A program made the position numbers and the translations under genes. 41,578 nucleotides of DNA, taken from Candidatus Chazhemtobacterium aquaticus (GTDB lineage: Bacteria > Patescibacteriota > Microgenomatia > UBA1400 > Chazhemtobacteraceae). Of the stretch, positions 1 through 41,578 are shown piece by piece (within the stretch, counting starts at the first letter, position 1; the number at the start of each line of letters is the position of its first letter). The notes under the pieces were generated by a model. It was not told the origin of the DNA. It saw only the letters and a program-made list of their open reading frames with translations, and made no database searches. The stretch lies in assembly GCF_009936135.1 (NCBI RefSeq), contig NZ_CP047901.1, forward strand, positions 759,927-801,504. The letters run 5' to 3'.

Positions 1-131
1 CTCCCTTCCTCTATTCATGTCATCTCCGCCAACCACTTCTCCATCACCCAAAAATACTCACGCCTCCGTCACGATCCTCAAAAACTCGGGCAAATCCTCA
101 GAAAAATCATCTCTAATCACTAAGACAGTTC

Positions 132-296
132 CAAAAAGCCCCACATCAGCGGTCGAAGCAGGCGTTTTTCCCGGTAGGAAACCAGGTGGGGTGAGCTGTC
201 TGGGTCTCGCCGAAGCTGAACAACAGAACACGTCTCCCCTTTACAAAAAGCTTGTGCAGGAAAAAATCCTGCTCACTACTTCGCTTTTGTAGGGCT
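132..296 (-). ncRNA. Putative structured small RNA (about 165 nt)
   Basis: No convincing protein is encoded here. Read on the minus strand, a nine-base-pair terminal stem (AGCCCTACA at 296-288 with TGTGGGGCT at 145-137, one G-U pair) closes the region, and a run of T (137-133) follows directly, as in an intrinsic terminator. The 5' base of the stem is 7 nt after a clear TATAAT box, which is the expected transcription start. Inside are smaller hairpins: GCAGG/CCTGC, GGGG/CCCC and CCTGG/CCGGG. Size and layout would fit 6S-like or another housekeeping RNA, but I recognise no conserved SRP, RNase P or tmRNA core, so the family is unassigned. Confidence 0.45.
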
Positions 297-302
297 AAAT
301 TT

Positions 303-331
303 ATTATACCAACATCAAACAATACCCCCAA
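303..331 (-). promoter_or_regulatory. Promoter of the small RNA
   Basis: On the minus strand a TTGGGG -35 (331-326) and a perfect TATAAT -10 (308-303) are 17 nt apart. A TG dinucleotide just upstream of the -10 makes it an extended -10 promoter. The predicted start falls on the first base of the terminal stem of the RNA. Confidence 0.6.
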
Positions 332-332
332 C

Positions 333-1415
333 CTACCACTCCACCCTTGATCCCTCACCCAAAAACATACCCAATGCCCCATTCTGACTAACTGACTTAA
401 CCAACGTGTTATTTCCCAAAATACTGTTATCAATCACTTTTGGCATATTATCCAACTCAACCCCCTCCATTAAGACCGAGTTCTCTACCCGACAGCCAAC
501 AATCTTACTTCCATGATAGATACTTGTATATGGTCCAATAAAACTATCCTTAACCACCACTCCATCACCAATTCTCACCGGACCCCTAATCACCGAGTTA
601 ATCACCCTGCTCCTCTTTCCAATCTCCACCCTTCCTTCAACCCTTGAGTCCTTATCCACCTTACCCAGAATCTTCCTCTCAGCTAATCTATCAAGCAGAT
701 ACTGATTACTCTCCAGCCAATCACCAAACTTACCCGGATCTAACCACATACCTCCATATTTTCTCACCTCAATTCTTAACCCCTTATCAATCATCCACTG
801 ATACAAGTCCGGGATTTCATACTCACCCCTTGCCGACGGTCTGAGTCTATTTCTTCCTCGAAAAGCTCCAAAAGCGCTATCACTCAAGAAATACAATCCC
901 GGCACTGCCATCTTGTGTGGCGGTTTCTTAGGCTTCTCCACGTACTTAAGCAATCTCCCCTTCTTATCAAAATACGGCACCCCCATTCTTACATTCTCTT
1001 CATGTTCTACCATCGTCACCATTCCTTCCATATCACCTTTATCAAAACTCTCTACCAAATCATCGATACCATCTACGAAAATATTATCTCCTAAGTGAAA
1101 TACAAACCGACTTCCTTTCAAAAAATCTTCCGCTACCTCCACAATATTAGCCAGCCCCTTAGGTTCAGGTTGCAAAATATACCAAAACTTAGCTCCCCAC
1201 TTTCTTCCATCACCCAACACCTCTTTTGCATACTCAAGCTGACCAGGATTATATGTAATCCCAATCTCCTTTATACCCGCTTTAATCAAAGTCATGATCG
1301 GATACTCCACCAACATCTTGTTTGCCACCGGAATAAAATGCTTATTCACACTATACGTCACCGGCCTCATTCTTGTCCCTCGTCCTCCTATCGGCACCAG
1401 TCCCTTCATACTCAC
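333..1415 (-). CDS. RmlA-like glucose-1-phosphate thymidylyltransferase / sugar nucleotidyltransferase
   Basis: This 360-residue cytoplasmic enzyme probably joins a sugar-1-phosphate to an NTP to make an NDP-sugar for cell-surface polysaccharide. The N-terminal nucleotide-binding signature GGRGTRMRPVT (residues 11-21) and the metal-binding HLGDNIF stretch are typical of the RmlA/GlmU nucleotidyltransferase fold. The C-terminal third (from about residue 265) has hexapeptide-like I/V-G-x-x repeats, expected for a left-handed beta-helix, so it is the long form of the family. The start is taken as GTG at 1415 because a TACAAT -10 box ends exactly 6 nt upstream; the ATG two codons later is an alternative. 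The exact sugar and nucleotide specificity cannot be read from the sequence. Confidence 0.85.
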   Translation of the reverse strand: MSMKGLVPIGGRGTRMRPVTYSVNKHFIPVANKMLVEYPIMTLIKAGIKEIGITYNPGQLEYAKEVLGDGRKWGAKFWYILQPEPKGLANIVEVAEDFLKGSRFVFHLGDNIFVDGIDDLVESFDKGDMEGMVTMVEHEENVRMGVPYFDKKGRLLKYVEKPKKPPHKMAVPGLYFLSDSAFGAFRGRNRLRPSARGEYEIPDLYQWMIDKGLRIEVRKYGGMWLDPGKFGDWLESNQYLLDRLAERKILGKVDKDSRVEGRVEIGKRSRVINSVIRGPVRIGDGVVVKDSFIGPYTSIYHGSKIVGCRVENSVLMEGVELDNMPKVIDNSILGNNTLVKSVSQNGALGMFLGEGSRVEW

Positions 1416-1464
1416 TCAACCATTGTATACCAAACCAGCAACTCCTCGTGTTAAAATATCCACC

Positions 1465-1677
1465 ATGGCCCCTTCATCATCAAACTCAAAAAACACTGGT
1501 CTACTTGCCTTTTTACGCTCTGTTAAGGTAGAATTAGACCTCGTCAAATGGCCTGACCGCCAAGAGACAATTAGGCTCACTACTATTGTCGTAGTCGCCA
1601 GCCTAATCGTCGCCATATACATAGGCGGCCTTGATTATATATTTACTCAACTAGTCACTCTCATAGTCACTCGTTAA
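1465..1677 (+). CDS. secE: Preprotein translocase subunit SecE
   Basis: This 70-residue protein has the bacterial SecE layout: a short polar N-terminus, an amphipathic helix containing VKVELDLVKWPDRQE (SecE signature K-x-E-x-x-K-x-x-W-P), and one C-terminal membrane helix. It would clamp SecY in the Sec translocon. The identification rests on that motif and on its position 1 nt before nusG. ATG 1465 is chosen because it begins just before the conserved region and follows a TAAAAT -10-like box by 7 nt; the open frame runs further upstream but only over the divergent gene. There is no Shine-Dalgarno sequence. Confidence 0.9.
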   Translation: MAPSSSNSKNTGLLAFLRSVKVELDLVKWPDRQETIRLTTIVVVASLIVAIYIGGLDYIFTQLVTLIVTR

Positions 1678-1678
1678 T

Positions 1679-2317
1679 ATGGCAACCAAAAAGTCTTCCA
1701 CCATTAAAAAAATCAAAAAGGTAAAAAAGACCAAAAAGTCTAAACTCACTAAGGCCAATCCCCACCACCTCATTATCTCCAAGACCGAGAACCCCAAAGC
1801 CCACTGGTATGTCATTCACACCTACGCCGCTCACGAACTTAAAACCGCCAAGACTCTGGAACAAAAAGTCTTGACCTTAGGTCTTGATAACTATATCAAA
1901 GAGATCCTCATTCCCACTCAAGAAAAAATCAAGATCAATAAGGGTAAAAAATCCACCATCCAAGAAAAAATCTTCCCCGGCTATCTCCTTATTCGCATGG
2001 AGGTCAATGACGACTCCTGGCTAGCTGTTCGTACCACCCAAGGCATCACTGGCTTTGTCGGTACCGGTTCACAACCCACTCGCCTTCCCCAAGAAGAAGT
2101 TGATGCCATCAAAAAATTCATCTCTCAGGAGACTCCCAAATTCCAAGCCTCCTTCTCACTAGGCGAAGCCATCAAAATCGTCGAGGGTCCATTTGCAGAC
2201 ATGCTTGGTACCGTCAACAAGATTGACGAGGACAAAGGTAAGGTCACCGTTCTTGTCTCCATCTTCGGTCGCGAAACTCCAGTCGAACTCGATTTTCTCC
2301 AAGTCTCCAAGATCTAA
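1679..2317 (+). CDS. nusG: Transcription termination/antitermination factor NusG
   Basis: This 212-residue protein binds RNA polymerase and couples transcription to Rho or ribosomes. The NGN domain starts at about residue 42 (HWYVIHTYAAHE) and contains the IFPGYLLIRM stretch typical of NusG. The C-terminal KOW domain (about 165-210) contains EGPFADMLGTVNKID. The N-terminus carries an extra tail of about 40 residues very rich in lysine, absent from model NusG proteins. The start codon lies 1 nt after the secE stop, so translation is probably coupled. No Shine-Dalgarno sequence is visible. Confidence 0.95.
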   Translation: MATKKSSTIKKIKKVKKTKKSKLTKANPHHLIISKTENPKAHWYVIHTYAAHELKTAKTLEQKVLTLGLDNYIKEILIPTQEKIKINKGKKSTIQEKIFPGYLLIRMEVNDDSWLAVRTTQGITGFVGTGSQPTRLPQEEVDAIKKFISQETPKFQASFSLGEAIKIVEGPFADMLGTVNKIDEDKGKVTVLVSIFGRETPVELDFLQVSKI

Positions 2318-2396
2318 GTCTCTTTTTTCCCTCACCTTTCTTTCCCTTACTCTACTCCCTCTTGATCTCTGCGGCCAAAACCCCTACTCTTTAACT

Positions 2397-2708
2397 ATGA
2401 ACTCCAAAACTCTGCTAGCCGCTCTGCCACTAGCTCTAATCACCGGCGCCTTAGCCAGTGCCATTATCTTCTTCCCCGACTCCAAAGACATCAGACCCCG
2501 TGCCTCAGACCCAGCCACTTTCAACCCTTCCCCCACCCTAACTCCAACCACTACTCCAGATTCACCCACAGCTCAACCAGAAATAGTCTGTAGCGACCTA
2601 TACTCTCCCGTCTGTGGATCCGACAATCTCACCTACGACTCAGCTTGTGAAGCCCAACTTGCCGGCGTTCAAGTCATCTCCGACTCTCCTTGTCCACAAA
2701 CCAACTAA
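2397..2708 (+). CDS. Small exported protein with a Kazal-type domain
   Basis: This 103-residue protein has an N-terminal membrane or signal segment (about residues 4-24), a Pro/Thr/Ser-rich linker (about 35-62), and a C-terminal module with C-x7-C-x10-C spacing containing YSPVCGSDNLTYDSAC. That is the core signature of Kazal serine-protease inhibitor domains. Only four cysteines are present in the module, where classical Kazal domains have six. Position EAQLAGV, where bacterial relatives often carry a Cys, has Leu. A role in inhibiting proteases outside the cell is inferred from the family only. ATG 2397 is chosen because a TACTCT -10 box (2385-2390) ends 6 nt before it. Confidence 0.75.
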   Translation: MNSKTLLAALPLALITGALASAIIFFPDSKDIRPRASDPATFNPSPTLTPTTTPDSPTAQPEIVCSDLYSPVCGSDNLTYDSACEAQLAGVQVISDSPCPQTN

Positions 2709-2712
2709 CTTC

Positions 2713-2740
2713 TTGACATTCTCCAAAAAATCCATACAAT
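2713..2740 (+). promoter_or_regulatory. Promoter TTGACA-16-TACAAT
   Basis: A consensus -35 TTGACA (2713-2718) and a -10 TACAAT (2735-2740) are 16 nt apart. No reading frame starts at the expected site; instead a hairpin-rich stretch with a terminator follows, which suggests an RNA gene. Confidence 0.6.
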
Positions 2741-2746
2741 CTAAAA

Positions 2747-2925
2747 CCAAGTTCGCTCCCCTGGACGAACAATCGCGCACATGACGGGGCACCTTTCCGC
2801 TTCCCCCCCACCAGGTGCCATCGCACACGCCAGCCGCTTAAGCTTTTTACTTCTTAATGCTGGCCCTACCAACCCGGGTGGTTCATCAACACTTCTCTAC
2901 CAACACCACCCGGGTCTCTTTTTTC
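2747..2925 (+). ncRNA. Putative structured small RNA (about 180 nt)
   Basis: The segment lies between a consensus promoter and an intrinsic terminator and has no plausible coding frame. It forms a series of hairpins: GTTCG/CGAAC (2751-2755 with 2766-2770), GGCACCT/AGGTGCC (2788-2794 with 2813-2819), and GCCAGC/GCTGGC (2829-2834 with 2859-2864) extended by TTAAG/CTTAA. The terminator stem is last. The GC content is clearly higher than in other intergenic DNA here. I see no signature of SRP RNA, RNase P or tmRNA. 6S RNA is possible by length only. Confidence 0.45.
2872..2924 (+). terminator. Intrinsic terminator of the small RNA
   Basis: A perfect ten-base-pair stem, ACCCGGGTGG (2872-2881) with CCACCCGGGT (2906-2915), encloses a 24-nt loop and is followed by a T run (2919-2924). 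It abuts the stop codon of the convergent gene and may also act for that gene. Confidence 0.75.
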
Positions 2926-3350
2926 TATAAAACCTTTACCTCTTTCCCACTCACCTTCTCCAGAAACGGCTTCACCTCTCTTCTATGTCTCTCTTTCTCC
3001 CTTTCCTTCTCATCCACTTGACCGGCCTCAATCCCTCCGGCCCTCAACTCACCAGAACCACCAAACACAAAAAATGACCCCTTTCTAATAATTAAAAAGC
3101 CCACGTCCGCAAAGTCCATATCTCGAATCTCTTCTCGAGTCTTTCCCAACAACTCAGAATCACCCTTCACAATATCCCAATGTCTATAGTTTTCCGTACC
3201 TAAGCGCATCCTAGCCCCACTTTCATCTCTGATTAACACAAACTTCAATACTCTAACTCCATCCGGAAAATCAAAACCTTGATCATTCTCATTTATCACA
3301 AATACTCGGCCTAGCCTCTCAAACTCCCCTCTATCTTCAATATTTTCCAT
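2925..3350 (-). CDS. Hypothetical protein, 141 aa
   Basis: I do not recognise the family. The protein is soluble, charged and mixed alpha/beta, with no signal peptide or membrane helix. The C-terminal quarter (about residues 108-141) is a highly charged stretch rich in Glu, Lys and Arg that is probably helical. The start is an ATG with an extended -10-like TGGTAAATT box ending 7 nt upstream, consistent with a near-leaderless message. It is divergent from rplK and convergent with the putative small RNA. The G-rich codons match other minus-strand genes here, so it looks native. Confidence 0.65.
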   Translation of the reverse strand: MENIEDRGEFERLGRVFVINENDQGFDFPDGVRVLKFVLIRDESGARMRLGTENYRHWDIVKGDSELLGKTREEIRDMDFADVGFLIIRKGSFFVFGGSGELRAGGIEAGQVDEKEREKERHRREVKPFLEKVSGKEVKVL

Positions 3351-3396
3351 GCCGTCTAATTTACCACATCAACACCAACGCCCATACTTTTTATGA

Positions 3397-3539
3397 TATA
3401 ATTCCCTCACCACACAGTTGTGTGGGAGCGTTTGCCTACAAGCGCGAAATCTGACAGCAACGACGAAAACTTCTCATAAACCTAATCGTCTAGTAATAAT
3501 TTCCCCTTGTAGTCTTTACGTGTATTAGCTAAACAAATC
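3397..3539 (+). promoter_or_regulatory. Promoter and structured leader of the rplK-rplA operon
   Basis: An extended -10 TGATATAAT (TATAAT at 3397-3402) is followed by about 130 nt of untranslated leader, unusual in a window where most genes look leaderless. The leader starts with hairpin CCACAC/GTGTGG (3410-3415 with 3420-3425) and holds a second possible hairpin, GACGA/TCGTC. By analogy with known L1-controlled rplK-rplA operons it may be the binding site for autoregulation by L1. That role is inferred, and the L1 site was not matched in detail. Confidence 0.5.
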
Positions 3540-3968
3540 ATGGCTGCTAAAAAAGTAAAAACCATTCTTAAACTCAATCTCCAAGCCGGAGCTGCCACTC
3601 CAGCCCCCCCTACCGGACCAGCTCTAGGACAACACGGTGTCCCTATCATGGACTTCGTTAATCAATACAACGAAGCCACCAAAGATCTAAGAGGCCAGGT
3701 CGTCCCCGCCGTTGTCACTATCTATGAGGACCGCACCTTCACCTTTGTCACCAAGTTAGCTCCTGTTGCCGACCTGATCAAACAAACTCTAAAACTTAAA
3801 AAAGGCGCCGCCAATGTCAAAAAAGACACCGCCGGTACTCTCTCTCAAGCTCAACTAAAAGAAATCGCCGAGAAAAAACTTCAAGACCTTAACACCACCG
3901 ATGTTGAGGCTGCCATGAAGATCGTCTCCGGCACTGCTCGCTCCATGGGCGTCAAAATCAGTAAATAA
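3540..3968 (+). CDS. rplK: Large-subunit ribosomal protein uL11
   Basis: This 142-residue protein matches bacterial L11 along its length. The N-terminal domain has KLNLQAGAATPAPPTGPALG followed by the conserved HGVPIMDF region. The C-terminal rRNA-binding domain has TFTFVTKLAPVADLI and ends with GTARSMGVKI. It builds the GTPase-associated centre with 23S rRNA at the base of the L7/L12 stalk. It is the first gene of a pair with rplA (8 nt gap) behind a leader of about 130 nt. No Shine-Dalgarno sequence precedes the ATG. Confidence 0.97.
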   Translation: MAAKKVKTILKLNLQAGAATPAPPTGPALGQHGVPIMDFVNQYNEATKDLRGQVVPAVVTIYEDRTFTFVTKLAPVADLIKQTLKLKKGAANVKKDTAGTLSQAQLKEIAEKKLQDLNTTDVEAAMKIVSGTARSMGVKISK

Positions 3969-3976
3969 ACAAGAAT

Positions 3977-4939
3977 ATGGGTAAAAAGAAAATTGTCCAA
4001 CTAGACGATACTCAGTCCACTCCTGAAAAGAAAGCCAAAAAGGAAATGTTTCGCTGGGAACAAGCCTACACCGACCTTAAAGACAAAACAGCCGACATCC
4101 TTCGCCAAGCTCGTCTTAAACCAGAACAAATTGCTTCCATGGCTGATGGTGAACTCTTAAGTCTTGAGGGTGTTGGACCAGCTGCCCTAGAAGAAATCAG
4201 ATCCAAATATCCAGCTACCCTAGCTCAAACCAAACCAGAAACTCAATCCAAAGAGGCTAAGGAGGTTAAAACCAAAACCAAAGAATCCACGCCAAAAGAA
4301 ACTAAATCTACTACCCAACATCCCAAGACCCGACACCCTCGCAATACCATTGGCCGATCTAACATCTACAAATCCCAGAAGGCGAAACTAAAAGTCGACA
4401 TCTATCCCCTCTCCACCGCAGTCAAGATGCTTCGCGAAGTCTCCTACTCGATCCACAAAACCGTCGAACTCCATCTTAACGTCAAAGAAACTGGCATCAG
4501 AGGCGAGGTCTCTCTTCCTCACTCAATCGGCAAAGAAACTCGCGTCGCTATTTTTACTCCAGAGCTAGGCGACAAGATCAAGTCCGGCAAAATCGACTTT
4601 GATATCCTTCTGGCCAAACCCGCTGACATGCCCTTAATTGCCCCCCTCGCCCGCGTTCTTGGACCCAAAGGCCTCATGCCCAACCCCAAGAGCAACACCA
4701 TCATCAATGATCCTGAAAAACGCAAACAAGAACTCGAAGCCAGCGCTCTACTCACCTATCGCACCGAGGCCAAAGCTCCTATCATTCACTTAAGTATCGG
4801 TAATCTTGACCAGAAAGACAAAGAACTAACTGAAAACATCAAAACCATCATCGACGCCATCGGCATCAGCAAAATCACCTCCGCCTACATCAAGTCAACC
4901 ATGAGCCCTTCTCTAAAGATAAGTCTCTCCTCTCTCTAA
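3977..4939 (+). CDS. rplA: Large-subunit ribosomal protein uL1 with an N-terminal HhH-like extension
   Basis: This 320-residue protein is about 90 residues longer than typical L1. The L1 core runs from about residue 128 to the end and contains the hallmark RVLGPKGLMPNPKSNTI and the two-domain L1 pattern. L1 forms the mobile stalk at the ribosomal E site and in many bacteria represses its own operon. The N-terminal extension has a helical segment (about 24-56), then LSLEGVGPAALEEI (61-74), which resembles a helix-hairpin-helix nucleic-acid-binding motif. A Lys/Thr/Glu-rich linker (about 85-125) follows. The extension is in frame and has the same codon style as the core, so it is probably real. 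Confidence 0.93.
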   Translation: MGKKKIVQLDDTQSTPEKKAKKEMFRWEQAYTDLKDKTADILRQARLKPEQIASMADGELLSLEGVGPAALEEIRSKYPATLAQTKPETQSKEAKEVKTKTKESTPKETKSTTQHPKTRHPRNTIGRSNIYKSQKAKLKVDIYPLSTAVKMLREVSYSIHKTVELHLNVKETGIRGEVSLPHSIGKETRVAIFTPELGDKIKSGKIDFDILLAKPADMPLIAPLARVLGPKGLMPNPKSNTIINDPEKRKQELEASALLTYRTEAKAPIIHLSIGNLDQKDKELTENIKTIIDAIGISKITSAYIKSTMSPSLKISLSSL

Positions 4940-4961
4940 CCAACCTTATTTTTCCCCAGTC

Positions 4962-4990
4962 TTGACAAGTATTCAGTCATCCACTACTCT
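4962..4990 (+). promoter_or_regulatory. Promoter TTGACA-17-TACTCT, leaderless
   Basis: A consensus -35 (4962-4967) and a -10 TACTCT (4985-4990) are 17 nt apart. The next ATG starts 6 nt after the -10, so the transcript should begin at or within a base of the start codon. Confidence 0.6.
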
Positions 4991-4996
4991 CAATGC

Positions 4997-5278
4997 ATGG
5001 AACAAAAAAAGCCAAGTTTATCGAAAGACCAGGTTAATGCAATGATAGAAAGAATAAAATCAGGAGAAAAACCATCACTTCGAGATCAAGACGAAGCTGT
5101 AGGCCGACAACGACAAGCCGCAGAAAAAGCAAAACAGGAAGTAGAAAAAACCATCAATAAATCTCTCAAAGATAGAGGTATCGGTCCAAGGGATAAACAG
5201 ATCACAATTGGCGGCCAAGAGGTAGACACGTCAAAAGTTCCTGGTTCTTCCGCAAATCTAGAATGGAATAAAGAATAA
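4997..5278 (+). CDS. Small charged hypothetical protein, 93 aa
   Basis: The family is not recognised. The protein is hydrophilic and probably mostly helical, with a long Lys/Glu/Gln-rich helix at about residues 25-58 and no signal or membrane segment. It lies between rplA and the rplJ leader and has its own promoter. Its message strand is rich in A and G, whereas the other plus-strand genes here are rich in C and poor in G. That reversed skew suggests either a recent arrival or an unusual amino-acid composition. Start ATG 4997 is fixed by the leaderless promoter. Confidence 0.65.
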   Translation: MEQKKPSLSKDQVNAMIERIKSGEKPSLRDQDEAVGRQRQAAEKAKQEVEKTINKSLKDRGIGPRDKQITIGGQEVDTSKVPGSSANLEWNKE

Positions 5279-5327
5279 TCTGCAACCTGATTAAGAACAG
5301 ACAGTTCCCTTTATCGCTAACATATGA

Positions 5328-5447
5328 TACAATCACCCTTACCTGAGATCGCAGGCAATCATTAAGCCCTGCGTAGGAAAAAACAGCCCAAACAATTCGT
5401 ATATCTTAAAAGGGCTCACAGTTTCTCGCTCTCAGGCGAGTTTTTTT
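5328..5447 (+). promoter_or_regulatory. L10-type ribosomal protein leader with promoter
   Basis: An extended -10 TGATACAAT (TACAAT at 5328-5333) is followed by a leader that closely resembles the bacterial L10 leader. A CCTGAGATCGCAGG element folds back on CCTGCGTAGG, the region bound by L10(L12)4. An AGCCC/GGGCT pairing (5388-5392 with 5412-5416) and a terminator hairpin follow. In the known family, excess L10-L12 complex binds the leader and shuts down rplJL by attenuation. The presence of the hairpin plus T run supports control by transcription attenuation here. Confidence 0.8.
5425..5447 (+). terminator. Attenuator terminator in the L10 leader
   Basis: The stem CTCGC/GCGAG (5425-5429 with 5436-5440) is followed by seven T residues (5441-5447), about 30 nt before the rplJ start codon. 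It is an intrinsic terminator placed for attenuation. Confidence 0.8.
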
Positions 5448-5476
5448 ATACCAATTTATTTTATTAAATCTACTCT

Positions 5477-6013
5477 ATGCCTAGCCTCAAAAACCAACAA
5501 CAGCTTGATCAGCTTCAACAAGCTCTCTCTCAATCAAAAGCCGCCATTCTTGTCGATTACGCCGGCATGTCTGTTCACAACATCAACCAGTTAAGAGCTC
5601 AAGTCAAATCAACTGGCGGTCACTTTAACGTGGTCAAAAACAGTCTCTTAGCTCTTGCCCTCAAGGACAGACTCAATGACCTGTCAGAAGACGCTCTTAA
5701 GGCCTTAGAAGGCCCCACCGCCCTCCTTCTTAGCTCAGCTGATGATCCTGTTTCCCCTGCTAAGGCTCTTGCCAAGTTCATATCCAACAATGACCTACCC
5801 AGCATTAAGATTGGCGTACTTGACAACAAAATCCTTTCCATCTCCGAAGTTGAAAATCTAGCCAAACTTCCTGGTCGAGAAGAACTCTTAGGCCAGCTAG
5901 TAGCTCAGCTCAACGCCCCCATCTATGGATTTGCTCAAGTTCTTAGAGCCAATCTCCAAAACCTAGTTTTTGCTCTTAATGCTGTCAAGCTTCAGAAAGA
6001 AGCTGCTGCATAA
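5477..6013 (+). CDS. rplJ: Large-subunit ribosomal protein uL10
   Basis: This 178-residue protein is the stalk base that anchors L7/L12 dimers and binds 23S rRNA next to L11. The N-terminal globular domain shows AAILVDYAGMSVHNINQLRA and HFNVVKNSLLALAL, both characteristic of L10. The C-terminal helix that binds L7/L12 N-termini is present (about 135-178). It is translated with rplL, whose start is 33 nt downstream, behind an L10-type autoregulatory leader. There is no Shine-Dalgarno sequence. Confidence 0.96.
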   Translation: MPSLKNQQQLDQLQQALSQSKAAILVDYAGMSVHNINQLRAQVKSTGGHFNVVKNSLLALALKDRLNDLSEDALKALEGPTALLLSSADDPVSPAKALAKFISNNDLPSIKIGVLDNKILSISEVENLAKLPGREELLGQLVAQLNAPIYGFAQVLRANLQNLVFALNAVKLQKEAAA

Positions 6014-6046
6014 CCAAATCAAATTAACAATTAGCTAATCACTCAC

Positions 6047-6439
6047 ATGGCAGAAGAAACTAACAAAAAACTTGATGAGATCATTGCTGCAGTCGAGAAA
6101 CTCTCTGTTCTCGAGCTAGCCGACCTCGTCAAAGCTCTTGAAGAGAAATTTGGCGTTAGCGCAGCCCCTGTTGCTGTTGCTGGAGCTGCTGCTCCCGCTG
6201 CTGCAGAAGCCGCCGCTGAAGAGAAAAGCGAATACGATGTCGTACTTGCCGATGCCGGTGCTAACAAAATCGCCGTCATTAAAGCTCTTCGTGAAATCAA
6301 GACCGATCTTGGTCTGGTTGAAGCCAAGACTCTTGCTGAGTCAGCTCCTAAACCAGTTCTTGAAGGTGCTAAGAAAGAGGATGCCGAAGCCGCTAAAGCC
6401 AAGCTTGAAGAAGCCGGTGCTAAAGTCGAGCTTAAGTAA
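6047..6439 (+). CDS. rplL: Large-subunit ribosomal protein bL12 (L7/L12)
   Basis: This 130-residue protein has the standard layout: an N-terminal dimerisation helix (about 1-33), an Ala-rich flexible hinge (about 40-58) and the C-terminal factor-binding domain. The last includes [20 protein letters not shown] and [16 protein letters not shown]. It recruits translation GTPases to the ribosome. It is the last gene of the rplJL operon and is followed by a strong terminator. rpoB, its usual neighbour in bacteria, is not next. Confidence 0.97.
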
Positions 6440-6466
6440 ACTTAAACTTAAACTTAAACACAACTT

Positions 6467-6495
6467 AAAAAACCTCCAGCAATGGGGGTTTTTTA
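6467..6495 (+). terminator. Intrinsic terminator after rplL
   Basis: The sequence folds as AAAAAACCTCC / GGGGGTTTTTT around a short AGCAAT loop and ends in a T run. It sits 28 nt after the rplL stop and ends the operon. Confidence 0.85.
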
Positions 6496-6596
6496 TGTTA
6501 ACTCACCCCCCAACTATTTCCTTTTACAAAAACCCTGATACAATCCACTTTAGTACTTCATTATCAGCCATCTCTTATATATGGCTAATCTTGTAT

Positions 6597-6812
6597 ATGG
6601 GCAACATCGAACAGCCTGAACCTGATAACCCTGACCCTATCACGGCTATCGAAAACCAATGCCAACTGTATGGCCTAACCGATTTAGAAAGGCTTAAGCT
6701 CGCTGACCTCATCGCTTCCCATCTCTACGATCCTGACCCTCCCCCGTTAAATATCAACCAGGCTATTCAAACCATCCTTGATCAACGTGAAGAAACCTCC
6801 GAAGAAGACTAA
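6597..6812 (+). CDS. Small acidic hypothetical protein, 71 aa
   Basis: The family is not recognised. The protein is acidic and probably helical, with Pro/Asp-rich turns near residues 8-15 and 46-51 and a strongly acidic end. It has no membrane segment. The ATG at 6597 is preferred over an earlier in-frame ATG just after the rplL terminator because TGATACAAT (-10 at 6539-6544) lies between them. A TAATCT box 5 nt before the ATG offers a leaderless alternative. It is convergent with the large beta-CASP gene, whose stop is 3 nt away. Confidence 0.55.
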   Translation: MGNIEQPEPDNPDPITAIENQCQLYGLTDLERLKLADLIASHLYDPDPPPLNINQAIQTILDQREETSEED

Positions 6813-6815
6813 TCC

Positions 6816-9800
6816 TTAATAACCATTAAGCTTCATCTCCCACCCGCTTCTTGAAACCGGTTTTTTTGGATCATAACGATCCATTCTTGACACAATCTCA
6901 AGATCACCCGTCCGGTCCAATCCCAATCTCTTTCTTAATGCCTGCTCATATCTCTCAGGAGATTGCCCGTGCACCAAAACAAGCTTCTTACCATTAAAGT
7001 TACCTCCTACTAAACCATCCAATATTGCCACCATCTCATCAAAGGTTGCGTGACCCGAAGCATGCAATCCATATCTTTTTTTACCTCCCGTATTTCCCGT
7101 TCCATAATTTGGTTGATTTACCACCCTACCCCCCATACCCTTAACCTCAAAATCCATCAAGTGCTTACCCTTTTGTTCACCGACCCATCTAGTATTCTCA
7201 GCCAAAAATCTTTTAGCATAACCCTGATAGGGAAAATGGGCCGAGTGCAACACCGATAACCCATTTCCAAACCACCCACCTCCAAACTCATGTCTAAACA
7301 ATCGATAAGGATCAATCACCACTAACCACTCCTGACCTTCCCTGGACAATCTTTCCAGGTCAACCACTCCCATACCACCTCCCATCGCAATCTCAAACAA
7401 ATTCCTCTGAAACCTCCTCGGCGCCGTTACTTGAGGCCAAACTAGCTCATCTTCACTCTCATCTGGCATCAAGGTTGGCCACCACAAAGCCGCTTCACTT
7501 CCCAAAGCTGGCAGCCAGAAATCAAAACCGTCTACTCCTAAAGGCGCCAACATCTCCCGATCCGCCCTCATCTGCTCTACCAACTCAGCATGAGCCGGAC
7601 CAATTGCCACCTTTCTTCCCACCGCTTCCGCTACCTCACCAATCGACTGCAATCTCTCCAGATGATTTGCTGGAGCCACAACTACCACCGTATCCCTCCC
7701 CGCTTCCCTGATTCGATCAAGTAGTGTATCTCTCACCATCTGCTCAGTTACTCCCGACGAGGGTTTAGCCGCATCCTCCAGATTGGTTGTCTCCATCACA
7801 ATCACAGGATACTCACCTGCCAATCTATTTACCGTCTTCTCTGTCCAATTTCCCGGCTTAACATCTCCCGTATACAACATTAACCCCTTCCCCTCTTCAT
7901 CCCTGACACCCACCATTGCCATCCCAGTCATACTGTGATTCGCTAAACTAAACTCAACCGCCAAGCCCTCACCAATTCTCACCCGCTGGCCTGACCAATA
8001 GGTTGGATAGGCATCTCGATACTCCCGCCTATATGCTGCACCATCTTTATCCTGAGTCACCAAACTTACATACTCGTACCTGTTAGTCCAACTCTTTCCT
8101 CTTCTGGTCATTGCTCTCAGGTGTGCCATTGTCTCAGCTGTTCCCCACATCACCACTCTCCGATCCAGAAAAGGCACATCACCCACATGATCCACATGGG
8201 CGTGAGATATGGCCAAGTTACTCACGATCTGCTCTCTCTCACCATACCACCATCGTTCATCCTGCTCGGCCAACTCATATATTCTTCTTGCATTACCCTC
8301 ACCTACCAATCTCTCTACGTCTTTAAAATCAACCCTCCGCTTTATCTCAGCTCTTAAAAAACTGCTAACCGCATTGTTTGAATCCATATGAAGTATCGCT
8401 GGATACTTTCGTATTGACGCCAGAATATACTCAGTATCATATGCACCTAACACCATTGGCAGCTCCCCAGTCTCCAGTTGCCTACGTAGTCCAATACTCG
8501 TTGGTGCTTTAGCCGTCAACTCCCGTAAGGCCGGCGTTGCCGCCTCAAAACTAGTCCCCCAGTCAATCATATTCACCACCCTATCTCCACCATTATCGAC
8601 CACCACCGCCATTTTCTGTCCTCCAATCTCCGGAAACGGCCTCCATACATGCAGCCCGACTGATCTTCCTCCATTTGTTGCACCATAACCATACTCATGT
8701 CGCTGCCGCAACGAAGCAAAACCATTCGCCTCACCGTCAGCAAAAATCGAACCTCTTTCCCTCCATCGATCAAACAACTCTCTCGTCAAATACAACAAAT
8801 GGCTGTCTGGCCCACCAGTACGATAATTAAGGTCGTACCTGATCCTCTCCACATGACTTTTCATCTCTTTCGCATCCCACTCATCCGGTACAATCACAAT
8901 TCCAGACACTCTATTCAAGGCCAAGAATCCTTCCTCATCCCTTTTCTTTCTCCCCAAATTTAGACCCAACAAACGATCTATAGTGGCAACCTTTCTCTCT
9001 CCCACTGGTCCTCTCTCCAAAAACACCACATCCACTCCAGCAAACTCTCTACCTGTACTTGGCAACGAATATCCCATCCTGGCCAACTCACCAGGCTCCA
9101 GGTTACTCTTCCCTAAATACAAAAATCTTATTACCTCCTCAGTGCTCAAATCAGACCCCACTACAGCCGAATCTACCTCAGACCACATACCCAGCTTCCG
9201 CCAAATTGACAACTGACCCTCACTCACCACCGGCACCTCCAAACTCTCTTCACCCAACCGCCTTCTCCAGTATCTCGCCAAGTTCCTAGCTCGCTCATAC
9301 GCCTCTCTCTTACTCTCCCCTGTTCTTCTCACCACCAATCCGGGTACCAACACCCCCTCAGACAACACCTTCTCTTCTAGTATCTCACCCTTAAGCTCAG
9401 CCACCCTCACATGATGCATCACCACCCCCACCACATCACCCTGTGCATTCACAAACGCCCTATCTATCTTCCCCTTACTTGGTAAATCAATATGTGCCAC
9501 TCCTCGCTCTACAAATACTTGTGCATTTGCTACCAACAAATCATCAGCCGCGGCAGCAAACCTAGCCGCATATGCCCAATCCGTTCTTCCCAAACCACTA
9601 TACTCCAACGCCTTAGCTCCTAACATATCATGCCAACCCTCAGCCTTAACTTGAGCGTAGAAACCAATCCAGTTCTGTAAATCCTCCATGGTCAAAATCA
9701 CCACTCTTGCCCCCTGACTCATCAAAGGGCCCAATTCCTCATCCTCTCTTAACGATTGCTCCACTTCTTCATACGGCACCTCCACTGGCCGAAACACTAC

Positions 9801-10091
9801 TCCCACCGAATTTGGTCTAGCGAATACATTCACCCCTAAAAACTCATGGTTTTCTCTCACCTCGGGCACAAATCCAATATCCAGCACCTTCGCTCCTTCT
9901 GGACTTCTAACCCAAGTAGCCCCAGCTTTCTTTAAACCATTACAAAACAGCTCCTGTTCCACTACCACTTCAAACAATCTCCAACAACTCTCCATCTCCT
10001 CACGCCATTCCTCACCACCCAAATACTCATCATATATATCTTTCCCTGTTTCCATCCTCAACATCCTAAAACAGCCCCAACCTTTTAACAA
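6816..10091 (-). CDS. Giant beta-CASP metallo-beta-lactamase protein (RNase J-like) with a large N-terminal region
   Basis: Residues 494-1060 carry all landmarks of a beta-CASP nuclease: HAHVDH at 630-635, H719 (ANHS), D743 (TGD), motif A acid E767 (VMETT), motif B H810 (PANH), motif C HASGHA at 1010-1015, and LVHGQ near 1038-1043. The nearest described relatives by motif are RNase J enzymes, which process and degrade RNA using two zinc ions; RNA as substrate is inferred. The first roughly 490 residues match nothing I know, and a stretch of about 55 residues (570-625) is inserted before the HxHxDH motif. RNase J is normally near 550 residues, so this is about twice as long. The start is uncertain: TTG 10091 gives the longest frame, with ATG at 10064 and 10055 as alternatives. 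Confidence 0.85.
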   Translation of the reverse strand: MLKGWGCFRMLRMETGKDIYDEYLGGEEWREEMESCWRLFEVVVEQELFCNGLKKAGATWVRSPEGAKVLDIGFVPEVRENHEFLGVNVFARPNSVGVVFRPVEVPYEEVEQSLREDEELGPLMSQGARVVILTMEDLQNWIGFYAQVKAEGWHDMLGAKALEYSGLGRTDWAYAARFAAAADDLLVANAQVFVERGVAHIDLPSKGKIDRAFVNAQGDVVGVVMHHVRVAELKGEILEEKVLSEGVLVPGLVVRRTGESKREAYERARNLARYWRRRLGEESLEVPVVSEGQLSIWRKLGMWSEVDSAVVGSDLSTEEVIRFLYLGKSNLEPGELARMGYSLPSTGREFAGVDVVFLERGPVGERKVATIDRLLGLNLGRKKRDEEGFLALNRVSGIVIVPDEWDAKEMKSHVERIRYDLNYRTGGPDSHLLYLTRELFDRWRERGSIFADGEANGFASLRQRHEYGYGATNGGRSVGLHVWRPFPEIGGQKMAVVVDNGGDRVVNMIDWGTSFEAATPALRELTAKAPTSIGLRRQLETGELPMVLGAYDTEYILASIRKYPAILHMDSNNAVSSFLRAEIKRRVDFKDVERLVGEGNARRIYELAEQDERWWYGEREQIVSNLAISHAHVDHVGDVPFLDRRVVMWGTAETMAHLRAMTRRGKSWTNRYEYVSLVTQDKDGAAYRREYRDAYPTYWSGQRVRIGEGLAVEFSLANHSMTGMAMVGVRDEEGKGLMLYTGDVKPGNWTEKTVNRLAGEYPVIVMETTNLEDAAKPSSGVTEQMVRDTLLDRIREAGRDTVVVVAPANHLERLQSIGEVAEAVGRKVAIGPAHAELVEQMRADREMLAPLGVDGFDFWLPALGSEAALWWPTLMPDESEDELVWPQVTAPRRFQRNLFEIAMGGGMGVVDLERLSREGQEWLVVIDPYRLFRHEFGGGWFGNGLSVLHSAHFPYQGYAKRFLAENTRWVGEQKGKHLMDFEVKGMGGRVVNQPNYGTGNTGGKKRYGLHASGHATFDEMVAILDGLVGGNFNGKKLVLVHGQSPERYEQALRKRLGLDRTGDLEIVSRMDRYDPKKPVSRSGWEMKLNGY

Positions 10092-10218
10092 GTCACAATA
10101 AAAATTAAAACATACGCACTAAACCCTACTTATCTATAAAACAATATATCAACTTAGCCTCAACTGAATTTTTACCATTACCTCACAATCCATATCCTCC
10201 AATCTAACTTAAATAAAC

Positions 10219-10247
10219 TTGACATCAAACGACTCAACTGATAGTTT
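10219..10247 (+). promoter_or_regulatory. Promoter TTGACA-17-TAGTTT
   Basis: A consensus -35 (10219-10224) with a weaker -10 TAGTTT (10242-10247), 17 nt apart, lies about 50 nt before the HTH gene. Confidence 0.4.
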
Positions 10248-10297
10248 GTATATCAAATACTAACAATACCCTCAAACACCTCATCAGGCTTCAAAAC

Positions 10298-10516
10298 ATG
10301 ACTAAACGCGACCTCGATCTAAAAAACCTACCCGATCTTCTCACTGTCTCGGAAGTAGCCGAACTTTTAAGAGTCTCCCCCCTTACCATCAAACGCTGGG
10401 GTAAACGTGGAAAACTCCCAGCCATCCGCATCAACTCCAGAGGAGACCGTCGCTATCGCAAAGAGTCAATCCTCTATATGCTAGGCATCAATCCCGACTC
10501 CCAACAGAACAAGTAA
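10298..10516 (+). CDS. Excisionase/MerR-type helix-turn-helix DNA-binding protein
   Basis: This 72-residue protein is almost entirely one winged-HTH domain of the excisionase (Xis/BldC-like) family. The signature is LLTVSEVAELLRVSPLTIKR (residues 14-33), then W, GKLPAIRI and a RRYRKESIL end. Such proteins bind direct DNA repeats and act as transcription factors or recombination directionality factors. No integrase lies beside it, so a small transcription factor is more likely. It stands alone between two minus-strand genes and has its own promoter. Confidence 0.8.
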   Translation: MTKRDLDLKNLPDLLTVSEVAELLRVSPLTIKRWGKRGKLPAIRINSRGDRRYRKESILYMLGINPDSQQNK

Positions 10517-10549
10517 GCAACTCACCCCCCCCTTCTAGTCAATACTCAC

Positions 10550-11371
10550 CTATCTTCCTCCCACCGACTCCTTTATCACCATCCAAGGAAAAATCAATAC
10601 CGCCTTAACTATCCTCCTCCACCTTCTCGGTTCTACCATCAATCTAAACAACCACTCAAGACCAACTCCTCTTAACCACCCAGGAGCCCTTTTAACCCTT
10701 CCTGACAAGTAATCAAGTGTTCCACCCACTCCCATTGCTACCCCAAATTGCATTTTGTCCCTATTCTCCACCAGCCAACGCTCCTGCTTCTTATGACCAA
10801 AGGCCACCAGCAAAATCTCGGGACCATAAGCTGATACCTTCTTCACCGTCTCCTCACTTGCCCTCAACCATGACTGGCCATCTTGATTTAAACCTGGTCC
10901 CTCATCAGCCTTTATCTCAAATCCCTTAACGGCAGCCTGCCCATGCTCAGCTCTTAACCGCCTTGCTGCTCGGCTAGCCACATTAGGACCTCCGCCAAGC
11001 AAATATACTCTCCAACCATTCTTGGCAGCCAAACCAACCAATTTCCTGCTAAAATCTACACCCGTCACCCTATTTGATATAGTTTGATTATTTTTGATAG
11101 TACCAAACAAGCTCAACAACCTACTAGCCCATTGCAAACCGACTCCATCGGCAATATTTATATCCGAACTGTTCAAAACCTTTAAGAAACCCTTATCAAC
11201 GCTTGCATCCACCAACATCTCAGGATTAGGCGTAAATATCAACCTTTTTCCATCATCACCCACCTTATAATCCTCTATCCAACCCTCAACCCGCTTTAGC
11301 AAACTAGACTCAGGAGTGCTATCTACTCTTACTCCTAACAATATAACTATGGATCGCTCTTTTTTACTCAT
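10550..11371 (-). CDS. WecG/TagA/CpsF-family glycosyltransferase (GT26)
   Basis: This 273-residue enzyme probably transfers a sugar from an NDP-sugar to a lipid-linked sugar at the inner face of the membrane during surface polysaccharide synthesis. Family hallmarks are FTPNPEMLVDA and NIADGVGLQWASRL in the N-terminal half. WRVYLLGGGPNVASRAARRL, ILLVAFGHKKQERWL and MGVGGTLDYLSGRVKRAPGW follow in the second half. The C-terminal basic and hydrophobic end (GLEWLFRLMVEPRRWRRIVK onward) fits membrane association. It may act with the RmlA-like enzyme at the left of the window. Confidence 0.88.
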   Translation of the reverse strand: MSKKERSIVILLGVRVDSTPESSLLKRVEGWIEDYKVGDDGKRLIFTPNPEMLVDASVDKGFLKVLNSSDINIADGVGLQWASRLLSLFGTIKNNQTISNRVTGVDFSRKLVGLAAKNGWRVYLLGGGPNVASRAARRLRAEHGQAAVKGFEIKADEGPGLNQDGQSWLRASEETVKKVSAYGPEILLVAFGHKKQERWLVENRDKMQFGVAMGVGGTLDYLSGRVKRAPGWLRGVGLEWLFRLMVEPRRWRRIVKAVLIFPWMVIKESVGGR

Positions 11372-12807
11372 TAGATATCGACTTTAGCCTGCTAAATACC
11401 ATCAATTTTTATCTTTTTTAAGGATATCTTATTATCTCAAACTACCCTTACCCCTATCAAGCATCAACTAACCATCCAAAAACACCGGTTAGTTCGCTAC
11501 TATAAGACACATAGTACCATCCGATAATAAATTGGTCAAAACCGATATATCATCTAAACACTATAAGCTTTAAACACATCTCAACATACACTCCAAAATC
11601 ATGAATTTTGAGTAAAAATGACCCTCTCAAAATTAAGGCTAGATTCATTAAAACACTCATTTACAACCTTAATTAGACATGGGTGCATAAATATAACTAT
11701 AAATACTCCCCTCTTACAAAAACTAACACGCAAGAAACCGACCAGACTTTCATTATAGACAAAACCTCTAATATATCTAATTTTGCTCAAAAACTCTCTC
11801 TCAATTTTCCAATATCACTAAAATCCTCCAACATAAACACAAAACAGCCTCAACTCAAACCTAAGCAATCACCATCACAATCAATGATCCCCACCATCTA
11901 TTCATTTGCTTCTCTACGAATCAAACAATGCAATAACAACTCTCAGTTGCACCAACATCAGAGAACCAACTCCTCTACTGCATTCAAATAAGAAATAAAT
12001 TTCACTACACAAGCCCCACTCATCATTTATCCACAATAATACTATTTACAACCTTAATACATATGCAGACAATCACAACATCCCTTATCCTCTACCACTA
12101 ACTACAACAACTAACACCTCAACTAACATCATCGCCAATCAATAGAACTCTAAAAGAACAAAACCATCATAAACGCTATAAGTCTTTAGCGATAATAGAC
12201 TTTAATCGACTCCAATTTTTAAGCATTACCAATCAAACACCTTCAATATATTCCAAAATTAAAAGCTAGTATCCATCAGTAATCACTTTCATCATATCTA
12301 TCAATCACCACCAATCTATCCCCAACTTAACGCCGTCTCCAAAATTAGCAAACAGAAAAGATCACCACCAAACACCACTTTGCAAATATCCAAAAATTTA
12401 ATACCCCCCACCCCCTACCCGGTATCTAAATATAGCCTTTTTTAATAATCACACCCCCAGTTTTAACACTCCACTCCCCACTCACCACAACATTCATAAT
12501 AAATTACAATCCGACCAAAATCATATCAAACAACCACATATTCAAGTATCAACATATTACTTACTAGAAGATAACAAACATCTCCAACGGATTTCTGCAC
12601 ATCTTTTTACAAACAATAAAAATAGATACGAACTTTGTATGATACATCAAATAAATATAAATACATTCACAAATCAATATAAGATTAGCAAATCATATAT
12701 ATGACTGACAACATAGCACTTATTAACTGATATATCATGAGATATTCAAATTAACATGAATAATATACATCTCGATCAACACTCTGAAATATCAAGACAC
12801 TACAAGA
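11372..12807. other. G-poor intergenic desert, 1.4 kb
   Basis: No gene is supported here. The DNA is AT-rich and strongly depleted in G on the plus strand; for example bases 12001-12060 contain 19 C and 1 G. A frame at 11683-11991 is open but has no recognisable domain, so I treat it as chance. One perfect DnaA-box-like TTATCCACA is at 12027-12035. No tRNA or GC-rich structured RNA is visible. Confidence 0.6.
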
Positions 12808-13818
12808 CTATCTCGTACTCAATGATCTCTTGTACAAATCCAAGTTCTCCAACACTACTCCAGTCCCTTTAACCACACATAACATTGGTTCTTCAGCTAC
12901 ATATGCTGGTACATTTGTCTGCTCTGTAATCAGACGGTCTAGATTTCTTAACTGTGCTGTCCCTCCAGTCATCACAATCCCCTTATCAATAATGTCACTA
13001 GACAACTCAGGTGGCACCTCTTCCAAGACTCGCTTAATCATCTCTATTACCTTACCCAAAGGTTGAGCGATCGCCTCTGTCACCTCTCTAGATGTAATCT
13101 CAACATTCCTGGGCAAACCCGCTACCGAGTCTCTTCCCTTTACCTCCATCACCTCATCCTTCTTTAAGGATATGGCCGACCCTATCTTAAGCTTTATTGC
13201 CTCAGCCGTCTGTTCCCCTACCACCAAATTATGTTTCCTTCTAATATACGATGCAATTGCTTCATCTATCCTATTTCCAGCCACCCTTACCCCTCTACTA
13301 ACTACCACTCCACCTAGAGATATCACCGCCGCTTCAGAACTCCCTCCCCCCATACTCATCACCATATTGCCTGAGGGCTCGCCAATTGGCACACCTGCCC
13401 CGATGGCCGCAGCCAATGGCTCATCTATCATATAAACTGTTCTCGCTCCTGCAGAAACCGTTGCGTTATACACTGCCCTTCTCTCAACCTGAGTCACTCC
13501 AGCCGGAACCGACACTAACACCTCTGGTTTAAACAGTCCTCCTCTACCACTCACCTTTTGCAAAAAGTATCTAAGCATTGCCTCAGTCACCCGATAATCA
13601 GCAATTACCCCATCTCTCATTGGCCGACTAGCCATAATATTCCCTGGGGTCCGACCCAACATCTCCTTTGCTTCATCTCCCACCGCTACCACCTTATCGT
13701 CATCCAATCCCACCGCCACCACCGTCGGCTCGCTCATCACCACTCCCTCGCCCGCGACATACACCAAACTATTAGCCGTTCCCAAGTCTATACCTACCTT
13801 TTTTGACAACGAAATCAT
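12808..13818 (-). CDS. mreB: Rod-shape protein MreB (actin-like), phosphate-2 motif altered
   Basis: This 336-residue protein is MreB by length and by motifs: phosphate-1 GIDLGTANSLVY (9-20), the VSVPAGVTQVERRAV region, MIDEPLAAAIGAG (130-142) and the adenosine motif GIVMTGGTAQLRNLD. MreB polymerises under the membrane and guides cell-wall synthesis. The phosphate-2 motif, normally V-D-I-G-G-G-T-T-E, reads M-S-M-G-G-G-S-S-E (154-162), so the conserved Asp is Ser155. The adenosine motif has TGGTA for the usual TGGGA. ATP turnover may therefore be reduced. The start ATG is set by a TAGACT -10 box ending 6 nt upstream. No mreC/mreD or rodA is next to it. Confidence 0.92.
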   Translation of the reverse strand: MISLSKKVGIDLGTANSLVYVAGEGVVMSEPTVVAVGLDDDKVVAVGDEAKEMLGRTPGNIMASRPMRDGVIADYRVTEAMLRYFLQKVSGRGGLFKPEVLVSVPAGVTQVERRAVYNATVSAGARTVYMIDEPLAAAIGAGVPIGEPSGNMVMSMGGGSSEAAVISLGGVVVSRGVRVAGNRIDEAIASYIRRKHNLVVGEQTAEAIKLKIGSAISLKKDEVMEVKGRDSVAGLPRNVEITSREVTEAIAQPLGKVIEMIKRVLEEVPPELSSDIIDKGIVMTGGTAQLRNLDRLITEQTNVPAYVAEEPMLCVVKGTGVVLENLDLYKRSLSTR

Positions 13819-13879
13819 GGCAAAAGTCTATCACACTCTTGCCTTGATCCACCAAACACCCAAATAATCTCTCCCTTGG

Positions 13880-13885
13880 TATAAT
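13880..13885 (+). promoter_or_regulatory. Extended -10 promoter TGGTATAAT
   Basis: A perfect TATAAT preceded by TGG lies 28 nt before the ATG of the PEGA protein gene. It argues for ATG 13914 over the upstream GTG at 13887, which would lie before the expected transcription start. Confidence 0.55.
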
Positions 13886-13913
13886 AGTGGTTAATCATTT
13901 TCTAATATCAACC

Positions 13914-15332
13914 ATGCCGTCAGCCAAACTAAAAAATCATCGTCGCTTTATCACCCTTGCCGTTTTTATATTCTTAATAATCGGCACGATAATCATCTCC
14001 TACTTCGCCCGAGGCTATCGCATTAACCCCAAACAAGGGCTCACCCGCTTTCAAGGCACCGGCCTTCTTTCTGCCACCTCATATCCCAAATCCGCCCAGG
14101 TATATATTGATGACAAGTTAGTCACCGCCACTGAAGACACTCTCAACCTCCCCCCAGGCGAATACTCCGTCAGAATCTTTAAGGAAGGCTTCCTTCCCTG
14201 GAACAAAAAGGCCATTATTAAAGCTGAATTAGTCACCAGCACCGATGCTCGTCTCTTCCCAGCCGCCCCTTCTCTCTCCGCTCTTACCTACTCAGGTGCC
14301 TACAACCCCACTCCCTCACCCGATGGAAAAAAGATTGCCTATGTTACTAGCAACTCTGACGATCCCACCAAAAACGGTTTATACGTCATCGACATTGACA
14401 ACTCTATCCTCAACCTTAACCGCACCCCCACTCTTATTGCTGCCAACACCGACAGACACGACCTTAAACAAGCCATTATTACCTGGTCACCCGACTCCAA
14501 GAACCTCCTTATCGCCTTCACCACCCCCCAAGAGGATGAAGACACCGACACTCCCACTCAGTTAAGCAGCACCTATCTAGTTGACTCAGGCACCCTTACC
14601 AACCTCTATACCGCCCCCGACGCCACCATCCGACTACCCGTTATCTTTTCCGACTGGGAACAAGAGATCTTAAGAAACCAGCAGGCTCTCCTCAAAAACC
14701 TACCCGAGTTCATGGTTAACCTTTTAACCCAATCAGCCAAGGACGTCTACTTCTCCCCCAACGGCGAAAAGGTTCTCTACACCTCTACCGTTGATACCAC
14801 CATCCCTGATCAGCTTATCTCACCTCTAGCCTCAATCAACTCTACCCCTCAGACCAGAGAACTTAAAGTCGATCACCAATATATCTACGATCTTAAGGAA
14901 GACACCAACTACCTAATCTCCGACTCTGCCTCAACCTCAGACCTGTATCCTGCCAAAACCCTTCTCTCCTTAACTCCCCTGCTTGAGTTTGACACCTCAG
15001 CCACCACCTCGTCCAACAACCAATACCTTAACTACAACCAGCTCCAGAAAGACCGCACCCCCCTTGAGACCATTCTGGCTATCAAATCCCAATACTCCGC
15101 TCTCTATACCCACAATCCTCAGTGGTACCCCACCTCTCGGCACCTAATCACTACCAAAGACAACAAAATCACCATCTTTGAATACGATGCTCTTAATCCC
15201 ACCACCGTTTACTCAGGACCATTTGACCCCAACTTCGTCTTCCCCTCACCCAATGGTGACAAACTCCTAATTCTTACCAATCTCAACCAAGACGACCAAC
15301 CTCTTAACCTCTACACCCTGGATTTAAAATAG
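13914..15332 (+). CDS. Membrane-anchored PEGA-domain protein with a beta-propeller-like domain
   Basis: This 472-residue protein has a short basic cytoplasmic end, one membrane helix (about residues 12-31), then a PEGA domain (about 50-105) typified by LPPGEYSVRIFKEGFLPW. The rest is repeated blade-like sequence with TolB/WD40-style motifs such as PTPSPDGKKIAYVT, ITWSPDSKNLLIAF, VYFSPNGEKVLYT and FPSPNGDKLLILT. It probably faces outside. PEGA domains are usually linked to surface structures, and the propeller suggests protein binding. No enzymatic residues are evident. Confidence 0.82.
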   Translation: MPSAKLKNHRRFITLAVFIFLIIGTIIISYFARGYRINPKQGLTRFQGTGLLSATSYPKSAQVYIDDKLVTATEDTLNLPPGEYSVRIFKEGFLPWNKKAIIKAELVTSTDARLFPAAPSLSALTYSGAYNPTPSPDGKKIAYVTSNSDDPTKNGLYVIDIDNSILNLNRTPTLIAANTDRHDLKQAIITWSPDSKNLLIAFTTPQEDEDTDTPTQLSSTYLVDSGTLTNLYTAPDATIRLPVIFSDWEQEILRNQQALLKNLPEFMVNLLTQSAKDVYFSPNGEKVLYTSTVDTTIPDQLISPLASINSTPQTRELKVDHQYIYDLKEDTNYLISDSASTSDLYPAKTLLSLTPLLEFDTSATTSSNNQYLNYNQLQKDRTPLETILAIKSQYSALYTHNPQWYPTSRHLITTKDNKITIFEYDALNPTTVYSGPFDPNFVFPSPNGDKLLILTNLNQDDQPLNLYTLDLK

Positions 15333-15346
15333 CCTCTTAAAAGCAA

Positions 15347-15922
15347 CTACTCCTCAGCCACTGGTCTAAATAACCCTCTTCCCCTCTCTCTAAGTCTATA
15401 AAACCTAACTCCTTCTTTTTGCTCCTCAGGTAATCTATCCAACCTATGTAAAGCTGCTGCTAAAGCCGACAATCGCAGTTCATAATCAAAATTGCCATTA
15501 TCTGTCTCCCCCTTCTCCTCATAGATCCCCCTTACTCCAGTCACATCTCCCAGCTCCCCAAACAACTGCTGCCTAAACCTATGCATTCTCGGGTTTGTAT
15601 CGTTTCTAATCAAACCCTCTGGATTCTTCCACTCCTCCAAATCAATACCATTAAACCAACCAACCAAAGCCTCCATTCCCGCCACAAACAACAACGGATT
15701 AATCACCATATCCTCCTTCGTCCTTGCCGAAAAACCACTTGGAGGCTCAAATGTTAACACCCATGATCCGTCCAAATAAATATTCAGCACCACCCCGGTA
15801 TCACCAACCTCAATCTCAGCCTCATCAGCATCACCATCTACTCGCACATCCAAACCAAAACGCCCTTCATTTGCTTCAATAATTCCATCAGTCAACCCAA
15901 CCCTCTCCCTTACCTCAGTCAT
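15347..15922 (-). CDS. Hypothetical protein, 191 aa
   Basis: The family is not recognised. The protein is soluble and acidic, with no signal or membrane segment. The first 65 residues look beta-rich and include a G-x-W-V-L-T-F-E-P-P strand; the C-terminal half looks helical, with many Arg, Leu and Glu. It is convergent with the PEGA gene (14 nt between stops) and upstream of the two tRNAs. Base composition fits the other minus-strand genes. Confidence 0.6.
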   Translation of the reverse strand: MTEVRERVGLTDGIIEANEGRFGLDVRVDGDADEAEIEVGDTGVVLNIYLDGSWVLTFEPPSGFSARTKEDMVINPLLFVAGMEALVGWFNGIDLEEWKNPEGLIRNDTNPRMHRFRQQLFGELGDVTGVRGIYEEKGETDNGNFDYELRLSALAAALHRLDRLPEEQKEGVRFYRLRERGRGLFRPVAEE

Positions 15923-15974
15923 ATCACCATAAAAGTAATTTGTAGTCTTCCTACTATATACGATGAAGATATTG

Positions 15975-16045
15975 TCGGGGTGCTGGGAATTGAACCCAGT
16001 CTACGCGCACCCGAAGCGCGTGTCCTGCCGTCAGACTCCACCCCG
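15975..16045 (-). tRNA. tRNA-Pro (anticodon CGG)
   Basis: Read on the minus strand, the acceptor stem is CGGGGTG/CACCCCG with discriminator A. The anticodon stem CGCGC/GCGCG encloses loop TTCGGGT, giving anticodon CGG. The T arm is CTGGG-TTCAATT-CCCAG. No 3' CCA is encoded. Positions 8-9 read GA where U8 is nearly universal, the D arm is short (GTC/GAC core), and the variable loop has 4 nt, so the tertiary core is atypical. Confidence 0.85.
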
Positions 16046-16057
16046 AAACCCCTCATG

Positions 16058-16131
16058 TGCCCCAGACAGGATTCGAACCTGTGACCTGCGCGTTAGGAGT
16101 GCGCTGCTCTATCCAACTGAGCTACTGGAGC
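16058..16131 (-). tRNA. tRNA-Arg (anticodon CCT)
   Basis: On the minus strand the acceptor is GCTCCAG/CTGGGGC with discriminator A. D arm GCTC/GAGC, anticodon loop CTCCTAA (anticodon CCT, reading AGG) and T arm ACAGG-TTCGAAT-CCTGT follow. The base pair closing the anticodon stem is an A-C mismatch. CCA is not encoded. It lies 12 nt upstream of tRNA-Pro and is probably cotranscribed with it. Confidence 0.93.
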
Positions 16132-16177
16132 ATCCCCCATATTTTACCAACATCTGCCTGAAATCGCTCTTCTTTGC

Positions 16178-16657
16178 CTAATCCTCTTTTTTTGCTCTCT
16201 CTTGATTACCGTAAATCAAACACTCAATCGCACTCTCATAGGTATAAAAGATCTCGTCATCCTCAAATAGTAATCCAATTTCCTTGGTTGCCGCCTCTAC
16301 CGAATCAGAAGCATGAACAATATTTTGAGAACCGCTTAAGCCAAAGTCACCTCTAATTGAACCTGACTCAGCCTCAAAACCTTTAGTTACACCCACAATT
16401 CTTCTCACCACCTCAACACCTCTCTGACCTTCCCAGACCATGGCTACCACCGGGGTCCATTTCATAAAGTTCTTTAACTCCACGAAAAAATCCTTATCCT
16501 TATGATGCTCATACCATTTATCCAGCAACTCATCCGACAACTGGGTCATCTTTAACGCCAACAACTTCAAGCCCTTACGCTCAAACCTAGTCATAATCTC
16601 ACCCACCAAACCTCTCTGAATTCCATCCGGTTTCACCAACACTAATGTTCTTTCCAT
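16178..16657 (-). CDS. ndk: Nucleoside diphosphate kinase
   Basis: This 159-residue enzyme equalises NTP and NDP pools by a phosphohistidine ping-pong mechanism. It starts with RTLVLVKPDGIQRGLVGEI, the family N-terminus, and carries the active-site motif NIVHASDS with the catalytic His. It is about 10-15 residues longer than typical NDKs; the extra sequence is a charged C-terminal tail. The start ATG follows a TAGAAT -10 box by exactly 6 nt, so the message is probably leaderless. It lies downstream of the M16 peptidase in the same direction. Confidence 0.96.
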   Translation of the reverse strand: MERTLVLVKPDGIQRGLVGEIMTRFERKGLKLLALKMTQLSDELLDKWYEHHKDKDFFVELKNFMKWTPVVAMVWEGQRGVEVVRRIVGVTKGFEAESGSIRGDFGLSGSQNIVHASDSVEAATKEIGLLFEDDEIFYTYESAIECLIYGNQERAKKED

Positions 16658-16702
16658 AAACTTATTCTATAACCTCTCACCCTCTTTCTCAAGCCAAAAG
16701 AA

Positions 16703-17986
16703 TTAATCCATTACCTTCACAAATTTGTCCTTACTCTCAAACGGACCCACGACACTTAAGTTAAACTGGTTAGCCACCACCACCTCAGCCATAATCCGCC
16801 TTATATCCCCAGCACTTACTTTCTCAATAGCCTTAAGCACCTCATTCACTCTCCTTGTCTTACCCTTTCTCATTGCCCAGTCCTCAGCCATAAACGAAGC
16901 TACCTCCTGACTATCCTCTAAATCCAACAAGAAGTTACCTCTCACCCCCTCCTTACCCATGATTAGCTCCTCATCGCTTACCTTCTTATCAGCCATCTTC
17001 AACATCTCTTCTCTGATTACCTTGACTGCCTCTTGAGCTTTACTAAGCTTCACTCCTGCCCTAGCATAAAAAGCTCCTGTCCGCTCATGAGCAAAAAACC
17101 CGCTTCCAACATAGTAGGCCAGCCCTCGCTTCTCTCTCACCTCATTCCACAATCTGGAACTCATATTTCCACCCAATATCTGATTGGCTACCCACAAACC
17201 ATAAACCCGCTCGTCCTCAAAACCAAAAGATCGCAACCCCATCATTATATGTGCCTGCTCAGTTTGCTTGTTTACCACCTCTACTCTAGGACTATCCTGT
17301 GTGAAAACTTGCGGACCATCCTCCCTTACCTCAACACTCCTTTTCTCTCCAATAGCAGCAAAACTGTCCTCAACTTGTTTGTCTAGGTTTTCTACTTGAG
17401 ACAATCCACCAGCTACCACAACCACCATGTTTTCAGGAATATACCACCGGTTCAAAAAAGCTTTCAGGTCATCTCTTTTCATAGCCTTTACCGTCTCCTC
17501 ATACCCTATTACAGGCCTACCAATCGCCGAGTCAGGAAACAGCAAACCCTGAAACACTCTCCATGTTTTTTTTGGATAATCATCCTCAATCATCTTAATC
17601 TCCTCCACGATCGTTCCCTTTTCCTTCTCTAACTCCTCTCCAGGTAACAATGGCTCACTTACTAGTTGAGAGACTACTTCCAACCCTTTCTCAAACTGAC
17701 TGCTAGCCACCTTTACCCAGTAACCAGTGAAATCAGTCCAGGTAAATGCATTTTGTTTACCCCCAATTCCATCAATCACCTTGGTAACATCATTTACCTT
17801 CGGAAACTTTCTAGTTCCTTTAAAAACGAAGTGTTCTAAAAAGTGAGCCGCTCCCCACTTACCCCCAAACTCATCCTTCGATCCAGCCTTAATCAACGCC
17901 ATTATCGTCACCGAACCAGTCTGCATCGGCACCTTAACCAAGCTCAATCCAGACTTTAATCTCACACTTTCTTGCTCAAATACCAT
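16703..17986 (-). CDS. M16-family zinc metallopeptidase (insulinase/PqqL-like)
   Basis: This 427-residue protein has the inverted zinc motif HFLEH (in GAAHFLEHFVFKGT, about residues 46-59). The downstream acidic ligand region GTIVEEIKMIEDD, about 70 residues on, completes the M16 site. The C-terminal half contains the R/Y pair region (EVREKRGLAYYVGSGF) that helps substrate binding in M16 enzymes. Single-ring bacterial members of this length usually work as dimers and cleave peptides. No signal peptide is seen, so a cytoplasmic location is likely. An AAGG stretch lies just before the ATG. Confidence 0.92.
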   Translation of the reverse strand: MVFEQESVRLKSGLSLVKVPMQTGSVTIMALIKAGSKDEFGGKWGAAHFLEHFVFKGTRKFPKVNDVTKVIDGIGGKQNAFTWTDFTGYWVKVASSQFEKGLEVVSQLVSEPLLPGEELEKEKGTIVEEIKMIEDDYPKKTWRVFQGLLFPDSAIGRPVIGYEETVKAMKRDDLKAFLNRWYIPENMVVVVAGGLSQVENLDKQVEDSFAAIGEKRSVEVREDGPQVFTQDSPRVEVVNKQTEQAHIMMGLRSFGFEDERVYGLWVANQILGGNMSSRLWNEVREKRGLAYYVGSGFFAHERTGAFYARAGVKLSKAQEAVKVIREEMLKMADKKVSDEELIMGKEGVRGNFLLDLEDSQEVASFMAEDWAMRKGKTRRVNEVLKAIEKVSAGDIRRIMAEVVVANQFNLSVVGPFESKDKFVKVMD

Positions 17987-18022
17987 AACACCTTAATTAA
18001 AAGAATAACGAAAACGCAAATG

Positions 18023-18096
18023 TAGGCCGGGGTGGACTCGAACCACCGACCACGAAGGTATAAGCTTCGCGCTCTAACCAACTGAGCTACCGGCCT
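18023..18096 (-). tRNA. tRNA-Ile (anticodon TAT)
   Basis: On the minus strand the acceptor is AGGCCGG/CCGGCCT with discriminator A. D arm GCTC/GAGC, anticodon stem CGAAG/CTTCG with loop CTTATAC (anticodon TAT, reading AUA), and T arm GGTGG-TTCGAGT-CCACC follow. CCA is not encoded. Most bacteria read AUA with a CAT-anticodon tRNA modified by TilS, so this isoacceptor is uncommon. Confidence 0.92.
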
Positions 18097-18106
18097 GCCC
18101 CTAATT

Positions 18107-19012
18107 CTACCAAAAACCAAAAACCTGACCACCCCGCTCAATCCACCAACTTTTACCATCACTCGCCACAACCGTTTCTCCATCCCTATCGGTTCTTATT
18201 ACTCTTGATCCAACTGTATCAAACCGTTCCGTAATGACACTGCTTGGATGACCATGAGTGTTCTTTTCTCCTACCTGTATCACTGCTAGCTTCGGTTTAA
18301 CCATACTTACAAACACCTCACTTGATGAGTACTTTGAGCCGTGATGAGCCACTTTTAGTACCTCCACTTGTCCTATCACTCCCTTCCCCACCAGTGCTAA
18401 CTCCTCTTTTTCGCCAATATCACCGGTCAACATAGCCGTAAACCTATCAAACCTTAATCTCATAACAATAGATATCTCATTCACATCACTTGCTTGTCCA
18501 AGCACCACACTATCCTCCACTCCACCTCTCCAGACCATCTCATCCCCTCGCTCATCCTCAGGCCATAGCACCTCCATCTCCACTCCCTCAAACTCAAACC
18601 TATCTCCTGCCTCAGGCACATGCACCTCAACCGCTCTAGCCTCAATCAGATGCACTACCTCTTCCCATTCCTCTACACTCTCACCTTTCACTCCATTTGC
18701 CACTAATCTATCTACCTTATATCGACCCAGTACCTCATCCAAACCACCCATATGATCCTTTTGTGGGTGAGTAATCACTACCAACTCAATCCTTCTGTCC
18801 CAAAACGGTAGATTATCACTCAAACACATCCCAATCTTGTCATCGCTTGGACCAGTATCCACCAGCACTTGATACGAGCCTTTAATAACCAACTGGGCAT
18901 CACCTTGTCCCACATCACAAAACACCAGCCTCAAATTACCATCTGGCCACTGCACCAAAACCCAAATCACCACTAAAAATATGGGCGAAACCAGCTTAAG
19001 CCAACTCATCAC
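18107..19012 (-). CDS. ComEC C-terminal part: metallo-beta-lactamase domain
   Basis: This 301-residue protein begins with a hydrophobic segment (about 5-22), then a metallo-beta-lactamase fold close to the C-terminal domain of ComEC/Rec2. Landmarks are FCDVGQGDAQLVI, VLVDTGPSDD, the metal motif THPQKDHMGG, LTGDIG, and VLKVAHHGSKYSSS with NTHGHPS near the end. In ComEC this domain is thought to degrade the non-transported DNA strand. The second metal-motif position is Gln where relatives mostly have His or Asp. The competence membrane domain is encoded separately about 600 nt upstream. Start is GTG 19012 or ATG 19009, 7 nt after the preceding gene. Confidence 0.87.
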   Translation of the reverse strand: MMSWLKLVSPIFLVVIWVLVQWPDGNLRLVFCDVGQGDAQLVIKGSYQVLVDTGPSDDKIGMCLSDNLPFWDRRIELVVITHPQKDHMGGLDEVLGRYKVDRLVANGVKGESVEEWEEVVHLIEARAVEVHVPEAGDRFEFEGVEMEVLWPEDERGDEMVWRGGVEDSVVLGQASDVNEISIVMRLRFDRFTAMLTGDIGEKEELALVGKGVIGQVEVLKVAHHGSKYSSSEVFVSMVKPKLAVIQVGEKNTHGHPSSVITERFDTVGSRVIRTDRDGETVVASDGKSWWIERGGQVFGFW

Positions 19013-19019
19013 CTCAATC

Positions 19020-19256
19020 CTACCTTAAGACTACGCTCAAGGTCATAGCTCTCTCTGCCGCCTTCTTGTGGTCCGCACCGGCCATCTCCTTCCACCACCA
19101 CTCCATCTCCCTCCCACCAGGACGCAAACCGTCAAGATCATACTTCTCCTTTGCCCGACTCAATGCTTTTTCAGCCGACACATAACCACCCTGCAGTAAC
19201 CAATAAGCCACCCTCCGCAAATCAACCTTAAATCTCATTACATCCTCTACAACCAT
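19020..19256 (-). CDS. Hypothetical protein, 78 aa, inside the split comEC locus
   Basis: The family is not recognised. The protein is small, basic and helical, with several Trp residues, and has no membrane segment. Its start overlaps the end of the DUF5674 gene by 10 nt, and the ComEC metallo-beta-lactamase gene starts 7 nt after its stop. Translation is therefore probably coupled and the gene belongs to the competence operon. The length and Lys/Arg-rich helices would fit a nucleic-acid or partner-binding adaptor, but that is speculation. Confidence 0.65.
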   Translation of the reverse strand: MVVEDVMRFKVDLRRVAYWLLQGGYVSAEKALSRAKEKYDLDGLRPGGREMEWWWKEMAGADHKKAAERAMTLSVVLR

Positions 19257-19582
19257 CTCTCAAGTTTCTTTTTTATAATCTCACTCATCCTTGAACGTAC
19301 TTTAGCATCAACAACCTCCATACTCTCATTCACACCGGATCGAATATTAATCAACGAATTAAAATCGATTTCTTTAGTCTCCAAGTTCACCCCGCCTCCC
19401 CACAAATCACCTTGCATACTTCCATTATCAAGCAGCGCCTTTTCTCCATCAGCATGCCACTCCCCGCCAAGCGTTAACACCTCTTTTTTAACATCTACCA
19501 CTATCTTAATATACTCATCATACTCCTCTTTTGATTGCTCCAATTGCTTCTCGCTTATCTCTTTATCAATCAATACCACCAT
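19247..19582 (-). CDS. DUF5674 family protein
   Basis: This 111-residue protein matches what I recall of DUF5674, a family seen mainly in Patescibacteria. Shared features are the N-terminal VVLIDKEIS, EYDEYIKIVVDVKKEVLTLG, HADGEKALL, and the hallmark QGDLWGGGVNLETKEIDFNS-LINIR. Function is unknown. The start is taken as ATG 19582 because TATAAT lies 9 nt upstream inside the longer TTG-started frame. It is sandwiched between the two halves of ComEC, which suggests a link to DNA uptake or just shared transcription. Confidence 0.8.
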   Translation of the reverse strand: MVVLIDKEISEKQLEQSKEEYDEYIKIVVDVKKEVLTLGGEWHADGEKALLDNGSMQGDLWGGGVNLETKEIDFNSLINIRSGVNESMEVVDAKVRSRMSEIIKKKLERWL

Positions 19583-19606
19583 ACTACCCTCATTATATCC
19601 CAAACC

Positions 19607-20683
19607 TTAGCCAAACCACCTCACAATCACCACAAACAAATGTGCCACAGCATAGGTAAAGGGAGCTACAAGCCTGCCCAACACCAATTGTCCAGCACCC
19701 AAACCCATCATCATCGGCACCAACGGCAAAACCAGCATATTAACCACTGGCGAGATCAAGCTCAACCGGCCAAAGTTCCACCAGATTATCGGTGCAGTCG
19801 TTATCTGTGCCGCCAGGGTAGGTGACAACTCCGTCTCCATCACCACTCTCATCCAAGAAGACTTTACTCTCTCCATCCCCTCCCGAATCTTAGGCTCAAC
19901 CCAAATCAAACCAGCCGTGGCTGCCAGTGACAACTGGAAACTAACTGACTCAATCAACTGAGGATTAACCATCAGCATCAACCACCCAGCCACTACCAGC
20001 AACCAACCAGACTCAGTTTGCCTACCTGTTGCCCTAGCTAAAAACACCAAACTACCCATTATTACAGCTCTCACCACTGGAGCCTCACCTCCTGCCAGCC
20101 AGCCATAACCAACCATAGCTATTAACGCTAACAACGTCGCTTGTTGTCGTCTCATCAAATACACTAGCAAGTTAAGCACCACCGTACCTACCACCACCAC
20201 GTTATATCCCGAAGCCACCACCACATGAACCGTCCCTGTCTCAATCAACGAATCATAAAAACTCTGCTCCATACTCGACTTGTGACCCAACACCACTCCA
20301 GCCACCAATCCAGCCTCAGGATCCGGTAACTGCCTCTCATAAATCTCAACCAGTCTATCTCGTAAGCCCTTTCTATCCTCCACCTCTATTCTTTCCTCTA
20401 CCTTCGCCTTATCAAGCCAAACTCTGCCCAACCAAAAATCCTTCCATCCACGCTTACATCTACCCACCACTACCACATCATCACCTCGTTTATATCCCTC
20501 TTTATACCCACTCTCAGCCTCAAAACGAAACTCATCTATCCCAACTACCTGGACACTGTCCTTCCAAACAACCTCATCCACCTTTCCCCTAACTCTTACT
20601 TCATCCTTACACTCACTCATCACTCCGCCCACAAACATCCGCAACATCAATACCGTCAACAAAACTAAAACTCTCTTGATCAC
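19607..20683 (-). CDS. ComEC N-terminal part: competence membrane domain
   Basis: This 358-residue membrane protein starts with a hydrophobic helix, followed by an OB-like soluble region (about 22-95) and a multi-helix Competence domain. The domain contains DPEAGLVAGVVLGHKSSM, the ETGTVHVVVASGYNVVVV signature, PVVRAVIMG, and NPQLIESVSFQLSLAATAGL. In ComEC this part forms the channel that takes single-stranded DNA into the cytoplasm. It lacks the usual C-terminal metallo-beta-lactamase domain, encoded separately downstream. GTG 20683 follows a TAGATT -10-like box by 5 nt. Confidence 0.88.
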   Translation of the reverse strand: MIKRVLVLLTVLMLRMFVGGVMSECKDEVRVRGKVDEVVWKDSVQVVGIDEFRFEAESGYKEGYKRGDDVVVVGRCKRGWKDFWLGRVWLDKAKVEERIEVEDRKGLRDRLVEIYERQLPDPEAGLVAGVVLGHKSSMEQSFYDSLIETGTVHVVVASGYNVVVVGTVVLNLLVYLMRRQQATLLALIAMVGYGWLAGGEAPVVRAVIMGSLVFLARATGRQTESGWLLVVAGWLMLMVNPQLIESVSFQLSLAATAGLIWVEPKIREGMERVKSSWMRVVMETELSPTLAAQITTAPIIWWNFGRLSLISPVVNMLVLPLVPMMMGLGAGQLVLGRLVAPFTYAVAHLFVVIVRWFG

Positions 20684-20697
20684 ACCTTAATCTAACC

Positions 20698-20732
20698 AAA
20701 AAAAAGAGTGTGACACTCTTGCATCACACTCT
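20698..20732 (-). terminator. Intrinsic terminator
   Basis: On the minus strand a perfect nine-base-pair stem, AGAGTGTGA/TCACACTCT (20732-20724 with 20713-20705), is followed by a T run of seven (20704-20698). It ends the transcript of the 97-aa gene and separates it from comEC. Confidence 0.88.
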
Positions 20733-20749
20733 ATCACCAATCAACCATC

Positions 20750-21043
20750 TCAAACATCATCCTCCTCAATCCACCATCGATCACGAATATCAATCTTACC
20801 GGTATCCGGATCGATATCAGCGATGACGTCGTGACCAAAGTTTGGATTTCCTTGAAGCCAGTGTCTCGTTGAGTACAACGTTGGCCAATAATCCAAACCC
20901 TTGATCTCAATGGTAGGCGGAAATTCCATGATGGAGATCAATCCACCACGAACCGAAAACTTAATCTGCATCTCCGTCAACCACGGTCTGACGTCTCTAC
21001 CGATAAGGTCGGTAGTCGAAATCGTTATCAGCGCGCCTTTCAT
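20750..21043 (-). CDS. Hypothetical protein, 97 aa, stand-alone unit
   Basis: The family is not recognised. The protein is acidic and probably beta-rich, with many Ile, Asp and Trp and no membrane segment. Its upstream region differs from its neighbours: a consensus promoter, a 5' leader, a strong GGAGG Shine-Dalgarno 6 nt before the ATG, and its own perfect terminator. It therefore forms a self-contained unit between comEA and the comEC membrane half. This is the only canonical Shine-Dalgarno I see in the window, which suggests foreign origin or special expression. Confidence 0.65.
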   Translation of the reverse strand: MKGALITISTTDLIGRDVRPWLTEMQIKFSVRGGLISIMEFPPTIEIKGLDYWPTLYSTRHWLQGNPNFGHDVIADIDPDTGKIDIRDRWWIEEDDV

Positions 21044-21080
21044 AGCGGCCTCCGTTTCATTACTAGGATGTACTTGAAGT

Positions 21081-21109
21081 ATGGTATCAAAATCCTAACT
21101 CAATGTCAA
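21081..21109 (-). promoter_or_regulatory. Promoter TTGACA-17-TACCAT
   Basis: On the minus strand a consensus -35 TTGACA (21109-21104) and a -10 TACCAT (21086-21081) are 17 nt apart. They lie about 38 nt before the 97-aa gene and leave a leader of about 30 nt. Confidence 0.6.
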
Positions 21110-21131
21110 ACTATAGGACAATATACCATGC

Positions 21132-21722
21132 CTAATAAACCGTTATCATATCCTTAATCTGCTCATATACATTACTAGGCAGCACTTTTTTTACCTCATC
21201 AATAGTTTGGTATGGTCTTCCCTCAATAATCATCTCTGCCCTAGCCTCTCCCACTCCCCACAGTTGATCTAGTTCACTTTTTGTAGCCGTATTAATATTC
21301 ACCCGTCTATCACTTAATCCCTGCACCTGACCATCCTCCCGATTTTCTTGTTCACTCTCTCCAAGTACAGGAATATATAGCTTCGTTCCATCCTTAATTT
21401 TCTCAGCCAAGTTAATATATTTAGCCACTGCCTCCCTGTCTGCCTGACCACCAAGCCCTCCAGCCGCAATCAAAGCATCCTTAACCCTATCTCCCTCTCT
21501 CAGACTATATACTCCCGGCCTCACCACTCCACCCTGAACATCTACCCAGATCTCGGTTCCCAACCCATCATCAGCCTCTATTATCTCCACCTGAGTTGTA
21601 TTTAAATCCCTCCACATCCACCACGCACCACCCAAACTCAAGCCCAATCCCAAGACCAACCAACCAGCCAACACCCAATTAGCTCTCATCCACTTTAGTG
21701 CCCACTCAAGCATCTCCTCCAC
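21132..21722 (-). CDS. comEA: ComEA-like DNA-binding competence protein (SLBB + HhH)
   Basis: This 196-residue protein has an N-terminal membrane helix (about 15-38), an SLBB-type domain (about 58-118: VDVQGGVVRPGVYSLREGDR), a short linker, and a C-terminal helix-hairpin-helix pair. The HhH region reads VNINTATKSELDQLWGVGEA, the classical ComEA signature. ComEA binds incoming double-stranded DNA outside the membrane and passes it to ComEC, encoded just downstream. The start is GTG 21722, since a TAGATT -10 box ends 6 nt upstream; ATG 21713 is an alternative. Confidence 0.93.
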   Translation of the reverse strand: MEEMLEWALKWMRANWVLAGWLVLGLGLSLGGAWWMWRDLNTTQVEIIEADDGLGTEIWVDVQGGVVRPGVYSLREGDRVKDALIAAGGLGGQADREAVAKYINLAEKIKDGTKLYIPVLGESEQENREDGQVQGLSDRRVNINTATKSELDQLWGVGEARAEMIIEGRPYQTIDEVKKVLPSNVYEQIKDMITVY

Positions 21723-21760
21723 ATCTTTAATCTAGCAATCTCCTCTCAGTATTTACAAGC

Positions 21761-24202
21761 TTACACCACCAAGTTGAGCAGCTTACCCGGCACAAAAACT
21801 ATCCTCTTCGGCTTATCTTCAATCCATTTACCAACCCGCTCATCACCCATAACCAGCTCCACCACTCTATCTTGCTCCTCAGCCTCATCTCTATCCATCT
21901 CCACTGTTGCCCTTACTTTGCCATTCACCTGAACCACCATCATTACTCTCTCCTCCACTATCTCCTCATACTCAGGCCACCCACTTGCATGAACCGACCC
22001 TTCACCCCCCAGCTTCTCCCACCACTCCTCAGTCACGTAAGGCACTATCGGTGCCATTATCTGCACCATCCTTCGTCCATCCTCAACGCTCATAACCTCC
22101 CCCTCCTCCTTCCAGACATTGATAAGCTCCATTAACGCAGCAATAGCCGTGTTGTAAGAAAACTTACCCAAGTCCTCACCCACCTTCTTAATTACCTGAT
22201 TCAACTTTTTATTTAGCTTCAAGCTGGTCTTACCACCCAGTTTCTGCTCATCCTCAAACAACCAGAACACTCTCTCCAGCCACCGATACATTCCCGCCAT
22301 ACCACTATCTCGAAAATCTCCTCCCTGATTGTAAGGACCTAAGAACATCAGGTAAGCCCGCAGCGCATCCGCCCCATAACGCTCAATATACTCATCTGGA
22401 TTAACCACATTACCCCGGCTCTTACTCATCTTCGCTCCATCCTTAATGATCAACCCGTGACTGAACAAAAAGGGAAACGGCTCCTCAAAATCAACCAAAC
22501 CCCAATCATTGAGTACCTGAGTTACAAAACGAGCGTAAAGTAAATGAAGCACCGCATGCTCAGCTCCACCAATATACGCATTTACCGGAAGCCATTTTTT
22601 CATTACTTCCCTATCAAATGGTTGTCCCTGATTAAACTCTCCCCCTTTCCACTCACCCTCAACCATCTGTGGATACGCCAAAAAGTACCAAGAACTATCC
22701 AAAAAGGTGTCGGATACATCTACCTCCCTGGTTGCCTTACCACCACACAAAGGACACTTAGTCACCAGCCACTCACTCGAAGCATTAGCCAAAGGAGCAG
22801 TTCCATCCCCTTTAGGCTGATAATCATCAAGATCAGGCAACACCACCGGCAGCTCACTCTCATCAACCGGCTGCCAGCCACATTTATCACACTTCACCAT
22901 CGGAATTGGTGGTCCCCAGTATCGCTGCCTGCTAATCACCCAGTCCCTCAAGTGATAGTTAATCTGTTTTATAGCCGCCCCTTTTTCTTCCAAGTCCTTT
23001 AATATCTCCTCTCTAGCCTGCTGTGAACTCAAACCATCATACTTGCCTGAGTTAACTAGCACTCCATCATCCACCATTGCCCCATCCTCACTCTCCTGCT
23101 TTCCTTTCACAACCTGTTTAATCTCAAGACCATATTTCTTAGCAAAATCCCAGTCCCTCTCATCATGAGCCGGTACTCCCATCACTACTCCTGTCCCCAC
23201 CTCCCCTACCACATAATCAGCCACAAACACTTTTATATCCTCACCTGTTACTGGATTTACTACCACCAAATTCATCTCTACTCCAGTTTTCTCCTTAACC
23301 AGTTTTCGTGCTTGCTCAGTCATGTTAAGCGCCTTTTCTACATACTCACCCACCTCATCACTTACTTGCCAACCAGCCTCCATCCATTCTTTCACCTTCT
23401 CAGGACCAACTACCAAGAAACTGACTCCACCAATCGTATCTAGCCTGGTTGTAAACACCTCCAACTTCTCAACTGGTTTACCCCCCTTAACCTCAAAGGC
23501 TACTCTTACCCCTTCTTTCTTTCCAATCCACTGCCTCTGTGCCGTCTTTATCTTCTCCGGCCAATCAATTTTTTCAATATTAGCTAACAGTTTTTCAGCA
23601 TACTCCGTAATCTTAAAATGCCACGAGCTCACCTCTTTCCTAACCACCTCAGTCTTACACCGTTCACACACTCCTCCTTCAACCTGCTCATCTGATACTA
23701 CCGTCTTACATGAAGGACACCAGTTAACCCACGACTCCTTTTTGTAGGCCAAACCATGTCTAAACATCTGTATAAATAGCCACTGAGTCAGTCGATAGTA
23801 TTCCGGATCATAGGTCTCTAGTCTATGCTTCCAGGCAAAACCATTACCAATCATCTTCAACTGCCTGTAAAAGTTAACCTCACTCACCTTAGCCTGCTCT
23901 GCCGGATGCTTACCTATCTTAATCGCATAGTTTTCACTATGTATTCCAAATCCATCCAAACCAATCGGTTCAAATACATCAAAACCCATCATTCTCTGAT
24001 ACCTGCCATATATATCAGCCCCGGTAAAGGCATACATATTCCCCACATGCAGCCCCTCGGCCGAAGGGTAAGGAAACATCATTAGGTTATAAAAAGGCTT
24101 TTTTGCCTCTTTAATATCCACCTCATATAGACCTGTCTCATCCCATCTCTTACTCCATCTTGCCTCAATCTGTTTTGGGTTATAGATCTTTTTTCTCCCC
24201 AT
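21761..24202 (-). CDS. leuS: Leucyl-tRNA synthetase
   Basis: This 813-residue class I enzyme charges tRNA-Leu. The HIGH-type motif is HVGN (in PYPSAEGLHVGN, about 52-55) and the KMSKS motif is intact (GAKMSKSRGN). Two Cys pairs, CPSC/CERC and CDKCGW/CPLCGG, suggest zinc-binding insertions. The editing CP1 domain is present, with the TRLDTIGGVSFLVV and VMGVPAHDERD blocks that clear mischarged amino acids. The length is slightly below the usual 850-880. ATG 24202 is chosen over the longer frame because an extended -10 TGGTACAAT ends 6 nt before it. Confidence 0.97.
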   Translation of the reverse strand: MGRKKIYNPKQIEARWSKRWDETGLYEVDIKEAKKPFYNLMMFPYPSAEGLHVGNMYAFTGADIYGRYQRMMGFDVFEPIGLDGFGIHSENYAIKIGKHPAEQAKVSEVNFYRQLKMIGNGFAWKHRLETYDPEYYRLTQWLFIQMFRHGLAYKKESWVNWCPSCKTVVSDEQVEGGVCERCKTEVVRKEVSSWHFKITEYAEKLLANIEKIDWPEKIKTAQRQWIGKKEGVRVAFEVKGGKPVEKLEVFTTRLDTIGGVSFLVVGPEKVKEWMEAGWQVSDEVGEYVEKALNMTEQARKLVKEKTGVEMNLVVVNPVTGEDIKVFVADYVVGEVGTGVVMGVPAHDERDWDFAKKYGLEIKQVVKGKQESEDGAMVDDGVLVNSGKYDGLSSQQAREEILKDLEEKGAAIKQINYHLRDWVISRQRYWGPPIPMVKCDKCGWQPVDESELPVVLPDLDDYQPKGDGTAPLANASSEWLVTKCPLCGGKATREVDVSDTFLDSSWYFLAYPQMVEGEWKGGEFNQGQPFDREVMKKWLPVNAYIGGAEHAVLHLLYARFVTQVLNDWGLVDFEEPFPFLFSHGLIIKDGAKMSKSRGNVVNPDEYIERYGADALRAYLMFLGPYNQGGDFRDSGMAGMYRWLERVFWLFEDEQKLGGKTSLKLNKKLNQVIKKVGEDLGKFSYNTAIAALMELINVWKEEGEVMSVEDGRRMVQIMAPIVPYVTEEWWEKLGGEGSVHASGWPEYEEIVEERVMMVVQVNGKVRATVEMDRDEAEEQDRVVELVMGDERVGKWIEDKPKRIVFVPGKLLNLVV

Positions 24203-24389
24203 GCTCAAATTGTACCACTCCACCTATCTACCATTCCTATCACTCATCTATACACAATGCTAAATATACCAAGCACAATATTGCTTTCACTTAAACACCC
24301 TATCTGACAGCTTAACAACAAAGTAGATCAAAAACACATCTCACCAAATTTAGATCACCAACTCTTCTTTAATCTGCTATGCTCTATTT

Positions 24390-25103
24390 ATGCCCAGCCT
24401 GTCATTCATACTCCAGTCCTTATTCCTCATCCTAGCCGTCATTTTTAGCTTCATCTGGACCCAAAACCCCACTCTTTCTTCCTACAATCTCCAGCTAACC
24501 GGCCTACTAGTTCTTCTATACTTCGCCTCAAAACTCTTTGCCTCACGCAGGCACAGACTCATCGACATTGAGTCAACCATCATCCTCATCACCATCACTC
24601 TTCTTCTCATCTTCTCAACAGGCGGTATCACCTCGCCTCTCTTCTTCCTTCTCATTTTCTTACTCTTTGCCTTAAGTCTGCTCTTCTCTCCACTCCAGAT
24701 TGCCATTACTAGCTTAAGCTTAAGTCTGGTCTTTGCCCTCAACCTATCCTCCTTCGACACCACCTCCCTGCTTAATCTTATCTTCCTTCTTCTCACCACT
24801 CCCCTCGCTCTTCTCTTCGGCCAAAAATACCTCCAGGTTCAAAAGGCCCAAGGCAAAATCAAGATCCTTGAGACCACTCTGGCTCACGAGCAAACCAACA
24901 CCCTTCTTTTTCTCTCCACCTCCGCCAAGCCTGACTTGTTTGACGCCCTAACCAACATCAGCCACGCCATCTCCAGCAACCGCCTGCCCCATCACCTCCA
25001 AAGACGTCTCCAAGAAACCTATTCCAAACTCATCAAACTATATCAATCTACTAATGAACTCAAACAAGAAGTTGCCAACAATGCCTCCAGAGATCTAGAT
25101 TAA
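24390..25103 (+). CDS. Polytopic membrane protein with a C-terminal coiled coil
   Basis: This 237-residue protein has about five or six membrane helices in its first 150 residues, including the FSTGGITSPLFFLLIFLLFA stretch. It ends in a cytoplasmic helix of about 85 residues with coiled-coil character. The layout resembles the sensor half of membrane histidine kinases, but there is no HisKA or ATPase domain and none is next to it. It may be a kinase-less sensor remnant or a scaffold. ATG 24390 follows a TATGCT -10 box by exactly 6 nt. It opens the plus-strand surface-protein block. Confidence 0.75.
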   Translation: MPSLSFILQSLFLILAVIFSFIWTQNPTLSSYNLQLTGLLVLLYFASKLFASRRHRLIDIESTIILITITLLLIFSTGGITSPLFFLLIFLLFALSLLFSPLQIAITSLSLSLVFALNLSSFDTTSLLNLIFLLLTTPLALLFGQKYLQVQKAQGKIKILETTLAHEQTNTLLFLSTSAKPDLFDALTNISHAISSNRLPHHLQRRLQETYSKLIKLYQSTNELKQEVANNASRDLD

Positions 25104-25134
25104 AAACTTTTTTAAAACCCTAATCGGTTGTCAT

Positions 25135-25899
25135 ATGTCCATCACCAAACTTATCCACCTGACACACCGTATCCCAATCCGCCTCCTTCTTCTCTCTTCC
25201 TTTCTCACTCTTCTTCTCTCACCCACTCTCTCTCTTGCCGACAATCTTCGCTCTCCCGGATATGAAATCAGAATGAGTACCATTAATGTTACCGGCGGAC
25301 GCAAAGAAAGTGGTGGTTACACACTTACTGATACAGTTGGTCAAACCGTTCAAGGACAATTCGACTCAACCGGCTATACTATTAAAGCCGGTTTCCAGTA
25401 CATCCATACTTTAGTCCCCTTTACTTTTACCATCTCAGATCTTGATATTGATCTAGGCTACCTTATTCCCAACGCCGCCTCCACTGCATCCCACAACCTA
25501 AGCGTCCGGGTTGGCTCTGCCTTTGGTTATGGTGTCTCCGCTATTGCCGATCACCCTCTCCAAAACACTGCTGCCGCCCAGATCCCTGACACCAGCTGTG
25601 ACCCGGCCACTCCTTGTAGCTTAAACGATGCCAATATCTGGACCTCCACCACCAGCTACGGCTTTGGCTACAATATGGCCGGAGACGATGTCAATACCAC
25701 TGACTTTGTCAACTCCACTTACTTTCGTCCCTTCCCCAGTGCCTCTTTTGGTCACTCACCTGTTACCGTCATGAGCCGTACCGGTTCTGCCAACGACACC
25801 TCTACCGCTACCGTCACCTACAAGGTCTTAGTCGACGCCACCCAAGAATCAGGTCAATACACCAATATCATTCAGTACATCGCCACCCCCAGCTTTTAA
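25135..25899 (+). CDS. Secreted beta-rich surface protein, module 1
   Basis: This 254-residue protein has a signal peptide (about 1-35, ending SLSLA) and no other membrane helix. The mature part is rich in Thr, Ser, Asn and Gly and probably all beta. Its C-terminal domain is homologous to that of the 486-aa protein at 26949-28409. Both share a W-T-x(6)-G-F-G-Y motif with a Cys pair upstream, and end in nearly parallel strands (SGQYTNIIQYIATPSF here, AGDYENVIIYRATASF there). It is followed by a DUF916-like membrane protein, an order reminiscent of WxL/WxL-interacting pairs in Firmicutes. Function is inferred only. Confidence 0.78.
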   Translation: MSITKLIHLTHRIPIRLLLLSSFLTLLLSPTLSLADNLRSPGYEIRMSTINVTGGRKESGGYTLTDTVGQTVQGQFDSTGYTIKAGFQYIHTLVPFTFTISDLDIDLGYLIPNAASTASHNLSVRVGSAFGYGVSAIADHPLQNTAAAQIPDTSCDPATPCSLNDANIWTSTTSYGFGYNMAGDDVNTTDFVNSTYFRPFPSASFGHSPVTVMSRTGSANDTSTATVTYKVLVDATQESGQYTNIIQYIATPSF

Positions 25900-25918
25900 T
25901 CCCACACCCATACTATAT

Positions 25919-26884
25919 ATGTCATCACTCAAACACCTCACCATTCTTCTTCTTTTACTTCTAATCTCTCTCTTCTCTCCTTCCCCCATTCACGCTCAGC
26001 AAACCTACGGTCTATCTATCGACCCGCCTCTGGTTCGCATCATGATCAAACCAGGCAAAACCATCACCCAAGCCATTAATGTTACCAATCACAGCCTCTC
26101 ACCCATCACTCTCACTCCGCGCCTTGTACCCTTTACCGCCAAAGACAATCAAGGCCTTCCTGATCTCCATCCAGAACTCGCTCCCCCATGGCTTGACCTC
26201 TTCATGCTCGCCAACTCCGAGATCTCGCTTAATCAACCCTTCATTATCCCCGCCAACAAAAGCCAACAACTAGTCCTAAGCCTAAAAGTACCGGAAAACT
26301 TCCCACCCCAAGACATCTATGCCAACCTGCTAGTCAGCAGTGATCCCTTAACCACCAATCCATCTGGTCATCAACTCTCCGCCTCAATCGGTACCAACTT
26401 ACTCATAACTATCACCCAGACAGAGCTGCTACCAACATATCTTAAAATCTCCACCTTCGAACTAGAAAAACCCCCCATCTTCAAACTAGGATCCATCCAT
26501 TTCTACGACAATCTCAATCCCCTCAACCTCAAGGTTATCGTTACCAACACTAGCCCCTTTCTTACTACCACTGACGGCCAACTCCTACTCACTCAACAAG
26601 CTACCATCCACTCTGCCCAACCCCTCTACCCCACCTACATCCTCTCCAACTCACAACGCGAGCTGACCGCCTCACCCTCAGGCTCATTAAGCCTTAATCC
26701 CAAACTCAACTACCTCGGCCGCTACAACGCCCACTTAGTCCTCCACACCCCCACCGACAGCTATACTGCTGACCTAGAACTCTTCTTCTTTCCCTTCAAG
26801 ATCACTCTTAGCCTTCTCATTTTCAGCCTTATTCTCCTCACTGTCTTCAAACAATCAAGAGTCCCTAAAACTAACTCAGATTAA
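25919..26884 (+). CDS. DUF916-like membrane-anchored surface protein, module 1
   Basis: This 321-residue protein has a signal peptide (about 1-26), a beta-sandwich N-terminal domain starting YGLSIDPPLVRIMIKPGKTI, a second beta domain, and a C-terminal membrane helix (about 289-312) followed by a short basic tail. The first domain's pattern of P-G-x-T followed by V-T-N resembles DUF916 of WxL-interacting proteins, which bind peptidoglycan and WxL proteins. It is a paralogue of the protein at 28416-29399; both share the G-R-Y-x-A-x-L strand before the FFP-F/I start of the membrane helix. The call rests on pattern, not on a profile search. Confidence 0.75.
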   Translation: MSSLKHLTILLLLLLISLFSPSPIHAQQTYGLSIDPPLVRIMIKPGKTITQAINVTNHSLSPITLTPRLVPFTAKDNQGLPDLHPELAPPWLDLFMLANSEISLNQPFIIPANKSQQLVLSLKVPENFPPQDIYANLLVSSDPLTTNPSGHQLSASIGTNLLITITQTELLPTYLKISTFELEKPPIFKLGSIHFYDNLNPLNLKVIVTNTSPFLTTTDGQLLLTQQATIHSAQPLYPTYILSNSQRELTASPSGSLSLNPKLNYLGRYNAHLVLHTPTDSYTADLELFFFPFKITLSLLIFSLILLTVFKQSRVPKTNSD

Positions 26885-26887
26885 CCC

Positions 26888-26917
26888 TTGACAAGCATAT
26901 CTAACTATCACCATAAT
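26888..26917 (+). promoter_or_regulatory. Promoter TTGACA-18-CATAAT
   Basis: A consensus -35 (26888-26893) and a -10 CATAAT (26912-26917) are 18 nt apart. The next gene starts about 25-30 nt after the predicted start site, so module 2 may be transcribed on its own. Confidence 0.5.
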
Positions 26918-26948
26918 CAAACTAGATTATTAACTGGTCTAAAATTTC

Positions 26949-28409
26949 GTGTCGTTGCCTAAAATCAATTACAAAGCCACCCTCCTTCTTTTCATCCTCG
27001 CCTTAATCAATATCGGTTTCTTTCTCAAGCCCTCTGTCACCGAGTCTGCCAACCTCACCCAAGTCAAAGACACTCTCCAAACCTCCCGCCTTTCCTTTGC
27101 CGGACGGGTTAAATCACCCACCGCCGCCGGCTCTTCCCACGTCTGGCTCTACACCACCGGCACCGACGAGTTCTACTCCATCTCTACCGTCAACCTTCAC
27201 GCCGGCGACTCCGTCACTATTGGTTCTGGAACATATACCATAGTAGACATCATTGACGACGACGAGTTCACAGTTACCCCAGTCCTGGCTGCCGGAGACG
27301 CCGACGACACCGACCCCATCTACTACAAGAGCAAAGCCCAACACGTCATCACCTTTAACACCGCCTCAGCCATCGCCAACGGCTATTTCACTGTCCTCAT
27401 TCCTGCCAACACCACTACCTCCACCTCTAACAACGGCTCACCCGATGACTCCGGTTTTGACTTCAACGACACCGACTACCCCACCGATCCTGATATCACC
27501 GTTACCGCCAACAATGTCACCGGCTATACCTTCGTTACCGGCGTCGCCACTCCTTCCAGTGAGGCTTCCTGTAACTCCCTCTACTCCACTGGCTCATACC
27601 ATTGTTTTGAGGTGCACTACTCTGGTTCTGGTGCTGTTGGAACCGGTATCACCATCACCATCGGTTCTACTGGAGGCACCACCACCCCCATCCTTCCCTC
27701 ACCCAATAGTAGCCACAACGTTGGTACCGCTGACTCCTACACTTTCCAGTTAAGACACTACGACGGCAGCAACAACCTCATCGACCAAACCAACGGTAAA
27801 ATTGCCTTGATTGAGGCCGTCCGTGTTACTGCTACTGTCGATCCAACCATCACCTTCACCATCGCTGGTGTTACTGCTGATACTGGCACCTACTGCGGCG
27901 TCACCAGAACTGCTGCTTCTGTTGACTCTACCGCCTACTCCGTCCCCTTCGGTTCCTTAAGCTTAAACACCTTCGCTGATGCTGTCCAAAACTTAACCGT
28001 TTCCACCAATGCCAACTACGGCTACGTAGTCACCGCTGCCGAAGACGATGAACTCGGTAAAGATGGCGCCACCACTCCCTTCATTGCCGACACTACCTGT
28101 AACTCAGGCCCCTGTACCATCTCCGCAGAACAGGAGTGGACTACCGCCACCAACAATGGCTTTGGCTACTCACTCCAAAACGTCGACGCTGCCTCTATAT
28201 CCTTTGAATACAACACCGGTGCTGGTACCTTTAAGGCCCGACCTTTTGCCAATCTAGCCGACACCGAGACTCCTCAAACCCTCTTCTCCTCCAGTGCCGT
28301 CGCCGACTCGCAAAATGCCTACGTCTGTTATCGCCTTTCCGTTGGTGCTACCCAAGCTGCCGGCGATTACGAAAACGTCATCATTTATCGAGCCACCGCC
28401 TCGTTCTAA
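26949..28409 (+). CDS. Large secreted beta-rich surface protein, module 2
   Basis: This 486-residue protein starts with GTG and has an N-terminal hydrophobic segment (about 10-27) that acts as signal or anchor. Several beta-rich domains full of Thr, Ser, Gly and Asp follow. The last domain (about 300-486) is homologous to the 254-aa protein of module 1, including the paired cysteines and the terminal strand. The extra N-terminal domains (about 45-290) have no match I know. It is followed 6 nt later by its DUF916-like partner, so translation is probably coupled. Likely a cell-surface or matrix component. Confidence 0.75.
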   Translation: MSLPKINYKATLLLFILALINIGFFLKPSVTESANLTQVKDTLQTSRLSFAGRVKSPTAAGSSHVWLYTTGTDEFYSISTVNLHAGDSVTIGSGTYTIVDIIDDDEFTVTPVLAAGDADDTDPIYYKSKAQHVITFNTASAIANGYFTVLIPANTTTSTSNNGSPDDSGFDFNDTDYPTDPDITVTANNVTGYTFVTGVATPSSEASCNSLYSTGSYHCFEVHYSGSGAVGTGITITIGSTGGTTTPILPSPNSSHNVGTADSYTFQLRHYDGSNNLIDQTNGKIALIEAVRVTATVDPTITFTIAGVTADTGTYCGVTRTAASVDSTAYSVPFGSLSLNTFADAVQNLTVSTNANYGYVVTAAEDDELGKDGATTPFIADTTCNSGPCTISAEQEWTTATNNGFGYSLQNVDAASISFEYNTGAGTFKARPFANLADTETPQTLFSSSAVADSQNAYVCYRLSVGATQAAGDYENVIIYRATASF

Positions 28410-28415
28410 TCCAAC

Positions 28416-29399
28416 ATGAATCGTCACCTGCCCCTATCCACTACTCTTGTTACTCTAGCCCTAGCCCTCTCCTCTATTACCCCCGCTTTTGCCCAAACCA
28501 CCTCCTCCACTACCGCCATCCCTCCCCGACTCGAGCTTGAAATCAATCCAGGCGAAACCATTACCCAGGAAATCAAGGTCAGGAATGAAACCGATGCTGT
28601 TCAGTACTACACCGTTTTTGTCGAAGACTTCATCGTTACCGACCAGATCGGCACTCCCATCCCTGTCAGCCAAGCCACCTCCGGTCGTTGGTCACTCGCC
28701 AGCTGGATTACTGCCCCCAAAGTCATTCCCGTTGACCCCAAACAAACTCAGGTGCTTAACTTAACCATCACTGCTCCCCAAAATGCTCTCCCTGGTGGTC
28801 ACTACGCCATGATTACCTACCAACCTGGTGAACCCAAAGCAGGTGAACTTAAAGACACCGGTTCCCTCATTGGTCACCGCACCGGTACCCTTCTCTACGT
28901 CACCGTACCAGGCGACATTACGCAGGACGCCTTAGTTAAGAAGTTCTCTACTGACAAATTCCATGAATACGGTCCCCTAGACTTCCTTACCATCATCACC
29001 AACCTCTCCGACATCCACATCCTCCCCCAAGGTCAAATCACCATCAAGGATATCTTTGGCCGCGCTGTTGCCAACCTGGAGGTTGATATGGGCAACGTCT
29101 TTCCCGAAGCTGATCGTCAAAACATCACCACCTGGAATCAGAAATGGGGCTATGGTCGCTACTCCGCCAACCTTGAACTAGCTTATGGCTCAACTGGTCA
29201 ACTCTTGAATGCCACCATCTACTTCTGGTTCTTCCCTATTCGCATCGTCATCTCAATCCTAGTCTTGATCATCGCCATCCTTCTCCTCACTCTTCTTCTC
29301 CGTCGCCGCCGCCAATTCCACGAGCAAGAGCTTGAGCAAGAAGTTGAACAACTGCGCCAGGAGCTTGAGAACAAGCACAAAGACCAACCCAAGAAGTAG
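28416..29399 (+). CDS. DUF916-like membrane-anchored surface protein, module 2
   Basis: This 327-residue protein has a signal peptide (about 1-26, ending TPAFA), a DUF916-like beta-sandwich (PPRLELEINPGETITQEIKV), a second beta domain and a membrane helix (about 277-299). It ends in a strongly charged helix of about 30 residues with Arg, Gln and Glu, predicted to be a cytoplasmic coiled coil. It is a paralogue of the protein at 25919-26884, which lacks the coiled-coil tail. Pairing with the secreted protein just upstream suggests that it holds that protein at the cell surface. Confidence 0.78.
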   Translation: MNRHLPLSTTLVTLALALSSITPAFAQTTSSTTAIPPRLELEINPGETITQEIKVRNETDAVQYYTVFVEDFIVTDQIGTPIPVSQATSGRWSLASWITAPKVIPVDPKQTQVLNLTITAPQNALPGGHYAMITYQPGEPKAGELKDTGSLIGHRTGTLLYVTVPGDITQDALVKKFSTDKFHEYGPLDFLTIITNLSDIHILPQGQITIKDIFGRAVANLEVDMGNVFPEADRQNITTWNQKWGYGRYSANLELAYGSTGQLLNATIYFWFFPIRIVISILVLIIAILLLTLLLRRRRQFHEQELEQEVEQLRQELENKHKDQPKK

Positions 29400-29456
29400 T
29401 AAGCTACCTAAAAGAAGCTAAGGCATTCCCCTCCTCGCTTATATATACTAGTCTTA

Positions 29457-31034
29457 ATGCCCAGTCTGCCACGCTGCCTTACCATTCTTGTCTTACCCCT
29501 TTTCTCTCTCCTTTTCTCTCCTCAACCAGCCTTGGCTCTAGAAAACCCCGCCTCCCACTCAGCCCAGATCCAAGCCACAGTTCCCGAGTTTAAGGTCGAT
29601 GCCCCCATCTTAATTGCTCCCTCAAACTACAGCCTCACCAACAACCCCACCGAACCTTTCGAGTGGCTCCAGGCCGTTTCAGTCCAAGGTATCTCGTATC
29701 ACACCTTCTACCTTGATGGTCAGCCCATCATCCCCAAAATCCTCACCTCCATTCCCACCATCAACACGCCAGACTACTTCATCTACCATCTTAATGGCCG
29801 CCTCTATCTCACCCTTAAAAATCCCATGGCCGAAGGCTCTCATACCTGGCAAGTCTCAGCCACTAGCACTGGCGGCACCACTGCCTACTCCGACCTCTGG
29901 CACTTTCTCATTGACTCAACCCTACCCCCCATCATTCTCCGCCAAGTCGATCAAAACCAGATGTACTGGGCTACTCATGATCCCAACAGCATCCCTCCCT
30001 ACGAGGATCGCCACCTGATTGTCACCACCCCAGATCCGCTCATTTTAGGCCAAGTTGAAGCTCCCGTTAGCTTTAAATACGCCCTCATCTGCCCCCTTAA
30101 CGCTCCTGCCGGCTGTAGAGAACAATCCATTACTGTCTCTGAAGATGATGGCAACTTTGCCCATCGCTTTACTGATCTTGAGCCTCACTACATCTACTTC
30201 GTCTACCTTATAGCCACTGACCTAGCTGGTAACATCACCTACTTTCCCGTCTTCACCATCACCTATACTCCTAAAAAACCCATCATTCCTCTACCTCCCA
30301 TCCCAGGCATCATCACTCCTACTCCAACTCCACCTCTTCCCATAACCCCCATTACTCCAGAACCAACCCCGCTTCCACCTCTACCTCCCACTCCCACTCC
30401 GACCCCATCCCTCCCACCAGTTGCCATACCCGATTACTCCCGTCTCCTTCACTCACTTATAGTCTTTGGCCTACTGCTTCATTTAAGTCTTAGCATCCTC
30501 GGAGCCAGAATCAAGTTCTCCCAATCCCTCCGCTTTATCACTCGCCTTCTAATCCCTATTACACGAGGCCAAAAACACTTTACCAACCCCTACGCTACCC
30601 TAGAAATCTACCATCCCGATCACTTAAACAAAGTCTTAAAATACATCTTCGCCAACCCCTTTGGCGCTTACTCACTTCCCAGCAATCTACCCGAAATCAT
30701 TTTTGTTCGCTTCACTCGTCCCGGGCTTAATCTCCTTACCTGGCTCAACAAGCCTGATCAGCTTCCTCAATATCTTTACCTTGAAAAATTAGATGATCCT
30801 CCTTTCTCAGACAAACTGCGCCGCTTTCTCTTCCACTCAAGGCTAATTGCCATCCTCATCGCCATCATCACCTCAGCTTACGCCGTTATGGTTTCCTCAT
30901 ATCTCTACTTTGTCATCTATCTACTCATAAGCCTGCTTCTCTTTACCAACCAGTATCTGCTCCCTCACTTCCTAAAACCAAACCCCAATGCCAAACCATT
31001 ACCATCATCACCAAAGACATTAAAGAATAACTAG
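29457..31034 (+). CDS. Surface protein with a proline-rich spacer and C-terminal membrane region
   Basis: This 525-residue protein has a signal peptide (about 1-27, ending PALA). Two beta-rich, Fn3-like regions follow: about 48-155, with GSHTWQVSATSTGGTTAYSD, and about 195-272, with FTDLEPHYIYFVYLIATDLA. A Pro/Thr/Ile spacer (about 273-325) comes next, then a membrane helix (331-350), a soluble region of about 100 residues and two more membrane helices near 452-495. The layout suggests an outer sensor or anchor whose inner part faces the cytoplasm. ATG 29457 lies 7 nt after a TATACT box. It follows module 2 and is likely part of the same surface system. Confidence 0.75.
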   Translation: MPSLPRCLTILVLPLFSLLFSPQPALALENPASHSAQIQATVPEFKVDAPILIAPSNYSLTNNPTEPFEWLQAVSVQGISYHTFYLDGQPIIPKILTSIPTINTPDYFIYHLNGRLYLTLKNPMAEGSHTWQVSATSTGGTTAYSDLWHFLIDSTLPPIILRQVDQNQMYWATHDPNSIPPYEDRHLIVTTPDPLILGQVEAPVSFKYALICPLNAPAGCREQSITVSEDDGNFAHRFTDLEPHYIYFVYLIATDLAGNITYFPVFTITYTPKKPIIPLPPIPGIITPTPTPPLPITPITPEPTPLPPLPPTPTPTPSLPPVAIPDYSRLLHSLIVFGLLLHLSLSILGARIKFSQSLRFITRLLIPITRGQKHFTNPYATLEIYHPDHLNKVLKYIFANPFGAYSLPSNLPEIIFVRFTRPGLNLLTWLNKPDQLPQYLYLEKLDDPPFSDKLRRFLFHSRLIAILIAIITSAYAVMVSSYLYFVIYLLISLLLFTNQYLLPHFLKPNPNAKPLPSSPKTLKNN

Positions 31035-31099
31035 CCGACACACCAAACATCTTTTGTCCCAATCACCATCTGTTTACCATGAGCAAACCAGCCTTATTG

Positions 31100-31147
31100 T
31101 TCACTGAAAATGAAAACAATCTAAGAAAAGTTTTCATTGACAGTGAA
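31100..31147 (+). promoter_or_regulatory. Inverted repeat overlapping a -35 box (possible operator)
   Basis: Two 18-nt arms (31100-31117 and 31130-31147) are inverted copies with two mismatches, separated by 12 nt. The right arm contains the TTGACA -35 (31137-31142) of a promoter whose -10 is TATCGT (31160-31165). This placement fits a repressor operator. The repeat is AT-rich, so a weak hairpin is the alternative. Confidence 0.5.
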
Positions 31148-31181
31148 AACTTTTTATAGTATCGTATGCCATAAGTAAAAT

Positions 31182-32471
31182 ATGAACAATCAAATCAAGA
31201 CAAAAATCGCCCCAAATCTCTTAACCTCAACCCTAAAAGAGCAATACGAGTCTTTTGAAACTCGTAACCTGGGAGTACCAAGAGAGGTTCTGGAAGAACT
31301 TAAAACCGCTATTAACGCTCCCCCAGTTCTAGTCATTACCGGACTACGTAGGGTGGGAAAATCAACGCTACTAGCTCAGATAGCCAATAGGTATCTCAAG
31401 GACAACTACTACTTTGTCAACTTTGAAGATGAACGGCTACTTAACTTTCAAGTTAGTGACTTTGATCTTCTGCACGAAACACTGATTAGCTTGTTTGGTG
31501 AGAAAAAGGCGTTTCTGTTTGACGAAATCCAAAACGTACCGGGGTGGGAGCGATTTGTACGGAGGCTGCATGATCAAGGATATAAGTTCATTGTCACCGG
31601 ATCTAATGCCTCATTACTCAGTCAGGAACTAGGAACAAGGTTAACCGGACGCTCAATACGAGTAGAGCTTTTCCCGTTTTCATTTCAAGAATATTTAAAT
31701 TTCAAAAATATTAAGACACCAAACCTTAACGTCCTAACAACCAAACAACGTGGCAACTTACGCAAACTCGCCAATGAATATCTCAGCTACGGCGGCATTC
31801 CAGATGCCCTTAAATACCCAGAACTTGAAGTTCACAAAACATTGTATGATGACATCCTCTATCGTGATATTGCCACTCGCTACAAACTCGACAACGTCAG
31901 GGGCTTAAAAGAACTATCCTTTTATCTGCTCAGCAACACAGCCAACCTGGTGTCATTCAACAAGCTCAAAGACCTCCTGAAACTTGGCAGCGTCAACACA
32001 GTCATCAACTATATCGACTATCTGGAAAACAGCTGGCTCTTTTTTATGGTTAACAAATACACCTACTCCATTAAAAAACAACAAATTGCTGCCAAAAAGA
32101 TCTACAGCATCGATACAGGTTTAACACAATCTGTCGGCTTCTCTTTTTCAGAGAATAAAGGCAAGTTAATGGAAAACGCCGTTTTCTTGCAACTACGCAG
32201 AAAACACTCAGATGTGTACTACTATAAAACCACCCAAGATTATGAAGTTGATTTCTATCTTCCCAAAGAAGGGTCATTGATTCAGGTCGCACAACACTTT
32301 GATACAGCAGAAACACGAGACAGGGAGGTAAGAGCCTTGGTAAAAGCGGCCAACGAGCAGCAAAAAGCCAGCCATTTCATAGTTGTTACTGAAAGTGAAA
32401 AAAACGAGTTTGAACAAGGAAAGATAAAAATTCAAACAGTCCCCTTGTACGAATGGCTACTTAAAACCTAA
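31182..32471 (+). CDS. AAA ATPase with DUF4143 C-terminal domain
   Basis: This 429-residue protein belongs to the AAA_14/DUF4143 family. The Walker A motif is TGLRRVGKSTLL (about 53-64), Walker B is AFLFDEIQNV (about 105-114), and a sensor-like FIVTGSNASLLS follows. The C-terminal half has the DUF4143 pattern, including KIYSIDTGLTQSV and YKTTQDYEVDFYL, a PD-(D/E)xK-like E-V-D-F core. The family is widespread in Bacteroidetes, archaea and mobile regions and its role is unclear. The plus-strand message is rich in G and A, against the local skew, and the gene has its own promoter and a possible operator, so recent transfer is likely. Confidence 0.9.
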   Translation: MNNQIKTKIAPNLLTSTLKEQYESFETRNLGVPREVLEELKTAINAPPVLVITGLRRVGKSTLLAQIANRYLKDNYYFVNFEDERLLNFQVSDFDLLHETLISLFGEKKAFLFDEIQNVPGWERFVRRLHDQGYKFIVTGSNASLLSQELGTRLTGRSIRVELFPFSFQEYLNFKNIKTPNLNVLTTKQRGNLRKLANEYLSYGGIPDALKYPELEVHKTLYDDILYRDIATRYKLDNVRGLKELSFYLLSNTANLVSFNKLKDLLKLGSVNTVINYIDYLENSWLFFMVNKYTYSIKKQQIAAKKIYSIDTGLTQSVGFSFSENKGKLMENAVFLQLRRKHSDVYYYKTTQDYEVDFYLPKEGSLIQVAQHFDTAETRDREVRALVKAANEQQKASHFIVVTESEKNEFEQGKIKIQTVPLYEWLLKT

Positions 32472-33607
32472 GCCGCACTCTCCCTTCCCTAATTGCTTGC
32501 CCACATATTTAAAGTAGGCTTCAAGAACTACTCCCTCATCAACATCAATATCTCAAGACTCACCATTTCTCAAACACCCAAACCATAAATCTTAAAATAT
32601 CCAAATCCAATCATACCCCTACGGGTATAGCGCCGTCTCTCCTTTCCTGTCACAATCAATATCACGAAACACCTTTATAAATACTCCTAACATCACCTTG
32701 ACAAGCTCCAAAGCGCTTTCTAGAGGCATTCAGGCACGCCTTGAGGCTAGGCTAGCCCAACGTCAAAGTTGCTCTTACCAACCATCACTCAGACCCAATA
32801 TCCTCTAGTAAACATAGTCCTCAATCTTTCTCAACCAATAGCGTCATTTGCTCCTCCAAAACGCTACATACAAAACCATACAAACTATATCGTCCCTCAA
32901 ACCCCTATCAACCTGAAGATAAAACCCCAAAAACCCTCTAAAACCACTCGTTTTAGCCTCCCTCCCAAAGCCAGCCCACCCAACCAAAAACACTTAACAC
33001 CTATCATCGCTCTTTTTTTCATTTTTAAACTCTTATCACTCACCCAAACCATTTGCTAATAACGTCATAAATAAGCGTGAATCTTAATCAGTTAAAAATA
33101 CGGAGATTTTACATCAATAAACAACCAACCTTAATGATTTTTAACCCTAACCAATCCCATAACAAAATATTCTCGATTTCTAATCCCCCACATTAACTCC
33201 CAACTAGATCGATTTCGTGCCTAAATAGCCTCAAACCAACACAAAAACTCCTAAAAAATCTCGTATCTCACTGCCGTCGTACTTAACCCTATCATTCTAT
33301 ATCATTTTTCCTTGTGGATAACCCCTTTACACACCCCCAAAAACCTGCGGTAATCGACTACTCTCACAACTCTATTACCTCTCTCCCCTAGCACAAAAGA
33401 ATAGCGTTTTGCATTTCCGCATTGTAATTCACTCTCCATTTTTTCCACAAACATGCCTATTACCCACCCCTATATTCACCGCAAAAACTACTCCAATTCC
33501 TGTAAGTTATCCACTTGACACTAATATATAGTACTCATAGGCTGTATAAAGCATATAAATTTGTCTAAAGCAGCCTTAATTAATCAATTAACGCAAAACC
33601 CACTAAC
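32472..33607. other. G-poor intergenic desert, 1.1 kb
   Basis: No gene is supported. The plus strand is poor in G and stops are few, so a frame at 32769-33059 is open but shows no domain and I do not call it. A TTGACA occurs at 32699-32704. A 17-nt sequence (33351-33367) recurs at 33615-33631 inside the next small gene. Three DnaA-box-like sites cluster in the last 300 nt. Confidence 0.6.
33313..33515. promoter_or_regulatory. Cluster of DnaA-box-like 9-mers
   Basis: TGTGGATAA at 33313-33321 is a perfect reverse-strand DnaA box. TTTTCCACA at 33441-33449 and TTATCCACT at 33507-33515 are one-mismatch matches. The last one touches a TTGACA -35 (33515-33520). Three sites in 200 nt of AT-rich DNA could mean DnaA control of the next genes. 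dnaA, dnaN and a skew switch are missing, so an origin is less likely. Confidence 0.3.
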
Positions 33608-33751
33608 ATGCAAATAATCGACTACTCTCACCAACCTTCTTCCTCCTCAAGCAAAGCCTCAACCCACCCCTCACCAGTACTTGAGACCATAACAGCCGCC
33701 ATGATCTTCATCCTGCCGGCTCTTATTCTTTTCCTGTTATCAACTAACTAA
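33608..33751 (+). CDS. Small single-span membrane protein, 47 aa
   Basis: This short frame encodes a Ser/His/Pro-rich N-terminal half (about 1-24) and one clear membrane helix (about 28-45: ITAAMIFILPALILFLL). The gene lies 27 nt before the giant surface protein gene in the same direction, so they may share a transcript. Its first codons overlap the second copy of the 17-nt direct repeat found upstream. No Shine-Dalgarno or clear -10 sits at 6 nt. The helix and the position support it, but the length makes it uncertain. Confidence 0.45.
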   Translation: MQIIDYSHQPSSSSSKASTHPSPVLETITAAMIFILPALILFLLSTN

Positions 33752-33778
33752 GCCTTTAATCACAAAAACTTCCTGCCC

Positions 33779-36004
33779 ATGGAGACCTTAGTCAATCAAT
33801 TCAAGAGCTTCCTTCTCGAACTCCCTTCCTCTCGCCAAGGAGGTAAGAAAGGACTCTCTAAGGTCTCCGTCAAAAACTACCTCTCTGATATTCGTCGCTT
33901 TCTTGACTGGCTCTCCCAATATCAACCTCAAATCTCCTCAGCCATTCCCCAACGTTTAAGCAGCGACCACTTCCAAGCCTACCTTGACTTCCTTACCCAT
34001 CAAGATCTTCCCCACTCCACCATCTCCCGCCACTTCTCCTCGCTTCGCCGCTTCGCCACTTTTATCGAAATCGTCTATCACCAACCACCTCTCATAATCC
34101 CCACCATTACCTCACCTGACTCTACCCCCAAACCTGAACCTACTAGCATCCAAACCTCATCACCTAACCTGCTCTCTTCTTTCTCCCAGCATCTCAAAGA
34201 CCAGCAAAAATCCGCCTCAACTGTAAGAAACTACCTCTCCGATATCCGCCACTTCCTCGCCTGGGTTGATCAACACCCAGACCTTAAAACCCTTCCTTCT
34301 GCTCAACAACTCGACTCAAGCCTAGAATCAGACGTCGTTGACCAATACTCCCACTATCTTGAACTTACCAACACCCCCTCCTCTACCTCATCCCGCCGCT
34401 TAAGCAGCCTTAACATCTTCACTCAATTCGCCACCAATCAAGGACTTGTTACTCCCAAAGTCAAACCAGAAACCAACTCTCCCAGGCTTAAGCCCATTCC
34501 CGCTCTCTCCTGGCTTAAACCCAAGACTACCTCTCGCCAAGGTTTTAATCTAAATCTACCCAGCTTCATTCAAAAACCCATCACTCGTCTTACCTCATCA
34601 CCCGTATATAGAAGCTACCACCAACTCCCCTTCACTCCATATCTTCATCTAGCCTTACTTGTTCTCTTTACCTCCGCCTTTGCTCTCTTCGGTTTCCGCC
34701 AGATCATCATCCAAAGTGAGCGCATATCAGCCTACCCTTCTACTCCCAATCGACCCACCCGCCAACTCTCTTTCCAAGGCCGTTTAACCGATTCCTCCGG
34801 TACCCCAATCGTTACGCCCATAAACGCCACCTTTAAGCTCTGGGATCAAGAAACAGGCGGAACCCAAGGCATTTGTAGCGGTGGTGCCGGTGAAGACTGT
34901 CTTTACTCAACCACCACTTGTAGCGTTGATCCAGATCAAGACGGTATTTTTAACGTTCTTTTAGGTGATGGTGCCTGTGGATCAGAAATCCCCGCCGATG
35001 TCTTTACCGAAAACACCGCCGTCTGGCTTGAAGTCGAGGTCGCCACCGAGACTCTTACCCCTCGCCAACCCATTGCCACCGTTGCTTACGCTCTTAACTC
35101 AGAAACAGTCTCCGGTATCCCCGTCTCAGCCTCCGGCTCTGCCACCGTCAACACTCTCTTCTTCATGAACAGCTCCGGAGAAATTGTCTTAGGCGAACAA
35201 AACCCCTCTATAGTGGCCGACTCCGGCAACTTCACTCTCCAAGGTGAGGCTCTCACCCTCTCCACTACTCCCTTCTCCGAGGGTGACATCACCATCGCCC
35301 CCGATGGTATCGGTCAAGTCAACTTCATTGGTGGCACCACCACCGATGACTTCATCCGTGTTGTTAACGCCAACCTCACCACCGGCAGCCTCATCTCCGG
35401 CTATGTTGGCAATAACAACAACACAGGAGAACTTCTCCGTCTTTCCTCCGGCTCCAGCGAAACCGATCGCTTCGTCGTCACCACTGGAGGTCAAACCACC
35501 ATCGACGCCTTAGCTGGTGGCAAATCAGCCTTCATCGTCAACCAACTAAACTCAGGCCCCATCTTCACCGCTTCAGCCTCAGGTACTCCCAAATTCACCA
35601 TCAACAACTCAGGTACCATTACCCTAGCCAACAACACCATCATCACTGATGACACCAACTACACCAGATTCTCCAGGGGTATTGCTGTTGGTAGCAACGA
35701 AACCTACTACTTCAACTCCTCTGGCAACATCAACGCCAACAATCTTACCCTCTCCGGCACCACCACCCTCAACGGCCTTACCTACACCTGGCCCTCATCA
35801 CACAACTCCTCTGGATATGTCTTAAGTAACAATGGCTCAGGTACTCTCTCCTGGGTAGATCCAGCTGCTGCAGCTGCTGGTAGCATCTACTGGTTACAGA
35901 GTGATGGAGCGGTATATCCCAAAAACGCTACTGTTGATTTACTAGTAGGTGGTAACTCAACTGCTTCTGCTAAGTTTGCCATTAACTCTACCCTAGGTGC
36001 TTAA
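33779..36004 (+). CDS. Giant surface protein, N-terminal part: two recombinase core-binding domains, membrane helix, tail-fibre-like repeats
   Basis: Residues 1-100 and 128-222 are two related SAM-like core-binding domains of tyrosine recombinases; both carry V-x-N-Y-L-S-D-I-R-x-F-L and a later S-R/S-x-x-S-L-x-x-F block. The catalytic Arg/His/Tyr domain is absent. A Pro/Lys-rich linker leads to one membrane helix (about 288-308). The exported part begins with the RQLSFQGRLTDSSGTPI domain, known from bacterial surface and tail-fibre proteins, and continues into Gly/Thr/Asn repeats. The frame ends at 36004 only because a single base is missing relative to a near-identical repeat at 41166-41578, so this is probably the front of a much longer gene. 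ATG 33779 gives the full first domain. Confidence 0.85.
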   Translation: METLVNQFKSFLLELPSSRQGGKKGLSKVSVKNYLSDIRRFLDWLSQYQPQISSAIPQRLSSDHFQAYLDFLTHQDLPHSTISRHFSSLRRFATFIEIVYHQPPLIIPTITSPDSTPKPEPTSIQTSSPNLLSSFSQHLKDQQKSASTVRNYLSDIRHFLAWVDQHPDLKTLPSAQQLDSSLESDVVDQYSHYLELTNTPSSTSSRRLSSLNIFTQFATNQGLVTPKVKPETNSPRLKPIPALSWLKPKTTSRQGFNLNLPSFIQKPITRLTSSPVYRSYHQLPFTPYLHLALLVLFTSAFALFGFRQIIIQSERISAYPSTPNRPTRQLSFQGRLTDSSGTPIVTPINATFKLWDQETGGTQGICSGGAGEDCLYSTTTCSVDPDQDGIFNVLLGDGACGSEIPADVFTENTAVWLEVEVATETLTPRQPIATVAYALNSETVSGIPVSASGSATVNTLFFMNSSGEIVLGEQNPSIVADSGNFTLQGEALTLSTTPFSEGDITIAPDGIGQVNFIGGTTTDDFIRVVNANLTTGSLISGYVGNNNNTGELLRLSSGSSETDRFVVTTGGQTTIDALAGGKSAFIVNQLNSGPIFTASASGTPKFTINNSGTITLANNTIITDDTNYTRFSRGIAVGSNETYYFNSSGNINANNLTLSGTTTLNGLTYTWPSSHNSSGYVLSNNGSGTLSWVDPAAAAAGSIYWLQSDGAVYPKNATVDLLVGGNSTASAKFAINSTLGA

Positions 36005-36182
36005 CTCTTAAGGACTCTTCTCTTAACACTCTCTTCTCTGTATCTCCCTCAGGTCTAGTCTCTAATGTTCCCTCCTCCTTTACTTCCTCTGGTAATGTCT
36101 CCCTTGCTTACGATCTACTTCTAACTAATCAGACCTCTTCCTCCATCAAGAGTAATGCTCCCCTAACCATTGAAGCTGGTGG
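35771..36182 (+). repeat. Direct repeat of about 410 bp, left copy
   Basis: This segment is nearly identical to 41166-41578, with few substitutions. It lacks one base near 35999 that the right copy has (GGT-GCTTAA here, GGTAGCTTAA there). That gap shifts the frame and creates the stop at 36004. Confidence 0.9.
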
Positions 36183-39100
36183 AGTTTTGAGAGTAACCAT
36201 CTCACTCTAAAGACCTACAACCAAGGTAATATCCTCTTAGATTCTGTCTTAACCCAGTTGTCTGGTGGTTTGTCTGTATCCTCCTACGCCACCATCTCTT
36301 CATCTCTGGCTCTTGGTACTTCATCTGCTCCAGCAGGAGTTGGTCACCTAAGTATGAGTGGTAACTTAAATACCAGTGGCAACTTAACTGTTGGTGGTAC
36401 TACTACTCTGGGAGGATTAACCTACACCTGGCCGGGATCACAAGCCAACAACTATGTTCTCTCCACCAATGGCTCAGGTACTCTCTCCTGGGTAGATCCA
36501 GCATCAGCTGTTGCCTCTACCATCTACTGGACACAAACTGCAGGTGCATTGCATCCCAAGAACTCTACTGTTGATCTTTTGGTGGGTAGTAATGCCTCAG
36601 CTTCTGCCATCTTCAGAGTCGATACCTCTACTGGAAACTTAATTTCAGTCGCTGGTAGTAATTGGATGCCAAGATCCAACTCAACTACTGCTTTAAACAT
36701 TGCCAATGCTGCAGGCTCACCATTTGTTACCTTTGATACCACCAACCAGAGAGTCGGAATTGGTATTACTACCCCCAGAACCAAACTCCATATCGCCGAC
36801 ACCGCGGTTGGAGGAAATATCGACGGTCTAAAGATTAGCAATCTAGATACCTCCACCAACAGCTCTGCTCGTATCGTCTTTGGAGTCTCAACTGTCAGTG
36901 AAATCTACTCTGCCGGCATCAGTGCCATCAGAACCAACAGCCCCGCTGCTCACGCCACCGATCTTACCTTCTCAACCTGCGCTGGTAGTTGTACTACCGA
37001 AGGTAATATGGCCGAAAGACTCCGCCTCACCTCCATCGGCAACCTCGGCCTTGGCCTAACCTCACCCACAGGCAAGCTTCATATATACGGTGACTACGCT
37101 GGTAATGCTTCAGCTATCATTGATAGTAGAAACTCTAGTGACATCCTCACTGCTTCAGCCTCTGGTACACCTCGTCTTACCATTCTTAACAATGGTAATC
37201 TTCAATTCCATCAAGCCAGTATCATTACTACTACCACTGGTGCACTAACTCTTGCTCCTGACTCTGCCTCCGATATCCAGTTCTACTCCTCCAGTAACAC
37301 TCTCTCTTCATCTGGTAACTTAACTCTGGCAGGTAACATTAATCTAACCTCAGGTGATCTTCAAACTGGTGGTACTAGCAGAATTACTAACGCTGGCAAC
37401 CTAACCAATATTGGTACTACCCAATTTAATGGTCTAACCTACACCTGGCCAGGATCACAAACCAACAACTACGTACTCTCCACCAATGGCTCAGGTACTC
37501 TCTCCTGGGTAGATCCAGCATCAGCTGTTGCTTCTACCATCTACTGGACACAAACAGCAGGAGCATTGCATCCCAAGAACGCTACTGTTGATTTGTTAGT
37601 TGGTAGTAATGCAACAGCCTCTGCCATCTTCAGAGTTGATGCTACTACTGGTAACCTTGTTTCTCTCTCTGGAGCCAAGTGGATGCCAAGATCAGACTCA
37701 ACCACTGCTCTAAACATTGCCAATGCTACAGGCTCTCCTTTTGTTACCTTTGATACTACTAATCAAAGGTTGGGGATTGGTACCACCTCTCCCACCGCTA
37801 CCCTCCACCTAGCCGGCAATGCTCTGTTTCAAAACACGGTTGACTCCACCTCGGCCTTTAGAGTTAATAATGCTGCTGGCACCACTTTCCTTAACCTAGA
37901 CACTACCAATACCCTCGCTAGTATCCAAGGAGCCAATACCGAAGCAGTGCTCTCTGCTGAAAAAGTTACTAATGGCAACTTCTCTTCCAATCCTAGCGGA
38001 GACTGGACATACTCAAGTCCCTGGAATTGGGATGGAGCCGAGATGGATCACACCGGCACCACCGGAGCTATTGACACAGTCGCCAATGGCGGTATCTTAA
38101 TGAATCACGGCGGTACTGGATACACTGCTGGTAATGTTTTAACCCTCACCAACGGAGCTAATGATGCTCAGGTTACTGTTTCTACCGTAGATGCTAATGG
38201 AGCCATCACTGCATGGACTCTCTCCAATGCAGGAACAGCCTGTACTGTTAATAGTAGTGTGGCGGTTACTGGTGGTACTGGCTCAGGAGCCAACTTCAAT
38301 ATCGTTAAACTAGTAGATAGTGCTGCTACACTCTCTCAAAACGTCTCTGTCAGTAGTGGCAACAACTACCAAGTTACCTACACCATCAGGAACCGAACCG
38401 CTGGACAAGTAAAACTTACTCTAGGTGGAGTAGCTGGTCATTATGTATTAGCTAATGGCACCTACACTCAGGTCATTGCCGCCACTGGTACTGGCAACTT
38501 AATCTTTACCCCCACCGTTGACTTTACTGGCTCTATCGATGACATCTCGGTTAAACAAATCACTGCCTCCGCTCCAACTCTGGCTCTCAACGCCTCATCG
38601 GGAGCATTAGGACTAGAGTTAAGAACTGGTGGAGCTAATCTCCACAATGTCCTCCTGGGCGATGAGGCTGGCCGCTCTAACACCACTGGTGCCAACAACA
38701 ACTTTTTAGGGTCTCAATCTGGCTACTCTAACACCACTGGTTACTCCAACAACTTTTTAGGATATCAATCTGGCTACTCTAACACCACTGGTTACTTCAA
38801 CAACTTTTTAGGACAACAATCTGGCCGCTCTAACACCACTGGTGTTCACAACAACTTTTTGGGGTATCAATCTGGCTACTCTAACACCACTGGTTACCTC
38901 AACAACTTTTTAGGGTCTCAATCTGGCTACTCTAACACCACTGGTTACTTCAACGACTTTTTAGGGAATCAGGCTGGGTATTACAATCAAACAGGTACTG
39001 GCAATCTTGCCATTGGCTATCGCTCCTTTGGCTATGGTACTGGAGCTGCCTTTACTGGAGCTGACTACAACACCATCATTGGTTACGAAGCTGGATACTC

Positions 39101-41578
39101 TTTGAGGGCTAATAGTGATAACAATGTCTTCATTGGTTACAGGGCTGGTTACTCCGAAACTGGCAGTAACAAACTCTACCTTGCCAACTCCTCTACAACA
39201 TCACTCATCTATGGTGATTTTAGTACCGGAGTAGTTGGTCTTGGTGGCACCTCTGCTCACTCCAACCCTTATGTGTATATCAGTAATACTGGAAATGTTG
39301 GGATTGGTACTACCTCCCCCACCTCCCTCCTTTCAGTGGGTAGCACCTCGCAGTTCCAAGTCAACTCATCTGGACACATAGTGGCCATTGGTAATGTCGC
39401 TCACACCATTGATGATGTCTCTGGTAACTTAACCCTTACTAGTAACTCTTCTACCATCTCTCTTAATGACAATGTTACCTTTGCTGGTACCACCACCTTC
39501 AACAACCTCACATACACCTGGCCCGCTTCTCACGAAGCTGCCGGATACGTTCTAACCAATAACGGCTCAGGTACTCTAACCTGGGTTGATGTCGCCGCTG
39601 CCACTGGTGGCACCATCTACTGGCATCAAGCCGGTGGTGTTGTCTACCCCAAGAATGACACTGTTGATCTACTAGTTGGTGGATCAGCTACCTCATCTGC
39701 TAAGTTTGCTTTCATTAATGTAAATAGTGGTACTCCAACCGCTAGTATCTCAGGAACAACCGCTAATGTTGCTACATATCTAACTGGTGAAGGTAATTTA
39801 GCTACTACTAATATGGCTCCTCTTACCATTGGCGGCTCAACCACTGGCAGCATTTCTCTGGCTAACAACACTGCCATCACCGGCAACCTCACCACATCCG
39901 GTAACGCTGACATCGATGGCACTCTGACCTCAGGTACTGGCAATGCCTTCCAGGTAGACACTACCGGCAATCTTTCCTCTACTGGCACCACTGGTATCAC
40001 TCTTTCTGGAGCTGGTGCAGATCTAACCTTCTCCGGAACTGGTGATCATGATATAACCGCTTCTGCTGGCACCCTCCGCTTAGGTGCTGCCACACTCACT
40101 GGTAGCATTACTGGTAACTCCCAGAGCATCACCGGCCTCTCTCAACTCACTGTCGACAATCTTCGCCTTGATGGCAATACCATAGACACTACCTCAGGCA
40201 ATTTAACTCTCGACTCCACTACTGGCCAAGTCGACGTCAATGACAACCTAAACATCACCGGTTCACTCACTGTTGGCACTACTACAGAATTCAACAACAT
40301 CACCTACACCTGGCCTGCTTCCCAATCAACCAACTATGTTCTCTCCACCAATGGTTCAGGTACTCTCTCCTGGGTTGATCCAGCCGGAGCCGCATCTGGA
40401 GCCATCTACTGGGCACAATCAGGCGGTGCTCTTTACCCCAAGAACGCTACTGTTGATTTACTTGTTGGAAGTTCAGCCTCAGCTTCTGCCATCTTCAGAG
40501 TCGATACCTCTACCGGAAACTTAATCTCAGTCGCTGGTAGTAAGTGGATGCCAAGATCAGACTCTACTACTGCCCTAAACATTGCCAATGCTGCCGGTAC
40601 CTCTTTCGTTACCTTTGATACCACCAACCAGAGAGTTGGTATTGGCACAAGCTCGCCTTCAGCCCCTCTCCATGTTGACTCCGGTACCTGGGAATCCATC
40701 TTTTCGGACGGCACTATTGATCTCAAACACTCCAACGGTAACACCTACGGCAAAATCGGCAACATGGGTGGAACATACGGCCTCCAATCCTATGTCTCTT
40801 ACCCCCTAGTCTTTAGAACCAACAATCTTGAAAGAGTTCGCATTGACTGGACCAACGGCAACGTCGGCATCGGCACCACCTCTCCCAGTGAGAAACTAGA
40901 CGTAGCAGGTAATGCTACTGTATCAGGAAATCTAACTTTCACCGGTAGTGCTTCTACCATTGCCAACAGGTTAATGCAACCTTTAACCATTGGTGATTCA
41001 CAAACTGGTAACCTTCGATTCTTCTCCTCCAGCAACACTCTCTCCTCCACTGGTAACCTAACTCTGGCAGGAAACATTAATCTAACCTCTGGCGATCTTC
41101 AGACTGGTGGTACTAGCAGAATTACCAACACTGGTAACTTAACCAACATTGGTACTACCCAGTTTAACGGTCTTACCTACACCTGGCCCTCATCACACAA
41201 CTCCTCTGGATATATCTTAAGTAACAATGGCTCAGGTACTCTCTCCTGGGTAGATCCAGCTACTGCTGCTGCTGGTAGCATCTACTGGTTACAGAGTGAT
41301 GGAGCGGTATATCCCAAAAACGCTACTGTTGATTTACTAGTAGGTGGTAACTCAACTGCTTCTGCTAAGTTTGCCATTAACTCTACCCTAGGTAGCTTAA
41401 CTCTTAAGGACTCTTCTCTTAACACTCTCTTCTCTGTATCTCCCTCAGGTCTAGTCTCTAATGTTCCCTCCTCCTTTACTTCCTCTGGTAATGTCTCCCT
41501 TGCTTACGATCTACTTCTAACTAATCAGACCTCTTCCTCCATCAAGAGTAATGCTCCCCTAACCATTGAAGCTGGTGA
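36174..41578 (+). CDS. Giant surface protein, continuing part in another frame (runs off the right edge)
   Basis: From 36174 to the window end one frame stays open for 5.4 kb without a stop, and its sequence continues the same repeat types as the 741-aa part. The first possible ATG is 36354, but homologous sequence begins near 36189, so it is best read as the remainder of the same gene after two frame changes. It contains GLTYTWP-type modules, V-G-I-G-x-x-x-P motifs common in tail fibres and bacterial adhesins, and a jelly-roll-like domain at about 37970-38560. Seven tandem 17-residue repeats follow at 38667-39023. All is probably extracellular. It could also be a separate gene or a decaying pseudogene. 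Confidence 0.75.
36414..36780 (+). repeat. GLTYTWP module, copy B
   Basis: Unit of about 120 codons beginning G-L-T-Y-T-W-P, running through SGTLSWVDPAS, an IYW and PKN block, and W-M-P-R-S, and ending V-G-I-G. It is highly similar to copies C and E at the DNA level. Confidence 0.85.
37431..37794 (+). repeat. GLTYTWP module, copy C
   Basis: Same unit as copy B, with long identical stretches such as the segment encoding NGSGTLSWVDPASAVAST. It ends with IGTTSP. Confidence 0.85.
38667..39023 (+). repeat. Seven tandem 51-bp repeats (17 residues each)
   Basis: Six close copies and one degenerate copy of the unit S-G-Y-S-N-T-T-G-x-x-N-N-F-L-G-x-Q run in frame without gaps. The spaced N, G and F/L positions resemble the stacked turns of trimeric-adhesin head domains. 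Copies differ mainly at positions 3, 9, 10 and 16. Confidence 0.92.
39504..39715 (+). repeat. GLTYTWP module, shorter copy D
   Basis: Begins NLTYTWPASH and keeps the SGTLTWVD and Y-P-K-N-D-T-V-D-L-L-V-G parts but diverges afterwards. It is a more distant copy. Confidence 0.75.
40296..40659 (+). repeat. GLTYTWP module, copy E
   Basis: Begins NITYTWPASQ and follows copies B and C closely through WMPRSDSTTALNIANAAG to VGIGTSSP. Confidence 0.85.
41166..41578 (+). repeat. Direct repeat of about 410 bp, right copy (cut by window end)
   Basis: Near-identical counterpart of 35771-36182, 5.4 kb downstream. Here the frame is intact through the region where the left copy has a missing base. The block before it (about 41030-41165) also matches 37300-37430. 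Confidence 0.9.

Follow-up and report, generated by a model that had tools for sequence, protein, structure and literature searches.

The catalytic domain of tyrosine recombinases carries the signature R..K..HxxR..Y. In Cre, K43 and M44 of helix B and Q90 and Q94 of helix D influence DNA specificity (PMC6486577). A recombinase fold can also be found in a protein without recombinase activity, as in MrpR, the master repressor of the Bacillus prophage SPbeta (PMC10516654). Among membrane proteins, CadC, which has a single helix, is able to find its DNA site and to cluster there (PMC6320335). We describe here a gene in which two tandem recombinase core-binding (CB, 'SAM-like') domains are joined to one predicted membrane helix and a giant surface fibre, and we hold, with about as much confidence as doubt, that its product is a membrane-tethered DNA-binding protein with the topology of ToxR and CadC, which uses its CB domains on its own promoter. 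The gene comes from the Microgenomates, which are ultra-small, probably host-associated and uncultured; to our knowledge, little is known in the Patescibacteria about host attachment and its control with few regulators.

The window, that is, the whole stretch of DNA analysed, comprises 41,578 nt of Candidatus Chazhemtobacterium aquaticus (NZ_CP047901.1, positions 759,927-801,504; assembly GCF_009936135.1). The genome is a single contig of 801,504 bases, and the window takes up its final 41.6 kb, to C1:801504. The parts of the fibre gene, in window positions, are:

33779..36004, + strand: ORF1 (741 aa), with CB1, CB2, linker, membrane helix, SFQGRLTD domain and fibre start; ended by a frameshift
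33779..34090, + strand: CB1, first recombinase core-binding domain (aa 1-104), by Pfam match and AlphaFold
34154..34462, + strand: CB2, second recombinase core-binding domain (aa 126-228), by Pfam match and AlphaFold
34463..34633, + strand: basic linker (aa 229-285), 9 K/R vs 1 D/E
34634..34708, + strand: predicted single transmembrane helix (aa 286-310), by AlphaFold model and hydrophobic segment
34754..35113, + strand: LSFQGRLTD domain, predicted first extracellular domain, weakly like the N-terminal domain of the Bdellovibrio mosaic adhesive trimer (MAT) fibres
35998..36182, + strand: stretch with two one-base deletions vs a second copy, source of the stop at 36004
36258..41578, + strand: remaining fibre in the window, about 1773 aa, running over the contig ends to C1:6829

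The Pfam family Phage_int_SAM_1 (PF02899) matches ORF1 in two stretches, over its cut-off (E=2.2e-18), and it is matched by 12 of the 12 members of the family alignment. Two helical bundles are seen in the AlphaFold models (341 and 232 residues), and most of their pLDDT values are 85-96. Pfam, family alignment and bundles agree on the two tandem tyrosine-recombinase CB domains that a preliminary description, made from the sequence, had proposed. The catalytic domain was said there to be missing, and indeed ORF1 has no match to PF00589 nor a catalytic domain of any other kind. In the window genome, ordinary recombinase genes are present separately, PF00589 being matched by only two ORFs, neither of them part of the fibre gene. 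The Foldseek ranking is headed by an integron integrase, Cre, XerA and an integrase N-terminal domain. Their probabilities are near 1, but their E-values are non-significant (best 0.07); the suggested structural likeness to recombinases thus stands in rank and probability but not in E-value, and it is the sequence profiles that carry the identification. A phmmer search of the window CB pair against PDB gave no match, and a CB profile search of PDB found solved recombinases and integrase domains by sequence. The best PDB match to this profile is chain 14 of 9i5v, a 401-residue chain labelled ribosome-associated inhibitor RaiA, which suggests that either a recombinase-like domain is present in that chain or the label was mixed up. 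When the Cre positions are mapped by motif, a mapping of our own, the residues equivalent to K43, M44, Q90 and Q94 in 106 CB domains of the family are K/R in 93%, N in 85%, R in 98% and S/T in 96%, respectively. Taken over 188 CB domains, duplicate loci included, the net charge is basic, with a median of +3.7. The window pair is unequal, CB1 being basic (pI 9.7) and CB2 not (pI 6.4).

The basic linker lies on the N-terminal side of the membrane helix, and the topology is thus predicted to be N-inside, with a single helix and a large outer part. The helix (about residues 286-310) is the only hydrophobic segment in the 741 + 1773 residues read, so by prediction the preliminary view of one membrane helix with a cytoplasmic N-terminus holds. 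Against the MAT N-terminal domain (NF053851), the LSFQGRLTD domain gives E=7e-8 and 1.4e-6 in two relatives and 0.006 in the window, all scores being below 60 bits and hence below the family cut-off. The repeat motifs counted in the fibre are VGIGTTSP, NNFLG and similar ones.

Positions 33779-41578 had been read as one protein, which is right for the architecture but not for a single open frame. ORF1 stops at 36004 and, from the ORF reading, the fibre frame picks up again at 36258. A second copy of the deletion stretch, 395 bp long and about 99% identical, spans the contig ends, and compared with it the first copy, in the window, is short by one base near 35998 and by another near 36181. From 36258 the frame is free of stops to the contig end and then from C1:2 to 6829, which makes 4,049 residues and about 4,900 for the giant fibre in total. 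As the frame is open across both contig ends, it fits a circular chromosome. The ends fall within the 395-base repeat, and the number of repeats and the frame at this place may depend on the assembly. An assembly chimera at the joint between domains and fibre was ruled out, since the whole architecture recurs in many genomes.

By profile search, relatives are found in 28 of the 53 genomes of the same order, a few weak matches possibly being ordinary recombinases. In the class they occur in at least 107 of 233 genomes: at least 81 have long ORFs or matches reaching the membrane helix (the profile also catches ordinary recombinases), and at least 26 have the short split form only, as classed by ORF length alone. 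These relatives include Collier-, Beckwith-, Shapiro-, Gottesman-, Roizman- and Levybacteria, all of them Microgenomates. Just one genome outside the class has a relative in a phylum-wide sample, and the matches outside the CPR are mostly ordinary recombinases with their catalytic domain. The search of the Patescibacteria that had been suggested for this architecture thus found it widespread in Microgenomates and almost nowhere else in the phylum. In 34 further genomes, picked largely because the CB search gave nothing or little there, the LSFQGRLTD domain is also mostly absent, and its clear cases sit after a CB domain, with the exception of one locus (L161), where a secreted form has a signal peptide and neither a CB domain nor the promoter element described below.

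Ahead of the fibre gene lie the following features:

33515..33520, + strand: -35-like box TTGACA of the presumed promoter, from the sequence
33544..33569, + strand: direct-repeat element GTATAAA-GC-ATATAAA-TTT-GTCTAAA, the window copy of a class-wide promoter element
33608..33751, + strand: small ORF, 47 aa, with a C-terminal membrane helix, conserved in Collierbacteria, between element and fibre gene

In 38 of the 60 upstream regions, the sequence (G/A)T(A/C)TAA(T/C) is directly repeated every 9 or 10 bp just behind the -10 box (9 bp in 20 genes, 10 bp in 21), vs none on the reverse strand and about 0.6 per period, or about 1 in all, expected by chance, the motif having been derived from the same sequences in which its excess was counted. 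In the relatives the element typically begins 30-42 nt past TTGAC. It is unrecognisable in the other 22 genes, several split and single-CB lineages among them. Searches of whole genomes place it almost exclusively at the fibre gene: all 10 sites of the 10-bp form in 20 genomes of the order and 8 of the 9 sites of the triple 9-bp form in 20 genomes of the class, or 18 of 19 in total. The element thus has no further conserved sites and no regulon, and it is this lack of a regulon that is the point of the searches, since few chance matches are expected for such patterns. Two genomes of the Collierbacteria family in which the fibre gene was not found (G010, G036) also lack a repeat site. Repeat number does not cleanly follow the number of CB domains, and when the repeat bases were compared with the CB residues at contact positions, no covariation emerged, the differences between lineages being dominant.

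Two other upstream patterns were observed. A second conserved element, ATTACCGC/GCGGTAAT, occurs in 19 of the 60 upstream regions, against 1.0 expected (e.g. L043, L050 and L098), at times as an inverted repeat directly ahead of the -35 box. A direct repeat TGAAA...TGAAA is present on the sense strand of 11 out of 29 upstream regions, against 1.2 expected (e.g. L021, L023, L046 and L053).

The repeats are strand-specific and close to the start of the transcript, as would be expected if they worked in the leader RNA, through translation control or attenuation and in a manner unrelated to the CB domains. In several relatives, however, the first repeat begins 1-2 nt past the -10 box, upstream of where transcription is expected to start; this speaks for DNA rather than RNA as the target and makes a leader RNA role very improbable in our judgement. 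One role that the preliminary description had envisaged for the CB domains is to tether the chromosome, or incoming DNA, to an envelope structure. With one helix as its anchor, a DNA-binding domain would indeed bring the DNA that it binds to the membrane, and CadC forms clusters there, at the place of its DNA site (PMC6320335). Here, however, there is essentially one site, and it is in the promoter of the fibre gene itself. The fibre gene is moreover about 217 kb from dnaA, thus not beside a dnaA-linked origin, and sequences resembling DnaA boxes in the window are not above chance level. Such tethering now seems improbable: the conserved residues of DNA-contact type, together with a dedicated element at the own promoter, point to action on that promoter rather than to general tethering of DNA.

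In many lineages CB2 is divided between two adjacent genes, always between its two helical hairpins, the first gene ending after hairpin 1 and the second encoding hairpin 2, the membrane helix and the fibre (L016, L046, L066, L068, L075, L076, L078, L096, L098, L101, L106, L108 and L119). In L016, L076, L078, L096, L101, L106, L108 and L119, the stop codon of the first gene abuts or overlaps the start codon of the second or is within a few bases of it. The halves are 100-400 bases apart in Beckwith-, Shapiro- and some other lineages, at times with a small ORF in between. Fused and split forms of CB2 are both present inside one family (f31). The fixed split point, the coupled genes and the co-occurrence of both forms argue for joint folding of the halves, whether these are on one chain or on two. 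Divided folds are rare in nature, and the split of one small domain between two genes, at the same point in many lineages, is such a case. An intron or ribozyme at this point was ruled out, as three relatives gave no Rfam match and many junctions resemble those of coupled genes. Just downstream of the first CB ORF in L079, L081, L083 and L077 comes a small ORF with a DPxxEGSPY-like motif; where the fibre gene is visible, this ORF precedes it.

This recurrent split bears on the main rival to promoter action, in which the CB domains no longer bind DNA but form a docking or assembly module at the fibre's inner foot, for a partner chain or a cytoplasmic adaptor, the element then belonging to a regulator that is unrelated and unlinked. 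In its favour, CB2, split at one place, often between coupled genes, and fused elsewhere, looks like a pair of chains that have to fold with each other, and in some lineages CB1 is degenerate or gone while CB2 and the membrane helix are kept. Against it, K/R, N and R are conserved at positions equivalent to DNA contacts, and the promoter element is confined to the gene that bears the CB domains. We thus consider this reading possible but doubtful, although a structural role may hold together with a role at the promoter. The protein-protein contacts that the preliminary description gave as its alternative also agree with the recurrent split of CB2.

The genes upstream of the fibre gene encode membrane and surface proteins, in an order that is similar in the relatives:

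25135..25899, + strand: PamT-like gene of the upstream cluster (NCBIfam NF058579, E=1.1e-11, 44.6 bits, cut-off 240)
25919-26884, + strand: upstream surface-cluster gene, in the conserved cluster 25919..31034
26949-28409, + strand: Pam-pilin-like gene, weak family match below cut-off
28416-29399, + strand: WxLIP-like gene, weak family match below cut-off
29457-31034, + strand: Big_13-like gene, weak family match below cut-off

The nearest described counterpart of these neighbours is the CPR Pam pilus (NF058579, NF058581), to which two of them are distant matches, one to PamT (44.6 vs 240 bits) and one to the C-terminal domain of the Pam pilin (24.5 vs 55 bits), all below the curated cut-offs; a search of the available literature for the CPR Pam pilus yielded nothing. 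In the window genome, a gene for an AAA_14/DUF4143 ATPase (31182-32471) stands between this cluster and the fibre gene. The small ORF behind the element has counterparts in Collierbacteria, so that in these and in the window a membrane protein of 44-66 residues is encoded between element and fibre gene. In several families (L039, L041, L042, L045, L046, L053 and L054), a gene for a PaaX-like regulator adjoins the fibre gene in the opposite direction, which makes it the obvious rival as binder. It was ruled out as the general binder of the element, since it is missing in 18 genomes of other families, all of which have the element. A regulator encoded elsewhere in the genome could nevertheless be the binder, which would speak against the reading that we prefer.

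That preferred reading, action of the fibre protein on its own promoter, can be put as follows. A giant surface fibre of Microgenomates would be held in the membrane by one helix, and its cytoplasmic end would be a DNA-binding module, made of two tandem CB domains whose catalytic partner has been lost. This module would recognise the tandem (G/A)T(A/C)TAA(T/C) repeats that directly follow the -10 box of the gene encoding it, and binding would regulate the production of the fibre, most likely by repressing it. In this way, assembly of the fibre outside the cell, or its contact with a host, may feed back to the DNA. One might speculate further, and more tentatively, that the fibre is the regulator of its own transcription throughout the class: the CB domains, as the first-made part of a chain of about 4,900 residues, would bind the promoter element perhaps while synthesis is still under way, fibre number or host contact would be read at the DNA, and in the split lineages the module would become complete once the two chains fold together. 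If true, this would be a direct link within one protein between cell surface and gene expression, class-wide, and a new use for recombinase core-binding domains.

The CB domain is the one found in Xer and integrase tyrosine recombinases (PF02899), with the conserved T-x-K/R-N-Y and T-x-x-R helices, but in contrast to these enzymes the fibre protein has tandem copies and no catalytic domain, and it continues into a membrane helix and the surface fibre. The long repeats of tail-fibre type and the weakly similar first extracellular domain recall the MAT fibres of Bdellovibrio (PMC10769870), although the match is below the NCBIfam cut-off and the part of that account cited here describes no cytoplasmic DNA-binding part in them (PMC10769870). 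As in MrpR, an origin in the recombinase fold goes with a repeated DNA element; MrpR, however, is soluble and has kept a degenerate catalytic domain, whereas the fibre protein has CB domains only, and the MrpR element lies in various intergenic regions of the prophage, whereas that of the fibre gene is essentially at one promoter (PMC10516654). In its predicted arrangement the fibre protein is closest to ToxR and CadC, with a putative DNA-binding part at a cytoplasmic N-terminus, one membrane helix and a C-terminal part outside. These regulators use a winged helix of the OmpR/PhoB type where the fibre protein has a pair of recombinase CB domains, and their outer part is a small sensor, whereas that of the fibre protein extends over thousands of residues.
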